A stretch of DNA of 64,000 bases, taken from the NCBI RefSeq assembly GCF_002892535.1, contig NZ_CP024847.1, forward strand, positions 2,356,001 through 2,420,000. Direction: 5' to 3'. A program made the position numbers and the translations under genes. The notes under the pieces are model-generated. The model worked only from the letters and a program-made list of their open reading frames with translations. It searched no databases and was not told the DNA's origin. Origin of the DNA: Aquella oligotrophica (GTDB lineage: Bacteria > Pseudomonadota > Gammaproteobacteria > Burkholderiales > UBA11063). Of the stretch, positions 1-64,000 are shown piece by piece (position 1 is the first letter of the stretch; every line of letters starts with the position of its first letter).

Positions 1-364
1 CTATTATGTCATCGACATTTCTTGAAGTTACAATCCAGTCAGCCAATGCCTTATGTTCTGCAGATGAATTTATATATGCAACGTGGACATAGTCTGAATG
101 CTCTTCACGCCATTTTTTTAAACGGCTGATATCAGTCATGGTCACCAAAGAACAGGTTGAACCCATATCTGGCAATACCACTTTTGCCTGAGGATTAAGT
201 ATCTTTGCTGTTTCTGCCATAAAACGCACACCAGCAAACACGATGAGATCAGCTTCGGCATCTCTAGCAAATAGCGATAATTCAAGACTGTCACCAACTT
301 TATCAGCCATTTCCTGTATTTCTGGGGTCGTATAATAATGCGCTAACGTAACTACTTTTGTCAT
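1..364 (-). CDS. nadA: Quinolinate synthase NadA, N-terminal part (runs off the left edge)
   Basis: Only the first 121 codons are in the window. NadA condenses iminoaspartate with dihydroxyacetone phosphate to quinolinate in de novo NAD synthesis, using a 4Fe-4S cluster in the cytoplasm. The translation starts MTKVVTLAHYYTTPEIQEMA and continues with GDSLELS, the typical NadA opening with the His-Tyr-Tyr substrate segment. It is followed by a VFAGVRFMAETAKILNP segment and a VVLPDMGSTCSL segment that carries the first cluster cysteine. The start ATG is at 362-364. The gene lies downstream of tgt on the same strand with a gap of about 100 bp. The C-terminal two thirds, with the other cluster ligands, cannot be seen. 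Confidence 0.93.
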   Translation of the reverse strand, partial: MTKVVTLAHYYTTPEIQEMADKVGDSLELSLFARDAEADLIVFAGVRFMAETAKILNPQAKVVLPDMGSTCSLVTMTDISRLKKWREEHSDYVHVAYINSSAEHKALADWIVTSRNVDDII

Positions 365-464
365 GATAATAATACTCAAAAAATCCTGAATTAATGCCAG
401 ATTATATCATACGTTACAAGGTCAGTTTAACATGCAACATCAAGCACTAGCTATAAAACTAAAA

Positions 465-1583
<1,119 letters not shown>

Positions 1584-1669
1584 TTACTTCTCTTTAATTT
1601 TACGTTTTAAGGCAAGATTATAACTTATCCATAGATATCAGTAAAAAGACAATCAACTATAGACAATTG

Positions 1670-2533
1670 TTATCGTTTTTGGGTATAGATCAAACCAGCA
1701 ATAGCTAGTATTATTAAAAAAACTGCAAAATAGACGATACCTTGCAAATGCTGTCCAAGAACTATCCCATAAATTACGCCACTGACTGCTGCAACTGCAT
1801 TTACTAGCGTATATGATACTGCTCCGATTTTGTTAATTATAATAAACAATAAGACATAACCTAAGGTTGATAGCAGTATTTCACATAAAATCAGCAGTGA
1901 ATTAAAATCATGAATAGTTAACTTATAATAACCCTGATTTATAACCGTAAGCGGGCTAATTATCAGACTAGAAAATAGCAACATCCACATTGCATAACAC
2001 AAAACTGAACCATTTCCCGGATGAAATTTGGCAATATAAACCGCACTAAAGGCATAACTAAATGGAATTAAAATCGCAATATAAACCCAGACACTGCCTA
2101 AATCTACCGTTATAAGTCTTCCAGATGGCATTATGATTATAGCGATACCGAATAAACCAAGCAATACCCAGACAAATTTTATTAATGAAAATTTTTCAGC
2201 CTTGAGCGACCATGCCAATATACAGGTAAAAACCGGGGATAAATTTGCGATAACAGTCAATAATCCGGAAGGTATTTTGCTAACTGCATAATAAATCAGT
2301 AAATTGGGAAAAACAATACCTGCCAAAGCACATAAAAGAGCGTAAATCATGCCTTGTTTATCAAGCCACAGGTCTTTCCTGAATACCTGAATAATAAGAA
2401 GTAATAAAAATGGTCCAAAAGACTGCCAAAAAGCATAACCATACGGTTTAACTCCATGGGTCATGCAATAACCAGCAATCGCGTAACCAGTTGCCCAATC
2501 AATACCCAATACAATTAATAATGCCAACGCCAT
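1670..2533 (-). CDS. EamA/DMT-family inner-membrane transporter
   Basis: This 287-residue protein is almost entirely hydrophobic, with about ten predicted membrane helices arranged as two five-helix EamA repeats. That is the drug/metabolite transporter superfamily layout. The first repeat ends with the family-like segment SGLLTVIANLSPVFTCILAW, and the second includes YTLVNAVAAVSGVIYGIVLG. The substrate cannot be read from sequence; relatives export amino acids, purines or other metabolites. It sits between tgt and secA on the same strand. A hairpin terminator at 2553-2577 separates it from secA, so it is probably transcribed independently. Confidence 0.85.
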   Translation of the reverse strand: MALALLIVLGIDWATGYAIAGYCMTHGVKPYGYAFWQSFGPFLLLLIIQVFRKDLWLDKQGMIYALLCALAGIVFPNLLIYYAVSKIPSGLLTVIANLSPVFTCILAWSLKAEKFSLIKFVWVLLGLFGIAIIIMPSGRLITVDLGSVWVYIAILIPFSYAFSAVYIAKFHPGNGSVLCYAMWMLLFSSLIISPLTVINQGYYKLTIHDFNSLLILCEILLSTLGYVLLFIIINKIGAVSYTLVNAVAAVSGVIYGIVLGQHLQGIVYFAVFLIILAIAGLIYTQKR

Positions 2534-2552
2534 TTTTGATCACCAAATAAAT

Positions 2553-2577
2553 AAAACCTGCTATTAAAGCAGGTTTT
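2553..2577 (-). terminator. Rho-independent terminator after secA
   Basis: A 9-bp stem (AAAACCTGC / GCAGGTTTT) with a short AT-rich loop lies 5 bp past the secA stop codon. A-rich and T-rich arms flank it, so it could act on either strand. Position and structure fit termination of the secA transcript. Confidence 0.75.
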
Positions 2578-2581
2578 CAAA

Positions 2582-5473
2582 TTATGCAAGTTTACCGTGA
2601 CAGTGCTTATATTTCTGACCACTTCCACATGGGCATGGGGCATTTCTGCTTGGCGGCTGATTTTCCATCGCCGCAAACTGAGTCTGCTCATTAAAATCAA
2701 GATGCTGATTGCTAATCGGTCCATCTTCATCAAAATCATCTTCATTCGGAACATCATCCATACTTTGCAACTGAACAGCAAAAAGAACCTTAACCACATC
2801 TTGTTTCAGATTATCAAGCATATCTGAGAATAGATTGAATGATTCTTGTTTATATTCCTGCTTCGGATCTTTCTGTGCATAGCCACGAAGACCAATCCCC
2901 TGACGAAGGTGTTCGAGCTGAGTTAAATGTTCACGCCAGTAATGATCTAAATGCTGCAATAAAACACCACGTTCAAAGCGTAATACCTGATTATCCAGTA
3001 TTGATTTGGTTACTTTACCAAACTCAGTCAAAACCTCAACTTGCGTAGCATCGGGGCGAGCATAGGTTTCAGCAAAATTAATTTCACTTACCCCACCATT
3101 TTGAGCAATAAAACCATCGATTGCAACAAGATTCCATTGTTCTTTATTCTCTGGTAACATGGCAACTGCAAATTTGACCACTTCCATGCTGATGCTAGTT
3201 CTAAAATTATCCAGTTTCTGTTTATACTGATTAAGTGCTGTTTCGATTAGCTCTTCACGCAATAAAGTCTCATCAATATTGGGGTCTGCCTCAACCTTAG
3301 TTGCAATTGCAAAAGGAATATGATACTCATCCTTAAGTGCTTTCTCTAGCCCTTTGATGTCCCAAGCATCTTCCATCGATTTTGGCGGAATATATAAATC
3401 AAATACTTCACCAAGAACACTTTTAATCATATTGGTAGTCATTGGCGACAAATCATTAGATTCAAGAACTTCATCACGCTGCTGATAAATAACCTTACGC
3501 TGGTCATTTGAGACATCATCATAAGTCAATAACTGCTTACGAATATCAAAATTATGACCTTCAACTTTTCGTTGTGCCGATTCAATAGACCGTGATAACA
3601 AGCGATGTTCAATCGCTTCACCCGGCTTCATTCCCAGGCGCTGCATCATGCCACGCATACGCTCACCACCAAAGATCCGTAGCAATTGATCTTCAAGGGA
3701 CAAATAGAAGCGCGAAGCACCAGGATCACCCTGACGACCAGAACGACCACGCAACTGATTATCAATCCGGCGCGACTCATGACGTTCAGTACCGATAATA
3801 TATAAACCTCCGGCATCAAGCACCTGCTGATTACGCTTCTGCCATTCAGCCATTATTCCATCTATTTTAGCTTGTTTTTGTTCTTCACTTAATGAAGCAT
3901 CTTCACGGATTTTTTTTATCTCTGGCTTAGGATTACCACCAAGAATAATATCTGTTCCACGTCCAGCCATATTAGTTGCAACGGTAATATTACCTGGGTA
4001 TCCTGCCTGAATAATAATACCTGCTTCACTAGCATGCTGTTTGGCATTTAGAACAGAATGCTTTAATCCTGCCTTAGCCAACATTTTTGATAAAACTTCA
4101 GAGCTTTCAACCGATGTAGTACCAACTAAAGCTGGCTGCCCACGGGCAGAACACTCTTTAAGATCTTCAATAACAGCATTGAATTTATCTTCAGTAGTCA
4201 TATAGATTTTATCGTTATAATCTTTACGCACCATCTGTTTATTAGTTGGGATCACGACTGTCTCAAGGCTATAAATTTGCTGAAACTCATATGCTTCAGT
4301 ATCCGCAGTACCAGTCATTCCAGATAGTTTCTTATACATCCGGAAATAGTTCTGGAAAGTAATTGAAGCCATCGTCTGATTTTCACGCTGAATTTCAACG
4401 CCTTCTTTAGCTTCTACTGCCTGATGTAAACCATCAGACCAACGACGACCAGACATTAGACGACCAGTAAACTCATCAACAATAACCACTTCACCATCAT
4501 TAATCACATAGTGTTGATCTTTAAAATAAACATAGTGCGCACGCATTGCCGCAATCAAATGATGCATCAAACTAATATTATGAACATTATAAAGGCTGTC
4601 ACCTTCCTTGATAAGCCCCATTTCAGACATGATCTGCTCAACCTTGATGTGCCCAGATTCAGATAAGATTACGTTATGATTTTTTTCATCAACCCAAAAA
4701 TCACCTTCTGTGCTTTCTTCGGTCTCTTGCGCCACAAGCATCTGTGGAATAGCATTAAGCTTCTGATATAATTCATTAGATCCTTCAGCTGGACCAGAAA
4801 TAATCAATGGTGTCCGAGCTTCATCAATTAATATTGAATCAACTTCATCGACAATCGCAAAAGAAAGCTTGCGCTGAACTTTTTGTCCAGCTTCAAAAAC
4901 CATATTATCACGTAGGTAATCAAAACCAAATTCATTATTGGTGCCATAAGTAATATCAGCTGCATAAGCTTCGCGCTTAGCTTCCGGTGGCATGTCAGGT
5001 AAATTAACACCAACTGTCAATCCAAGAAACTCAAATAACGGACGTACCGTCTCAGCATCACGATTAGCAAGATAATCATTTACCGTAACAACGTGAACTC
5101 CATCACCAGAAATTGCATTTAAATATGCTGGCAAAGTTGCTACCAAAGTCTTACCTTCACCGGTACGCATCTCGGCAATTTTATTATCATTTAGAACCAT
5201 ACCACCGATTAGCTGCACATCAAAATGACGCATATTTAAAACGCGCTTACCAGCTTCACGCCCAACGGCAAAAACCTCTGGTAATAATTGCATTAATGTT
5301 TGCCCATCTGTATAACGCTGCCTGAACTCTGCAGTTTTTGCACGCAACTCATCATCTGTGAGTTTACTTATTTGCGCCTCAAGCCCATTTATCTGGTTAA
5401 CAATGCGGTAATACTGCTTTAACAAGCGTTCATTTCTGGTACCGAAGATCTTATAAACAACATTTTTTAGCAT
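2582..5473 (-). CDS. secA: Protein translocase ATPase SecA
   Basis: SecA drives post-translational export of signal-peptide proteins through SecYEG. The 963-residue protein is slightly longer than the E. coli enzyme (901 aa) but has every landmark. Walker A is MRTGEGKT at residues 102-109. The Walker B region is [20 protein letters not shown]. The second nucleotide fold carries [10 protein letters not shown] and the arginine finger region [13 protein letters not shown]. The C-terminal zinc finger that binds SecB/ribosome has C947, C949, C958 and H959. The heavy load of secreted and lipoproteins in this window depends on this pathway. Start is ATG at 5471-5473. Confidence 0.98.
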
Positions 5474-5535
5474 AACAACTACTTATTTAGTAAATTTGGA
5501 TTAACTTTATAGAACTCATGATTTTACCACATCTA

Positions 5536-6369
5536 TCAGGACTGGTAACTATTAAAGAAATTGCCTACATCCCTAGCAACTTCTTGCGGGTTTTGATGAA
5601 GAAAAAAGTGTCCACCTGCTGGATACTCAATTAATTTAGAGAAAGGAATATAAGTCGCAAAGAATTGCGCTGCATCACTACTAACAACCAGATCATTCCT
5701 AGCTTTCAAGATTAGAGTTGGTAACGTGACATTTGAAAGAGTAGCTGCATCACTTCCTACCCAAGTAGCAACAGAATAATCCTGCAATTCTTTGGCTTCA
5801 AAATTAAACCGATAGTGATAATCAGTTATTTCCGCGGCAGCTCCAGTGATTAATTCTTTCAGGTTTTCACTTGGCTTAGCCGAAAAAAACATCGCGTAAA
5901 GTTGTAAGCGAAATTCATTAGCAGGTAAATGTTCACTATTCATCAAAAGCTGAATAAATTCTGGGCTAGTATAATTATGATGTGGGACTGTTGCCAGTAA
6001 GACAACACCAGAGGCAATATTCGGACGAAGCTTTAATATTGACTGGGTAATAATTCCACCCATAGACCAGCCAAATAATATCGGCTTGATGATAGCCAGT
6101 TCATCAATAAAATCAATAACATCTTGTGCCATACCCTGCATTGAGTATTCATTTTTTGACTCAGACAAGCCAATTTTCCGATTATCAACAAGATAAACTG
6201 TAAAGTTCTGGGATAACTCATCAATAAAATGACGATTCCAGTGATAAAGAGTCCCCGAATAACCAACTATCAGAATTAGCGGCTGCCCATTCCCAGTTTT
6301 ACAATATCCAACCTGCCCATTTCTGGTTTTGACAGTCTGATAATCTAAAGCTTCTTGCACGTAATCCAC
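5536..6369 (-). CDS. Alpha/beta-hydrolase fold protein
   Basis: This 277-residue single-domain alpha/beta hydrolase has the nucleophile elbow GWSMGG with Ser102. An acidic residue lies in the ARNDLVV segment and the catalytic His in GGHFFLHQNP near residue 254, which completes a plausible triad. An oxyanion-type HG-like turn is replaced by VGYSGT near residue 37. No signal peptide is evident, so it should be cytoplasmic. The substrate is unknown; such proteins include esterases, lipases and C-C hydrolases. It stands alone between secA and a bestrophin-like gene. Confidence 0.85.
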   Translation of the reverse strand: MDYVQEALDYQTVKTRNGQVGYCKTGNGQPLILIVGYSGTLYHWNRHFIDELSQNFTVYLVDNRKIGLSESKNEYSMQGMAQDVIDFIDELAIIKPILFGWSMGGIITQSILKLRPNIASGVVLLATVPHHNYTSPEFIQLLMNSEHLPANEFRLQLYAMFFSAKPSENLKELITGAAAEITDYHYRFNFEAKELQDYSVATWVGSDAATLSNVTLPTLILKARNDLVVSSDAAQFFATYIPFSKLIEYPAGGHFFLHQNPQEVARDVGNFFNSYQS

Positions 6370-6453
6370 CTTAAAAATGAAATTCTTTTTTGCATATCCT
6401 ATCTACGTGATTGAGGTTCAATATATAGATAAGGTAGTCCAAAGTCATAAGAA

Positions 6454-7341
6454 CTATAAAATATATTCGTCATTGATCGGCTGTAACGGAGGTGGAATGT
6501 AATCTGCACCAATTTCCTGCAATAGATTTATTTCGATATTTCTAGTAATGCTGGAAATCGGCACACCTGAAGAATGATACTCAAAAGGATTCATCAGGCT
6601 TAACCCATTTAAATGAATGGTATTAAAAACAAAGCCCATCAACCAGCTTAATATTACCGATTGCCAACCAACCTCACTATTTGTGGACATAGTAATCAAG
6701 GCAATAAAAATCCAGATAAAAAGCTTCGTAAAAAAGAGATAACTTATCGGAAAAACCGTATTATTTATTCGTTCAGACTTCCCCATTCCATCACATAAAT
6801 TCTCAAGCAGGCTGTTTAAGCCAAGGAACTCAAAATCAGTTATTTGCTGCTTATCTCTTAATTGTTTTAGCTCTTCAGACTGTATCCGCAGTAAGGCATT
6901 TGGAATATGAGATTTTGACTGTAATTTAACTATATCAGATTTTGGAATATAATCAAGATAGCTTTTATCATCATCAAATCTTCTTAATGAAGCGGTTAAT
7001 GCGTATAAAAAGCCAATATGACGGTAAACCATTCGCTCAGTAGCTTCCTTATCCTGGTTGTAGGCAAGAAGATTTCTTGCCCATGACCTTGAATCGTTAA
7101 CTATACCACCCCAGATAGTTCTAGCTTCCCACCAGCGATCATATGCCTGATTATTATTAAAACCGATGAAAAATGCGATAGCTGTACCCATCAGGGCAGG
7201 ATAGGCAATTGGCAATTTAAAAGATACTAGCACATAAACATCGACCAAATAAGTGATGCTACAGAATATAATCATTAATAAATCAACTTTCCAGGTTATT
7301 TTTAAAATCCTGAATAGACTTAAATTTTTTCCAATTAGCAT
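6454..7341 (-). CDS. Bestrophin-like (YneE/UPF0187) membrane protein
   Basis: This 295-aa protein matches the bacterial bestrophin-like family. Hydrophobic helices lie near residues 15-60, followed by the family hallmark segment AIAFFIGFNNNQAYDRWWEA and the WGGIVNDSRSWARNLL helix. A second membrane pair lies around residues 200-240, and the PFEYHSSGVPISSI segment near the C-terminus corresponds to the EDPFG region of the family. Characterised relatives form pentameric ion channels, mainly for chloride or sodium. Ion selectivity here is unknown. Confidence 0.85.
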   Translation of the reverse strand: MLIGKNLSLFRILKITWKVDLLMIIFCSITYLVDVYVLVSFKLPIAYPALMGTAIAFFIGFNNNQAYDRWWEARTIWGGIVNDSRSWARNLLAYNQDKEATERMVYRHIGFLYALTASLRRFDDDKSYLDYIPKSDIVKLQSKSHIPNALLRIQSEELKQLRDKQQITDFEFLGLNSLLENLCDGMGKSERINNTVFPISYLFFTKLFIWIFIALITMSTNSEVGWQSVILSWLMGFVFNTIHLNGLSLMNPFEYHSSGVPISSITRNIEINLLQEIGADYIPPPLQPINDEYIL

Positions 7342-7375
7342 GTTATCTTCACCCTACCAAAGCTATAAATCAAGA

Positions 7376-7405
7376 ATAGATCTCTTTTGTAATCCATTAT
7401 TTGCA
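7376..7405 (+). repeat. Fragment of dispersed repeat family A (left end)
   Basis: About 30 bp resemble the left terminus of the family-A repeat, whose best copies are at 28190-28332 and 54982-55117. It shares the AGATCTCTTT terminus and the CCATTATTT that follows, but the rest of the element is absent. It is a degraded or truncated copy in the gap upstream of the bestrophin-like gene. Confidence 0.45.
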
Positions 7406-7441
7406 ACAGTGTACAAGTTAAATTACGACAATTATCCAATT

Positions 7442-8631
7442 TCAATCACTAAAGCCAAGTGCCGGAGCAGATTCACCATTAACCATCGCTCCCGGGAAAA
7501 TTGAATAAACCGTTTTACCATAAAAATAAGGCAAGCCCCAAAGAAATATTGAGTCAGCAAAACTCTCGCAACCAGCACATGGAGCACCAGCATATGGTAA
7601 CAGGGTATTACCCGCTATTGCATTCCCCAATAAATAGCTGGGTTTGCAAGAGGATAACTTGAATTAACCTGATTACCACCATTATAATTAGAAAATACGG
7701 CATTAATCTGCATTGGTGAACTAGGACAATAAAACCCTTCAAATTCTCCAGTACAAAGAGGAAGGCTATTATCTGAAAAGATAATATACGGTGTGCCACT
7801 ATCAAATGTTCCCTGATAATTTGTATTATTGTAGTTGGTATTAAATAAGCTATCCTTAGTATAAAGAAGATTTACATTTGATGTAACACTATTATTTGAT
7901 TGAGTATTGATACCAAAAGTAAGCGTACCAGTAAAACTAGTTGCACCATTTGCTGGAATATTAGGAAACTGTAATAGTACCCCATTATTATCAACAGGCA
8001 TACGAATCACCGGACTAGCAATTAACATAGACTCAGGTAAATTAGTTACAGGGTTACAAGTCCCATTAACACAAGTATAATTTGCATCTGCATCAAAAAC
8101 GCTATTACGAACACCAATGATTGCATTTTGCCCAGCTGCAATAAAATCAAAATAACTACCAGTTGCATCACAGGATGCAGGGATTCCAACTTGTGGTTGG
8201 CTATCATCGATAATCTGAAAAGGTACAGATTTAGCTGTCTCTCCACCCCAAACTACATCAGTCAGATTCATTGAACCAAAATCATATCCCGCTGCATAAT
8301 TGGCACAAGTATATAAAGGCTGATTATCAAGCGTAAGCTGCGGATACATTGCTGCATTTTTTAATATCGAAGCAGGCACACGCAAGCCATCAGAACCAGT
8401 ATCTAGAAGAACATGATCAATCGTTTGACAAGTATCTGTACCTGGGACACATAAAGTTACGGTTACAAAGGGACGATTAAGTGGCGCAGACTCATTAACA
8501 CCAAGATCGACAATAATTGGGGTCTGATTATAGGCTGGTGTATTACCTGATGAAGATGAGCTACTTCCACCATTACAAGCAGAAAGACATAATGTTGTAA
8601 GAGATACCAATAAAATAGAATAATTTTTCAT
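7442..8631 (-). pseudogene. DUF3443 aspartic-peptidase-like lipoprotein, frameshifted
   Basis: The first 338 codons give a lipoprotein (signal LTTLCLSAC, lipidated Cys19, Ser-rich linker) of the DUF3443 family. It has a pepsin-like motif LLDTGSDGLRV at residues 75-85 and a second FDSGTPYIIF motif near residue 282. The frame ends early at 7615, but the next frame (7442-7630) encodes the missing family C-terminus, including FLWGLPYFYGKTVYSIF. The frames rejoin if one G is added to the G4 run at 7625-7628 (C4 on the plus strand). It may be a true null, a phase-variable gene or a homopolymer sequencing error. The upstream DUF2844 gene is its usual partner. Confidence 0.85.
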
Positions 8632-8642
8632 TTGGATACCCC

Positions 8643-9131
8643 TTATTTCAAATCATCTAATGTCAAATTAGCAGGTAATTCTGCCTTCAAAAGTGCATAG
8701 CCACTAAATGCACCCACAATACCAGTAACACCAGCATCAAAAATAGTAGTAGTTACTTTGTGCTGGCTTGTTCCCATATAAGCGCTCTTGCTTGTCTGAT
8801 AAGCTGGGAAATACGCACCATAAAGCTGACGCAGATTAGGAATATGTGAACCATGCCATTTTGTAGCAAAAACATTGCCATTTGCTACATATTGAGTAAC
8901 AGTTATTCCATCATCGGTAATAAAGCTATATTGATCATAGTTTGCTTGCTGCTTTAACTGTGCTTTACTGACAGTTATAGTTTTCGCCGAAGATAGACTC
9001 TGACTACCACTACTTGTAGTATTTAAAACTTGAATATCTTTATTTATTGAATCAGGATTTTCACCCAAAGTAGCATAAGAAAAGCTACTAAGCAAAATAC
9101 CAGCTAGACCAATTAAATATTTATAGCGCAT
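8643..9131 (-). CDS. DUF2844 family secreted protein
   Basis: This 162-residue protein has a cleavable signal peptide (IGLAGILLSSFSYA, cut before TLGE) and the DUF2844 pattern. That pattern is an ATLGE start, a central ITVTQYVANGNVFATKWHG strand pair, and then PNLRQLYGAYFP. The function is unknown. In betaproteobacteria DUF2844 and DUF3443 genes are commonly adjacent, and here they are 11 bp apart, so co-transcription and a shared periplasmic or surface role are likely. Confidence 0.85.
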   Translation of the reverse strand: MRYKYLIGLAGILLSSFSYATLGENPDSINKDIQVLNTTSSGSQSLSSAKTITVSKAQLKQQANYDQYSFITDDGITVTQYVANGNVFATKWHGSHIPNLRQLYGAYFPAYQTSKSAYMGTSQHKVTTTIFDAGVTGIVGAFSGYALLKAELPANLTLDDLK

Positions 9132-9182
9132 AAATCATCCCTTTAATATAAACCAGATGAATAATAAAAATCGACGTTCTTA

Positions 9183-10115
9183 CTAACAATATGATAACCA
9201 ATGCATAAGTCCCTGTGCATTAATCTGATTATCCATTCCAACTGACTGCCGAAACTGTTCCCGATCAAGTATGATACCAAATTTTTGCGCCTTCATCCAT
9301 AAGTAGTCATCTAGTTTTGCGCAAATTTCTTCGCTAGTCTGAGGTAAGTCGCTACAAGCCTTGGCTATAACTACAAAATCATCAACCATCTTATGTAGAA
9401 TTTCTGCATATTTCACTACATTTGTAACCCCACCAAAATGAGTAGGATAAAATACATCAACGCCAGAATTTTTGATTAAATTAATCGACTGATGCATTAA
9501 ATCTGGATCAAAATTGACTGGAGTAGTTGTAGGGAAGATAAAGCGCTCTCCACTAGTATTTATAAGCTCAGGATAACAGACACCAAAAACATCGCCGGTA
9601 AATACAGCATTTGCCTTAGTATCAAATATTGCTATATGATGATTAGCATGTCCAGGCGTATGCCGACATATGATTTGACGATTACCAAGCATTATTTCAA
9701 AACCATCTGTAGCGACAAGTAGCCTTTCCTGATCAATAGGCTGTAATTTACCGTACATTTTAGCGACAAAGTCTTCACCATAAACACCAATCACACTTTG
9801 TTCAAGTACAGCAGGGTTTATCATATGCCTAGCACCGCGCGGATGAACTACCAATTTCGCATGCGGAAATTTTGCCATATACGCACCAGCACCACCAGCA
9901 TGATCAAGATGAATATGAGTAAGGAAAATATATTTTACTGAGTTTTCATCAAGCCCAATATCAGCTAACATCGACTCTACATAAGGAAGTGAATGCAAAT
10001 TCGCCGTCTCAACTATTGCCGCCTCATTACCCTCGTGAATCAAATACACGGCGGCAAGATTATCGCGCACATAGTGGGCATCTATCGTATGAATTCCGCT
10101 ATTATCTCCAAGCAT
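9183..10115 (-). CDS. MBL-fold metallo-hydrolase
   Basis: This is a metallo-beta-lactamase-fold hydrolase of about 310 aa. The metal-binding signature THIHLDH lies near residue 72 (longer-start numbering), followed by further ligands in HTPGHANHH and FTGDVFG. The spacing suggests a glyoxalase II or quorum-lactonase-like dinuclear site, but the substrate is not clear. I place the start at the second ATG (10113-10115), which follows a GGTGAG ribosome-binding site. An upstream in-frame ATG at 10130 has no visible ribosome-binding site. It is cytoplasmic, with no signal peptide. Confidence 0.85.
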   Translation of the reverse strand: MLGDNSGIHTIDAHYVRDNLAAVYLIHEGNEAAIVETANLHSLPYVESMLADIGLDENSVKYIFLTHIHLDHAGGAGAYMAKFPHAKLVVHPRGARHMINPAVLEQSVIGVYGEDFVAKMYGKLQPIDQERLLVATDGFEIMLGNRQIICRHTPGHANHHIAIFDTKANAVFTGDVFGVCYPELINTSGERFIFPTTTPVNFDPDLMHQSINLIKNSGVDVFYPTHFGGVTNVVKYAEILHKMVDDFVVIAKACSDLPQTSEEICAKLDDYLWMKAQKFGIILDREQFRQSVGMDNQINAQGLMHWLSYC

Positions 10116-10210
10116 TTTCTCACCATTCATAACATTTAGTTTAATTGATTGAGATTATACCTTATTTTGTTACCGGAATAGTTGCAAGAATGATATGAGA
10201 GTGACATTAG

Positions 10211-10258
10211 ATTTCTTTCACAACCCATTATCTGATGCTTAGACTAGAAATAAAAACT
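10211..10258 (+). repeat. Diverged copy of dispersed repeat family A
   Basis: This piece shows the family-A order of blocks in degraded form: TTCTTTCACAACCCATTAT, then GCTTAGACTAGAAATAAA. The right half and the terminal inverted repeat are not recognisable. It lies in the 230-bp gap between the MBL-fold gene and the tRNA cluster, in which I see nothing else. Confidence 0.5.
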
Positions 10259-10363
10259 AAAAAATGAAATACATACTAAAGAGTCTCAAGGATAATGCTA
10301 AATACCATTTCAACATTTATCTATTAGAAATTTATAGTACTGGCGTGTAGGGAAATAATTTAA

Positions 10364-10440
10364 TGGCGGAGTGGACGGGACTCGAACCCGCGACCCCCTG
10401 CGTGACAGGCAGGTATTCTAACCAACTGAACTACCACTCC
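10364..10440 (-). tRNA. tRNA-Asp (anticodon GTC)
   Basis: This is a 77-nt cloverleaf with encoded CCA. The acceptor is GGAGTGG/CCACTCC, the anticodon stem-loop CCTGCCTGTCACGCAGG has GTC, and the T-arm contains GGTTCGAGTCC. It is one of two nearly identical copies in a tandem Asp-Val array, and a natural substrate of the Tgt encoded at 0.5-1.6 kb. Confidence 0.97.
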
Positions 10441-10450
10441 ATGTGGTACT

Positions 10451-10526
10451 TGGTGGGCGCAACAGGATTCGAACCTATGACCTCCTGCTTGTAAGGCAGA
10501 TGCTCTACCAACTGAGCTATGCGCCC
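10451..10526 (-). tRNA. tRNA-Val (anticodon TAC)
   Basis: This is a 76-nt cloverleaf with encoded CCA. The acceptor is GGGCGCA/TGCGCCC, the anticodon arm CTGCCTTACAAGCAG has TAC, and the T-arm GGTTCGAATCC. It lies between the two tRNA-Asp genes. Confidence 0.97.
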
Positions 10527-10547
10527 CAAATGGGATAAAAATATAAT

Positions 10548-10624
10548 TGGCGGAGTGGACGGGACTCGAACCCGCGACCCCCTGCGTGACAGGCAGGTAT
10601 TCTAACCAGCTGAACTACCACTCC
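10548..10624 (-). tRNA. tRNA-Asp (anticodon GTC), second copy
   Basis: This differs from the copy at 10364-10440 only in the D-loop (CCAGC versus CCAAC on the plus strand). Spacing and order indicate that an Asp-Val pair was duplicated as a unit. Confidence 0.97.
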
Positions 10625-10627
10625 GCA

Positions 10628-10703
10628 TGGTGGGCGCAACAGGATTCGAACCTATGACCTCCTGCTTGTAAGGCAGATGCTCTACCAACTGAGCTATGCG
10701 CCC
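10628..10703 (-). tRNA. tRNA-Val (anticodon TAC), second copy
   Basis: This is identical in sequence to the Val gene at 10451-10526 and lies 3 bp from the second Asp gene. Transcription runs from this gene through Asp, Val, Asp. In the 246 bp upstream (10704-10949) I see no gene. Confidence 0.97.
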
Positions 10704-10949
10704 CGCGCCTATTTGGCTGCGAGGTAAGTATTATGCCAGCTCCATGCTTAATTTGCAACTCTTTTTTCTATGCGGTGGCATAAATATATAACGTTATTTT
10801 TTAATCTTCTGTTATACAATTAATTCTTATCTAAGTAAATATACTCTACCAGATTCGAAATACTTGTAAACGACAAATACATCAACCTACAACCAGTAGG
10901 CAAGAAGCTTGCCAACAATCCAGTATGATGAATCTGGTTAAGTATAGTA

Positions 10950-11549
10950 TTATTGATTTATAATTTGACCATTAGTCACTTGACCAATAAGTTTACCCTT
11001 ATTTTGCAGAATTACTTTGCCCCCCGCCACTGTAAATTGGATATTTCCTTTTACCGTTGACTTATCAATAATTATTGTTGCTGGCTTTGTTGATTTACTA
11101 ACAATATTACCAATTACCTTACTTCTTGAGCTAAGCATCAAGCTTCCTCCACTAAATACAATTCCGTTACCGAAGTAAGTATCTATACTACTAATATTAC
11201 CGCCAATAGTTGTCGAGTCTTTAAAAGTACACTTGGTCGCATTTAAATTTCCTTTAACATTACTATCATCCCGCACAGTTACTTGAGTCAAGCTGGCATC
11301 ACTTTCTATTTGCAGATCATTGATTACGGTGATCTGGGTTGCTGTCAGGTCGCCACCAACAGTCAATGCACTATATTTACCATTTTGTAGTGTTTGATCA
11401 CCGCTACTGATGGTTGCAGGAGCAACATACCATAATGATTTATTATTATTTGCTGATTGATTATTATCATCTCCGCTACCTGAGATTGTTCCACACGCAA
11501 CTAGACTACTTAATCCCATAATCATTATCAGATAGTGCTTTATTTTCAT
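10950..11549 (-). CDS. Lipoprotein with bactofilin-like beta-solenoid repeats
   Basis: This 199-aa protein has a lipobox (MGLSSLVAC, Cys19) and a short Asn/Ser-rich linker. It is followed by about 130 residues of short beta-helix-like repeats: GGDLTAT, VKGNLNAT, IGGNISS, VIGNIVS, VKGNIQF, LIGQVTN. The pattern of a Gly-Asn/Asp-Leu turn every 17-20 residues resembles bactofilin or polymer-forming solenoids, but here it is exported and lipid-anchored. Its ATG lies one base after the lipB stop codon, so it is the last gene of the scpA-scpB-ybeD-lipB run. Function unknown. Confidence 0.75.
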   Translation of the reverse strand: MKIKHYLIMIMGLSSLVACGTISGSGDDNNQSANNNKSLWYVAPATISSGDQTLQNGKYSALTVGGDLTATQITVINDLQIESDASLTQVTVRDDSNVKGNLNATKCTFKDSTTIGGNISSIDTYFGNGIVFSGGSLMLSSRSKVIGNIVSKSTKPATIIIDKSTVKGNIQFTVAGGKVILQNKGKLIGQVTNGQIINQ

Positions 11550-11550
11550 T

Positions 11551-12189
11551 TTAAATTTTATCCATGTAAATATGTTTATTTATTGTTTCTGCAATTAACT
11601 GACTATGCTTCATAAAATCATCAAAGTAATTGACATTACTTAATTCCGATAGATTTACCACTTCAAGCCCACTATAGCCGCAGGGATTTATATAACTAAA
11701 GTGCAATTTATTCATTGAAAAATTAAAGCTTAATCCATGATAGCTACAACCCTTACGGATTTTTAATCCTAATGAAGCAATTTTTTTCTGATTGACATAA
11801 ACGCCAGGAGCAGCGCGATCTCCATATGCTGCAATATTAAAATTTGTCGCTAGATAGTCAATAACCGCATTTTCAATTGTGGTTACAAAATCACGAATCG
11901 ATAATTGCGCACGTTTTAAATCTACCATTAGGTAGATTACTATCTGTCCTGGTCCATGGTACGTAACCTGACCGCCTCGATCAGTTCTGACTATTGGAAT
12001 ACCATGATTTTTTACAAGAATATGCTCTTCTTTTCCTGCTAATCCAAGAGTAAACACTGGATCATGTTCAACAAGCCAAAACTCATCCGAAGTACTTTCA
12101 CCCCTTGCTTCAGTAAAGTCTTTCATTGCTTGCCAACACTCTAGATAGTCAATTTTACCAATATTTCTGATTATTGCAGTCTTATTCAT
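11551..12189 (-). CDS. lipB: Octanoyl-[ACP]:protein N-octanoyltransferase LipB
   Basis: LipB moves octanoate from ACP to the lipoyl domains of 2-oxoacid dehydrogenases and GcvH, the first step of lipoate assembly. The signature RTDRGGQVTYHGPG is at residues 68-81, the catalytic Lys136 is in KIASLG, and the nucleophile Cys170 is in INPCGYSG. Length (212 aa) is normal. Its ATG overlaps the stop of the YbeD-type gene by one base (TAATG). The ybeD-lipB pairing is widely conserved in proteobacteria. LipA is not in this window. Confidence 0.96.
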   Translation of the reverse strand: MNKTAIIRNIGKIDYLECWQAMKDFTEARGESTSDEFWLVEHDPVFTLGLAGKEEHILVKNHGIPIVRTDRGGQVTYHGPGQIVIYLMVDLKRAQLSIRDFVTTIENAVIDYLATNFNIAAYGDRAAPGVYVNQKKIASLGLKIRKGCSYHGLSFNFSMNKLHFSYINPCGYSGLEVVNLSELSNVNYFDDFMKHSQLIAETINKHIYMDKI

Positions 12190-12467
12190 TACAAGGTGAT
12201 TTTTACTAGCGGATGACTATTTAGAGCAAGATAAATACTGTCTAATTGCGCCTTTGAAGTTGCATTAATGTTCGCAGTAATTGATAGATAATTACCTGCT
12301 CGACTTAATTTATATTGCAGGTCTTTTTCATGGTTAAACCCTTCTGTATGTTTAATGATTATAGCACTAACTTCAGCTATTAACTCAGGATGATTAAAAC
12401 CCATTATTTTTATTGCAAATGAACAGGGAAACTGTAACAATTCTTCCATCTTACTGTTTTCAGACAT
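12189..12467 (-). CDS. DUF493 (YbeD-like) protein
   Basis: This is a small (about 92 aa) DUF493 protein with the family features FPCSFAIKIMG, then a conserved acidic helix (HPELIAEVSAII), and SRAGNYLSITANI. YbeD has an ACT-like ferredoxin fold resembling allosteric domains and is thought to act in lipoate-related regulation. The biochemical role is not settled. I choose the ATG at 12465-12467 (MSENSKMEELLQFP), which overlaps the end of scpB by 8 bases. A longer in-frame start at 12494 would lie deep inside scpB and adds only basic, non-family residues. Confidence 0.85.
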   Translation of the reverse strand: MSENSKMEELLQFPCSFAIKIMGFNHPELIAEVSAIIIKHTEGFNHEKDLQYKLSRAGNYLSITANINATSKAQLDSIYLALNSHPLVKITL

Positions 12468-13056
12468 TTTCTTCACTTTCCTTTTGGCTATCATATTCTT
12501 CTATTAAATCCTGCTCTGAATTCAGGAATGTTTCATTAATATTTGGTAGTGGCGGCAGTTCTTCTAGGCTTTGAATGCCCATATCGTCCAGAAACTGTCT
12601 GGTTGTTGCCAATAGTTCGGGTTTTCCGGGTAGCTGCTTGTGTCCTACTACCTCAATCCAGTTACGATCAAATAATAGTTGCACGATATTACTATTAACA
12701 GCAACACCACGCAAATTCTCAATTTCACCCCTTGTAACTGGTTGGCGATAAGCTATTATTGCAAGAGTTTCCATTACCGCTCTCGAATACCTGGCTGGTT
12801 TGGTATTGTACAACTTATTCAAGTAAGACTGAAACTCTGGGCGGGAACGAAAACGATAGCCACTGGCAAGCGTAATTAATTCGATCCCACTATCTGTATA
12901 TTCACTAGCTAATTCTTCAACTATTAACCTAACGGTATCTTCACTAATTTGATTATCAAAGACATCGAGCAGCTGATCAATTGCAATAACGTCAGTTGCT
13001 GTTAAAAGGCAAGCTTCAATGACTTTTTTTATATGACTTAACGTGGCTATTGTCAT
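12460..13056 (-). CDS. scpB: Segregation and condensation protein ScpB
   Basis: ScpB is the winged-helix dimer that, with the kleisin ScpA, completes the SMC condensin for chromosome compaction and segregation. The 198-aa protein has two winged-helix domains with family signatures RFRSRPEFQSYLNKLY, then SRAVMETLAIIAYRQPVTRGEIE and VNSNIVQLLFDRNWIEVVG. Its ATG overlaps the scpA stop by 4 bases (ATGA), indicating translational coupling and stoichiometric production. Confidence 0.96.
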   Translation of the reverse strand: MTIATLSHIKKVIEACLLTATDVIAIDQLLDVFDNQISEDTVRLIVEELASEYTDSGIELITLASGYRFRSRPEFQSYLNKLYNTKPARYSRAVMETLAIIAYRQPVTRGEIENLRGVAVNSNIVQLLFDRNWIEVVGHKQLPGKPELLATTRQFLDDMGIQSLEELPPLPNINETFLNSEQDLIEEYDSQKESEENV

Positions 13057-13838
13057 TCCGCTGCCAGTTCCACAAAAATATCCAATTTTTCATCCTGCAT
13101 AATTAGGACTGCTCCTTCTTTACCTAATTCAAGAATAGCAATAAAGTTAACGACCACATGCGCTGTACCCAGTTCAATTTTGAAAAGGGCAAAAAAACTC
13201 GACTTTCCATGCTCCTGTAAATGGCGGAGAATCTGAGTCATATGTTCACGAACCGAGAGTTCCTGCTTTTTCATATGATGTTGATTACGGCTAGTCAAAC
13301 TTCTAATTAACAATGTTTGCCAAGCTTTTTGTAATTGTTCCGGTGTTACCATTGGTAGTTCGGGAGTTGATTCTTCAACTAGAACATCTAGCCAGCGATA
13401 ATCGCGATCAGCTTGCGGGATTTTATTTATACTTTCAGCTGCAAGCTTGATTTGCTCATATTCGATCAAACGGCGGATGAGCTCCTGTCTAGGATCACTT
13501 TCATCATCCTCATTTGCCGACTCACTTTGTGTGGGAAGCGGGAGCAAGATTCTTGATTTTATTTCGAGCAAGACAGCTGCCATAAGCAGGTATTCACCAG
13601 CTAGTTCTATATTTAGCACTTGCATAGCATTAATGTAACTTATATACTGATCAGTAATTTTAGTTATTGGGATTTCCTTGATATCTATATTCTGCTTGCG
13701 AATTAAATATAATAGCAGATCAAGTGGACCCTCAAACATCTCAAGAAATACCTGTAGTGCCTCCGGCGGAATATATAAATCCTGTGGAAACTCGGTAATT
13801 TCCTGTTGGTTAACGGTTATTATTGCTAAATTTGTCAT
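13053..13838 (-). CDS. scpA: Segregation and condensation protein ScpA (kleisin)
   Basis: This is the kleisin subunit of the SMC-ScpAB complex, 261 aa. The N-terminal SMC-binding region carries FEGPLDLLLYLIRKQNIDI, then ITDQYISYI and AGEYLLMAAVLLEIKSRILLP. The C-terminal winged helix is in the last 60 residues. It heads the run scpA-scpB-ybeD-lipB-lipoprotein. No smc gene is in the window. Confidence 0.95.
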   Translation of the reverse strand: MTNLAIITVNQQEITEFPQDLYIPPEALQVFLEMFEGPLDLLLYLIRKQNIDIKEIPITKITDQYISYINAMQVLNIELAGEYLLMAAVLLEIKSRILLPLPTQSESANEDDESDPRQELIRRLIEYEQIKLAAESINKIPQADRDYRWLDVLVEESTPELPMVTPEQLQKAWQTLLIRSLTSRNQHHMKKQELSVREHMTQILRHLQEHGKSSFFALFKIELGTAHVVVNFIAILELGKEGAVLIMQDEKLDIFVELAAE

Positions 13839-14186
13839 GGCTAATATGATAAGTATTAATTGTGTTTATTCCAAACTGGATTACAAACATTTGCCCAAAA
13901 TTTCTAAAACCTTATTGTAACTCATCTTGATGTTAATTCGTTATTTCTTGAATTTTTTTATGTATTTTTTTCAACCCAACCCAACCCCTGTAAGTGTTGT
14001 AATCACTAGATTATTGTGCATCGCATTAAAATATATCCATATGAAATTATTAAATATTTATCCACATCATGCTTACAATGTAAGTTTTTTGTGTTATAAT
14101 ATTGGTATATACTTAAACAAAAAGTATACTAAATTAACCGATATACTTAGTAAGTATTGAAGCATATATAAATTTAGTAGGAAATA
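13839..14186. other. AT-rich divergent intergenic region with an inverted repeat
   Basis: This 348-bp gap lies between divergent scpA and a plus-strand small gene. It holds the promoter at 14073-14100 and, further on, AAGTATA and TATACTT in inverted orientation 13 bp apart (14121-14147), followed by TTAGTAAGTAT. The repeat sits between the promoter and the start codon at 14187 and could be an operator. Small open frames here look like chance. Confidence 0.4.
14073..14100 (+). promoter_or_regulatory. Sigma-70 promoter for the 14187 gene
   Basis: TTACAA at 14073-14078 and a perfect TATAAT at 14095-14100 are separated by 16 bp, pointing at the start codon at 14187. The transcript would have a leader of about 80 nt. 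Confidence 0.55.
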
Positions 14187-14630
14187 ATGAAGGCAACCTT
14201 AATAAAATCAAGATACAGACTGCTAATATCAAAATTTGCCAGTAGAAGCATTTTATTTTGTATTTTGATCTTAATGTTAAACCAGTTTGATTGTGATGAC
14301 AGTGTATTTATTAATGGACACTACTTGAATCATGCAGTCTTCTGCATTCACGGTAAAGTCATTCTTTCCAGTTTATTTCCATTTTTTGCCCAGGTAAGTA
14401 ATTTTTTACATGTATCATTGATATACCTGGTTGGTGGTTCTGATTATTTATTTACACTCAACAGATGCACTGAGTTTGTTGGTCAAATATTGATGGGGGT
14501 CTCAATTTCATGGTTTTTAAATTATCACCATGATGATAACTACTCAAAAAATATATTTCCACTAGCAAAGCATTTTTCGGTCTGGGTTCAGTTTAATGCC
14601 TCATATAAAGCTCTTATAACTGACAATTGA
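14187..14630 (+). CDS. Hypothetical membrane-associated protein
   Basis: I do not recognise this 147-residue protein. Hydrophobic stretches lie at about residues 20-35 (SILFCILILMLNQF), 55-85 and 98-112, enough for two or three membrane helices. It has four Cys and a His/Asp-rich patch (NYHHDDNYSK) after the last helix. The ATG follows a TAGGAAATA ribosome-binding region and a good promoter, so it is probably real. It opens a group of three small plus-strand genes set apart from the minus-strand housekeeping genes on both sides, which suggests an inserted or orphan unit. Confidence 0.55.
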   Translation: MKATLIKSRYRLLISKFASRSILFCILILMLNQFDCDDSVFINGHYLNHAVFCIHGKVILSSLFPFFAQVSNFLHVSLIYLVGGSDYLFTLNRCTEFVGQILMGVSISWFLNYHHDDNYSKNIFPLAKHFSVWVQFNASYKALITDN

Positions 14631-14777
14631 TCCGAAAGGTGAATAATTGTTAGTTGAAATTTGTTTTTTTACCCCCATATATAGATGGTTTGAGAACTTG
14701 AATAACCTTGACTGGTTGTGAAATTATTCAAGTTTTTAAGTTGCTTATGCAAAATTAAAAATTTAAGGAGATTTATT

Positions 14778-14954
14778 ATGGCAAGAGAATGCCTATTTAA
14801 TATTATTGTTGATGAACACGCAGATTTATTTAAATCAGAAGTGAAAAAAGAAGTTATGGCTAAAACTGAAGAAGAAAAATCTTCTGGCGTGATGGCTGCA
14901 GTTAAAGACTATACCTATGCTATCGCAAAAGGTATGTTAAGCTTCATTTCATAA
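14778..14954 (+). CDS. Small hypothetical protein, 58 aa
   Basis: This begins MARECLFNIIVDEHADLF with a strong AAGGAG ribosome-binding site 8 bases upstream; I reject a longer in-frame ATG at 14718 without one. It is highly charged in the middle (KSEVKKEVMAKTEEEKSSG) and ends in an amphipathic helix (DYTYAIAKGMLSFIS). No family is recognised. It may be translated with the 40-residue peptide gene 32 bp downstream. Confidence 0.6.
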   Translation: MARECLFNIIVDEHADLFKSEVKKEVMAKTEEEKSSGVMAAVKDYTYAIAKGMLSFIS

Positions 14955-14986
14955 TAATTCTATACAGAAAACTAGAGAGGTGTATC

Positions 14987-15109
14987 GTGAGAAAATTTTT
15001 TAAAACTATAGCATTAATTATAACTACAATGGCTCAAGCTGGAAGGCTTGAAGGACAGTTATACTATATTCAGTCTAAGCATAGAACTAATGCTAAAGGA
15101 CTTGCATAG
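14987..15109 (+). CDS. Putative small secreted peptide, 40 aa (GTG start)
   Basis: A GTG start preceded by GAGAGG encodes a basic N-terminus and hydrophobic segment (KFFKTIALIITTMAQA), like a short signal peptide. A mature part of about 24 residues follows (GRLEGQLYYIQSKHRTNAKG). A strong terminator lies 5 bp after the stop, which supports a genuine transcription unit. Function unknown; it could be a peptide signal, a bacteriocin-like product or a small membrane protein. Confidence 0.45.
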   Translation: MRKFFKTIALIITTMAQAGRLEGQLYYIQSKHRTNAKGLA

Positions 15110-15114
15110 CTAGA

Positions 15115-15146
15115 AATAAGCCGGATTACTCCGGCTTATTTTATTT
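15115..15146. terminator. Bidirectional rho-independent terminator
   Basis: An 11-bp perfect stem (AATAAGCCGGA / TCCGGCTTATT) with a TTAC loop lies between convergent genes. T-rich tracts follow on both strands, so it can end both the 14187-15109 transcript and phoH. Confidence 0.85.
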
Positions 15147-16140
15147 AATCTGAGGCTTTTTCATACGCTTCGACAATTTTCTGCACTAGCGGATGACGAA
15201 CTACATCTTTTTTATTAAAATGATGAAAGTGAACCCCTCGAATTTTACCCAGTATCTGTTCCACTTCAATTAAACCACTCTTTATCCTTTTATCCAGATC
15301 GATCTGGGTTAAATCACCTGTAACCACCGCTTTCGAGCCAAAGCCTATTCTAGTTAGAAACATTTTCATCTGCTCAGGGGTAGTATTCTGCGCTTCATCA
15401 AGGATGATAAATGCATTATTAAGTGTCCGACCACGCATAAATGCCAAAGGTGCTATTTCAATTAATCCCCGCTCAAAAAGACGACTAGTCTTTTCAAAGC
15501 CCATCAGATCATACAGTGCATCATAAAGTGGGCGCAAATACGGATCAACTTTTTGACTAAGATCACCGGGTAAGAAACCAAGTTTTTCTCCAGCTTCAAC
15601 TGCAGGTCTAACCAGAATGATCCGCTTAATTGTTTCACGATCAAAGTGATCTACTGCTGCAGCGACCGCAAGATAGGTTTTCCCAGTTCCTGCCGGACCA
15701 ATACCAAAAGTAATATCGTTAGCTATGATTGATTGTATATAACTAATCTGATTTGGCGTTCGCCCTTTTATTTCACCTTTGCGGGATTTGAGGTTATAGC
15801 TGCTAGAATTACTTTCTTTTTCACGATTTTGCTGCTCCACCAGTCCAAGCTGAACATCTTCCAGAGTTATCTCCCGCTCGGTAGATTTTGCCGCAAAATA
15901 TTCCAAACAATCACTGGCAATTTGGGCATTGTGTCCACTAATTTTAAAATCACTACCGCGACGACTGATATTTACATCAAAATGATTTGAAATTTGTGTC
16001 AGGTTTTCATCCATTGCGCCGCATAAATTATATAATTGATCATTATCAAGATGAGTTAGATGAAGATATTTATGCAAAATTAATTCCTTGAAATAAAATT
16101 TGCCATCAGAGTTTAAAATTATACCATGTGTCTCTACCAC
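15145..16140 (-). CDS. PhoH-like ATPase (YbeZ type)
   Basis: This 331-aa PhoH/YbeZ-type P-loop protein has Walker A GPAGTGKT at residues 148-155, [20 protein letters not shown] after it, Walker [12 protein letters not shown] near residue 245, and a TGDLTQIDL sensor region. An N-terminal KH-like region precedes the ATPase. YbeZ proteins work with the RNase YbeY in rRNA maturation and ribosome quality control. ybeY is not adjacent here, which is unusual among proteobacteria, where phoH-ybeY is common. Confidence 0.92.
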
Positions 16141-16299
16141 TAAGCGACATTGTTGGGTTTTACAACTTTAGCTTAACTAGACAACATATCTTGACTCTTT
16201 AGCTGTTTTAGGATAGATAAATCTGGTATTCCTTTCTGTTTACTTGCCAATTCCTGTTAAAATTTAGGGATGAAGTCATGATTATAAAGGTTAAGATAG

Positions 16300-17403
16300 A
16301 TGATAAACAATCTGTTAGGTTCTGTACGCAATCAATATCAGACATTGAATGGTAAACAGAAAAGGTTTCTCGGCAAATATTTTATTCTGATAAATTTTAT
16401 TATGTTACTGATAATTGCCTTTCTTGGAGAACGTTTGTACACTATGCGCAAGGTCGAGATGGAGTGGATTGGTGAACGTGTAGATCGCCCAGCGCCAACT
16501 AAAGAAGAAATTACTCATTTAAGTAATATGCCTGCAATTGATACCAGTATCTATATGATGCGGATGAGTGATATCAATATGAAAGAAAAGACTATGCAGG
16601 TACGTGTCGTTGTCAATCTTGACTATGCGGAAAGTAATTTTCCGGATGGTACCCCTGGAATAGGAATTTTTAATGGCACATTGAAAGAACAGCAACAAGT
16701 AAGCCGAAGGATTAAAAATGGACGCGTTCATGAAATTCTAAGACTTACAGCTGAAGTCGAACCATATTATATGCTTCCGATGTATCCACTTGACCTAGAG
16801 TTGATATCAGTGCGCCTCTCACCCAAGGTTGAAGATGACCCTTATTATTTTAGACTGGTTGATTTTCAGGACATGACTTACGTTGCCCAAAATGACTATC
16901 AATTAGTTAAAACTGGTTTTGTTAATGAGGTTGAAAGTGATGTTACAGCTTCTCTGACTGATAGTCAACACCAGGTAAAATATTATGGTCTAACCCGTGC
17001 GTATATGTTATTTGAACATAAAAATGTTTATTCATACCTAAAAACAGTTCAATACATGCTACTGGCAATTTCAATAGCTTTATTTGCGCTACTGATTAAT
17101 GCTAAAACCAATAGCCCTAAAAATGGACGGGTGGCAGTTATTGGGAGTTCAGTATTTGCATTATCAGCTACGGTATTTCAATTGAATGCTTCAATCAAGG
17201 TAATTAATGCGCTAACGATTATTGATTTATTTACTTTTTATTCAGGATTAGTTATTTTGATATGCTTCTTAGTTACAATCAGAACGTTACGTTTACTAGA
17301 TGAAGAGGGATATGCAACTGCAAAACTATTCGACCAGATAATGTTTATTACTATTTTTATCTATACCTGTATATTTTTTATTGGGGTATATTTGTATGCG
17401 TAA
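16300..17403 (+). CDS. Membrane protein with N-terminal anchor, extracytoplasmic beta domain and four C-terminal helices
   Basis: I do not recognise a named family. The 367-aa protein has a transmembrane helix at about 28-46, a beta-rich soluble region (about 50-235), and four hydrophobic helices at about 245-263, 275-298, 303-325 and 343-365. An extracytoplasmic beta domain followed by exactly four helices is the topology of pentameric ligand-gated channels. The region around KLISVRLSPKVEDDPYYFRLVDFQD is compatible with that, but no Cys-loop is visible. It is a lone plus-strand gene. The channel idea is inference from layout only. Confidence 0.6.
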   Translation: MINNLLGSVRNQYQTLNGKQKRFLGKYFILINFIMLLIIAFLGERLYTMRKVEMEWIGERVDRPAPTKEEITHLSNMPAIDTSIYMMRMSDINMKEKTMQVRVVVNLDYAESNFPDGTPGIGIFNGTLKEQQQVSRRIKNGRVHEILRLTAEVEPYYMLPMYPLDLELISVRLSPKVEDDPYYFRLVDFQDMTYVAQNDYQLVKTGFVNEVESDVTASLTDSQHQVKYYGLTRAYMLFEHKNVYSYLKTVQYMLLAISIALFALLINAKTNSPKNGRVAVIGSSVFALSATVFQLNASIKVINALTIIDLFTFYSGLVILICFLVTIRTLRLLDEEGYATAKLFDQIMFITIFIYTCIFFIGVYLYA

Positions 17404-17557
17404 TGTATATTGCTACAGCTAAATTTATATACTTGTCGATCCAAGGATAGTTATACAGGGAATCATACTTAAACTCAGGGTTCCCGAAGAAAGCAAAATT
17501 GTTTACTTGATTAAGACTAAACTAATAAGAAAATAAAGACGTACTGATTTATTAAAA

Positions 17558-17632
17558 TGGTGGGTTGTACTGGTGTCGAACCAGTGACCTCTACGATGTC
17601 AACGTAACGCTCTACCGCTGAGCTAACAACCC
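17558..17632 (-). tRNA. tRNA-Val (anticodon GAC)
   Basis: This is a 75-nt cloverleaf with encoded CCA. The acceptor is GGGTTGT/ACAACCC, the anticodon loop TTGACAT has GAC, and the T-arm is GGTTCGACACC. With the two TAC genes at 10.5-10.7 kb it covers the valine codons. It lies 65 bp past the end of rplI, with a small CTAGGCA/TGCCTAG hairpin at 17649-17677 between them. Confidence 0.95.
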
Positions 17633-17695
17633 ATTTTAGTGGGGGAATCTAGGCACCATATGAATGATGATGCCTAGAATATTGAAGAGTCTGAA

Positions 17696-18148
17696 TTACG
17701 CTTCAGAAACCACGCTAATTTTAACTTTAGAGTGAACATCATGATGAAGAATAACATCAACTTCAAATTCACCAATAGTTTTCAATGGTCCGTGTGGTAA
17801 TGCCACTTCTGAACGTTTAACATCCACACCAGCAGATTTAGTAATAGCATCAACAATATCCATCGATGTTACTGAACCAAATAATTTACCATCAACGCCT
17901 GCTTTAGCCGGAACAGTGAAAACAACACCGTCAATTTTAGAATGACGAGCTTGTGCATTAGCAAGAATATCAGCTTGATTGCGTTCATATTCAGCACGAC
18001 GAACTTCAAATTCCTGCAAATTAGCTTCGGTAGCACGCTTAGCTTTCCCCTGAGGAATCAGGAAATTACGAGCATAACCATTTTTTACTGAAACGATATC
18101 ACCAAGGCTACCTAAATTTGCAACACGCTCTAACAAAATAATCTTCAT
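17696..18148 (-). CDS. rplI: 50S ribosomal protein L9
   Basis: L9 binds domain V of 23S rRNA near the L1 stalk. At 150 aa it has the normal length. The N-terminal signature MKIILLERVANLGSLGDIV and the block VKNGYARNFLIPQGKA are standard, followed by the long connecting helix and C-terminal domain (DGKLFGSVTSMDI, LPHGPLKTIGEFEVDVILH). It is the last gene of rpsF-priB-rpsR-rplI. Confidence 0.98.
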   Translation of the reverse strand: MKIILLERVANLGSLGDIVSVKNGYARNFLIPQGKAKRATEANLQEFEVRRAEYERNQADILANAQARHSKIDGVVFTVPAKAGVDGKLFGSVTSMDIVDAITKSAGVDVKRSEVALPHGPLKTIGEFEVDVILHHDVHSKVKISVVSEA

Positions 18149-18168
18149 ATTTTAATCCTTTAACCAAA

Positions 18169-18396
18169 TTAGTGCTGATCGCAGTAAGGCAGTAAAGACA
18201 AGAAACGCGCGCGTTTGATGGCTTCTGCTAGCATACGTTGAAATTTAGCTGATGTACCAGTAATTCTTGATGGAATAATTTTTCCAGTTTCTGTGATATA
18301 GCTTTTTAATAATTCCACATCTTTATAGTCGATTTCAGTATAACCTTCAACTGAAAAACGACAAAATTTTTTCTTTTTCAAAATTTGACGAGACAT
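18169..18396 (-). CDS. rpsR: 30S ribosomal protein S18
   Basis: S18 (75 aa from the chosen start) pairs with S6 on the 30S platform. The sequence [18 protein letters not shown], then [20 protein letters not shown] and [13 protein letters not shown], is typical. I start at 18394-18396, preceded by AAAGGAATTAAA. A longer frame adds 13 residues overlapping the end of priB with no ribosome-binding site. Confidence 0.97.
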
Positions 18397-18406
18397 TTTA
18401 ATTCCT

Positions 18407-18685
18407 TTAGTCCAAAATTTGTATCTGATTGACATGAAAAACTATCTGACGATTAGCATTCATGCTCAAAAAACCTTTTGCATTAACCATTTTGTTCATT
18501 AAATCATCGTTTAATTTTTTACCAATAACTACACAGAACATTCTGCATTTTACCAAACGATTTATTCCAGCCTCATTTTGCGTTGAACTATGTTCAATTA
18601 CAAACCTGGAGACTAATACTTTTGCTGGCGTAATTATTTGCTCATAAACCTTAACAACAATTCCTGTTAGCTCAAGATGATTAAT
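18407..18685 (-). CDS. priB: Primosomal replication protein N (PriB), apparent ATT start
   Basis: Between rpsF and rpsR one frame encodes 92 residues beginning [16 protein letters not shown]. This aligns with the PriB opening (TNRLVLSG in E. coli), followed by [17 protein letters not shown], then [16 protein letters not shown] and [16 protein letters not shown]. PriB is an OB-fold, ssDNA-binding dimer that helps PriA restart stalled forks. No in-frame ATG, GTG or TTG exists near the N-terminus, and a TAA lies directly upstream of ATT at 18683-18685. The ATT aligns with the family start and follows AGGTTAAATAA. Length and position match priB in other proteobacteria. Gene-callers limited to common starts would miss it. 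Confidence 0.85.
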
Positions 18686-18703
18686 TTATTTAACCTGCTA
18701 TGA

Positions 18704-19042
18704 TTAGATCAAAGATTTACTTTTTTCATCTTTCATATATAATGAAGGCTCTGTAACTGCATTTTTCTTCTTGATTACAAGATTACGCAGGATAGCATCA
18801 TTAAATTTGAATGCATGGCTTAACTCATCAAGAACTTCATTGCCGCACTCGATATTCATACAAACATAATGTGCTTTTGCCAATTTTTGGATAGGATAAG
18901 CTAAATGACGGCGACCCCAGTCTTCAAGGCGATGGATTTTACCACCATTATCACCAATGATTTTTTTGTAACGATCTACCATGTTTACTACCTGCTCACT
19001 TTGATCCGGGTGAACAAGGAAAACGATTTCATAATGACGCAT
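18704..19042 (-). CDS. rpsF: 30S ribosomal protein S6
   Basis: S6 (112 aa) begins [18 protein letters not shown] and carries [19 protein letters not shown], then [10 protein letters not shown] and [13 protein letters not shown], all diagnostic. The C-terminal tail ([16 protein letters not shown]) is charged, as in species that glutamylate S6. It heads the operon rpsF-priB-rpsR-rplI. Confidence 0.97.
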
Positions 19043-19186
19043 GAAAGCTCCTTGTGGATAAAAATCTCTTGCCCATGCTAAGACGAAGAGAAAGGTTACT
19101 TAAAGTGCCTTTGTGTTAAAAGCCCGCTATTATAACAAAAATATAAAATTTATTCAAGGTTATACTAGCAGATTTTTATGTTTATA

Positions 19187-19444
19187 TTACTTGTCTTTAA
19201 GTATATCAATATAGGCTTGCATAGCTTTTTCTTTGCTCCAACCTTTAATCGCATTCCAAGCATTCCATTTTGCCCGTTCAACCATATTCATAACGCTCGG
19301 GCATTCTCCTTGGATATCACCAATGGTTGCCTGCTTATAAAAAGCATACAGCTTCAATTTTTCAATATTATTGGGTTGAAAATTAATCGTAGCATTCTTT
19401 ACCGCTTCAACCATTTCAATAAACTGCTGTTCCAATTCACTCAT
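19187..19444 (-). CDS. Acyl-CoA-binding protein (ACBP)
   Basis: This 85-residue protein has the four-helix ACBP pattern: LEQQFIEMVEAVKN, then KLKLYAFYKQATIGDIQG with the conserved Tyr-Lys-Gln-Ala-Thr, and AKWNAWNAIKGWSKEKAMQAY. ACBP binds long-chain acyl-CoA esters and buffers or delivers them. It is 15 bp downstream of fadE and closes the beta-oxidation run, so it is probably co-transcribed. ACBP is mostly eukaryotic and patchy in bacteria, so its place in a fad cluster is informative. Confidence 0.93.
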   Translation of the reverse strand: MSELEQQFIEMVEAVKNATINFQPNNIEKLKLYAFYKQATIGDIQGECPSVMNMVERAKWNAWNAIKGWSKEKAMQAYIDILKDK

Positions 19445-19458
19445 TTAAAACTCCTATT

Positions 19459-21906
19459 TTAAGCTTGCCATTCAGGATGGGCATTTTTAGGACCTAATTC
19501 GTAGGCTTCAAACTCATCAACCTGAATAACTTCATTTGCATACTTAGCAGCTGTTTGCAATTTTTCAAGCTCAACTGCATCAATTATACCCAGTTCAAGT
19601 GCTTTAACCGCACTTTTCATGATGTTAGCTTTAGGTAATTTCTTATCCTTAATTGCCTGACTAATTTTTGCCCGAATCGGCATCACCGCCAGTACTGAAT
19701 GAAATGCCAGATCCATTCGACCAACAGGATCATTCATATCTGAAGTAAAGAAAGTTTCACGCACAAAGGCTTCTCTAGTTTCATTATTATTAAGTAATGC
19801 CTGGGCAACTTTACGATCTAGATAATCACTTGGCTCATGAAACGGTAAGCCATATGGGAAGACAATTACTTTAAGAAGATTGGCAATCCATCTTACCGGG
19901 AAATTGGCAAGAGTTTCAACTAATGCATGCTGTGCCTGAAATAGACAATGTTCAATCGCCCATTTAACAAACACTTCATCACCATCACGTTCACCCTCAT
20001 CCTTAAAGTATTTAAGCGTTGCACTCGCCATATATAGATAACTCATCACATCGCCAAGTCGTGCTGAAAGACGCTCTTTAACTTTAATACTCCCACCAAG
20101 CATAATAAGAATAGTATCGCTGATGAATGCCTCGGCTGAAGAAAGACGGCTAATCTGTTTATAGTAATGGTTAAATCGCGATGAATAGCCACTAGCAAAT
20201 CGACCTCCAGTAAGTGCATGAAATAATGCCCGGATTTTATTTTGCGCCAAATAACCAATATGCCCAAATAAAGCTTTATCAAAATTTTTAAGCCCATCCT
20301 CATGCATCAATGACTCGTAAATATCACGAATGAATGGATGACAACGCATCGCTCCCTGACCAAAAATCATCAGGTTACGCGTCATGATATTAGCACCTTC
20401 AACGGTAATCGCGATTGGAACACCCTGATACATTCTAGCTAGGTAATTATTGGGTCCCATGATAATCCCACGCCCAGCATGAATATCCATTGCCCAGTTT
20501 ACTACAGTACGTCCATTTTCAGTCAAATGATACTTGGAAATAGCAGAGGCAACTGATGGCTTAATCCCCGCATCAACAGCGGCAACAGTAAAGCGTCGGG
20601 TAGCATTCATCATATAGGTAAGTCCACCCATTTTACCAAGCCCTTCCTGAACCCCTTCAAAATTGCCGATTGCAACCTTAAACTGTTCACGTACCTGAGA
20701 ATATGCTGAAGTTGTGATTGTTGAAAGAAGAGCATTAGCAGTTCCACAAGCCGGCAATGAAATCGAACGCCCAATTGATAGGCACTCAACCAGCATCCGC
20801 CAGCCTTCGCCAACCATTGCCTGTCCACCGATAACCCAGTCAATTGGAATAAATGCTTCTTTAATCCGAATGACTCCATTCATAAACACTTGATCTAGTG
20901 GAATCAAACGCTTACCAATCTCAAGCCCGGGGTGATCATGTGGTAATAAAGCACAGGTTATCCCTTCACGCCCAACACCTTTTAATAAGCCATCTGGATC
21001 TTTCAATTGGAAAGCCAGTCCTACAAGTGTTGCAATTGGAGCAAGCGTAATATAACGTTTATCAACATTTGTTAGCTTAATACCAAGCACAGTATTGCCA
21101 TTATATTCACCCATGCATACTGTACCCATATCCGGGATTGAAGTTGCATCTGATCCCGCTGTTGGCCCAGTTAATGCAAAGCATGGAATTTCACGACCAT
21201 CAGCAAGACGCGGTAAATAGTAATCTTTCTGTTCTTTGGTACCATAGTGCTGGAGAAGTTCACCTGGACCAAGCGAATTAGGAACCATAGTAGTTACAGC
21301 AGCTGAAGTACTTCTAGTTGCAATCTTTAGCACAATCTCGGAATGAGCTGCCGCCGAAAACCCTTTCCCACCATATTCTTTACTGATAACCAAGCCAAAG
21401 AACTTTTTCTCTCTTAGAAAATCCCATACTTCAACGGGCATATCTTTAACATTATGGGTAATCTCCCAATCATTAATCATCGCACAAAGCTGATTAGTTT
21501 CATTATCTAAGAACGCTTGCTCCTCTTCAGTCAACTCAAATTTTTTTAATGAGTGGAGTTTATTAAAATCAGGTTTCCCCTGAAATAAATCACGCTCCCA
21601 CCATGAGTCTCCTGCATCAAGTGCAAGTTTTTCTGTTTCTGAGATTGCTGGCAAAACTCCATTAGCCTTAGTAAAGATTGAGGCTGAAATTTTAAGCCGG
21701 AAGAAAGGGATATTCCCAACCACTGCAATAGCCAGAGAAATTAGTGCCAGTAGCACATAAAGAAATGTACTTAATGTTTCTTCGTGAAGGCTATGCGCAC
21801 CAATGAAATAAGCCAGCATAGCTACTGTCCACAGCCAGAGTTTGGGCTTATGGTAAATTACGAGCCATGTTACTAGTAAGTATCCAAGTAAAAATATTAT
21901 ATTCAT
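19459..21906 (-). CDS. fadE: Acyl-CoA dehydrogenase FadE
   Basis: This is a large FadE-type acyl-CoA dehydrogenase (815 aa) catalysing the first oxidation of fatty acyl-CoA to trans-2-enoyl-CoA. Two N-terminal membrane helices (about 1-65) are followed by the dehydrogenase core with LVISKEYGGKGFSAAAHSEI, CFALTGPTAGSDATSIPDMG, and the C-terminal helical domain with AITVEGANIMTRNLMIFGQG. A family-specific extension of roughly 250 residues follows. It lies 12 bp downstream of the SDR gene. Confidence 0.95.
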   Translation of the reverse strand: MNIIFLLGYLLVTWLVIYHKPKLWLWTVAMLAYFIGAHSLHEETLSTFLYVLLALISLAIAVVGNIPFFRLKISASIFTKANGVLPAISETEKLALDAGDSWWERDLFQGKPDFNKLHSLKKFELTEEEQAFLDNETNQLCAMINDWEITHNVKDMPVEVWDFLREKKFFGLVISKEYGGKGFSAAAHSEIVLKIATRSTSAAVTTMVPNSLGPGELLQHYGTKEQKDYYLPRLADGREIPCFALTGPTAGSDATSIPDMGTVCMGEYNGNTVLGIKLTNVDKRYITLAPIATLVGLAFQLKDPDGLLKGVGREGITCALLPHDHPGLEIGKRLIPLDQVFMNGVIRIKEAFIPIDWVIGGQAMVGEGWRMLVECLSIGRSISLPACGTANALLSTITTSAYSQVREQFKVAIGNFEGVQEGLGKMGGLTYMMNATRRFTVAAVDAGIKPSVASAISKYHLTENGRTVVNWAMDIHAGRGIIMGPNNYLARMYQGVPIAITVEGANIMTRNLMIFGQGAMRCHPFIRDIYESLMHEDGLKNFDKALFGHIGYLAQNKIRALFHALTGGRFASGYSSRFNHYYKQISRLSSAEAFISDTILIMLGGSIKVKERLSARLGDVMSYLYMASATLKYFKDEGERDGDEVFVKWAIEHCLFQAQHALVETLANFPVRWIANLLKVIVFPYGLPFHEPSDYLDRKVAQALLNNNETREAFVRETFFTSDMNDPVGRMDLAFHSVLAVMPIRAKISQAIKDKKLPKANIMKSAVKALELGIIDAVELEKLQTAAKYANEVIQVDEFEAYELGPKNAHPEWQA

Positions 21907-21918
21907 GATAACTCTCCC

Positions 21919-22734
21919 TTACGCTTCTTCAACATATAAATCGGTATATAATTTACTACCACTAATCATGTTGTATTCATCAAGATTACCACCAGTTTCC
22001 TTAATTAACTCTTCATCCAGATGAAAATTTCCACTATGACTAATTGGCTTAGTAGTCAAAAAATAAGCAGCATCAGCAACAATTCGTGGATGACGTGAAT
22101 GCTTAATTGAATTATCACCACCAAGCAAATTCTGAACTGCGGCAGTAGCAAGTAGCGTTTTTGGCCAAATTGCATTCACTGCAATACCTAATTCAGCAAA
22201 TTCGCTAGCAAGACCAATCACCAGCATCGAAGAACTAAATTTGCATAAAGTATATGCCGTATGCCCCTTGAACCATTTAGCAAGCAAGTCTGGTTTTGGT
22301 GCTAGGTGAATAATATGCGGATTTTCAGATTTTTGTAGATAAGGTAATGCAAATTGAGCCGCAAACAGGCTAGCACGAACAATTACTTCATGCATAAGGT
22401 TAAATTTTGCAGGCGTTAAATCAGTAGTTTTCAAGAGATACAAGGCGCTAGCATTATTAACCAGCACATCAATCTTACCAAATTTGGCACCTGCTGCCGT
22501 TATTGCTAGATTTAAAGCATCCAGATCTCTAACATCACAAGGAATCGCCAAAACTTCTTTCGCCCCAGCCGTACGAATCTCTTCAGCCGCTGTAGTCAAT
22601 GTTCCCGGTAATTTTGGGTGAGGATCAACTGTTTTACCTACGATCACTACATTTGCACCATCTTTAGCAAAACGCTTGGCTATTTCTAATCCAACTCCAC
22701 GCGTACCGCCAGTAATAAAAACTGTTTTCGTCAT
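21919..22734 (-). CDS. Short-chain dehydrogenase/reductase (HSDL2-like)
   Basis: This classical SDR of 271 aa has the cofactor motif TGGTRGVG at residues 8-15, NNAS at the NNAG position, and the active-site YTLCK. The last part (HSGNFHLDEELIKETGG) matches the HSDL2-like subgroup linked to fatty-acid metabolism and peroxisomes in eukaryotes. I start at MTKTVFITGG (22732-22734), preceded by AGGAGG 5 bases upstream. A longer in-frame start at 22782 overlaps fadD. Its place between fadD and fadE suggests a role in lipid oxidation; the substrate is not known. Confidence 0.88.
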   Translation of the reverse strand: MTKTVFITGGTRGVGLEIAKRFAKDGANVVIVGKTVDPHPKLPGTLTTAAEEIRTAGAKEVLAIPCDVRDLDALNLAITAAGAKFGKIDVLVNNASALYLLKTTDLTPAKFNLMHEVIVRASLFAAQFALPYLQKSENPHIIHLAPKPDLLAKWFKGHTAYTLCKFSSSMLVIGLASEFAELGIAVNAIWPKTLLATAAVQNLLGGDNSIKHSRHPRIVADAAYFLTTKPISHSGNFHLDEELIKETGGNLDEYNMISGSKLYTDLYVEEA

Positions 22735-22747
22735 GTCAACCTCCTGA

Positions 22748-24424
22748 TTATTTGTCATCATTTGCCAAATATTTGGCAACAATTGCTTTTTTGTCTATTT
22801 TACCAACTAGCGTTTTTGGCAACTCAGCAACAAAATTGATTGTTCGTGGCATTTTATAGCGTGCAAGCTCCTTTCGACAATGTTTGATAATTTGCTCTTT
22901 GTCTAATGACATTCCTTCATGAAAGACTATATATGCATGGGGTGCTTCACCAGTATCCTCATCTTTGTAACCAACAATAGCAACTTCTGCAATTTCAGGC
23001 AACTCATCAATTACCAATTCAACTTCAACTGGATAAACATTAAATCCTGAAACTATTATCATCTCAGTTTCACGCCCACTAATAAAGAGATGCCCGTTAA
23101 CATCGATATAACCGATGTCACCCGTATTAAACCACCCCTCTTCATTAATAGCTTTTTTTGTCTGTTCTTCATTCCGCCAATAACCAGCCATTAGTTGTGG
23201 TCCACGCACCTGAATAATCCCTTTTTCGCCAACTCCAAGACTATTTCCTGTTTGGAGGTCAACAATATTGATTTCAGTAGAAGGCAGAGGATAACCAACC
23301 GAACCATTAAATGTGTCATCAAAATAACTCATCGATACAGCAGGAGAAGTTTCAGTTAACCCATAACAGTTAGTGGGATACATTCCGGTATGCTTAAACC
23401 AAGCATCAGCAACTGACTGCCTAGTCGGCATACCACCACAGATTCCGTAGCGATAATATTTGTGGGTTACAGAAGTAAAGGGTTTATATTCGAGAAGTTT
23501 GTTATATAAGGTATCTAGAGAGTTAAAGATGGTAAACGGGGTTTTATTCATAGTTTTTACCAAGTCTTTTAGATCTTTGGCATTTGGAATCATCACATTC
23601 TCTGAACCTTTAAAGAAGAAGGTAAAGAGATTGGCTGTCAATGAAAATATATGATAAAGCGGTAATGCACTGATTACAACCTGTTTATCAAGGTCTGCTA
23701 CCTGAGCTCCAATCACAGCATATATCTGATAAATATTAGCAACGATATTCCGATGTAGTAGCTTAGCACCTTTTGGATGTCCAGTAGTTGCGCCAGTATA
23801 TTGGATAAAAGCTATATCATTATTATTTACTGATGGCGAATCTTCAAGTTTATTTGGATTATTATATAAATCGGTAAATGATTTTGCTTGATATTGAAGC
23901 TTTGGGTTGACTTTACTGATATATCGCAATACCAAATTGATAATTGTCTTTTTAAGAAATGGATAAGGATCAGCAATCCGAGTTACAATAATATGCTCAA
24001 TACCATATTTATTATAAAATCCATTCAATTTTTCGCTAAACATGTCAAGAATAATCACGACTTTTGGTTCGGAATTACCAATTACGTATTCCATCTCACT
24101 AGCGGTGTAGAGTGGATTTATATTTACAACGATTGCGCCAAGGAGATGAGTTGCAAAAACGCATAATGGATACTGGATAGAATTTGGTAAAACCAGCGCT
24201 ACCCGATCACCATGACCTACTCCTAAATCAGCTAAGCCTCTAGCAATTTTTGATACTCGCTCATACACCTCACTAAAACTAAGCGTTTCACCATGGCAAG
24301 TTACCGCCCGATTATCTGGATAAGCTTTACAGGTCGCTTCAAAAAGATCAATAAGAGTCTTATCATCTAGCCCAATCTCATGAGGAACATTATTTTTATA
24401 GCTCTTTAGCCAGATTTTTTCCAT
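22748..24424 (-). CDS. fadD: Long-chain acyl-CoA synthetase FadD
   Basis: This 558-aa ANL-superfamily ligase activates fatty acids with ATP and CoA. The P-loop is YTGATTGHPKGAKLLHRN, where the usual SGGTTG-like signature reads TGATTG. Further motifs are CYGLTETSP, GWFNTGDIGYIDVNGHL, GRETEMIIVSGFNVYP and the catalytic Lys in KTLVGKIDKKA. It is probably membrane-associated in the cytoplasm. It lies 14 bp upstream of the SDR start and 48 bp downstream of fadA. Confidence 0.95.
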   Translation of the reverse strand: MEKIWLKSYKNNVPHEIGLDDKTLIDLFEATCKAYPDNRAVTCHGETLSFSEVYERVSKIARGLADLGVGHGDRVALVLPNSIQYPLCVFATHLLGAIVVNINPLYTASEMEYVIGNSEPKVVIILDMFSEKLNGFYNKYGIEHIIVTRIADPYPFLKKTIINLVLRYISKVNPKLQYQAKSFTDLYNNPNKLEDSPSVNNNDIAFIQYTGATTGHPKGAKLLHRNIVANIYQIYAVIGAQVADLDKQVVISALPLYHIFSLTANLFTFFFKGSENVMIPNAKDLKDLVKTMNKTPFTIFNSLDTLYNKLLEYKPFTSVTHKYYRYGICGGMPTRQSVADAWFKHTGMYPTNCYGLTETSPAVSMSYFDDTFNGSVGYPLPSTEINIVDLQTGNSLGVGEKGIIQVRGPQLMAGYWRNEEQTKKAINEEGWFNTGDIGYIDVNGHLFISGRETEMIIVSGFNVYPVEVELVIDELPEIAEVAIVGYKDEDTGEAPHAYIVFHEGMSLDKEQIIKHCRKELARYKMPRTINFVAELPKTLVGKIDKKAIVAKYLANDDK

Positions 24425-24471
24425 TTTCTTTACCCCCGTAAAAGCTTTCTATTATTGGCTGGTATCTTATC

Positions 24472-25656
24472 TTATAGCGCTTCAAAAATCGCCGCAGCAC
24501 CCATCCCCGTACCGATACACATAGTTACCATTCCGTAACGGAGTTTATTACGGCGTAAGCCATGAATTACTCTGGTTGCAAGCACGGCACCAGTTGCCCC
24601 CAAAGGATGTCCAAGCGCAATAGCACCTCCATACGGATTGACTTTATTTGCATCTAACTTCAAATCTCTGATTACTGCCAAAGATTGGGCGGCAAAGGCT
24701 TCATTTAGTTCTATCCAGTCAATTTGTCCCAGACTTAGTCCTGCATTTCCAAGTGATTGTGGGATTGCTTTTACTGGACCGATTCCCATAATTGCGGCTG
24801 GTACACCCGCTACTGCAAAATTAACAAAACGCGCTAGTGGAGTGAGGTTATTTTTCTTTAGATAATCTTCACTAACCAGTACCAGTACCGCAGCTCCATC
24901 AGTCATTTGTGAGCTATTACCCGCGGTTACCGAGCCTTTAGCAGCAAAAGCTGGCTTTAATTTAGCTAGTCCTTCCTGTGTAGTATCGGCACGAATACCC
25001 TCATCAGTGTTTATCTGTTTGCTAGTCTGTTTTATTTGATTAGTCTTCAAATCTGGAACTTTACGAATTAGCTCATAAGGAATTATCTCTTCGTTAAAAT
25101 AACCAGCCGCCTGAGCCAAGGCTGCTTTTTTATGGCTTTCTACTGAAAAAGCATCTTGATCTTCACGACTAATCTGCCATTGACTAGCAACATTTTCTGC
25201 GGTGATACCCATACCATAAGCAATTGCAGTATTTTCATCTTTTGCAAATACCTCTGGGCTAATTGAATAGTCATTGCCACCCATTGGAATCAAACTCATT
25301 GATTCTACACCACCAGCTACAGCGACTTCAATTTCGCCAGCCTGAATCCGATTTGCCGCAATTGCTATCGAATTTACCCCAGAGCTACAATAACGGTTAA
25401 TTGTCATTCCTGGTACACTATCAGGTAATCCAGCCAGTAAAGCTGCAACTCTGGCTATATTCTGCCCTTGTTCAGCTTCTGGAAAGGCACAGCCAATAAC
25501 TACATCACCAATATCTGCCGGATTTACTTTTGATTCGGCAACGGTATGTTTGATTATATGGGCAAGTAAATCATCTGGACGCACATTTGCAAAACTACCC
25601 TTTTTGGCTTTAGCCAATGCTGAACGTCTGGCTGCAACTATATATACTGATTTCAT
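24472..25656 (-). CDS. fadA: Acetyl-CoA acyltransferase (3-ketoacyl-CoA thiolase) FadA
   Basis: This 394-aa thiolase has the acyl-accepting Cys90 in NRYCSSGVNSIAIAANRI, the GGVESMS motif, ALGHPLGATGAVLATRV with the catalytic His, and the C-terminal proton-transfer Cys in MVTMCIGTGMGAA. It cleaves 3-ketoacyl-CoA to acetyl-CoA and a shortened acyl-CoA. It is separated from the upstream FadN-type gene by a 145-bp gap that holds a family-B palindromic repeat. Confidence 0.95.
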   Translation of the reverse strand: MKSVYIVAARRSALAKAKKGSFANVRPDDLLAHIIKHTVAESKVNPADIGDVVIGCAFPEAEQGQNIARVAALLAGLPDSVPGMTINRYCSSGVNSIAIAANRIQAGEIEVAVAGGVESMSLIPMGGNDYSISPEVFAKDENTAIAYGMGITAENVASQWQISREDQDAFSVESHKKAALAQAAGYFNEEIIPYELIRKVPDLKTNQIKQTSKQINTDEGIRADTTQEGLAKLKPAFAAKGSVTAGNSSQMTDGAAVLVLVSEDYLKKNNLTPLARFVNFAVAGVPAAIMGIGPVKAIPQSLGNAGLSLGQIDWIELNEAFAAQSLAVIRDLKLDANKVNPYGGAIALGHPLGATGAVLATRVIHGLRRNKLRYGMVTMCIGTGMGAAAIFEAL

Positions 25657-25704
25657 TTCTCCATGGCTCCTAAATAAATTTAGATTTTAAAACTATCAAA
25701 CTGC

Positions 25705-25794
25705 TGTAATATTTAACAAGAATAAGAAACCAAGCGACGCCATGTACATATGAGCACATAAGGAGCTTTGTGACGCAATTATTGTTAAATAATT
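25705..25794. repeat. Family-B palindromic repeat (MITE-like)
   Basis: This element of about 90 bp lies between fadA and the FadN-type gene. The ends form an imperfect inverted repeat around TATTTAACAA, and the centre holds AAGCGACGCCATGTACATA then AGGAGCTTTG. The central block recurs inside the broken avd at 57063-57163. Its location within an operon-like run suggests that it is transcribed and may fold or attenuate. Confidence 0.55.
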
Positions 25795-25801
25795 CATGCA
25801 G

Positions 25802-28153
25802 TTAATTGCGAAGAGGTTTACCAGTTTCCAGCATATGCTGTATCCTCGCCGCAGTTTTATCGCTAATTGCAAGTTCAGCAAATCTGGCTTTCTCCAGATT
25901 CAAAACCCAGTCTTCGCTAACAATACTTCCTTTATCAACTTTGCCACCACACATTACTTCAGCAATATTCCTAGCAATCAGGTAATCATGGTCTGAAATT
26001 TGCTTACCTGCATACATATTAACTAGAAGAGCATTGATTGTTGCCATACCCTGTTCACCAAATACGCTAAATTTACCTTTAATAGGCGGTAAATATCCAG
26101 CCAGTGCCATATATTTTGCCCGTTCTTTGGCAATTAACAATACTTCACGACTATTCATAACTATCGTATCAAATTCACGTAAAAAACCCATCTCTTGAGC
26201 TTCTCTAGCAGAGGTTGCAACTTTCGCCAAAGCAAGATTTTGATAGCGTTTAGTCAAGTCCTGCCATGGGTCTGATGCTTGTGATGCCCTTAATGCCATT
26301 TCGGTAGTTCCACCCCAGCCAGGCAAAAGCCCAACACCAGCTTCAACTAACCCAATATAAGACTCAAGAGCCGCAACCACAGCATCACAATGAAGCATGA
26401 TTTCACAGCCACCACCAAAGGTATAGCCTTTTACAGCGGCAACCACCGGAATCCGACTATAACGTATTTTATTAGCAATAATCTGATGCCCTTTGCCGAT
26501 AATCTCATCAACTGCTTCAACGCCATTCATCATGATAGCAAAACCAAACTCTTCAAGATTGGCCCCAGCAGAGAAGATATCTTTTTCCTGCCAGATTACC
26601 ATTGCCTGACATTTATCTTCTGCGATAGCTAGAGCTTCATCAATGCCACTTAAAACACTCATACCAATAGTACACATCTTGGTCTTAAAGCTTAAAATAC
26701 CAATATCATCACCAGTATGCCAGAGTACTACACCATCATTTTCATAAAGAACTTCTTTTTTTACATCAACCTTTTCATTAAGTAATAACTCTGGAAATAT
26801 TTGCCGTTTATAAACTGGCAGTAATTCAAGATTAACCAAAGATTGCTTAACAAAGTTATAATGTTTACCATCTGCATAAACACCATCTTTCTGATTATTT
26901 ACCCAAGCAGGTAATTCACGATTGGCTATTGTTTCACCACTTTTTATACCGTCATTAATCCAGTTACTCACCTGCTGCCAACCTGACTGTTGCCAAATCT
27001 CAAAAGGACCTTCTTTCCAGCCAAATCCCCAGCGTAAAGCAAGATCAATATCACGTGGAGTATCAGCAATTTCACCAAGTAAACATGCACAATAGTGGAA
27101 CAAATCACGAAATGTTGACCATAAAAATTGTGCTTCGGGATGGCTTGAATTATGCAGCGCAGCCATTTTATCCGCCCAAGATTTTTGCTGCAAGATTGCT
27201 AAAACATCTGGATTGGCTTTTTTATCAGCAGGAATGTATTGTCCGCTTATGGTATCAATAACTTTTATACCATCTTTATCTTTACGGAAAATTCCGGCTT
27301 TGGTTTTTTGCCCAAGACTTCCTGCTTTGATAAGCTTCTCCAGCCATTCAGGTATTACATAACTATGTTCAAATCCATCTTGGCATTTGTTAGTCATGGT
27401 TTCAACTACATGAACAAAGGTATCAAGACCAACTACATCAGCAGTCCTAAAGGTTGCTGACTTGGCACGACCAAGATTTTTACCAGTTAACTGATCCACC
27501 ACTTCAAAAGGGATTTTATATTTCTCAGCATAATGGACTACCGCCATCATTGAGAATACCCCTACCCGATTCGCAATAAAGTTTGGCGTATCTTTAGCTT
27601 CGATTACACTTTTACCGAGATAGGTTACTAAAAATGTTTCTAATTCAGGTAATACATGTGAAGCAGTGCCAGCATGTGGAATAAGCTCAACTAATGGCAT
27701 ATACCGTGGTGGATTAAAAAAATGGATTCCACAAAAATTACTCCGTAAGTTTTCTGGTAAGCTATTAGCAATCTCAGTAACACTCAATCCCGAAGTATTA
27801 GTAGCCAGTATTGCCGTAGGATTGATGTAAGCGGCTACTTTATGAAACAGATCAAGTTTCCAATCCATCCGTTCGGCAATTGCTTCAATAACTAAATCGC
27901 AACTACGTAATTCCTCAAGACTATCATCATAATTAGCTACTGAAATATACTGGAAAGAACGGGAAGAGGCTACAGGGTTGGGATTTAATTTTGCCAGATT
28001 GGCAACTGACTTTTCGGCAATTCCATTTGGGTTTTCAGGGACTTTAAGATCAAAAAGAATAACTGGAATCCCCGCATTGGCAAAATGTGCACCAATCTGT
28101 GAACCCATTACTCCAGAACCAAGAATTGCAACTTTACTGATACGATTTGACAT
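25802..28153 (-). CDS. 3-hydroxyacyl-CoA dehydrogenase / enoyl-CoA hydratase fusion (FadN type)
   Basis: This 783-aa bifunctional beta-oxidation enzyme has the dehydrogenase domain first. NAD binding is at VAILGSGVMGSQIGAHFANAG, followed by EAIAERMDWK and GIHFFNPPRYMPLVELI. The crotonase domain is C-terminal, with YTFGGGCEIMLHCDAVVAA for the oxyanion hole and GLVEAGVGLLPGWGGTTEMA for the catalytic Glu region. This order is that of Bacillus FadN and the reverse of FadB. With fadA, fadE, fadD and ACBP it completes a beta-oxidation block. Confidence 0.93.
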   Translation of the reverse strand: MSNRISKVAILGSGVMGSQIGAHFANAGIPVILFDLKVPENPNGIAEKSVANLAKLNPNPVASSRSFQYISVANYDDSLEELRSCDLVIEAIAERMDWKLDLFHKVAAYINPTAILATNTSGLSVTEIANSLPENLRSNFCGIHFFNPPRYMPLVELIPHAGTASHVLPELETFLVTYLGKSVIEAKDTPNFIANRVGVFSMMAVVHYAEKYKIPFEVVDQLTGKNLGRAKSATFRTADVVGLDTFVHVVETMTNKCQDGFEHSYVIPEWLEKLIKAGSLGQKTKAGIFRKDKDGIKVIDTISGQYIPADKKANPDVLAILQQKSWADKMAALHNSSHPEAQFLWSTFRDLFHYCACLLGEIADTPRDIDLALRWGFGWKEGPFEIWQQSGWQQVSNWINDGIKSGETIANRELPAWVNNQKDGVYADGKHYNFVKQSLVNLELLPVYKRQIFPELLLNEKVDVKKEVLYENDGVVLWHTGDDIGILSFKTKMCTIGMSVLSGIDEALAIAEDKCQAMVIWQEKDIFSAGANLEEFGFAIMMNGVEAVDEIIGKGHQIIANKIRYSRIPVVAAVKGYTFGGGCEIMLHCDAVVAALESYIGLVEAGVGLLPGWGGTTEMALRASQASDPWQDLTKRYQNLALAKVATSAREAQEMGFLREFDTIVMNSREVLLIAKERAKYMALAGYLPPIKGKFSVFGEQGMATINALLVNMYAGKQISDHDYLIARNIAEVMCGGKVDKGSIVSEDWVLNLEKARFAELAISDKTAARIQHMLETGKPLRN

Positions 28154-28189
28154 CTTTCTATCTCCATTAGCGTAAAGTATTTCAACAAT

Positions 28190-28332
28190 AGATCTCTTTC
28201 ATAACCCATTATTTTGCTCTTATACTAGGAATAAAGACTTTGAAAAACGGAATGTACACATTAGTACATGTGTATCACAGAAGTCTTATGACAACGTATA
28301 AGAGTTAAAGAAGCAAATTAGGAAAGAGATCT
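28190..28332. repeat. Family-A repeat, full-length copy (MITE-like)
   Basis: This 143-bp element ends in a perfect 11-bp inverted repeat (AGATCTCTTTC / GAAAGAGATCT). It contains an internal pair AATAAAGACTT / AAGTCTTAT around a central ATGTACACATTAGTACAT palindrome. It has no coding capacity. Partial or full relatives are at 7376, 10211, 30963, 54982, 61092 and 62070. The structure fits a non-autonomous transposable element, but no parent transposase is seen here. Confidence 0.7.
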
Positions 28333-28429
28333 AATATTTTTGTTGTGATATTGTAGCGCATATGCACTATCAATACATCATGCAACGCAATAGTTAGAGT
28401 AGCAGTAAAGTAGCTAATTAATGTGCGGT

Positions 28430-29383
28430 TTAACGCTCAATAGATTTTGCCTTGCCGATAAATTCGAGAAGTTGTTGTCTCGTTGGATACCCTTCGGTAT
28501 CACCGCGAACTAGGGTTGCCATGGCACCGACACCATTAGCCATTTCGCCGCACTCGTTTAGAGGTTTATTATCAACTAATCCAGATAAAAAGCCAGCAGC
28601 AAATCCGTCCCCGGCACCAACAGTGTCTATGAGCCTATGGACGTGGAATCCTGGCACTCTAACTTTATTAGAATTATCACTAATTATGCAACCATCCTTA
28701 CCAAGTTTAATCACTACTAATTTGATTCCCATTTCGTGGAATTGCTCGCAGATTTTATCAATATCGCTAGTCCCGAGTAAAAACTCTGCCTCATCCAAAC
28801 CAGGGAAAATAATATCAGCGTTTTTTGCCATCTCTAGCAAAGTTGTTTTTGCTTCTTGTTCAGACCAGAGTTTTAAACGCAAATTAGGGTCAAAAGAAAC
28901 CATTACCCCAGCATCACGAGCAATTTGTATGGCTTCAAATGTTGTTTCCTTGGTATTTGCTGATAAAGCAGGTAAAATCCCAGTCGTATGCAAAATTTTG
29001 GCATTGACGATATATTCTGGATTAATAAGTTCCTTACCCATAGCAGTAATCGCTGCGCCCTTACGATAATAATAAACATTGGGATTGGAATTATGATACT
29101 GCTCTTTAAATAAAATCCCGGTTGGTAGATTATCATCTAGAGTGACCTGGCTTAAATCGATCCCTTCACCTTGCAAAGCGTAGCGCACATAACGCCCAAA
29201 TTCATCATTGCCAAGCCTAGATATCCAGCCAGCTTTATGACCCAACCGGGATAATGCGATTGCTACATTTGCTTCTGCTCCACCGATAGACTTAGTAAAA
29301 TTATGCACAAACCTTAATGGTCCCGCATCTGCTGGACTAAAAACAACTAGTGCTTCACCAAGGGTAACCAAATCTTTTTTCAT
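28430..29383 (-). CDS. kdgK: PfkB-family sugar kinase, probable 2-dehydro-3-deoxygluconokinase
   Basis: This 317-aa ribokinase-family enzyme has the first signature GGAEANVAIALSRLGHKAGW and the second, DTVGAGDGFAAGFLSG, with the catalytic Asp. VTLGEALVVFSPADAGPLRF and the YYYRKGAAITAM segment resemble KDG kinases, which phosphorylate 2-keto-3-deoxygluconate. It lies 24 bp downstream of uxaC in the same direction, which supports a role in uronate breakdown. The exact substrate is inferred from the neighbour. Confidence 0.85.
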   Translation of the reverse strand: MKKDLVTLGEALVVFSPADAGPLRFVHNFTKSIGGAEANVAIALSRLGHKAGWISRLGNDEFGRYVRYALQGEGIDLSQVTLDDNLPTGILFKEQYHNSNPNVYYYRKGAAITAMGKELINPEYIVNAKILHTTGILPALSANTKETTFEAIQIARDAGVMVSFDPNLRLKLWSEQEAKTTLLEMAKNADIIFPGLDEAEFLLGTSDIDKICEQFHEMGIKLVVIKLGKDGCIISDNSNKVRVPGFHVHRLIDTVGAGDGFAAGFLSGLVDNKPLNECGEMANGVGAMATLVRGDTEGYPTRQQLLEFIGKAKSIER

Positions 29384-29406
29384 TTATATCTCTTTTTATC
29401 TAGCAA

Positions 29407-30800
29407 TTAGAAATTAAAATAATTTTTGGCATTATAATAGCAAATATTCTGGATAAGTTTGCCAAGCTCTGCTTCATCATTTGGATATTCGCCATTTTCA
29501 ACCCAGCATCCAACGAGATTACATAAAATTCGTCGGAAATATTCATGCCGTGTATAAGATAGAAAACTACGTGAATCAGTGAGCATCCCAATAAATGTGC
29601 CGAATGCACCAAGATTGGCTAATGCACGCATCTGCTCTTCCATCCCATCACGTTGATCATTAAACCACCAACCAGAACCAAGCTGCAATTTACCTCTCGC
29701 TTCTCCAGTCTGGAATGCCCCATAACAGTTGCTAGCACATAATTATCTTTAGGATTAAGGCTATAAAGAATTGTTTTGGGCAACCCATTCCGGTTAATTG
29801 CATCAAGAAGTTTAGGTAATGACTCTGCTAATTGAGTATCATTTATCGCATCAAAGCCAGTATCGGGACCAATCCTCTCAAGCATTAGACTATTATTATT
29901 CCGCGTAACATTCATGTGATATTGCATTGCCCAGCCATAGCGCGCATACTCATTACCGAGAAATATCAATGTCCATGCTCGGAATTTTGTTTCTTCAGTA
30001 AAACTTACTTTTTCACCTAAAAGAACTTTGGCAAAAATCTGCTCTACCTCTTCTTGGCTAGTTTCAGCATAAGGGACATAATTCATGCCATGGTCAGATA
30101 CCTTACAACCGACATCATTGAAGAATTTGATCCGTGCTGCCATTGCCGTTTTAAATTCAGAATAGCTTTCAATTTTTAATCCAGTAATTCGCCTAAGCTT
30201 ATCAAGCCATGATAGATAATTCGGGTTATTTATATCTAGTCCACGATCCGGACGAAATGAAGGCAATACTTTTGTAGCTAATTTACCGTGTAATTGAAGA
30301 TGAATTGCCAAATCGTCAGTCGGATCATCAGTGGTGCAAATAACTTCCACCTTTGATTTCTCAATGATAGCGTTAACATTTAAATCACCGCTTAGTAATT
30401 TAGCATTAGCAAGATTCCAGATAGTTTCAGCATTTTTTTCATTTAAAATTAAATCAATATCAAAATAGCGCTGTAATTCAAGATGAGTCCAATGATAAAG
30501 CGGATTACCGATCAATTGCGGTATCGCTTTTGCCCATGCTAGAAATTTCTCATAATCCGTAGCATCCCCAGTGATATATTTTTCATCAATACCACAGCTA
30601 CGCATCGCGCGCCATTTATAGTGATCTGCCGCAAGCCAGATTTGAGTTATATTTGCAAATTGCTTATTTTCCAGAATCTCGTGCTGTTGGATATGGCAAT
30701 GATAATCAATAATTGGAAGATCTTTGGCATAGTTATGATACAAGCTTACTGCAGTGTTATTTGAGAGTAGAAAGTCTTCATTTAAAAACGGTTTAGCCAT
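29407..30800 (-). pseudogene. uxaC: Glucuronate isomerase UxaC, frameshifted
   Basis: UxaC interconverts glucuronate/fructuronate and galacturonate/tagaturonate. The N-terminal frame (from 30800) carries PIIDYHCHIQQHEI with the metal-binding HxH, CTTDDPTDDL and PSFRPDRGLDI, and ends in unrelated residues at 29619. The family C-terminus continues in another frame (to 29407): [37 protein letters not shown] and [11 protein letters not shown]. Adding one G to the G4 run at 29718-29721 (C4 on the plus strand) gives one open frame of about 464 aa, the normal length. This is either a recent null or a homopolymer error. Confidence 0.9.
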
Positions 30801-30962
30801 TGCTATTTCCTGAATATAAGTTTACATATATTGGAACAATTATCCCATGATACAAACCGGGTTTATTGTGTATCGAAATTTTGCATAATGATTATACTAT
30901 TTTAGCCGTTCTCTGATGATTAATATTAAAGCCAATATTATGCCTGTAAAGATTCACTACCC

Positions 30963-31012
30963 CTCTTTCATAATCAATTGTCTAGCTCCTAGAGAAGAAT
31001 AAAGCCTTTGTC
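30963..31012 (+). repeat. Diverged family-A repeat fragment
   Basis: CTCTTTCATAATCAATTG, then CTAG and GAATAAAGCCTTTG, follow the order of the family-A left half with many changes. It lies in the 311-bp divergent gap between uxaC and the YeiH gene, which otherwise shows only AT-rich sequence that should hold both promoters. Confidence 0.4.
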
Positions 31013-31111
31013 TTAAATTTAATTATGGGAATATAGTAGATATTTTATCTATTGCATTAATAACATAATATTTGCTAAAATCGCGAACTTTAAATTTTCC
31101 AATAGGGCATC

Positions 31112-32104
31112 ATGAGTAATTTAAAACCCAAATCAAAATTAAATACACTATTATTTGTCTTCATTATCCTAATATTATTGGGGTTAAATTTTAGCAACTT
31201 CAGTTTCAAGCATTTTTTACCAGGAATTGCCCTATTAGCTGGAATTATCTTGACAGCAATCCAGAATGATGATGCGATAGCCCATTATTCAAAATTATGG
31301 TCAAGCAAAGTTCTTAGTTATGCAATCATTTTTCTTGGTTTTGGCTTTAATTTAAGCAATATTTTAAAAGCAGGAATGGCAGGAATCGGTTATACGGTAA
31401 TTAGTATCGGTGGAACACTATGCCTTGGACTACTAATCGGAAAATGGCTCAAGAATCAAGATAAAATTTCAATGCTAATTAGTTCTGGCACTGCTATCTG
31501 TGGTGGTAGCGCAATTGCGGCAATAGCTCCGGTTATTCGTGCCAATCATGCAGAGACAGCCGTAGCCATGGGTGCGATATTTTTACTAAATGCAGTTGGC
31601 TTGATTTTATTTCCAATAATTGGCCACCATTTACATCTTACGCAAAATGAGTTTGGATTACTTTCCGCACTTGCAATTCACGATACATCTTCAGTTGTTG
31701 GTAGTTGCCTTGCTTATGGTTCAGAAGCGCTAATGGTAGGCACAACAGTTAAACTAGTTCGAGCATTATGGATAATCCCAGTTAGTCTAATCATCGCTGC
31801 AATCTACTCGAGAAAAAATCATGAAGAAGCACATACTGGAAAAACCAAAAAACCATGGTTTATCTTATGGTTCATCTTAGCTTCTCTGTTGGTAACGATA
31901 GTACCAGGATTACAGCCAATAGGAAGTCATTTAAAAGAGTTTGGTGAATCACTATTTGTAATTGCATTATTTTTAATTGGCTATAATGTTTCATTTAAAA
32001 ACATCAAAGCCGTGGGCGCAAAAGTATTTATTCAAGCAGTATCACTATGGGTAATTGTTTCCTGCTTGGTACTTGCAGCATTGAAGCTTCATTTATTACA
32101 TTAA
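31112..32104 (+). CDS. YeiH-family (UPF0324) putative sulfate/anion exporter
   Basis: This 330-aa protein with about 10-11 membrane helices has YeiH hallmarks: ILTAIQNDDAIAHYSKL (a variant), SYAIIFLGFGFNLSNIL, SSGTAICGGSAIAAIAPVI with the conserved GTAICGGSA loop, AIHDTSSVVGS, and KLVRALWIIP. The family is predicted to move sulfate or related anions across the inner membrane. Transport has not been shown for most members. A TauE/SafE gene at 45.9 kb is another predicted sulfur-anion exporter in the window. Confidence 0.9.
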   Translation: MSNLKPKSKLNTLLFVFIILILLGLNFSNFSFKHFLPGIALLAGIILTAIQNDDAIAHYSKLWSSKVLSYAIIFLGFGFNLSNILKAGMAGIGYTVISIGGTLCLGLLIGKWLKNQDKISMLISSGTAICGGSAIAAIAPVIRANHAETAVAMGAIFLLNAVGLILFPIIGHHLHLTQNEFGLLSALAIHDTSSVVGSCLAYGSEALMVGTTVKLVRALWIIPVSLIIAAIYSRKNHEEAHTGKTKKPWFILWFILASLLVTIVPGLQPIGSHLKEFGESLFVIALFLIGYNVSFKNIKAVGAKVFIQAVSLWVIVSCLVLAALKLHLLH

Positions 32105-32244
32105 GCTCTTTCCAAATAGGATAGGCTTTATTTCAACCACTATCGCAGTATCTCAATATCTGCTAATATTTTTGTAACCTGTGGCTATAAATAATGTAAA
32201 ATTACTGAAATTAACAAATCAGATAGCCTCAGGTAACAACAATA

Positions 32245-33249
32245 ATGCTAAAAATTCTTAAATTAATGCACAATGAATTAAACCTGCCAATTATTGTGAT
32301 CCTCATTGCTGCAATAATTGGGATCTATCATGTTTTTTCATATATGATTCCATTTACAGACAACGCTTTTGTGGTGACTAATATAACCCCGGTTGCTGCT
32401 GATGTTTCCGGATTTATTACCGATATCCATGTAAAAAATGGTCAGCCCGTAAAAAAGAACGACCCGATATTTGTAGTTTATCAGGAGCCATATCGCTTGG
32501 CATTAGCACAGGCTACAGCTAACTACCAGCAAGCATTAAAAAAAATCGTGGTACTACAAAAACAAATCGATAAAACTAACGCATTAATTAAATCAACGCA
32601 AGCAGAACTGGATAAAGCAAAGTACGAACTAGGTTTAAAGAAAGATATTAGCGTTGCTGAGGCTGTTCCCCAACTTGAAATTCGTAAACTTGGCTATGAT
32701 GTAGAAACATTGGCAAATCGGCTTAACTCGTTAAAACAAGAAGTTGAAGTATTAAAAGCCCAGATTGAAGAGCAAAATCAGACTGTTGCCAGTCTAAAAG
32801 CAAAAATGGATGACGCAAAGGTAAATCTTGATTTAACAACAGTCAGAGCGCCTGCTGATGGTGTAATTGATAATATGTACGTATCACCAAATACCCCAAT
32901 CAAAATTCATGAACCAATATTTTCATTTATAGATACGTCAAATTATTATATTCAGGCAAACTTTAATGAAACTGACCTGCGAAATGTTCGGGTTGGAGAT
33001 AAAGTCTATATCATGTTACGCATGTATTACTTTGATAAGATCTTTCATGGAGAAATAGTAAATACACTATGGGCAGCAGAGCGGCAGACAACTGCTCCTA
33101 AAAGCCAGATCCAGAAAGTCCAGAATGAAAATGAATGGCTATTATTGCCACAACGCTTTCCAGTACAGATAAAGATTCTTGACCCAGACCCAAACTATCC
33201 GTTAAACCCGGGATCAAGTGCATATGTTTATGTCTCAACCAAAAAATAG
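32245..33249 (+). CDS. HlyD/EmrA-type membrane fusion protein
   Basis: This periplasmic adaptor of 334 aa has one N-terminal membrane anchor (LPIIVILIAAIIGIYHVF, about 15-35). A split biotinyl-lipoyl domain (TPVAADVSGFITDIHVKNGQ and TVRAPADGVIDNMYVSPN) flanks a coiled-coil hairpin (about 90-200). A beta-barrel domain follows (YYIQANFNETDLRNVRVGD). Such adaptors join an inner-membrane pump to TolC. No pump or outer-membrane channel gene is adjacent, so the partner must lie elsewhere. Confidence 0.9.
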   Translation: MLKILKLMHNELNLPIIVILIAAIIGIYHVFSYMIPFTDNAFVVTNITPVAADVSGFITDIHVKNGQPVKKNDPIFVVYQEPYRLALAQATANYQQALKKIVVLQKQIDKTNALIKSTQAELDKAKYELGLKKDISVAEAVPQLEIRKLGYDVETLANRLNSLKQEVEVLKAQIEEQNQTVASLKAKMDDAKVNLDLTTVRAPADGVIDNMYVSPNTPIKIHEPIFSFIDTSNYYIQANFNETDLRNVRVGDKVYIMLRMYYFDKIFHGEIVNTLWAAERQTTAPKSQIQKVQNENEWLLLPQRFPVQIKILDPDPNYPLNPGSSAYVYVSTKK

Positions 33250-33376
33250 AATCATTTAAACCTGACTTAATTTATCAGAAAGTGAAATTTAAGCCAGTTT
33301 AGCAATTGACTTATAATTTTTAAAGAGATACTAAATTCGCTAATTTGAATTTGTTCAATCAAATCATTAGCAAAAG

Positions 33377-33574
33377 TTATCTACGTCTAACATAAATCCG
33401 CTTTTTCATATTTTTCAGCTCATCTTCATCCTGAATTGCTCGGCCACCACTAATCAAACTTACACGCATTAATTTCAGCAGTTTTCGATGTGCTTCAGAA
33501 AATAATGTATTAGCATTTAAATAATCACAGATTAATTCCAGATTTGGAACCCCTTCCTCATTTGGTTTACGCAT
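33377..33574 (-). CDS. Small hypothetical protein, 65 aa
   Basis: I do not recognise it. It is basic, with a conserved-looking core LELICDYLNANTLFSEAHRK and a C-terminus rich in Arg (KKRIYVRRR) that suggests nucleic-acid or ribosome binding. It is the only minus-strand frame between two plus-strand genes. Length and codon use look reasonable, but a chance frame cannot be excluded. Confidence 0.45.
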   Translation of the reverse strand: MRKPNEEGVPNLELICDYLNANTLFSEAHRKLLKLMRVSLISGGRAIQDEDELKNMKKRIYVRRR

Positions 33575-33757
33575 ATCTTCTTATTCCCTTTATTTATTAT
33601 AGCTCAGGAAAATACTATAGTCTATTTCAAAACACAAATACAGTAGTATTTATGGATAATCAATTTTCCAAAAATGCAAAATAACTCCACTAAATTGGTG
33701 TTGCTAAAATTATTAATGATATGCTAATATGAATTACTTATAGCTAGAGAGGTTATT

Positions 33758-34804
33758 ATGAGAACAAATCAGAAAAATAGTATGCTATTACTACTTTGCT
33801 CGTTGGGATTACTTGCCTGCAATGGCGGAGGTAGCTCAGGAAGCAGCCCTAACTATACTGGTTCAGTCTATATGATACTAGGTAATAATAGTATCCAAAA
33901 ATGTCCGGTAGGTGGCAATCAGGTAAATTTTAACAATTGTCAGACAATAAATGGCAATGGGCTTTTTGAATCTCCAACCGCAATAGCATTTGATAATGCT
34001 GGAAACTATGCCTATATTACCAATCAGAATAACTCAGTAACCGAATGTGCAGTTGATTCTAACGGAATGCTAAATTCTTGCATCCAATTAGGTAATAATC
34101 AAAACTGGTTTTCCTCACCCTCATCAATACTAATTCAGAATAATTTAGCATATGTAGCAAATCAAAATGGAACTATCGCTCAATGTAATATTGAGAGTAA
34201 TGGGCAGTTTTCTAGCTGCAACAACTTTGTTACTATAGTCAGTTTTTCTTCAATAACTGCGAATGGTAATCAGTTATATGGACTTACTTCACCAATTTTA
34301 ACTTCATTATACACCTGTGATTTAAACAACCTTAGTGGCTGTACTCAAGTTTCTTTTGAGTCAAGTAGCCCCGGGATGTTAATTGGAAGTCCATTCCAAA
34401 TATACTATAATAATCAACAAAATTTACTTTATGGAGCGTATAGCAATTCAATAGTCTCACTTGGATTACTTGGTGGAGGTATTTATGGCTGTACTTTCTC
34501 AAATTCAAATTCTGTGTCTTCGTGCTCTAATTCATATCTGCTAGGTGGATTCATTGGTGCATTACCAACCTCAGCATCAATCTATACCTTAACTACTGAC
34601 AATGTTAATAATGGGTATTTTATTGATTACTATGAAAATTACAATATAATCACACAAGAAGTACAACAAAAGGGAACATTCCTAAATGCATGTAACATTG
34701 GTAATGATGGTTCTTTCAATAATTGTACGATGTATCAGTTAAATTCTGATAATCTATACTTTAATACTAACGGGAATTTATATATTGCTTATCTGAATCG
34801 ATAA
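33758..34804 (+). CDS. Lipoprotein with beta-propeller-like repeats
   Basis: This 348-aa protein has a lipobox (LGLLAC, Cys21) and a GGGSSGSS linker. It is followed by repeats of about 45 residues combining a strand pair such as IAFDNAGNYAYITNQNNSVTE with a Cys pair (CAVDSNGMLNSC, CNIESNGQFSSC). The pattern resembles NHL/YncE-type propeller blades with extra disulfides. It is probably exposed at the outer membrane. Ribosome-binding site AGAGAGG. A terminator follows 11 bp after the stop, so it is monocistronic. Function unknown. Confidence 0.75.
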   Translation: MRTNQKNSMLLLLCSLGLLACNGGGSSGSSPNYTGSVYMILGNNSIQKCPVGGNQVNFNNCQTINGNGLFESPTAIAFDNAGNYAYITNQNNSVTECAVDSNGMLNSCIQLGNNQNWFSSPSSILIQNNLAYVANQNGTIAQCNIESNGQFSSCNNFVTIVSFSSITANGNQLYGLTSPILTSLYTCDLNNLSGCTQVSFESSSPGMLIGSPFQIYYNNQQNLLYGAYSNSIVSLGLLGGGIYGCTFSNSNSVSSCSNSYLLGGFIGALPTSASIYTLTTDNVNNGYFIDYYENYNIITQEVQQKGTFLNACNIGNDGSFNNCTMYQLNSDNLYFNTNGNLYIAYLNR

Positions 34805-34814
34805 ATTGAAAAAA

Positions 34815-34841
34815 TCTCACGGAAAACCGTGAGGTTTTTTT
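34815..34841 (+). terminator. Rho-independent terminator
   Basis: CTCACGG / CCGTGAG with an AAAA loop followed by seven T residues, 11 bp past the stop of the lipoprotein gene. Confidence 0.9.
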
Positions 34842-34946
34842 ATATAAGCTCCCCTTTCTAATCACGATCCTCCAAGATCAAACATCCTCATAAAAAATAC
34901 GTACTCCTCACCTACTAATGCAGTCTAGTATAAAAATAGTCAACAC

Positions 34947-35010
34947 CTAAAAATAGGAAGTGACTTTCTAAAAATAGCTATATCAAATAAGCATGGCTAT
35001 TTATTACAAT
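34947..35010 (+). promoter_or_regulatory. Two-half-site promoter P1 (upstream of the pilin)
   Basis: CTAAAAATAG at 34947-34956 and again at 34968-34977 (start-to-start 21 bp), then CTATATC. A -10-like TACAAT at 35005-35010 starts exactly 27 bp after the second half-site. The same arrangement recurs at seven other places (P2-P8). The first half-site would sit near -70, the second at about -49 to -40. There is no -35 hexamer, so an activator is likely. The leader to the pilin ATG is about 100 nt. Confidence 0.65.
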
Positions 35011-35117
35011 TGACACCTAAGATACTATAAAAAAACATATGACCTCTTTCTGCTATAGCAAAACATTTAGACTTAGCTTAGCTCGCACTCTGGTAAAAAT
35101 TAATTACGGAAGATCAA

Positions 35118-35510
35118 ATGCTGAAACATATCAAAAACAACCCAAATCATCACAGTACAATAATTTCATCACCAAAAACCAAAGGATTTTCGATAATTGA
35201 ATTAATGATTGCTGTAGCAATTCTTGGAATACTGGCAGCGATTGCAATACCAGCTTATGACATATATGTAAAACGCGCTCAAATCAGTGAGGGGTATCAT
35301 TTTGCCCGAATGGCAGCGCTAAGTGTTGCGGAATATTATCAAACCAATGGTGTTTATCCAGCAACACTGGCTCAAGCAGGGATAAATGCAAGCAATACTG
35401 GTAACTATGTAACAGGTGTAAGCATAGCTAGCAATGGCGTAATCACAGTATCTTTATTATATGGTAGCAATCAAACTGGCAGTATCGTATTTACCCCTAG
35501 TTCGAATTAA
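35118..35510 (+). CDS. Type IV pilin (PilE-like)
   Basis: This 130-aa prepilin has an unusually long 23-residue leader ending KTKG. The mature hydrophobic N-terminus FSIIELMIAVAILGILAAIA follows, with Glu5 and the Pro/Tyr kink (IPAYDIYVKRAQ). The globular part is short and has no Cys, so the usual pilin disulfide loop is absent. It belongs to type IV pili or a type II secretion-like fibre. It carries promoter P1, shared with several lipoproteins. Start ATG with GGAAGA upstream. Confidence 0.9.
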   Translation: MLKHIKNNPNHHSTIISSPKTKGFSIIELMIAVAILGILAAIAIPAYDIYVKRAQISEGYHFARMAALSVAEYYQTNGVYPATLAQAGINASNTGNYVTGVSIASNGVITVSLLYGSNQTGSIVFTPSSN

Positions 35511-35523
35511 AAGGACACCTAAA

Positions 35524-35805
35524 ATGAATCAAAAAATTATTTTTGCCAGCTTATTGGCATTATTTTCTAGCTTACATTTACCAGAGGCTAATGCTAGTGG
35601 AGCTATCGTCTGGGCATGCACTTCACCAGATATTTCGAGTCAATATTTACCGTCTAGCTGCTCAAGTACTGGCAGTAGTCCAACACCAGCACCACCTACT
35701 CCTAACCCAACTGCATCTCCGCCACCGCCACCACCTCCACCAGCGGAAGGCGGTGGCGGATCTATGTGTCCTCCTTGGTGTAATGGGCAATATATAGGAT
35801 CATAG
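35524..35805 (+). CDS. Small secreted proline-rich protein
   Basis: This 93-aa product has a signal peptide (KIIFASLLALFSSLHLPEANA) and a Ser/Cys-containing middle. A proline-rich stretch (residues about 52-70) and a GGGGS turn precede a Cys-containing tail, MCPPWCNG. The ATG at 35524 follows AAAAGGACACC; I reject a start at 35461 that overlaps the pilin gene. It begins 13 bp after the pilin stop and is probably co-transcribed with it. No family is recognised. Four Cys suggest disulfides. Confidence 0.6.
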   Translation: MNQKIIFASLLALFSSLHLPEANASGAIVWACTSPDISSQYLPSSCSSTGSSPTPAPPTPNPTASPPPPPPPPAEGGGGSMCPPWCNGQYIGS

Positions 35806-35823
35806 GTCCATGCTAAAGAATAA

Positions 35824-36561
35824 TTAATCGGGAATTTCGATCAATATTTCTGGAAATAGCGACTTGGGAACATTTAAGTGATATTTAAGTGTATACGCCT
35901 TTTGTTTCAGACTGGGTAGGTTTACTACATTAAGCTTCTCATAAAGACTTCTTCTAACCAGTTTGCCAATGGCATTCGCTGTGGTTTTTTGCTCATAAAA
36001 CAGATTAATCACACAGGCAATTTCTTCATATGAATGAAAGTGAAACATTAAAAATAACACTTCCTGCTCTCGGGCAATTAGACCATTTGCATCGGCTATA
36101 TTTAAGTTTAAGGCTGGGTCATCAGTCTCAGCTGGAGCTGTCCTTGTTATTTGAAGGGATTGCAAATAATACCAATTTAATGGTTGTTTTGGTACATAAC
36201 CACGAGCGTGAATTAAAGTGCCATCAACTAGTTTGTTATATTCGAAAACCAATACTCGGTATCGTTCTTTACGCCGAAAATTGATCCCAATATATTGAAA
36301 GCTGTCTTTACCAGATAATTTATGCGAGATAAGATCAAGATCTTCTTTGTAGACATTATATTGTAGAAAAAACTCATCATATAGGTTTTTGCCAATAATA
36401 TCTTCTGGCTTAATGTCATCTGCATTAGTCCAGACACCTAAAGATGGTTCTGTAATCGTTAGAATATTAAAACCTACGTCAATTAGAAAATTTATTTCAT
36501 TCTTATTACAAAATAGATATGGGAATGTTTTAATTAAGTTGGTGGATACATCATAAGACAT
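35824..36561 (-). CDS. LuxR-like transcriptional regulator
   Basis: This 245-aa protein combines an N-terminal PAS-like region with a C-terminal helix-turn-helix segment, LIAREQEVLFLMFHFHSYEE then TTANAIGKLVRRSLYEKLNV. That resembles the LuxR DNA-binding pattern (LxxREQEVL, and V...RSxYxKLxV). The start ATG at 36559-36561 follows GTGAGG. It converges on the pilin operon, with only 18 bp between the stops. It and the LysR gene are the only DNA-binding regulators near the P1-P8 promoters, so it is a candidate activator; this is inference. Confidence 0.7.
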   Translation of the reverse strand: MSYDVSTNLIKTFPYLFCNKNEINFLIDVGFNILTITEPSLGVWTNADDIKPEDIIGKNLYDEFFLQYNVYKEDLDLISHKLSGKDSFQYIGINFRRKERYRVLVFEYNKLVDGTLIHARGYVPKQPLNWYYLQSLQITRTAPAETDDPALNLNIADANGLIAREQEVLFLMFHFHSYEEIACVINLFYEQKTTANAIGKLVRRSLYEKLNVVNLPSLKQKAYTLKYHLNVPKSLFPEILIEIPD

Positions 36562-36824
36562 TATTAACCTCACTTGTACTGATTACTCTAATACTAAATT
36601 AGTATACAAATACTTGGAAATCAATCCCAGATTAACGACACCAGACCACTCTACAATCGGTAGGCTTTTTTAAAAGCCACAACGCTAAAGTTTATTTTAT
36701 TAGAATACGTCTCTCATAAAAAGGAACGTGTAGTAATAATCTTAGAAAAAATTACTAAGATACTATGATACCACAACCGTTCAATAAAAAATACCTTTCA
36801 ATGTATTTTTCTAGGGGAAAAGAA

Positions 36825-37844
36825 ATGTTTGATGATTTATCATTGTTTATAAATATAGTTGATTGCGGTAGTTATAGTAAAGCAACGAATAAATTAAATT
36901 TATATCAATCAAAAATTAGCCGCAGGATGAAAAACCTTGAAAATTCACTAGGAGTAAGTCTATTTAAGAAAAATACACGCAAAATGGAATTAACCGACAC
37001 CGGAATGGTAGCATATAAAATGTTTAAAAATTCATTTTCCTCGTTACAAAATAAACTTGATGATTTTAGCGCATTAAATAAAGCAGTTTGCGGAGAAGTA
37101 AAAGTTATTTTACCCCCTTTATTTGCTAAGATATATATCAACAATCAGATATCAAAATTTGTATCTAATTACCCTGAAATTAAACTAAGACTATCATATT
37201 TAACAGCAAATGAAGAAGAATTGAATTATTTTAATAATTATGACTTGATAATAAATCACCTACCACCAAGTAAGCCATATCATATACTGAGAGTGTTATT
37301 TGAAAGTAAACTTATTTTAGTTACAACAAAAAATTATATTGACAGAAATAATGAAATTAAAAATCTTCACGACCTGATTGAGCATAAGATTATAACAACA
37401 GCCGAAAATGAGAAGCAACTATTAGCTTATGGTGAAAATAGTCATATTAATCAGAAAATTTCCCTTGGAAATGGCATTATAAATCTTAACTGTTGGAATG
37501 CAACGTTAGATTTACTACAACTAGGCGATACTATGGCTTTTATTCCCGAGTTCGCAATTAAAGCAGAGTTAAAGTCAGGTGCGTTAACTAGAGTATTGCC
37601 AGAGTTTCATTTCGGTAAGATTAAGTATTATCTGATTCAAGCAAATCATGAAACCAGTATGAAACATGAGATTGTCAAAGAATTTTTATACAGCTGTAGC
37701 CTTCCAGAAAACAAAGAACAAGATAACAGTATTAAACTACACCTTCAAAAAGACATTACTAAAAACAGCAGATTAAATTTATTAACTACTACTGCAAACA
37801 ATAGGGGGCTCGAGCCTAATACTTACTCTTTCAGACTACGGTGA
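36825..37844 (+). CDS. LysR-family transcriptional regulator
   Basis: This is a 339-aa LTTR. The N-terminal winged helix MFDDLSLFINIVDCGSYSKA is followed by LYQSKISRRMKNLENSLGVSLFKKNTRKMELT, with a Gln-Ser-x-Ile-Ser recognition pattern. A periplasmic-binding-like effector domain follows (residues about 90-290). I start at 36825, where AGGGGAAAAGAA precedes ATG; an upstream ATG at 36765 has no such site. A tail of about 35 residues extends beyond the usual family end. It is divergent from the LuxR-like gene, an arrangement typical of LysR regulators. Confidence 0.85.
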   Translation: MFDDLSLFINIVDCGSYSKATNKLNLYQSKISRRMKNLENSLGVSLFKKNTRKMELTDTGMVAYKMFKNSFSSLQNKLDDFSALNKAVCGEVKVILPPLFAKIYINNQISKFVSNYPEIKLRLSYLTANEEELNYFNNYDLIINHLPPSKPYHILRVLFESKLILVTTKNYIDRNNEIKNLHDLIEHKIITTAENEKQLLAYGENSHINQKISLGNGIINLNCWNATLDLLQLGDTMAFIPEFAIKAELKSGALTRVLPEFHFGKIKYYLIQANHETSMKHEIVKEFLYSCSLPENKEQDNSIKLHLQKDITKNSRLNLLTTTANNRGLEPNTYSFRLR

Positions 37845-38414
37845 AATAATACACAGATATATAATAGAACTTACGCATCGACAAATTGATAATTTCATGT
37901 AACCATTGGCATTACTAAATTTTAACAAATATTACTCTCTAGTTAAATTAGAGAATTAAATTAAATTTGTAAATTCACTACAAAACAAATCAACAACTTA
38001 ATGTAGAAATAATTTAGGCACGCAAGTTCTATATAAATTGTGTGATTCATAGACATCATTTCACTTTTTTGAGCCTTTTTCAGCTCCTGAATTGCCATTT
38101 CAGCATCGTAGTTATGGAGCTGAATATGCTCTTTTTTGTAATATAGTATGTAGCTAGACAACCAAAGCGGATTATTCCTAACCAATTTTAATCCATGAAC
38201 CTAATAATTATTTATACATCTAAAAATAGGAAGTCAGACTTCTATTAATAGCTATATCCAAACTTAGGAAGCTACATTTATAATCGCTAGTTTATAAACA
38301 GATTATGAGTAATTATCTAAACTAGGCTAACTTTTTAAATAAGATTGATTATACAGTTAAAGATAAATATTAATCATCTGATTATTAAATTTTTAATTTT
38401 TTCAAGGAAGAATC
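37845..38414. other. 570-bp AT-rich intergenic region
   Basis: It holds a small TCTCTA/TAGAGA hairpin at 37937-37955 that may end the LysR transcript, and promoter P2 at 38220-38284. A 74-codon minus-strand frame (37961-38185) has no recognised similarity and no clear ribosome-binding site, so I do not call it. I see no RNA gene. Confidence 0.4.
38220..38284 (+). promoter_or_regulatory. Two-half-site promoter P2
   Basis: Half-sites CTAAAAATAG (38220-38229) and CTATTAATAG (38242-38251), 22 bp apart, then CTATATC. A perfect TATAAT at 38279-38284 begins 27 bp after the second half-site. It drives the lipoprotein at 38415. Confidence 0.75.
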
Positions 38415-41117
38415 ATGCAAAATAGAAAAAGAATCATGCTCTTGCTAATGGCTAGCAGCATGCTTGGTTGTAGCCAAGGTGGTGGCGCCAATAGCAGCAA
38501 TAGCACCCCACAACCTGCTCCGCTGACAAAAGAGCAAGCAGTAAGCATAGATGCAATGACAACTGTACCAAGTCTTAATGGCTCAAGTACTAAAGGTGTT
38601 CTTTATATTCATAACTATGGAACTACCCTCATTGATAACCTTACCTTTAATGTAAGAAATAGCTCGACAACGAAGCAAACTAAAGCTAACTCAAAAATAA
38701 AACAGGCTAACCAATTAGCCCAAAAATCAGCGAAAAAATCACTCGCAGCAAATGACGTTCAGAACCAACTGTCATTAAATGACACCTCTAAGTGTACGTC
38801 AATTCCGGCTGGTGGTTACTGTACTATCAGCTTTACTACTCCTGTACTTGAGTTTGCAGACAGTGGTACAAGTGTAGTAGAAATGAATTACAAGCAGAAT
38901 GGAACAATGAAAAAAACACATCAATTAGTAAACTATGCTTATGTTGATGCAAGCTCTAAAAACAGCATAAATCTACTAGGTAACACCTCTGTTGCAATGC
39001 CACAAACTAAAGCCCGTCATATTGTAGGCTATCTGTATGCCACAGGTAAACCCGGTACAGTCTTTAATAATGTAGAAATTGCCAAATCAATCAATTATGC
39101 GGGTTTCAAAGTGGTTCGCGGCTTTGTTGCTAAACAACAAGTTACTGTGGGGCAAATTATTCCAGTTGAAATGGAATTGGAGCGTCAAAGCAACAAACCA
39201 TTATCATTTCAAACATATGCTAAATGGGATAATGGAACTGTAATAAATAAATCAGCACTAAGAGCTGACTCTGTAAATACGGGCAATCCAGCTTCAATTA
39301 GTATCGACCCACTAAGTAATCAAGTAAGTTTTATCGTTGGTCAGGCTGCTATAATGCAAGCACCAAGCACTCAAGACAATATTGTCAATATTATCAATAA
39401 TGGTAGTGCGGATGCTGATAGCGGCATTGAAGTTGTTGCTATTAGTGGTGATAGTCACACTAATCTGATTATCGACAATAACTGCTCAAATAGTCATTTA
39501 GCTCAAGGTGCAACTGATAGTTGTCAGGTGAAATTCTCTGTAACTGACTATAACTCAGGCAATGCTTTAGTAGAGTATCGTTATAAAGGTGAAAAAATTG
39601 CTTCACAAACAATCTACTGGGTAAATAATAAGGCAGTTCCCTCAATTAAGGCCACACCAAACACAAGTTCGGTAACCTATGATGCAGCGAGTACACCAGA
39701 AGAGATAGTAACCTACACTATTCAGAATATTGGTAAAGCTCCACTACAATCAGCAAGTTACTCAGCAAGACTTAGTAATGCTAGTATAACTGACTGGGAG
39801 GAAGTAACTAATAATTGTACTACAACTATCAATCCAGGCAGTAGTTGCCAAATTGAAAGAAGATTTAAGCCTAAATCAGCACATGGCATCGGTAATAGTT
39901 TTTATACAATTGCAGGTAGCTATAACGGTAAAAGTTATAACTTTGCATCATTACCAATAAAATACACTATTAATGGTGAACCATTATTGTCTATTAGTGC
40001 CTCTAATAATGTTATGGTATTAGTTGCTGATGGAGTTAGCACTGTAAGTAAAACATTCTCAATTAAAAATGATGGTAATGTAAAAGCAACTAACTTGAGC
40101 GCAAATCTTATTGATACTTCAGCCAATGACCCAAAACCAGTGATAGATGTTAATGGTTGTAGTAGTGACCTAGCCAAGGATGCTAGTTGTGAAATAACCG
40201 TAAAATATGGACCTGCTCCCTTAGACTATAATGCATCTCAAACCGGTACTGCTACACTAGAGCTAAATTACAAAGGTGGAACTAGTGATGCAGAAAGAAA
40301 TGCTCAAAAAACAACAGATTACGAACTAACAGGTCATAATAGCAGTGTTGTTGTTGATGACCCAAGTGGTGAAAACACAAATGGTAGCGGAACACAAGCT
40401 GATCCATTTACAACTAACTCAACTGTTGAAGGAAGCAAAATTACAATTGAGTATCATAATAATACTGCGGTTGATATGAATAATTTCAATGTAAATACAA
40501 ATACTATTCCTTCAGGATATATTATTTCCCCAGAAGAAACAACCTGCGCTACAGGAACTAGTGTTTCTGATTTGAATGCCCATAGCAGTTGTAAATTGGT
40601 ATTAATAATTGATCCAGCAACACTAGCAGACGTACCAGGAGCTACCTCAGAAATGGATATTAGCTTCGAAAAACCGCAAACTAGCTGGAAAATTGATGAC
40701 AAATCATTTACACAACCAGGTAATGGAACAATTTATGTAAATTACTCACAGCCGCAGGCAACTTTTGGTGCTGCACAGGTAGGAACTTCAATAACTCTAG
40801 ATCTATCTATAGCAAACAGTAGTTTATTACCTGCTACAGCAAATCCAAAATTTGTATTAGATCAGTTCTTAACTGCAGCTCCGACTGTGTCAAGCGGCTG
40901 TACTAGTACTCTGGAAGAGGATTATGGTGATGGGATGGGATATTACTCAGTTAGCTGTGATTTAAATCAAGGTAGCCCACAAATAACCTTACCAATGCCT
41001 GATTATCTGTGTGACATCACTATTGATAACTTCCTGTCAGTAGAAAATGCTCCTGCTAAAACAGTAATGCCAGCATACTTTGGTTTCCAGTACACTGCTC
41101 CTCAGTGTAGTATCTAA
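38415..41117 (+). CDS. Large lipoprotein with repeated Ig-like/ASPM-type domains
   Basis: This 900-aa protein has a lipobox (SSMLGC, Cys19) and a short low-complexity linker. About six beta-sandwich repeats of 90-120 residues each contain the signature 'Cys-x-x-x-[Leu/Ile]-x-x-Gly-x-x-Cys-x-[Ile/Val]': for example CTSIPAGGYCTISF, CTTTINPGSSCQIERRFKP and CSSDLAKDASCEITVKYGP. This matches choice-of-anchor/NPxT-like repeats in bacterial surface proteins and resembles the two large lipoproteins at 41.3 and 57.3 kb. It is likely surface-exposed. Functions such as adhesion are guesses. Confidence 0.8.
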   Translation: MQNRKRIMLLLMASSMLGCSQGGGANSSNSTPQPAPLTKEQAVSIDAMTTVPSLNGSSTKGVLYIHNYGTTLIDNLTFNVRNSSTTKQTKANSKIKQANQLAQKSAKKSLAANDVQNQLSLNDTSKCTSIPAGGYCTISFTTPVLEFADSGTSVVEMNYKQNGTMKKTHQLVNYAYVDASSKNSINLLGNTSVAMPQTKARHIVGYLYATGKPGTVFNNVEIAKSINYAGFKVVRGFVAKQQVTVGQIIPVEMELERQSNKPLSFQTYAKWDNGTVINKSALRADSVNTGNPASISIDPLSNQVSFIVGQAAIMQAPSTQDNIVNIINNGSADADSGIEVVAISGDSHTNLIIDNNCSNSHLAQGATDSCQVKFSVTDYNSGNALVEYRYKGEKIASQTIYWVNNKAVPSIKATPNTSSVTYDAASTPEEIVTYTIQNIGKAPLQSASYSARLSNASITDWEEVTNNCTTTINPGSSCQIERRFKPKSAHGIGNSFYTIAGSYNGKSYNFASLPIKYTINGEPLLSISASNNVMVLVADGVSTVSKTFSIKNDGNVKATNLSANLIDTSANDPKPVIDVNGCSSDLAKDASCEITVKYGPAPLDYNASQTGTATLELNYKGGTSDAERNAQKTTDYELTGHNSSVVVDDPSGENTNGSGTQADPFTTNSTVEGSKITIEYHNNTAVDMNNFNVNTNTIPSGYIISPEETTCATGTSVSDLNAHSSCKLVLIIDPATLADVPGATSEMDISFEKPQTSWKIDDKSFTQPGNGTIYVNYSQPQATFGAAQVGTSITLDLSIANSSLLPATANPKFVLDQFLTAAPTVSSGCTSTLEEDYGDGMGYYSVSCDLNQGSPQITLPMPDYLCDITIDNFLSVENAPAKTVMPAYFGFQYTAPQCSI

Positions 41118-41131
41118 AATCTACTTTAGAT

Positions 41132-41161
41132 AAAAATGACTGCATTACGCAGTCATTTTTA
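41132..41161 (+). terminator. Rho-independent terminator
   Basis: AAAAATGACTGC / GCAGTCATTTTT with an ATTA-type loop, ending in a T run, 15 bp after the stop at 41117. It separates two similar lipoprotein genes that each have their own promoter. Confidence 0.9.
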
Positions 41162-41165
41162 TTAC

Positions 41166-41229
41166 CTAAATATAGAACGATGACTTCTATAAATAGCTAT
41201 ATTCAGACTTGACATTAGATTGTTATAAT
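41166..41229 (+). promoter_or_regulatory. Two-half-site promoter P3
   Basis: Half-sites CTAAATATAG (41166-41175) and CTATAAATAG (41187-41196), then CTATATT. A perfect TATAAT at 41224-41229 starts 27 bp after the second half-site. A TTGACA lies only 9 bp before the -10 and cannot be a -35. Confidence 0.75.
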
Positions 41230-41268
41230 TCCTGAATCTATCAACTTAATGAAGTTTAGGGTGTTTAA

Positions 41269-44200
41269 ATGAAATTTTTTATAAGTCAACTTAATAAAAA
41301 GTTATTACAAAGCTTATTTATCGGAACTATATTCCTAGGAATAACCGCCTGTACAGGTAATAAGCAGCCTAATGACAATAACCAATTTCTAGATAGACAA
41401 ATTTTGATTGATACTGTCGGAACAATTCCAGTTATAAATGGAAAATCTACCAATAGTGGAGTTTACATTCATAACTTGAGTAGCATAACAATAAATAATA
41501 TCAATTACCATGTGATTAATGGCACCACAGATTACAAACTTGAGCTCGATAACAAGGAAACCTGTAGTGAAATTGCCCCTGGCGGAAGTTGTTTATTAAA
41601 GTTCACTACTCCAGAGCTAAACCCTAGCGATGCAGGAAGTGCATTACTTGTCGCAGAATACAATGGTAAACAAACTAAACAACTACTTAACTACCAATAC
41701 ATTGATCGGCATAACTATCAGAGAGTAAGCTTTAGCAATCCATTGATTCAACTTGATCGTAGCCATCCATACGCAACTGTTTATGCTTTTAATCCGCTAA
41801 TAAATCAAGGCTATTCAGGGAAACTTGAAATGGATAATACTAGTAGTCAAATTGTAAATGGTATAAAGGATAATAAATTAATTTTGGCAGCAAATCAGGT
41901 TCTCCCAATTGAGATTAAACTAGCAGATATGATAATGGACAAACGAACAAGTATGTATCTTGCAGAAGATACAGAACAACCAGTAATGCAGATTATGGTT
42001 AGCCCTGAAAATAAAGCTAATCTCCTTGTTAGTAATAGTGGAGTTTTAGACCTAACAAAAACAACTATCGGTAAGTTTACCCTATACAATAATGGTGTTT
42101 CAACTGCTACTAACATCAATCTAATTGCAGACAATGCAAATAAAATCATGATAAGCCCAGACAGTGAAAATGGCTGCATTCAAGGGGGTGATCTTGAAGC
42201 TGGAGCCAGTTGTAATTATCAGCTAACTGTACTAGATAAAAATGGCTCTGACGTAAGGGTACTATACCTCAGTTACAATAATGGAATAAATGAAATACGT
42301 GAAGCTCATAGTCTGGCATATATCGGAGATACTAAACAACCATCACTACGGATAGCACCTGAAATATCAAAACTGAATATCGATGGTGGCAATGTTGCTC
42401 AAGTTAAATTTATTCTCAACAATATCGGTGACTTATCACTTGAGGGGATACAGAATATACTGAGGAGTACACAGCTACAATCTACAGTGGGAATAAATAC
42501 TGTAACAAGCAACTGCAAGGACACTCTTGCCGCAGGTAGTAGCTGCCAAATAACAGCTCAGATAGATGCAGTAAGTAACTGGAATGAGAGCGGAATTATT
42601 TACTTATCTACCGAAGGTTATAATTCTATAAAAACAACTAAACACTATAACTTTGTGAGCTTACCATTAAAGGTGGAAGTTACCGATAAAACCCAGTTAG
42701 CACTCACAGATTTTCGTCCATTAAATGAGGCTAACAACATTCGAATCAATACTGAGCTTGAATTATTTTTTAATAAACCAGTTAAGCTTGACAGCATGAT
42801 TAGCCCAAATATCGAGCTTGAAACAAATGCTGGGGAAAAGGTTACACTTGAATCAGGTGTAGCGATCACTGATCAGCATATATCACTTAAACCAGACACC
42901 ACCCTTAAAGAAAACACTCAGTACAAAATAGTAATAAATCAAACAGCTATTATGGATCAGAATGGTAAACCACTTGGAAATGATAGCCACTACATAGTGG
43001 GAAGCTTTACAACTGGAGATTTTACTGCTCCGACTATCATTAATTTTGCTCCGACAAACGGGCAAAGCAACGTATCAACTACTAACCCGGATATTTTTGT
43101 GCGATTTAGTGAAGCCATGGATACAAGTACCATCAATACAAACTCGATTTATCTGGAGAGCGATATTGGTAAAGTTAAGTTTACAGGAATAAGCACACGG
43201 ATTGAAAGTGGCGAAAGCATGGTACGCGTCATTTTGAGCAATGGTAATGAGCTTGCAAAAAAAGTCCAGTACAATCTGATTATTGATGAAACACAAATTA
43301 AGGATAAAGCAGGAAATCCAGTTGGAAATAATAGCAAAACAATTTTATCAAGTTTTGCTACCAATAACGGAAATGCCCCTAAAGTAGAACAAACGCAAGG
43401 AACTGTTAGATCTAGCTTTGCAAAAGTAATCAACGGGATACTTTATGATAATACTGATGACACTGGGGGTTCAGCAACTGAAATAAGGCTTAGTCTTGGT
43501 TTTAGAAATCAAGATATGACTCGGATTATTGATAAAATTGAACTTAATAATACAACGAAAAGCAAATTAACTCAGCTAGACATGATATTAGTATCTGATA
43601 CCTGCCAGCAAAAGCTGGCATATAATCAATACTGTAGCATAAGCTACAGATTGCCCGGTAATGTAAGAAGAAATCCAGCTAATTTTGATTTTAATTTTAC
43701 ATGGGGATACAACATTTATACCGATAATTCACAAAACATTTACAGTATTGAACTACCAAAATCTCCATGGCAAAATATTGCTATAGTTAATCCAACTTTT
43801 ACGATTGAGAGTTTTGTCCAGATTAAGGATGCATCTAAAACTATATTATTAAACTTCACAAACTTGTATAACCCTAATCTTGGTGGTAACGATATTAACA
43901 TTGGTAGACCAAAAAGCGGTCAAACTTGTGCAACATATGATTCAAAAAATGCAAGTCAGCAATGCAGCTCAAACATGGTAGCAGATTCATATACAGGTAA
44001 AAAAACATTAACAGTTACTGCTTGGAGTATTGTTACAGTTAGCCAAGATTATGAGGTGGCGCGATTAATCTACGTCACTCAAAATAAATACACAGGAAAC
44101 CTTGGTGGGGTTAGTGGAGCAAATCAAAAGTGTCAAGCTGAAGCACCAACTGGCACCACCGCTAAAGCGTTGCTTGAACTATCACGACCAACAATAAAAG

Positions 44201-44481
44201 GCGCGAGATATTTTAATGTCTATGATGATTTTGTCGGTACCGCTCTTGATAATAATACTTTTAGAAGCGATGGTTCATTAGAGTCAGCTATTGACATCAA
44301 CAAAGATGCTACAACATGGTATGGTTCAGCAGCAAATCCAGATAGAGATTGTTCGAACTGGACTATGACTGGGGTTGCTTGGGCTTCAACTGGAAGTTCA
44401 AAATACAGCACCGCACAATGGAATAGTTTTGGATCAGCACAATGTGGGGCAACATTATCTTTATTTTGTGTAACACAATAA
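41269..44481 (+). CDS. Large lipoprotein: Ig-like repeats, two Big_5 domains and a C-terminal DUF1554 domain
   Basis: This 1070-aa protein has a lipobox (LGITAC, Cys28). Repeats like those of the 38415 protein (CSEIAPGGSCLLKFTTP, CKDTLAAGSSCQITAQID) come first. Two Big_5 domains follow with typical openings (FRPLNEANNIRINTELELFF; FAPTNGQSNVSTTNPDIFVR). The last about 140 residues form a DUF1554-like domain: IYVTQNKYTGNLGGVSGANQ, KCQAEAP, WYGSAANPDRDCSNW, GATLSLFCV. DUF1554 folds resemble C-type lectins and occur in surface proteins of Leptospira and others. It is probably an adhesin with the lectin-like head at the tip. Promoter P3. Confidence 0.85.
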   Translation: MKFFISQLNKKLLQSLFIGTIFLGITACTGNKQPNDNNQFLDRQILIDTVGTIPVINGKSTNSGVYIHNLSSITINNINYHVINGTTDYKLELDNKETCSEIAPGGSCLLKFTTPELNPSDAGSALLVAEYNGKQTKQLLNYQYIDRHNYQRVSFSNPLIQLDRSHPYATVYAFNPLINQGYSGKLEMDNTSSQIVNGIKDNKLILAANQVLPIEIKLADMIMDKRTSMYLAEDTEQPVMQIMVSPENKANLLVSNSGVLDLTKTTIGKFTLYNNGVSTATNINLIADNANKIMISPDSENGCIQGGDLEAGASCNYQLTVLDKNGSDVRVLYLSYNNGINEIREAHSLAYIGDTKQPSLRIAPEISKLNIDGGNVAQVKFILNNIGDLSLEGIQNILRSTQLQSTVGINTVTSNCKDTLAAGSSCQITAQIDAVSNWNESGIIYLSTEGYNSIKTTKHYNFVSLPLKVEVTDKTQLALTDFRPLNEANNIRINTELELFFNKPVKLDSMISPNIELETNAGEKVTLESGVAITDQHISLKPDTTLKENTQYKIVINQTAIMDQNGKPLGNDSHYIVGSFTTGDFTAPTIINFAPTNGQSNVSTTNPDIFVRFSEAMDTSTINTNSIYLESDIGKVKFTGISTRIESGESMVRVILSNGNELAKKVQYNLIIDETQIKDKAGNPVGNNSKTILSSFATNNGNAPKVEQTQGTVRSSFAKVINGILYDNTDDTGGSATEIRLSLGFRNQDMTRIIDKIELNNTTKSKLTQLDMILVSDTCQQKLAYNQYCSISYRLPGNVRRNPANFDFNFTWGYNIYTDNSQNIYSIELPKSPWQNIAIVNPTFTIESFVQIKDASKTILLNFTNLYNPNLGGNDINIGRPKSGQTCATYDSKNASQQCSSNMVADSYTGKKTLTVTAWSIVTVSQDYEVARLIYVTQNKYTGNLGGVSGANQKCQAEAPTGTTAKALLELSRPTIKGARYFNVYDDFVGTALDNNTFRSDGSLESAIDINKDATTWYGSAANPDRDCSNWTMTGVAWASTGSSKYSTAQWNSFGSAQCGATLSLFCVTQ

Positions 44482-44521
44482 TTCAAAGACCTATTCAATA
44501 AACATAATTAAAGGGGTAATT

Positions 44522-44752
44522 ATGAAATATTTGAGAGTATTTGAATGGAGGTCAGTATCTGCTGTTGATTATATAGCCACGACTAATAACTGTAATTTTG
44601 AATATACAATCAGAGTGGTTGGCTATAGGTTTCAACTTAGGATAAGAGCCACAGATCATACAAATGAAATATGTAGAGAATTTAACCGCTTACATGATGC
44701 GATGCAATTTGCATATGAGCATTACTGGGAGCAAATCAATTTTAATAGCTAA
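44522..44752 (+). CDS. Small hypothetical protein, 76 aa
   Basis: No signal peptide. The sequence MKYLRVFEWRSVSAVDYIAT, then NFEYTIRVVGYRFQLRI and HDAMQFAYEHYWEQI suggests a small beta-beta-beta-alpha fold. A strong ribosome-binding site (AAAGGGG) precedes the ATG, and it lies 40 bp after the 41269 gene with no terminator between. It is probably co-transcribed with the lipoprotein and the barrel gene. Function unknown. Confidence 0.6.
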   Translation: MKYLRVFEWRSVSAVDYIATTNNCNFEYTIRVVGYRFQLRIRATDHTNEICREFNRLHDAMQFAYEHYWEQINFNS

Positions 44753-44773
44753 TAAAGCTATCTTTGAGGAATT

Positions 44774-45307
44774 ATGAAGAAGAGTTATATTATCAGTATG
44801 ATAGCCGCCAGCTTGTGGTCAATAATACCCGCAGCTAACGCCAGTGCTTATTTGAATGTCAATGCGGGGGTCGGCACCCAGCAATTTTTGGATCAAAACG
44901 CCACATTTGCCACCACCCTAAATGCTGGCTACGAGTTTAACCCATACTTTGCTCTGGATGGTGGTTATGCGATGCTTGTAGGTACTCAATACAATGGCAA
45001 TCAGGGCAATAATGTTTTTATGAATGTGGCAGCCAAGGGGATTTTGCGTCCAGCCCGAGATCTGAATCTTTATGGTCGAATTGGTGGAGGGCTTGGTAGT
45101 ATGAATTGGACAAACAGTACAAATAACAATAATAGTTGCAACAATGAGATTAGTGCAGTTGGTCTAATCGGGGTTGGATTAGGTTATAGCATCACTCAAA
45201 ACCTTGAACTACACTTGGAAGATAATGCTTATATACCACTTGGAATAGGTTCGCAATCCTCTGGAGTTGTTAATTTATTACTGGGTGGGATTCAAATAAA
45301 TTTTTAG
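44774..45307 (+). CDS. Outer-membrane beta-barrel protein (OmpA/OprF-like barrel)
   Basis: This 177-aa protein has a signal peptide cut after NASA. About eight amphipathic strands follow with aromatic girdles: YLNVNAGVGTQQF, FATTLNAGYEFNPYFALDGG, NLYGRIGGGLGSMNW, LGYSITQNLELHLEDNAYIP. It ends with an aromatic residue (GGIQINF), as outer-membrane barrels do for BAM recognition. It has no peptidoglycan-binding domain. Function unknown. A GACCG/CGGTC hairpin directly follows the stop. Confidence 0.85.
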   Translation: MKKSYIISMIAASLWSIIPAANASAYLNVNAGVGTQQFLDQNATFATTLNAGYEFNPYFALDGGYAMLVGTQYNGNQGNNVFMNVAAKGILRPARDLNLYGRIGGGLGSMNWTNSTNNNNSCNNEISAVGLIGVGLGYSITQNLELHLEDNAYIPLGIGSQSSGVVNLLLGGIQINF

Positions 45308-45346
45308 CGACCGTAAGTCGGTCTATTAAAAAGGTGAAACTATAAA

Positions 45347-45865
45347 ATGCGTAATTATTTTAACATCTTCTTTACATCAATAATTTTTTGTGGGGCAGTA
45401 TCTGCTACCAGTTATACACTGATAAAACCAATGGCTGATTGCGAAATTGATAAAAGTTGTAGTCTAAATAAACATTTATATGCTAAGTTGGATAACTATT
45501 TCATTGTTCCTGAAAAGCAAATTATAGGGAATACTGAGCAGGCACTAGTAATTAATATTGGTGAAAATGCCAGCTCATTGACTCCTTATGCAGTAATGTT
45601 AGATAGAGATATATCCAAAGATGTCAAACTAAAAGATATCAAATGTAATTCTCACGATGCAATGTGCTACATCCTCTACTCATCCAATAAAAATAGTGCC
45701 GTTATTGCAATTAATATAACTAGTTTACGCAATAGCTCAGGGAGCGATTATCAGGCATCAGTTCTTCCATTTAAGCAATCGTATATAAGTATTGAGCTAT
45801 TAGCAGATCACTCGTATGAGTATTCACCTTCACCAGCAAAAATACTGCCATTTAAGTTGCATTAG
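45347..45865 (+). CDS. Secreted hypothetical protein, 172 aa
   Basis: A signal peptide (FTSIIFCGAVSA) is followed by a beta-rich mature part with four Cys: MADCEIDKSC near the N-terminus and IKCNSHDAMC later, so two disulfides are likely. The C-terminus reads SPAKILPFKLH. The composition resembles that of the small secreted protein at 54568. No named family. Probably periplasmic or outer-membrane-associated. Confidence 0.6.
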   Translation: MRNYFNIFFTSIIFCGAVSATSYTLIKPMADCEIDKSCSLNKHLYAKLDNYFIVPEKQIIGNTEQALVINIGENASSLTPYAVMLDRDISKDVKLKDIKCNSHDAMCYILYSSNKNSAVIAINITSLRNSSGSDYQASVLPFKQSYISIELLADHSYEYSPSPAKILPFKLH

Positions 45866-45916
45866 TAGATTATTTACAAGAACATAAAATTTATATCAAT
45901 CTTTTAGGCAAAATTC

Positions 45917-46699
45917 ATGGAGTATTTTATATTAGTCTTTTTTGGAGTCCTCACCGGAATGACTGCTAGTTTGTTTGGTTTTGGTGGAGGGTTTGTAATC
46001 GTACCACTAATCTACCATATGGTTGGGAATAATCCACATGCTATGCAGATTGCAGTTGCCACATCAACTAGCATCATGATAATTAATTCAATAAATGCGA
46101 TTTACCGTCATAATCGAGCAGGAAATATATTATGGTCGTGGGTAACACCGATAGCGTATTTTATTGGCATAGGAAGTATTTTTGGGGCAGCATTGGCAAG
46201 TCATCTGGGTGATAAAGTGGTTAAATATACTTTCGTGGCATATATAAGCTATGTGATTTATGACTGTCTAACAAAAAAGGAATTTATCCAGCAAAAAGCA
46301 AGCAGCAAAACTCTTTCTACTCAACAAAAAATCTGGAATGGATTGGGTATAGGCATTATTGCCAGTGCACTTGGAGTTGGAGGCAGTGTACTTACCGTTC
46401 CTTTAATGCGTAAATTGGGGCTAAGTATGAAGCATGCTGTTGCTTTAGCCAACCCATTAAGCTTACCAGTGGCAATAATTGCTACTATTATATATATTAT
46501 CCTTGGTGAGAAGACAAATATTAACCCTGACCACATGTATCTTGGTTTTATTTATCTGCCAGGGGTAATCATTCTTTCGATTTGTGGCTTTATTGGAGTA
46601 CCTATTGGTACGCATCTTGCAGGAAAGATAAGCGATCAATTACATGCAAAAATATATATTGGCTTACTATTTATAGCCATATTGAGCATTTTGGTTTAG
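45917..46699 (+). CDS. TauE/SafE-family transporter
   Basis: This 260-aa protein has eight membrane helices in two repeated halves, each opened by a Gly-rich loop: SLFGFGGGFVIVPLIYHM and ALGVGGSVLTVPLMRKLG, the family signature. The family is linked to export of sulfite, sulfoacetate and related sulfur anions. The start is ATG at 45917 after a weak ribosome-binding site. The gene lies 51 bp after the secreted-protein gene and ends the plus-strand run. Confidence 0.9.
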   Translation: MEYFILVFFGVLTGMTASLFGFGGGFVIVPLIYHMVGNNPHAMQIAVATSTSIMIINSINAIYRHNRAGNILWSWVTPIAYFIGIGSIFGAALASHLGDKVVKYTFVAYISYVIYDCLTKKEFIQQKASSKTLSTQQKIWNGLGIGIIASALGVGGSVLTVPLMRKLGLSMKHAVALANPLSLPVAIIATIIYIILGEKTNINPDHMYLGFIYLPGVIILSICGFIGVPIGTHLAGKISDQLHAKIYIGLLFIAILSILV

Positions 46700-46783
46700 C
46701 ATATTTTATGGCTAACAAGATGTAAATATCTCTGTTAGCAAAGTTCATGGGTAATTGCGATGCATTTACCATGATTGACAATC

Positions 46784-46832
46784 CTGTATCTGGCTTACTT
46801 CCTCACTATTCCCTTGGTAAGTCCAGATACAG
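46784..46832. other. Long stem-loop in a 303-bp convergent gap
   Basis: CTGTATCTGG-CTTAC pairs with GTAAG-(T)-CCAGATACAG (15 bp with one bulge) around an 18-base C/T-rich loop. It is far stronger than chance in AT-rich DNA but lacks a T run, so it is not a classical terminator. It could stop transcription from either side with Rho or be part of a small RNA. The rest of 46700-47002 shows nothing I can assign. Confidence 0.45.
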
Positions 46833-47002
46833 AGAGCTGTCATTATATCATCAAAGTTAAAGATCATACCAAATTATAGATAACTATTACCACCCTAAAC
46901 ACATCGATTATAATATTGGAGATTAGTTCAAATAATGAAAATTTAACCTCTAAAAGCTTTTATTTACCGGAAACTTCAACTTTTCATTATTAAATTAATT
47001 TC

Positions 47003-48487
47003 TCATTGTTTTATCGGAGATAAGTAATGAATCATTGCATTATGAGTTTTATCTAATAAAAAAACGTTTAGATAACTTCCTTTATTACATTTGGGATATA
47101 GCCATAAACGTAAATCATCAATTTGACCATTAGTACTACTTCTAATAACTTGATCACTACAAACAACATCTGCTCTATAGAAGCTAAGATTAGAAGCATT
47201 TGGAATCATAGACTCTACTAATTGTATACGGAAACCCTCACTATCTTCCTGCAAATGATAATAGCGATCATCTGCGACCTGAATTTGCTTGCCTTGACTA
47301 TCAATTAGCTTGATCCATTGATTATCATGACGGATTTTTTTCTTCGAGAACCATCCACCTTCCTCGGTATAACTTGGCGACTCATTACTCATATAGCGAT
47401 TAAATGGTGTAGTCGCTTTAGTACAGCCACCTGTTATGCTACATTGATTAAACACAAAATTAACTACACCATACTTTGTCGGATCAATATTAAATGAAAT
47501 ATCACCAAATGGCACATTATTGATAGTTGGAGAATTTATCTTAAATGACCAACCACTGCTAGTTTTAGTTTCTAGTACCATTAAGTCTGAATTTTTATAG
47601 TCACACTCTCCAGAAATGCATCGTGCCATCTGATTATTACTTTGTAATTCCAGAGTACCCTGGACTGTTAATGGGACAGAAGAAATATTGCGAGTAAACT
47701 GAGTATAATAATCAGGCTTGATATTTCCATTCATTTGGTTGAAAGCAGAATAAGACCAGAAGGCTCCGCCTATCACCGCAAAAATCCCGGCCGCTATTCC
47801 AATAGGTCCGGAAGCAACAAAAATAGCCAACGCACCGCCAATAAAGGTCAAACTCGCCCCTATTGTATTGGTTAAGTCAACCTCATTTGCTGCACTTGCT
47901 GGCGCATATTCTGGATCATATTTAGAATCTATTTTATAATCAAAAGTTGCACTATAATGTGGGCAGCTAAGCGTAATCTTATATTTTTGTCGAATTCCAT
48001 TAATTGCATTTTCATAATAGCCTTTTTCTATTGGTATTACCTTAAAATAAGTGTCGATAAATGGATATCTTGTAGCTGTATTTAACAGTAACATCCCATA
48101 TTTATCCATCGAGACCACGTCAATATTTTTATTGGCCTTAATCAGTGTATCAACATATTTCATATATTCATCAAAAGTTTTACCAGAGAACCTTCCACTA
48201 TCCTCATGATTACAGGCAGCATAATCTTGACAGATTCGTTGACGGGCAGGAATAGATATGGTTTGCGGCATATGCAAATCATACTTAAAAAACATTACAT
48301 TGGAGCTATTTGAACCACTGGCTTCGATTTTTACATCACAATCAGTATTATTATAAAAATTGAAATCAAGCGAGTTACCACGCATGGTAATCGGTACTGA
48401 GCGACGGCTATCACTAGGGGCATCGCCTAAAGCTGCAAATGAATTATAACTGGCTGCTACCAGAACTAAAAATAATGTTTTTTTCAT
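47003..48487 (-). CDS. Secreted hypothetical protein with internal hydrophobic hairpin
   Basis: This 494-aa product has a signal peptide (FLVLVAASYNSFA). A beta-rich N-terminal part carries SLDFNFYNNTDCDVKIEASG. A strongly hydrophobic, Gly/Ala-rich segment at about residues 208-248 (ASLTFIGGALAIFVASGPIG, then IAAGIFAVIGGAFWS) could form a helical hairpin. About ten Cys are spread over the rest. The layout, a soluble exported protein with a buried hydrophobic hairpin, is reminiscent of pore-forming proteins, but no family is recognised. It is 9 bp downstream of the 48496 lipoprotein and probably in the same operon. Confidence 0.6.
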   Translation of the reverse strand: MKKTLFLVLVAASYNSFAALGDAPSDSRRSVPITMRGNSLDFNFYNNTDCDVKIEASGSNSSNVMFFKYDLHMPQTISIPARQRICQDYAACNHEDSGRFSGKTFDEYMKYVDTLIKANKNIDVVSMDKYGMLLLNTATRYPFIDTYFKVIPIEKGYYENAINGIRQKYKITLSCPHYSATFDYKIDSKYDPEYAPASAANEVDLTNTIGASLTFIGGALAIFVASGPIGIAAGIFAVIGGAFWSYSAFNQMNGNIKPDYYTQFTRNISSVPLTVQGTLELQSNNQMARCISGECDYKNSDLMVLETKTSSGWSFKINSPTINNVPFGDISFNIDPTKYGVVNFVFNQCSITGGCTKATTPFNRYMSNESPSYTEEGGWFSKKKIRHDNQWIKLIDSQGKQIQVADDRYYHLQEDSEGFRIQLVESMIPNASNLSFYRADVVCSDQVIRSSTNGQIDDLRLWLYPKCNKGSYLNVFLLDKTHNAMIHYLSPIKQ

Positions 48488-48495
48488 GCTATTTC

Positions 48496-49773
48496 CTAAT
48501 TACATTTAGCATCTGTTACATAGATATGAGTCACTAATGAAGAACCATGAATGTCGCTATAGCTTTGATTAAGCGACTGAACATCTGGCCACGAAGAGCC
48601 GCTACTACTCCAGCTCAATGGGATTATTGAAACGTTATAGCAACTATCAAATCCAGTGATAACTTTATACATAGTAAAATTGTTTGAAGCATTATTAGTC
48701 TGAAAAAATGAGTCTACTTTTCTGTAGTAATCTTCAAGTTTAGGGTAAGACCGGTAACTATATCTATCAAATTTTTTATAAATAGGATTATTTTTATTTA
48801 AATTGATTAGTTCAGATGGTTTAATCACCTGCTCAACCTTTTCCGCCAAAGTTTGTGTTCCCGCTATAGAAATAGTTGTAATTTGGTTAAATTCAGAATC
48901 AGTTACGGGATATAACCAGTAATTAAGGGAACTTATATAAACTGAACGAGTATCGATAAAATTATCATTATATGCACTATCACCATCTTTAGAAGTGCCA
49001 AAGCGAACAAGATATTGCTTATCTGCATCTATTATATTTACAGCATTTCCAAAGGCAATATACTCATCTGAGCTGGCAACTTCTTTGGTTTGATTTAAGG
49101 CAAATGGAATTCTTAATGGAAAATATTTAGCCCCTTTTTTGGTTGCCTCTGCTATAAATAACGTAAATGCATTATTTTTTATATCACCTGGTTGTTTATT
49201 ATTCTCTTGCTCCCCAGCTAACTTAGGTGGAATGGAATCGTTATTACTAGTAAAAATCTTTATATTATAGTCACTTAACTGTCCACTGGTAATCCAACTA
49301 CTACTATCACTTGGATCCGGATCTTCACCATTTATTGCACCTTTAGTATTGGCAAACAACCTGACTGTACCAACATCTGAGTAGTTATGAATTATCACAT
49401 CAATAAACCGATATGATTTATCAGCTTCTTGATCAACTTCTTCACTCACTACTGTGTCTGGTTTAATATCAAATTCATGTTTATCCGTATGTTGCGATGG
49501 ATCTAAGTAATCAGTTTCAAGAAAGTAAGAGGTAGAAAAATCCACATACTGTTTAATCGGCACCCCCAGATTGGTGCTGGTAATTGCCGGCAGCTCATTT
49601 AATTTTGAATTGCTAACAACTGAAGCCTCCACTATTTTTGCACTGGAATTATTGATTAATGCGCTAGCATTACCAGCTGCATTATCTTGAATTTGATTAT
49701 TATTACCAAGATTACAACCATACTGACTAAGTGCAGTTAGCCCCAGAATAGTGCAAAGTATGTTTTTCTTCAT
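48496..49773 (-). CDS. Lipoprotein, 425 aa, unknown family
   Basis: From MKKNILCTILGLTALSQYGC there is a lipobox ending YGC, then an Asn-rich linker. I prefer this start (49771-49773) over an upstream one at 49839, which overlaps the leader and adds a basic stretch before the signal peptide. The mature part is rich in beta strands and charged turns (DEYIAFGNAVNIIDADKQYL, TVRLFANTKGAINGE) with a few Cys near the end. It lies between the Big_2 lipoprotein and the hydrophobic-hairpin protein, all on the minus strand. The three may form one surface complex. Confidence 0.65.
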   Translation of the reverse strand: MKKNILCTILGLTALSQYGCNLGNNNQIQDNAAGNASALINNSSAKIVEASVVSNSKLNELPAITSTNLGVPIKQYVDFSTSYFLETDYLDPSQHTDKHEFDIKPDTVVSEEVDQEADKSYRFIDVIIHNYSDVGTVRLFANTKGAINGEDPDPSDSSSWITSGQLSDYNIKIFTSNNDSIPPKLAGEQENNKQPGDIKNNAFTLFIAEATKKGAKYFPLRIPFALNQTKEVASSDEYIAFGNAVNIIDADKQYLVRFGTSKDGDSAYNDNFIDTRSVYISSLNYWLYPVTDSEFNQITTISIAGTQTLAEKVEQVIKPSELINLNKNNPIYKKFDRYSYRSYPKLEDYYRKVDSFFQTNNASNNFTMYKVITGFDSCYNVSIIPLSWSSSGSSWPDVQSLNQSYSDIHGSSLVTHIYVTDAKCN

Positions 49774-49842
49774 AAATTTATCACTCTTTCTAAAAAAATA
49801 TTTTTGTATTACTGCAAATACAATTACTATTACTCGCATAAG

Positions 49843-52662
49843 TTACAAAGGGTTACTTACCGAAATTTTTATAGTATTTGATGTTTTAGAATTAGGAATA
49901 CTAATTGTCCCATAAATATTGGCAACGCCAACGCTATTTGCAGCTCTAAATTTCCCTGTCACTGGATCTATCAAGGTAATTAACTGCTCATTATCATTGT
50001 GCCAATTTATTTCATGAGTTACGTCTTGGCTAGTATTGCTTTGGTTATCAAAAACAGCTGTTGCCTTAATATAAAAATTGTTTAACGACCGAATTGTCCC
50101 AGTTATTGGATTACCAGAAAGATCCGTGGCTTTAATGTCAAGGCTTTTAATTGTTGTTTGTGGTAGAACAACTATATTCAAATTATTTGATTGCACATAA
50201 CTGCCATCATTAATCGAAGCAAAAACTCCAACTGTCACATCATTATCAGTTGAATTTGCATATAATAGTCCTTTATTTTTATCTATAGAAACATACTGAG
50301 TGTTATTACCAGTTTTCCACCAACTAGCTTGACTAGTTACATCTTCAGTAGTATTATTTGAAAGATGTGCTATTGCCTTTAGTGGTGATGTTGTTCCGGC
50401 AACTAAAGTTGAATCCACAATTGAAACCTCAAGGCTAGTTATACTCGCATGAATTACTTCTAGATTAAGCTCATTGGATGTGATTGAATTATAAGTAGCT
50501 TTAACCTTTATCTTTCCTGCTTTATTTGCCGTTACTAAACCATTAGCTGAAATATTGGCAATGCTGGAATCAGAGTTGATCCACGATACCTGAGTTGTTA
50601 CCGTTTGCGTTGTATTATCAGAATAAGTTGCAACCGCTGTTAATTGAGTTGTTAATCCCTGAATTATCGTTGATGACGCCGAGGTAATCGCTATACTCTT
50701 AATAGTTGCGGCACGGACTGTTACTCCTAGGCTATTCGATGTTACTCCAGCCAAGCTTGCTGTTACATTTGCTGAACCTGCTTTATTCGCATGCGCTACT
50801 CCGTCTGCTGTTACATTTACGATACTGCTATCGCTTGATGCCCAACTTACCTGATTGGTTAGCTGCTGACTACTGCCATCACTATAATGTCCAGTTGCGG
50901 TCAGTTTACCTGAAGTACCTGCTACTAAAGTATTATCATCAATATTAATCTCAATGCTTTTTAATACTGCGGCACGGACTGTTACGCTCAAGCTATTCGA
51001 TGTTACTCCAGCCAAGCTTGCTGTTACATTTGCTGAACCTGCTTTATTCGCATGCGCTACTCCGTCTGCTGTTACATTTACGATACTACTATCGCTTGAT
51101 GCCCAGCTTACCTGATTGGTTAGCTGCTGACTACTGCCATCACTATAATGTCCAGTTGCGGTCAGTTTACCTGAAGTACCTGCTACTAAAGTATTATCAT
51201 CAATATTGATCTCGATGCTTTTTAATATTGCGGCACGGACTGTTACTCCTAAGCTATTCGATGTTACTCCAGCCAAGCTTGCTGTTACATTTGCTGAACC
51301 TGCTTTATTCGCATGAGCCACTCCGTCTGCTGTTACATTTACGATACTACTATCGCTTGATGCCCAGCTTACCTGATTGGTTAGCTGCTGACTACTGCCA
51401 TCACTATAATGTCCAGTTGCGGTCAGTTTACCTGAAGTACCTGCTACTAAAGTATTATCATCAATATTAATCTCAATGCTTTTTAATATTGCGGCACGGA
51501 CTGTTACGCTCAAGCTATTCGATGTTACTCCAGCCAAGCTTGCTGTTACATTTGCTGAACCTGCTTTATTCGCATGAGCCACTCCGTCTGCTGTTACATT
51601 TACGATACTGCTATCGCTTGATGCCCAGCTTACCTGATTGGTTAGCTGCTGACTACTGCCATCACTATAATGTCCAGTTGCGGTCAGTTTACCTGAAGTA
51701 CCTGCTACTAAAGTATTATCATCAATATTAATCTCAATGCTTTTTAATACTGCGGCACGGACTGTTAGTCCTAGGCTATTCGATGTTACTCCAGCCAAGC
51801 TTGCTGTTACATTTGCTGAACCTGCTTTATTCGCATGAGCCACTCCGTCTGCTGTTACATTTACGATACTGCTATCGCTTGATGCCCAACTTACCTGATT
51901 GGTTAGCTGCTGACTACTGCCATCACTATAATGTCCAGTTGCGGTCAGTTTACCTGAAGTACCTGCTACTAAAGTATTATCATCAATATTAATCTCAATG
52001 CTTTTTAATGAAATATCCTTAACTATAACAGACAAGCTATTAGAGCTTATCGAATCCATAGACGCGCTTACGCTAGCACTTCCAGCAGTCAAAGCACTTG
52101 CGTTACCATTACTCCCAACGGATAGAATAGAACTATCGCTAGCTATCCAAGTAACACTATTAGTTAGATCAAGACTACTACCATCAGAGTAGGAGCCCAT
52201 TGCCTTAAACTGGATGCTAGCATTCTTGGCTACCTCCAAAGTTCCTTCTGAATTAATAACGATCGAATTTAATCTAACATCCAGAGCTTTGACTGAAATA
52301 GCCAAAGGTTCGGATATTTTATCAGCCAAAGAAGCCGTAATAATCACAGGTGCTGATTTAAGAGTAGAATGTAGCGTAGTAATCATCCCAGAATCATCAA
52401 TACGAATAGCATCCCCAGATACTCCCCACTTAACTAAAGAGGTAATATCTTTACGAATACCATTAGTATAAACGCCTGTTGCTATCATTTGCACCGAGAC
52501 ACCGACGGGTAAACTTGTTGCTGCGGAAGAGCTTATCTCAATTGAACTTAGCACTTCCGGATTAACTGGATCATTATTAGCAGAGGAGCCTCCACCGCCA
52601 TTGCCACCATTACATGCCACAAAAAACAGGACACTAATAAAGATAAATATTTTTTTTAACAT
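49843..52662 (-). CDS. Big_2 (Ig-like) repeat lipoprotein
   Basis: A protein of about 939 aa with a lipobox (FFVAC) and GGNGGGG linker, started at MLKKIFIFISV (52660-52662). It is built of about nine Big_2 bacterial Ig-like domains of roughly 87 residues with the typical ending SIVNVTADGVAHANKAGSAN and VTASLAGVTSNSL. Five central domains are nearly identical at both protein and DNA level. The outer ones have diverged. Such tandem Ig-like stalks hold adhesive tips in intimins, invasins and many surface proteins. Here no obvious head domain follows the repeats. Confidence 0.88.
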   Translation of the reverse strand: MLKKIFIFISVLFFVACNGGNGGGGSSANNDPVNPEVLSSIEISSSAATSLPVGVSVQMIATGVYTNGIRKDITSLVKWGVSGDAIRIDDSGMITTLHSTLKSAPVIITASLADKISEPLAISVKALDVRLNSIVINSEGTLEVAKNASIQFKAMGSYSDGSSLDLTNSVTWIASDSSILSVGSNGNASALTAGSASVSASMDSISSNSLSVIVKDISLKSIEINIDDNTLVAGTSGKLTATGHYSDGSSQQLTNQVSWASSDSSIVNVTADGVAHANKAGSANVTASLAGVTSNSLGLTVRAAVLKSIEINIDDNTLVAGTSGKLTATGHYSDGSSQQLTNQVSWASSDSSIVNVTADGVAHANKAGSANVTASLAGVTSNSLSVTVRAAILKSIEINIDDNTLVAGTSGKLTATGHYSDGSSQQLTNQVSWASSDSSIVNVTADGVAHANKAGSANVTASLAGVTSNSLGVTVRAAILKSIEINIDDNTLVAGTSGKLTATGHYSDGSSQQLTNQVSWASSDSSIVNVTADGVAHANKAGSANVTASLAGVTSNSLSVTVRAAVLKSIEINIDDNTLVAGTSGKLTATGHYSDGSSQQLTNQVSWASSDSSIVNVTADGVAHANKAGSANVTASLAGVTSNSLGVTVRAATIKSIAITSASSTIIQGLTTQLTAVATYSDNTTQTVTTQVSWINSDSSIANISANGLVTANKAGKIKVKATYNSITSNELNLEVIHASITSLEVSIVDSTLVAGTTSPLKAIAHLSNNTTEDVTSQASWWKTGNNTQYVSIDKNKGLLYANSTDNDVTVGVFASINDGSYVQSNNLNIVVLPQTTIKSLDIKATDLSGNPITGTIRSLNNFYIKATAVFDNQSNTSQDVTHEINWHNDNEQLITLIDPVTGKFRAANSVGVANIYGTISIPNSKTSNTIKISVSNPL
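50707..52011 (-). repeat. Five tandem 261-bp repeats inside the Big_2 gene
   Basis: Five copies of a 261-bp unit (87 codons, one Big_2 domain) lie head-to-tail, recognisable on the plus strand by GCGGCACGGACTGTTA every 261 bp from about 50707. Copies differ at only a few bases, such as ACTCCTAAG versus ACGCTCAAG near the unit boundary. The period is a multiple of three, so gain or loss of units keeps the frame. On the plus strand the repeats also give false open frames at the same period. Confidence 0.95.
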
Positions 52663-52720
52663 ATACTTATAACCTATAATAAACAATAAACGCAGATAAA
52701 CTGATTTATAAAAAACAACA

Positions 52721-53974
52721 CTAATTACTTAGGCGAATATACCTACAGAGTAACAATGCAGATAAAGCAATAAAAAAGCAGGTATAGCATACTGGAGCCA
52801 GATAAATTTGTCCTGTATATTCAATGAGTTTGCTAATCAGTAACGGCGCCGCTCCGCCAAAAGTAGCCGCCGAAAGATTATAAGCTAGGGCTACACCACT
52901 TAACCTTACTTCAACCGGAAACATTTGTGTTATGTATAATGGTATAATAACCGCGAATAGCCCCTGAAATATCATAATTAAAATATATCCAAATGGTAGA
53001 TCAATCTCACTGACCACCAAGAAAAACCCTACAGGAATAACTAAACTATTAATGAATAATGCAAAAAACAGAAAGTTACGGATATTTTGTACTTGCCTAA
53101 AAAAATACCCAAATGAGAACGTAGCAACTACCCCCATAGCAATACAGATTGGCATTATTTCGCTGACGAAAAGTCTATCCTGATTCAGCACGGATTTCAA
53201 ATAATTTGGCATATAAATCATACTGATATTAGTACATATCTGTTGGGTAACTGCAAGAAATATGGCTATGATAAGCTCACGACGATATTGGCTGAAAATA
53301 GTAGCTAATGGTAGACGTGGGTGCTCTCTAACACTCCTAAAAGCAGTAGTTTCATGTAATGATTGTCGAACCAGATAACTGATCAAACAAATAATACTAC
53401 CAATAGCAAATGGAATCCTCCAGCCATACTCATTTAAAGCTACCTGGGTCAGGTGTTCGGTTAAATAACGGTGGATCAAAGCAGCAAATAAAAAACCACT
53501 ATATACCCCTGACATCATTACACCAAATGCCAATATTCGCGTCTTTTTCATGGATTCAGAAAGAAAAACGAAGGCGGTTGGTAACTCTCCGCCAAGAGCC
53601 AGTCCCTGAATAACTCGAAATAACACGAGCAATACTGGAGCGGCAACCCCGATCTGCGCATAAGTAGGAAGGGCGGCAATCCCAAGTGTTGACAGCCCCA
53701 TCAATAGTATGGTTGCGACCAACACTTTTTTACGCCCATATTCATCACCTAAGTGGCTAAAAATGATTCCACCTACCGGGCGCAATAAATAGCCGACCAG
53801 AAAAAGCGTATAGCTTTGTATAACTGCGCCATAGTGGCTGTCTGCCGGGAAAAACTGTGGAGCAAAATAAACTACAAAAATACCGTAAATGGCAAAATCA
53901 TAGAGCTCAAGCATTCCACCGATAAAGGAAAGCCCAATTACTTTAGTATCTTCAGTACGTTGTTTATTTTGCAT
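52721..53974 (-). CDS. MFS transporter, metabolite:H+ symporter (ProP/MHS-like)
   Basis: This roughly 417-aa 12-helix major facilitator of the MHS group carries LYDFAIYGIFVVYFAPQFFP in helix 1 and the loop 2-3 signature HLGDEYGRKKVLVAT. RVIQGLALGGELPTAFVFLSE in helix 4 is the MHS-specific pattern. Relatives take up proline, betaine or dicarboxylates; the substrate is not known here. I start at the second ATG (53972-53974), which follows GGGATT; a start four codons upstream is possible. Confidence 0.9.
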   Translation of the reverse strand: MQNKQRTEDTKVIGLSFIGGMLELYDFAIYGIFVVYFAPQFFPADSHYGAVIQSYTLFLVGYLLRPVGGIIFSHLGDEYGRKKVLVATILLMGLSTLGIAALPTYAQIGVAAPVLLVLFRVIQGLALGGELPTAFVFLSESMKKTRILAFGVMMSGVYSGFLFAALIHRYLTEHLTQVALNEYGWRIPFAIGSIICLISYLVRQSLHETTAFRSVREHPRLPLATIFSQYRRELIIAIFLAVTQQICTNISMIYMPNYLKSVLNQDRLFVSEIMPICIAMGVVATFSFGYFFRQVQNIRNFLFFALFINSLVIPVGFFLVVSEIDLPFGYILIMIFQGLFAVIIPLYITQMFPVEVRLSGVALAYNLSAATFGGAAPLLISKLIEYTGQIYLAPVCYTCFFIALSALLLCRYIRLSN

Positions 53975-54126
53975 AAATAATCCCATTAACTAAACTAAAA
54001 GCATTTCAGAATATCCCGATTAATTAGCAAATATTGTTCAACATCATACTTACCAAGATAAGTAATAAACTGAAGACTGCCCCTAAAAATTCTTGATAAC
54101 ATAGACATAAATATCTTTCTTCGTAA

Positions 54127-54354
54127 TTATTCTGACTTAAATAATACAAACCCAGTATAAATTATTAAAAGCGTAGTCAAGGCCGCATAAACAGGATGAT
54201 GCCAGTAAGCCCACACTTTAGCCCCGCAACCAGCAGCACAAAGTAGAAGGATTATTCCCTTCATGCCACGTATTACAATACTTGGTAAAGCACATAAAAA
54301 AAGTACGGCTTCACCAACCAACAATAAAATATCACTATCGATAGCGATAGCCAT
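54127..54354 (-). CDS. Small inner-membrane protein, 75 aa
   Basis: Three hydrophobic segments (ILLLVGEAVLFLCALPSIVI, GIILLLCAAGCGAKVWAYW, HPVYAALTTLLIIYTGFVLF) fill most of the protein. Ribosome-binding site AGGAG 7 bases before ATG. No named family. It is served by promoter P4, so it belongs to the same putative regulon as the large surface lipoproteins. Confidence 0.65.
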   Translation of the reverse strand: MAIAIDSDILLLVGEAVLFLCALPSIVIRGMKGIILLLCAAGCGAKVWAYWHHPVYAALTTLLIIYTGFVLFKSE

Positions 54355-54395
54355 TAGGCACTCCTAAAAGTAAATGTTTTCAAAAATAACACGTT

Positions 54396-54459
54396 ATTTT
54401 CGACGAAAAATACATATAAATGCTATAGTCAAAAATAGAAATCATCTTCCTATTTTTAG
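54396..54459 (-). promoter_or_regulatory. Two-half-site promoter P4
   Basis: On the minus strand: CTAAAAATAG (54450-54459) and a weaker CTATTTTTGA (54429-54438), 21 bp apart, then CTATAG. GAAAAT at 54396-54401 sits at the -10 position, 27 bp after the second half-site. It is the weakest match of the eight. Confidence 0.55.
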
Positions 54460-54567
54460 GTGATGAAAATAAGTGAATTAAAGCTAGTTTAGTGTGTATG
54501 TTTTTGGTAGCTTGACTAACTTTAAACAGGCGATTAGCCTTATCTAACACGAAATATGCAGTAAAAA

Positions 54568-54915
54568 TTAGAGATGCTGTGGTAGTTCATAATCATAGTC
54601 AATAACTCGTTCTTCACCGTTTACATTCAAGGATATTTTCAGCTTTTGACTGGTACGGTTTAATTTACTAACAATTAAACAATTATCTTTTCTGCAAGAA
54701 GAATGAATTGACTCGCCTTCAGCTGAAACTAATAGAACATTACTCAAATGCAGATAGTTATTTTTTTTATTAGAAATATTAATTTTGACTATACATTTAG
54801 AATCACTACAATGATTAGTCTGGCTACTTATATCAATTTGCTCCATAATATTTGCAGCATGAGCATAATAAGCACAAATCAACATCCCACAAAGAAATAT
54901 AATTTGTTTTTTCAT
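54568..54915 (-). CDS. Small secreted protein, 115 aa
   Basis: A signal peptide (IFLCGMLICAYYAHA, cut before ANIMEQ) is followed by a beta-rich domain with four Cys in two pairs: HCSDSKC and CRKDNC, probably disulfides. The pattern resembles the 45347 protein. No named family. Its promoter P5 is 200 bp upstream, and a family-A repeat lies in the leader between. Confidence 0.65.
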   Translation of the reverse strand: MKKQIIFLCGMLICAYYAHAANIMEQIDISSQTNHCSDSKCIVKINISNKKNNYLHLSNVLLVSAEGESIHSSCRKDNCLIVSKLNRTSQKLKISLNVNGEERVIDYDYELPQHL

Positions 54916-54981
54916 CGTTATTCTCCTGTTACTGGTGAAATTTTTGGAATTAAAAATTCACGGCTAAAAGCAATAATAGAA

Positions 54982-55117
54982 CTCTTTCATAACCCATTAT
55001 TTCGCTCTTAGACTAGGAATAAAGACTTTGAAAAACGGAATGTACACGTAAGTACATGAGTATCACAGAAGTCTTTATGACAACGCATTAGAGTTAAAGA
55101 AGAAGGTTAGGAAAGAG
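54982..55117. repeat. Family-A repeat, full copy in a leader region
   Basis: This is close in sequence to the 28190-28332 copy: terminal CTCTTTC/GAAAGAG inverted repeat, inner AATAAAGACTT/AAGTCTTTAT, and an ATGTAC...GTACAT core. It begins a few bases downstream of the P5 -10 element, so the transcript of the 54568 gene would contain the whole element as a foldable 5' leader. Confidence 0.75.
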
Positions 55118-55130
55118 GTTTAATAACGTA

Positions 55131-55194
55131 ATTATCTGATAAAGATATTATCCCTGGCTATAGCTAAAAACAGAAATCAATAATCTATAAATAG
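55131..55194 (-). promoter_or_regulatory. Two-half-site promoter P5
   Basis: On the minus strand: CTATTTATAG (55185-55194) and CTGTTTTTAG (55164-55173), 21 bp apart, then CTATAGC. GATAAT at 55131-55136 lies 27 bp after the second half-site. It points toward the 54568-54915 gene through the family-A repeat. The remaining part of 54916-55351, down to the target gene end, holds nothing else I can assign. Confidence 0.65.
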
Positions 55195-55351
55195 ATAAAA
55201 AAAGAAGGATGCTTCCTAGAAAGTGGATATAGAAGCATCCCAAAAGGAGATAAGCGTGATAGAAGGAATAATAATCACGTTTATCTCGGGCAGATAGCAC
55301 AAAAAAGCAAGCTATTCGCTAATGAATAAAATAATCAAATGATCAAATCAC

Positions 55352-55915
55352 CTACTGTCCACCGCGGACAGGCCAAACATAGTAGTTGAGAGTCACGTCG
55401 AGCGAACCACTGAGACCGCTATTCATATTGACGCCCCAGGCACCATTACCACCCGGAGTAGACGACCAATAGTAGTAGGAACGCACATTACTAAATCCCG
55501 CTGAAATTAGCCAAGTTGCCTGATTAGCATTGGCATAGTTAAACAAGCTTAAAAGTTCTTTTTGCTTTGGCAAGCGCCAGTCACTATATCCACATAGATG
55601 GTAGCCAGTAGCACCACTATTGGTATTCATGGCATCAATAGCCTCCTGTGCAGGATAAGTATTAGGATTAGCAGATGTATCCTGCCATTTTTTTAACCCG
55701 AATAAGTTAGCATCCTTTGCCCACATTAGCCCGGTTAATTTATCGGTTACACAGTCACCACTTACTACGAAGCGGGTAGTTGGCCATTCTTTACCGGCAC
55801 CTGCTGTTGCGGTATTACCTGGTCCTGTTTTTGCCACTTCAGCAATATTCGCCGCACTAGCTAAGCCACATAGGCTAGCTAATAGTAGGCCTAATTTAAT
55901 TGTTTTATATTTCAT
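55352..55915 (-). CDS. DGR target A: secreted DUF1566/Lcl-domain protein with variable C-terminus
   Basis: This 187-aa protein has a signal peptide (LGLLLASLCGLASA) and one DUF1566/Lcl domain of the C-type-lectin fold. Landmarks are TDKLTGLMWAKDANLFGLKK, YHLCGYSDWRLPKQKELLSL, YYWSSTPGGNGAW and VWPVRGGQ at the end. The last about 45 residues are the DGR variable region; residues at template adenine positions read R,S,Y,Y, then G, S, L, L, L, Y. I start at MKYKTIKLGL (55913-55915), with AAGGAG just upstream; a frame to 55960 adds non-signal residues. It has no membrane anchor or lipobox, so the product is probably periplasmic or secreted. Target B shares the same domain nearly identically. Confidence 0.92.
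   Translation of the reverse strand: MKYKTIKLGLLLASLCGLASAANIAEVAKTGPGNTATAGAGKEWPTTRFVVSGDCVTDKLTGLMWAKDANLFGLKKWQDTSANPNTYPAQEAIDAMNTNSGATGYHLCGYSDWRLPKQKELLSLFNYANANQATWLISAGFSNVRSYYYWSSTPGGNGAWGVNMNSGLSGSLDVTLNYYVWPVRGGQ
55355..55490 (-). repeat. DGR variable repeat VR1 with terminal hairpin
   Basis: Aligned to the template (56559-56690), 14 template adenines (coding strand) are replaced and only one other position differs (template base 56681). At its 3' end lies an inverted repeat CTGTCC-GCGGT-GGACAG (55355-55371), a 6-bp stem with 5-base loop that includes the stop-proximal codons. This is the expected place of the initiation-of-mutagenic-homing element. The template has no such stem because TCCG is missing. 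Confidence 0.92.
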
Positions 55916-55990
55916 TATTACTCCTTGTGATTTATATTTACTATTAATTTTGAATAACATAATGACTTACTGCCTCTCGTTCCTTTATCC

Positions 55991-56006
55991 GGCAATAGCT
56001 ATTGCC
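55991..56006. promoter_or_regulatory. Perfect 16-bp palindrome upstream of DGR target A
   Basis: GGCAATAGCTATTGCC is a perfect palindrome about 75 bp before the target A start codon. A related block, GGCAATTGCTGTTAAGC, lies about 40 bp further upstream on the same strand. It may be an operator or a small hairpin in the leader. No P1-P8 type promoter is found in front of target A. Confidence 0.45.
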
Positions 56007-56086
56007 TGTTTCTTTTACGATTAATACGCTATATCCATTGCTTAACAGCAATTGCCTATAGTATGCTTCTTTCCGTAGAAAGGAAA

Positions 56087-56533
56087 ACTATAAATCATAT
56101 TCTTATCAATATTGATAAAAAAGCCCGGTATGTCAAACTGCAAATAATATACAGACTAAGCTTTTCCATTTAATCTATCCACTGCCCCATGAGTACCTTT
56201 ATTTACCCGACAAGCATAGCTATCATGAATGAAGAGCGGTTCAAATATTTTAGTTAGCCGCTCTATCAATACATGATGTACCACCCGATCCCTAAAATCA
56301 GCTGCGATGATCTCGCGGAGCTTGGGTTTCTCAACCACAAAGCACACACAGCGGGATGGCTGGTAACTTTTATTTTGCAGCTCAGTACTTAAATTAAGTA
56401 GATTAACTTCGGCAGCCAATTCAAATTTAAGCGCATTGATAGTGCCACGCTTACGCTTGCGGCACTCCAAATAACGCTGATACAAATTGGCAAATGAAAA
56501 AATATATTCTTCCATAGCCTGATACCCTATCAT
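56087..56533 (-). pseudogene. DGR reverse transcriptase, truncated relic
   Basis: The N-terminal part of a DGR reverse transcriptase is clear: FANLYQRYLECRKRKRGTIN, LNLSTELQNKSYQPSRCVCF, VEKPKLREIIAADFRDRVVH and FIHDSYACRVNKGTHGAVDR. These match the fingers and motifs 1-2 of the Bordetella-type enzymes. An in-frame TAG (56156-56158) interrupts it. The same frame then continues with motif A, YYLQFDIPGFFINIDKNMIY, including the first catalytic Asp (56132-56134), and is lost after 56087. The YxDD palm motif, thumb and about 230 further residues are absent. It cannot be catalytically active as it stands. Confidence 0.9.
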
Positions 56534-56558
56534 TCTACTTATTTAAGTAATACTATCA

Positions 56559-56690
56559 CTATCCACCGCAGGCCAAACATAGTTGTTGTTAGTCACGTCG
56601 TTCGAACCACTGTTACCGTTATTCATATTGACGTTCCAGGCACCATTACCACCCGGAGTAGACGACCAATAGTTGTTGGTCTGCACATTA
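56559..56690 (-). repeat. DGR template repeat (TR)
   Basis: This 132-bp non-coding repeat lies between the avd and RT relics. In the frame of the targets it reads NVQTNNYWSSTPGGNGAWNV, then NMNNGNSGSNDVTNNNYVW. It is full of AAC codons at just the positions that differ in the targets, the hallmark of a DGR template. Thirty-five of its 120 central bases are coding-strand adenines. Its 3' end reads GGCCTGCGGTGGATAG and lacks the TCCG that makes the hairpin in the targets. No ribosome-binding site or continuous gene covers it. Confidence 0.93.
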
Positions 56691-56865
56691 ACTAGCCAAC
56701 TTTATTTCACTATTCCACCCTTTCTACCAGCAGGAATAGTTAGCTTTTTATACCATCGTCCACCCAAAAGCAGCCAATGGTGTAGCTAGCGCACAGTGAT
56801 AAAACTCGGCACTCCCATAAAGACTATCCTTTATAGTTCTCGCCGTTACACCCATGAACCATACT

Positions 56866-57258
56866 CAAGTACGGCTCACCGGAGTAATCTTTCGATAACT
56901 TTCGATACTTTTAATCCATCCCTCATTCTGACGAGCTAAAAGTATCGTCTCCTCCATCGCATAGACAAATGAATTAAGATTCCTAAATGCACCGATTTCC
57001 TTACATATTCGCATACAGACTTTTAATATCTCTATTTTTAATCTAAACTTTTACTCGCAGTATTTGAATCGTGGACGCGAAGCATTGCTATTAAAAGCGA
57101 CGACATGTACATAACAGTACATTAGGAGCTTTTTATAAAATGCGCCAAAGTCCAGGGTTCAAAGACAATGAGTAGCTAAAGTGACAAACAACTTTCTCTA
57201 GATAAACACATAAAGCCAGAGCTTTCTGATAGATTGGCAAATTCTCATAATACGCCAT
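56866..57258 (-). pseudogene. DGR accessory protein gene avd, split by a palindromic element
   Basis: The N-terminal fragment (57258 to about 57165) reads MAYYENLPIYQKALALCVYL then EKVVCHFS, after an AGGAG ribosome-binding site. The C-terminal fragment (57050-56866) reads FRLKIEILKVCMRICKEIGA, FRNLNSFVYAMEETILLARQ and NEGWIKS. These match the first and last helices of Avd, the four-helix pentamer that works with the DGR reverse transcriptase and template RNA. Roughly 45 middle residues are replaced by a palindrome of about 100 bp, and the frames are out of register. The position, just before the template, is the standard avd site. Confidence 0.85.
57063..57163. mobile_element. Family-B palindromic element inserted in avd
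   Basis: This 101-bp stretch has imperfect inverted ends (TTTGAATCGTGGAC versus TTTGAACCCTGGAC, 12 of 14). The core AAGCGACGACATGTACATA and AGGAGCTTTT is shared with the element at 25705-25794. It lies exactly where avd coding similarity breaks off. No clear target-site duplication is seen. The missing avd middle implies deletion together with or after insertion. Confidence 0.6.
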
Positions 57259-57338
57259 TTTTATCTCCTCATCACTAGATAAAATTATCATTTTAGGCAG
57301 GTGCTACGCACCTGCAAATAATCAAATGATCAAATATC

Positions 57339-60300
57339 CTACTGTCCACCGCGGACTGGCCAAACATAGTTGAGGCTAGTCACGCCGGTCGAACCACTGC
57401 TACCGGCAAGCATATTGACGCGCCAGGCACCATTACCACCCGGAGTAGACGACCAATAGCCGCCGGCCTCCACATTACTAAATACCTGTGAATTTAGCCA
57501 AGTAGCTTGATTACCACTTGCGGCAGCATAATTAAGCAGGCTTAATAGTTCGTTTTGGGTTGGTAAGCGCCAGTCACTATGTCCACATAGCTGGTAGCCA
57601 GTAGCACCACTATTGGTATTCATGGCATCAATAGCCTCCTGTGCAGGATAAGTATTAGGATTAGCAGATGTATCCTGCCATCTTTTTGCCCCGAATAAGT
57701 TAGCATTCTTTGCCCACATTAGCCCGGTAAGATTATCGGTAATACAATTTGCTTCAGCTCCACTACCTACTGTAAAGCGCGTAGCTACAGTGCCATTAGT
57801 TCCCCAAGTGATACCAGTTCCTGCGGTTGCAGCATCTCCAGGCACGTCTGCCGCCAGATACACATACGGAGCAGTTACCGTCCCAGTTATGCCACTATAT
57901 GTCTGTGGTGATGCATTGCCATTGATGGTTGCACTATTATCTGCTGATACCGTAAACCCGATACCTGAAGCACTACTAACGGTTATTTCATTACCGACGC
58001 TACTATTGCCAATATTTGCTGGATCCCAGAATGAATAATCACCACTACTCGTATTATATGGGGTAACAATAATTGTACAGCTAGGATTAGTGCTTGAATT
58101 AAGATTACAGGTACTGGATGAAAGTGTAGCACCAAATATATCACTAGTAAAACCACTAAACGTAACTGTACTAGTACCGCCAGTTATCGTTGCAGTGAAA
58201 GAATAGGGGTTACCCATCACTGTTGACCAGTTAGCTACTGGAGTAATTGTAATTGCAGGTGCAGGTGGAGCTTGTACCGTCACATAAGTTAGATTGCTGC
58301 CTACAGCCTGACTAGTCCCTGACGGATTTGCTTGGTCTGTCCAGTTCTCCGTCATTACATTCTGATTGAAGTTATTAGTTCCTACCGTTCCGCTATTGAT
58401 TGTGTACTCTACGGTACAGGTATTGCTGCCTGTATTCGGTAAATTAGTGCCAGTTGAAGATGCACATGTACCACCACTTCTTGTATAGCCAGTAGTTAGC
58501 GTGCTGTTGGTTACGTAGAAGTCGGTTGCATCCTGAGTCCCACTATTCGTGAAGGTATAGGTTAGCGTAGCAGCGGTATTAGTATTTACCACATATGGAT
58601 TACCTGAAGTTCCTGCCCCAGTGAAGCCACTAGCTGTTGGTCCACTGATATTGATACTGGCTGCTGATGCTGATACTGAAACCCCACTTAGGCTACTTGT
58701 CGCAGCTGTCGATACCTGTCCGTTATATGAATAGTTGGCATTTAATACTGCGCTTGCATTTGCTACTGCTGTGGCTGTTGGTCCAAATTTCACATTTACC
58801 TTACAGCTTGCTCCTGCTGCTAGGGAGGTGCTACATTGATCCTGTTCTGCGATACCGGTATTATTCAGAGTAAACATAGTATTATTCGTACCTGTAATTG
58901 TACGGGTAAAACTCGTACCATCGGTGGCTATATCACCACTATTTGTTATCGTAAACTCTACATCTGCACTTGCATCTGTATTATTATTAACTATACTACC
59001 AAAGTTATGGCTAGATGGGCTTACGCTCAGGCTTGCTGTTGACTGCGTTACCTGATAACTAACCGCTGCTGTTGTCGGACTTGGTGCCGGAGTTGCTCCA
59101 TTGTAGTTATAGGCAATACTGATATTATCTGTTCCCTGTGAGGTTGCTGTTGAATTATTATAAGTTACCGTTACCGTACAGCTACTTCCCGGCTGGAGCG
59201 TGTTACTGATCGTTGCCGGGCTGGTAGGATTGGTTACAGCACATGCTGTAGCTGGGTCAGCTCCATTACTGATGGTGAAATTAGCTGGTAAGGTGAATAT
59301 TATTGCAGTCTCATCAGTATCTCCAGTATTAGTCAGTGTTAGCTGTCTAGTGGTGCTAGGACTTGCCGTTGTTACATAAAACTGGCTATCTGGATTAATT
59401 GCTGCGGTTAATCCGGCTCTTGGCGCTGGAGGTGGCGGCGGTGGCGTAGGCGGTGTAGGCGGCGGTGTCGGACTTGGACTCGGTGCTGGATTTACATTCT
59501 GATCAACTATACCACTCGTGACAGTTTGTTCCTGTCCATTATTGTATGATAAGCTTATATTTCCACTTGTCCCAGCTATCTCTGGATTCTTTAATCTTAA
59601 TACTGCGCTTGTTATTCCACCGCTTGCCAGACTTGTTGGATTAAACACTATCTCGATATTCGGATTATTGGCTGTCAGCTCTTGTAACTGTGCCATTGCA
59701 TCCCCGGTATTTACAAAGCTGATTGTCTGCTCCGGACTGCTTGATGTTAGGTATACCGCTGATGGCAGCATCTCCGCTATCCCGATATTCTCTTTTGTCG
59801 TCAGCGTACTACTTGTTGTCGCTGTCGATACTACTGTTGTTTGTCCATTATTGACTTGCTGGGTTTGAACTTTTATTGTTTGGCTGAGATTATTCCCTGA
59901 TGGAGCTGGCAATAATACACTAAATGTCTTACCTTGGGTGTAGCTACCACTTCCTGCGATTAGCTGCTGATTTGGTATCGGGTTATTATTGCTATCTACC
60001 AATACTACATTATTGAAGCTACCTGCATTTGCTGAAGCTACCAGTCCACTCACCAAGATATATGGTGTACCATTAATCACCGTATGGTAGTAACTTAGCG
60101 TTACTCCATCCGCTCCGCTTAAGCTATTATACGCTGCCTGTTCTATTCCGCTATACGCAACATTCTTCACCGTATCTGCTTTTAATGATCTTCCAAGCTT
60201 ACTTAGTAAGCTAGTACCACTATTATCCGCACTTACTCCAATGCTACCAGCTACTGTTCCAGCTGGAATTGTTACTTTTATATTACACTGGCTATACGCT

Positions 60301-60629
60301 GCTACTACAGCACACTCAGCTGCACTTGCCGGATCTATCTCTGCTGATGTTCCACTACCAGTTTGGTAGTTTAGTCTATAGCTAAGGTTCTTTACTGCAC
60401 TTCCAGTTGGGTTATTGATTACTATATAGCCTGCTCCGCTTTCGGATGGTAAGCTATAGATTGTTTTTGGGGCTACCAGCTGTAAGCTGCTAACATCACC
60501 ATTTCCGCCATTATTGTTACCATTACTTCCGCCACCACTATTTGAACAAGCGGTTGCTAGTGCTGAAGTGAGTAATAGTGATACTATCTGTTTCAGGGAT
60601 AGTTTTTTATCTAATTGCTGTAGGTTCAT
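57339..60629 (-). CDS. DGR target B: large lipoprotein with C-terminal variable DUF1566/Lcl domain
   Basis: This 1096-aa protein starts at MNLQQLDKKLSLKQIVSLLL (60627-60629); an ATG 12 codons upstream overlaps the -10 of P6. The lipobox is SALATAC, then an Asn/Gly linker. Beta-sandwich repeats with CxxxLxxGxxCxVxVxY motifs (CSTSLAAGASCKVNVKFGP) resemble those of the 38415 and 41269 lipoproteins. A proline-rich hinge lies near residue 395. The last about 150 residues are a DUF1566/Lcl domain (LTGLMWAKNANLFGAKRW, CGHSDWRLPTQNELLSL, YWSSTPGGNGAW). Its end is diversified by the DGR (E,A,G,G, then R, L, A, S, T, G, S, L). It is a probable outer-membrane-anchored display protein. Confidence 0.93.
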   Translation of the reverse strand: MNLQQLDKKLSLKQIVSLLLTSALATACSNSGGGSNGNNNGGNGDVSSLQLVAPKTIYSLPSESGAGYIVINNPTGSAVKNLSYRLNYQTGSGTSAEIDPASAAECAVVAAYSQCNIKVTIPAGTVAGSIGVSADNSGTSLLSKLGRSLKADTVKNVAYSGIEQAAYNSLSGADGVTLSYYHTVINGTPYILVSGLVASANAGSFNNVVLVDSNNNPIPNQQLIAGSGSYTQGKTFSVLLPAPSGNNLSQTIKVQTQQVNNGQTTVVSTATTSSTLTTKENIGIAEMLPSAVYLTSSSPEQTISFVNTGDAMAQLQELTANNPNIEIVFNPTSLASGGITSAVLRLKNPEIAGTSGNISLSYNNGQEQTVTSGIVDQNVNPAPSPSPTPPPTPPTPPPPPPAPRAGLTAAINPDSQFYVTTASPSTTRQLTLTNTGDTDETAIIFTLPANFTISNGADPATACAVTNPTSPATISNTLQPGSSCTVTVTYNNSTATSQGTDNISIAYNYNGATPAPSPTTAAVSYQVTQSTASLSVSPSSHNFGSIVNNNTDASADVEFTITNSGDIATDGTSFTRTITGTNNTMFTLNNTGIAEQDQCSTSLAAGASCKVNVKFGPTATAVANASAVLNANYSYNGQVSTAATSSLSGVSVSASAASINISGPTASGFTGAGTSGNPYVVNTNTAATLTYTFTNSGTQDATDFYVTNSTLTTGYTRSGGTCASSTGTNLPNTGSNTCTVEYTINSGTVGTNNFNQNVMTENWTDQANPSGTSQAVGSNLTYVTVQAPPAPAITITPVANWSTVMGNPYSFTATITGGTSTVTFSGFTSDIFGATLSSSTCNLNSSTNPSCTIIVTPYNTSSGDYSFWDPANIGNSSVGNEITVSSASGIGFTVSADNSATINGNASPQTYSGITGTVTAPYVYLAADVPGDAATAGTGITWGTNGTVATRFTVGSGAEANCITDNLTGLMWAKNANLFGAKRWQDTSANPNTYPAQEAIDAMNTNSGATGYQLCGHSDWRLPTQNELLSLLNYAAASGNQATWLNSQVFSNVEAGGYWSSTPGGNGAWRVNMLAGSSGSTGVTSLNYVWPVRGGQ
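57342..57477 (-). repeat. DGR variable repeat VR2 with terminal hairpin
   Basis: Compared with the template, 17 of 35 adenines differ, and only one other position does (template base 56683). The 3' end carries GTCC-GCGGT-GGAC (57344-57356), a 4-bp stem that is weaker than in VR1 because of one base change. VR1 and VR2 share the invariant scaffold but almost none of the substituted residues, which indicates independent mutagenic homing events. Confidence 0.92.
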
Positions 60630-60662
60630 TTTATTATTTCCCGTTATGACTTTTTTAACGAG

Positions 60663-60736
60663 CATATAATATCAGCCCCCCCGCACAGTCTATAGCGATT
60701 TATAGAACTAAACCCACGCTTTATTTCTATTTTTAG
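60663..60736 (-). promoter_or_regulatory. Two-half-site promoter P6 (DGR target B), long spacing
   Basis: On the minus strand: CTAAAAATAG (60727-60736) and CTATAAATCG (60696-60705), 31 bp apart instead of 21-22, then CTATAG. TATATG at 60663-60668 lies exactly 27 bp after the second half-site. The extra 10 bp is one helical turn. In the rest of the 552-bp gap to 61181 I find only a family-A repeat fragment. Confidence 0.7.
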
Positions 60737-61091
60737 ATAGCAATAAAATCAGGCACATTTGATTAATTATCATATAGCGAATAATTCCTGATTAGTAGTC
60801 TATCTCATAGTATATTGATACATCTAAGATACACCCTATAGACTCTCACGGAATTGAGCATCGAAAACCGCTATAAAACCATAGCCAACTAAAATAGACG
60901 GCATCAGCCGAAATTCAGCTACTTTTTACTCAAATCACTAAATCTTTTTTAAAGTTTTTTGCTGATTTTTGTAGATATAATGCTACAAAAGCATAAGGTG
61001 ATTGCTGACATGTCTTAGCATTTGATGACGAGTGAGCAATAGAAATTTTAAGTATCCTGAATCAAGCAAGATACTAACTAAATAGAAAAAG

Positions 61092-61175
61092 AGTCAAGAT
61101 GTGACAGAAGTACATGAGTATCACAGAAGTCTTTATGACAACGCAATAGAGTTATAGAAGAAGGTTAGGAAAGAG
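61092..61175 (+). repeat. Family-A repeat, right half
   Basis: It contains GTACATGAGTATCACAGAAG, TCTTTATGACAACGC and AGAAGGTTAGGAAAGAG, the right half of the element, ending just before the methyltransferase stop. The left half is replaced by unrelated sequence. Confidence 0.65.
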
Positions 61176-61181
61176 ATAGAT

Positions 61182-61925
61182 TTATTTTTCAGCTATTATT
61201 ATGATGCCGCCTAGTTTCTTGCTCAAAATATCTTCAAGCATCAAATCATATTTATTAAAAAACTCATCAAACAACTTGGTACCAAATTTTTTAATAATTA
61301 TCGGACGTTTGTCCAGCATCTTTTTAAGAAATTGGGAATACCATTGAGCATAATAATCACTTATGTCTAACTCTTTTAGCACATTAAATTGTTGCTTAAT
61401 GTCACTGATAATTTTTACTCCCAATGGTTTAAACATAGCTGTTGCAAATGGATTTAGAAAGTGTTGACTTATCGAGGTGCGCCGATCATAATAATCGCTA
61501 ATAGCTAGAACACCGCTAAATTTCAATAGCTTATTAATCTCAAGCAAAGCTTTTTTCTGATCTGGAATACAATAAAATGCATTAAACAGGTAGATTAAGT
61601 CGTAGCCAGTTGTTACATGGTGACTTAATGATTGAGTATCACAGCAAATCCACTTATAATTAGGGTACTTACTGCGCGCATGAGAAACTGAAGTAGAATC
61701 TATATCAGTGCCAACTACCTCATGACAACGTAAAGATTTTGCCATGATGTCAAGAGTAGCACCCAAACCAGCACCTGCTTCCAAGATTGTAGAATATGAG
61801 CGGAAACTTAATTGTTTAAGCAATAGCTCAATTGCTTCTTCCTCTCCTGGGTGGGCAAAATCCTGATTATCACGAACTTCAGCCAGTAGTAATTTACCTT
61901 GATAATTATTATAGGATTTTTCCAT
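61182..61925 (-). CDS. Class I SAM-dependent methyltransferase
   Basis: This 247-aa protein has motif I LEAGAGLGATLDIMAK (about 51-66), an acidic motif II end in VGTDIDSTSVSHARSKYP, and motif IV YDLIYLFNAFYCIPD. ALLEINKLLKFSGVLAISDYYD is a motif V/VI region of the UbiE/small-molecule type. The substrate is unknown. It is isolated, between the right half of one family-A repeat and the left half of another. Confidence 0.85.
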   Translation of the reverse strand: MEKSYNNYQGKLLLAEVRDNQDFAHPGEEEAIELLLKQLSFRSYSTILEAGAGLGATLDIMAKSLRCHEVVGTDIDSTSVSHARSKYPNYKWICCDTQSLSHHVTTGYDLIYLFNAFYCIPDQKKALLEINKLLKFSGVLAISDYYDRRTSISQHFLNPFATAMFKPLGVKIISDIKQQFNVLKELDISDYYAQWYSQFLKKMLDKRPIIIKKFGTKLFDEFFNKYDLMLEDILSKKLGGIIIIAEK

Positions 61926-62069
61926 GCAGAATTATACCTTCATCAAAAAATCGCGTTATTGAATGGATAATACCTATAAACGCAACTATTTTATTCTTTA
62001 TTGTACTATCTTGACGGCAATTATAACAAAATATACATTACAGCAACCCACAATATAATTGGATTATAT

Positions 62070-62115
62070 CTCTTTCATAAGCCATTATTTCGCTCTTAGA
62101 CTAGGAGTTAAGAAA
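62070..62115 (+). repeat. Family-A repeat, left half
   Basis: CTCTTTCATAAGCCATTATT and CGCTCTTAGACTAGGAGTTA match the element's left half. The right half is missing, and promoter P7 starts shortly after. The 317-bp gap 61926-62242 holds this fragment and P7. Confidence 0.65.
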
Positions 62116-62130
62116 TTTAAACTCTCACTT

Positions 62131-62194
62131 CTATTTTTAGAAACATCACTTCTATTTTTAGCTATATCATTCTTACCTGCTTCAGCAATAAAAT
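62131..62194 (+). promoter_or_regulatory. Two-half-site promoter P7
   Basis: CTATTTTTAG at 62131-62140 and 62152-62161, 21 bp apart, then CTATATC. TAAAAT at 62189-62194 lies 27 bp after the second half-site. It drives the lipoprotein at 62243 with a leader of about 45 nt. Confidence 0.75.
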
Positions 62195-62242
62195 TATGCC
62201 ATCAGATTACAAATTAATATCACTCTTTGATGGAGCATCATT

Positions 62243-63613
62243 ATGAAACCAAATAAAACTTTAATTAAACTATCCGCTATCAGTTCCCTACTCTTGATCG
62301 GATTATCTGCATGTAATAGCGGAACTGGCATACAACCAAGACAATCGAATATGAAGGCTCCGAACACTACCGAAAATCATGCGCTCAGCAGCCATGATAC
62401 CGAGACAACCATGGCGATGCTCTTCAACAAAAACGGTCCTGGTGGCAGCGTAATTGGTTTTTCATTAGATCCAGAGCTCAATTATAATGCCGAGGGTAAT
62501 TTAGTGGGGGCCTACAAAGGATATGGGTCAACTGCACATATGGTAGAAAAATTTGAACCTGATTACTCTAATGAATATGCTGAATTAACATTGAAGTATC
62601 TGGAACCAACCGCATTCATGTATTATCCGTTTAGCACTGAAGACGTTCAAAATAAATGGCGCGGGCAATACAATATGAATTATGCAGTTACCACTAAAAT
62701 CTTGGGTAGAGGCTTCGACATACTTGAAATGCCAAATGTCAAGATGATATCACGTGGAACATTGTTTGTTCAGGATAAGCTGGGCTACGTCTACGAATGT
62801 TCAAATATGGGCATTGCCTTTGACAATGATAACTATGTTTACATAGCTCAGTCGTTGGGTGAAAAGCTATTAACTTACGGCTACACTTCTGCCTCTCGTA
62901 AATATAATGATACAACTGTCAGATTCAGATGTAAAAACGATCAGGGGTTGGGTAATGGTAATTTTTGGGTAACCCTTACAACACAAAATGTGGCTGCATT
63001 TAAAGTAACTAATATTGAACCAGCTGGTAATGATTACTTCGAACATGAACTTCGGTTTGAAAGAGCAGACTTATCAAAAGCTGAACTTGATAACTTAAGC
63101 TTCAAAAATAGTTATCTTAACAATGTATCAATAAGCAATAAAACCATTAATAATCTAGCTTTTAGGCCAGGTGACTTTATTAACAATAAGCTTAATTTAA
63201 AAATAGATAATGTTATCTTTAATAACTTTTACTCAGATAAAAGCTCGTTTGTGGGCTCTGAAATATCGAACTCCACATTCAATAAAGCAGTAATCGCCTC
63301 TACGGGTATGCCGAGCAGTATGGTAAATGTTAATTTTATCGATTCACATCTACCAAGCTCAAATTATAACTACAATAAGATAATCGACACAAATTATAAA
63401 AACTGTAATTTACAAGATTCACAATTTGTAGGTTCATCTTTAACAAACGTAGACTTCACCAATAGTAGTCTAAAAAATGTAAACTTCAAAGGGGCTAAAC
63501 TAACTAATGTTAATTTTACCGGGGCAGATTTGAGCGGCGCAGTAATGCCAGACGGTGAAGTAATCCCAGAAGGTAAGGTATGTCAACAGGGTTCAATAGG
63601 GAAATGTTTGTAA
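62243..63613 (+). CDS. Lipoprotein with C-terminal pentapeptide-like repeats
   Basis: This 456-aa protein has a lipobox (LIGLSAC, Cys24). A unique region of about 270 residues with scattered aromatic and Cys positions follows, then about 130 residues of pentapeptide-type repeats. These include LSKAELDNLSFKNSYLNNVS, SQFVGSSLTNVDFTNSSLKN and VNFKGAKLTNVNFTGADLSG. They would form a quadrilateral beta-helix. A short Cys-containing tail (VCQQGSIGKC) ends it. It is probably outer-membrane or surface-anchored. Function unknown. A terminator follows. Confidence 0.8.
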   Translation: MKPNKTLIKLSAISSLLLIGLSACNSGTGIQPRQSNMKAPNTTENHALSSHDTETTMAMLFNKNGPGGSVIGFSLDPELNYNAEGNLVGAYKGYGSTAHMVEKFEPDYSNEYAELTLKYLEPTAFMYYPFSTEDVQNKWRGQYNMNYAVTTKILGRGFDILEMPNVKMISRGTLFVQDKLGYVYECSNMGIAFDNDNYVYIAQSLGEKLLTYGYTSASRKYNDTTVRFRCKNDQGLGNGNFWVTLTTQNVAAFKVTNIEPAGNDYFEHELRFERADLSKAELDNLSFKNSYLNNVSISNKTINNLAFRPGDFINNKLNLKIDNVIFNNFYSDKSSFVGSEISNSTFNKAVIASTGMPSSMVNVNFIDSHLPSSNYNYNKIIDTNYKNCNLQDSQFVGSSLTNVDFTNSSLKNVNFKGAKLTNVNFTGADLSGAVMPDGEVIPEGKVCQQGSIGKCL

Positions 63614-63671
63614 TCTGATAAGTTCATTAGTTTCCTCTATGGCACTATCTCTACCCTTTAGTGTCACAATC

Positions 63672-63694
63672 GCCCGGATTATCCGGGCTTTTGT
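63672..63694 (+). terminator. Rho-independent terminator
   Basis: GCCCGGAT / ATCCGGGC with a minimal loop, followed by TTTTGTT, 58 bp after the stop at 63613. Confidence 0.85.
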
Positions 63695-63732
63695 TATTTA
63701 CTCCATTTTACTAATCTCACAACAATGATTAC

Positions 63733-63796
63733 CTAAAAATAGAAAATAGCTTTCTATAAATAGCCATATCAAAAGGATGTCGTTAAAAAGTAAAAT
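63733..63796 (+). promoter_or_regulatory. Two-half-site promoter P8
   Basis: CTAAAAATAG (63733-63742) and CTATAAATAG (63754-63763), 21 bp apart, then CCATATC. TAAAAT at 63791-63796 lies 27 bp after the second half-site. It precedes the lipoprotein at the right edge. Confidence 0.75.
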
Positions 63797-63881
63797 TGCA
63801 ACTAATTAACATGGAAATTTCCAGTTAATCTAGTTATTGGATGGCAACATCCAGTTATATTTAATTTTTAGGGGGAAAACC

Positions 63882-64000
63882 TTGAAAAAATACATAAAAC
63901 TTACAACTGCAGCACTGATAGCTATTGGTGTAGCAGCATGTAGCGGTGGCGGTGGTAGTAGCGGTGGAAATAACCCACAGCCAGGACCAGGTCCAATTAC
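63882..64000 (+). CDS. Lipoprotein, N-terminal fragment (TTG start, runs off the right edge)
   Basis: A TTG start after an AGGGGG ribosome-binding site encodes MKKYIKLTTAALIAIGVAAC followed by SGGGGSSGGNNPQPGPGP. This is a signal peptide with lipobox and the same Gly/Ser/Pro linker style as the other surface lipoproteins here. The rest of the gene is outside the window. Promoter P8 places it in the shared regulon. Confidence 0.8.
   Translation, partial: MKKYIKLTTAALIAIGVAACSGGGGSSGGNNPQPGPGPI

Follow-up and report, generated by a model that had tools for sequence, protein, structure and literature searches.

The window analysed here, a 64,000-nt stretch at positions 2,356,001–2,420,000 of the single 2,820,660-bp contig of a 100% complete genome, contains a cassette whose features all lie on the minus strand and follow, from the target side, the order long target, avd, template repeat (TR), reverse transcriptase (RT) and short target. 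The genome is the chromosome of Aquella oligotrophica P08T, which was sequenced by PacBio (PMC6612550). The open reading frame of the long target (57339..60665) encodes 1108 residues with a lipoprotein-like start and a C-terminal Lcl_C domain in Pfam (residues 974–1105, E = 4e-24), and that of the short target (55352..55960) encodes 202 residues with a signal-peptide-like start and an Lcl_C domain (Pfam, E = 1e-25). The structural model of the short target best matched the C-terminal domain of Legionella Lcl (8q4e, E = 4e-5), and the next matches were mainly C-type lectin-like chains with weak E-values. Both variable repeats (VRs) described below occupy the 3′ ends of these genes, whose Lcl_C domain has a C-type-lectin-type fold.

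Template repeat and adenine-confined differences

Alignment within the window revealed an ungapped 119-bp block present in three copies, one TR (56571–56689) and two VRs, belonging to the long (57358–57476) and the short target (55371–55489). Read in the target frame, the TR contains nine AAC and four AAT codons, and it lies in no intact gene. Of its 119 positions, 35 are adenine in the TR and 84 are not. In the long-gene VR, 17 of the 35 adenines and one of the 84 other positions (a C) are changed relative to the TR (Fisher p = 4e-10), and in the short-gene VR 14 of the 35 and one of the 84 (a G; Fisher p = 5e-8), the bias towards template adenines that characterizes diversity-generating retroelements (DGRs). 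Both non-adenine changes fall in one TR codon, CAG, which reads GAG and CGT in the VRs. Four nucleotides common to both VRs lie just outside the block and are missing from the TR. This adenine-confined pattern is the imprint of past mutagenic retrohoming at both VRs.

An earlier sequence-only reading had proposed a repeat copied at the 3′ ends of two genes ending in DUF1566/Lcl domains, with by-eye counts of 14 + 1 and 17 + 1 differences over 120 positions. The three-copy block and the Pfam Lcl_C domains at both C-termini agree with it, and its counts were correct to within one column; tabulated by template base, all but one of the substitutions at each VR fall on adenine, and they are not spread evenly over the four bases.

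A GC-rich hairpin, GCAGGTGC-GTA-GCACCTGC (57297..57315), lies downstream of the long target and is possibly a homing determinant or a terminator. Similar hairpins follow the other DGR-linked targets in the genus, and none follows the short target of the window. In phage BPP-1, a hairpin at the equivalent place is needed for efficient homing (PMC3240598). The loop of the long-target hairpin does not match the phage GRNA consensus, and any role assigned to the hairpin is presumptive. A short stem at the extreme end of the short-gene VR has no counterpart in the other VRs.

Remnants of avd and the reverse transcriptase

The accessory gene avd survives in the window as two pieces, and no intact copy accompanies them. 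An N-terminal remnant (57175..57258) corresponds to residues 1–28, with 68% identity to the intact avd of a second locus described below, and a C-terminal remnant in another frame (56899..57032) corresponds to approximately residues 71–114, with 55–74% identity to each of three intact avd proteins from other cassettes in the genus. The middle of the gene has been replaced by unrelated sequence. Insertion of a dispersed or mobile element was considered and rejected, since the intervening sequence occurs once in the genome. Between avd and the TR lies a conserved element, GAGTTTTATCACTGTGCGCT (56788..56807), which is kept in all four genus DGRs seen and is probably part of the template RNA, a role that we infer.

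The RT is likewise a pseudogene. Its N-terminal 125 residues (56156..56533) end at a TAG and share 68% identity with the RT of G014, another genome of the genus; the best match among solved structures is 8ub7, which we take to be the BPP-1 RT, of which only chain residues 10–121 are covered. The assignment of this remnant beside the TR to the DGR clade is based on these similarities. Motif A (FDIPGFFINIDK; 56102..56137) lies in frame behind the stop, and relative to the G014 RT a 21-nt deletion and the TAG immediately precede it. After motif A, the gene is absent until close to its end, where ~32 residues from the last part of a MutS-like C-terminal domain persist in another frame (55977..56073; tblastn match to residues 328–359 of the second locus's RT, E = 4e-7). 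No complete RT that includes both motif A and YxDD is present in the window, and we estimate from these alignments that ~310 residues, YxDD included, have been lost. The sequence-only reading had RT and avd flanking the TR in standard order: the order and the similarity hold, the latter as remnants, but both genes are pseudogenes, leaving the implied functional element unsupported. Its identification of a DGR is upheld by the anatomy, the adenine-specific TR/VR differences and the homology of the parts.

A second cassette and related loci

A second DGR with the same cassette plan lies 233 kb away (genome 2,177.9–2,183.7 kb) and comprises an intact avd, a TR, two adenine-diversified Lcl targets and a deleted RT. 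Its 124-residue avd product matches both NCBIfam Avd and Pfam bAvd, each below the cut-off. One of its VRs differs from the TR at 24 of 45 adenines vs. 2 of 86 other bases (p = 7e-12), and the other at 14 of 45 vs. 0 of 86 (p = 7e-8). Its RT, of 373 residues, bears an in-frame deletion of ~132 residues equivalent to G014 residues 31–162, motif A included, and aligns to residues 174–290 only of 8ub7. The C-terminus is a MutS_I domain (PF01624, E = 1e-8); tails of this type are the known DGR accessory domain MSL (PMC10053308). The long targets of the two loci are 100% identical over their first ~1.8 kb and 98% identical over the 360 bp upstream, and their tips differ (window 57339–61025). The shared 5′ parts point to recent gene conversion or duplication.

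Scanning the genome contigs with the long target returned four distant loci. Seven further Lcl_C loci occur in the genome, mostly with two domains, either as adjacent genes or as one fused gene, and TR, avd and RT are absent from all seven. In three other Lcl pairs the 3′ ends are 50–60% identical, vs. 83% and 79% for the target pairs of the two DGRs, and none of these three shows homogenization of the long and short genes.

Of 22 further genomes from the genus, many of them incomplete, only G014 and G001 yielded a related RT, and 12 have Lcl_C domains. G014 has the arrangement target–avd–TR–RT–target, and its RT retains motif A and YxDD; ahead of the MutS-like tail the reading frame shifts, either genuinely or through an error of assembly. 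Its VRs show the same adenine bias (21 of 49 vs. 4 of 82, and 18 of 49 vs. 2 of 82). In G001 a target is accompanied by avd and a TR, and the contig ends within the RT. In G002, a long/short Lcl pair without a DGR between its members is 76% identical over the last 140 nt vs. 52% upstream, which is compatible with homogenization by a DGR since lost. Across the genus, the loci range from fuller cassettes to broken ones and on to target-only pairs.

Inactivation and comparison with known systems

Taken together, the sequences make it very probable that a DGR diversified two Lcl-domain surface proteins here and was then inactivated. By analogy with the DGR family, TR RNA would have been reverse-transcribed by an error-prone RT together with Avd, with template adenines becoming random bases in the cDNA, and the cDNA would have taken the place of the 3′-terminal sequence in both the long lipoprotein-like gene and the short secreted gene. 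Later losses, visible in the sequence, have removed the catalytic core of the RT and the middle of avd and have left the short target without a hairpin. Because neither RT in the genome is complete, retrohoming should not occur, and the two variable tips should be frozen. The last retrohoming would have been recent, since the TR and VRs still differ almost solely at adenines. The VRs of the window could have been rewritten late, in trans, by the RT of the second locus before that RT was deleted; this is plausible because avd and RT in the window bear several lesions and the second locus bears one. Assembly error at both separate loci is unlikely.

Reshuffling of the tips by homologous recombination after the loss of both RTs is suggested by the long targets, whose 5′ parts are nearly identical across the two loci while their lectin tips differ, but we consider it improbable. 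If it occurs, a dead DGR family persists as a repertoire of recombining tips on a common stalk.

An RT could be supplied from outside the assembled genome, and the DGR would still be active if a complete enzyme acted in trans from a plasmid, a phage or an unassembled copy. The near absence of non-adenine changes from the TR and VRs would fit such activity, as would the intact avd and TR retained at the second locus. Against it, neither a complete DGR RT nor a third DGR RT emerged from three genome-wide searches, whose queries were RVT_1, the RT fragment of the window and the RT of G014. The only other long RT, of 312 residues at ~28.5 kb of the genome, was rejected as a source in trans, being a Drt9-like defence RT (PADLOC, E = 2e-132, positions 3–300 of 488). 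Searches of phages, plasmids and viral contigs with the G014 RT returned distant relatives only, those from plasmids and phages at <60% identity. We regard continued activity in trans as quite unlikely. Transposase frames adjoin the Drt9-like RT, and the same transposase lies beside the short target of another Lcl locus; the genome also carries a group II intron-like RT fragment in two short frames.

The two RT fragments align to 8ub7 residues 10–121 (window) and 174–290 (second locus) with little overlap, and together might be imagined to form a split enzyme; neither open frame includes motif A, which carries a catalytic aspartate and in the window lies behind the stop, and a split enzyme is extremely improbable. 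An equally negligible probability attaches to a reading without any DGR, in which the Lcl genes are simple paralogues and their adenine differences arose by chance or selection. It draws on the paralogy of the Lcl domains and their likeness upstream of the block (87% over ~290 bp between the long and short targets) and is already refuted by the adenine-bias counts. The TR adds a third copy that is non-genic and adjoins the remnants of avd and RT, the bias recurs at the second locus and in G014, and other Lcl pairs in the genome lack near-identical 3′ ends.

DGRs, Lcl/DUF1566 targets and inactivated DGRs have all been documented before, and the present locus, read as inactivated, is another case of the last. 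The DiGReF survey of 2012 described inactivated DGRs in Ruminococcus gnavus, Acaryochloris marina and Bacteroides sp. 9_1_42FAA, in which adenine-only TR/VR differences beside a broken RT were read as very recent inactivation (PMC3521204). The loci described here resemble them in combining a broken RT with TR and VRs whose differences are all, or almost all, at adenines, and the same argument from the near absence of non-adenine changes suggests recent loss (PMC3521204). In the survey the damage was done by a nonsense mutation, by an insertion element and by a frameshift, whereas here large internal deletions affect both DGRs of one genome, in addition to the broken avd.

The cassette shares with the Bordetella phage BPP-1 DGR the order target–avd–TR–RT, adenine-specific change and a C-terminal VR, and the BPP-1 RT (8ub7) is the best solved relative of the window RT. 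Unlike BPP-1, it is chromosomal and inactive, with two targets flanking the cassette, Lcl in place of Mtd and a MutS-like RT tail. DUF1566/Lcl is the commonest DGR target domain, and cases in which a single TR supplies several VRs have been described (PMC6642488); the target domain and TR:VR plan are the same here, but the machinery has been lost. Isolates of Treponema denticola without TR and RT have been reported (PMC4891356), in which, as here, target genes outlast the machinery. In contrast to those isolates, the TR is still present in the window, together with fragments of RT and avd, and the target-only stage is represented by the other Lcl pairs of the same genome.

An adenine-only TR/VR signature accompanied by RT and avd similarity is thus no proof of an active DGR. 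The strain is cultured and offers a natural background lacking a DGR RT with two TR/VR systems, useful for timing how the DGR signature fades.

Two further repeats were observed in the window. On either side of the DGR region, 68-bp intergenic copies (55050–55117 and 61108–61175) are 97% identical, and a 261-bp unit is repeated five times in tandem at 50685–52028, with 92–95% identity, inside the gene at 49843–52686.
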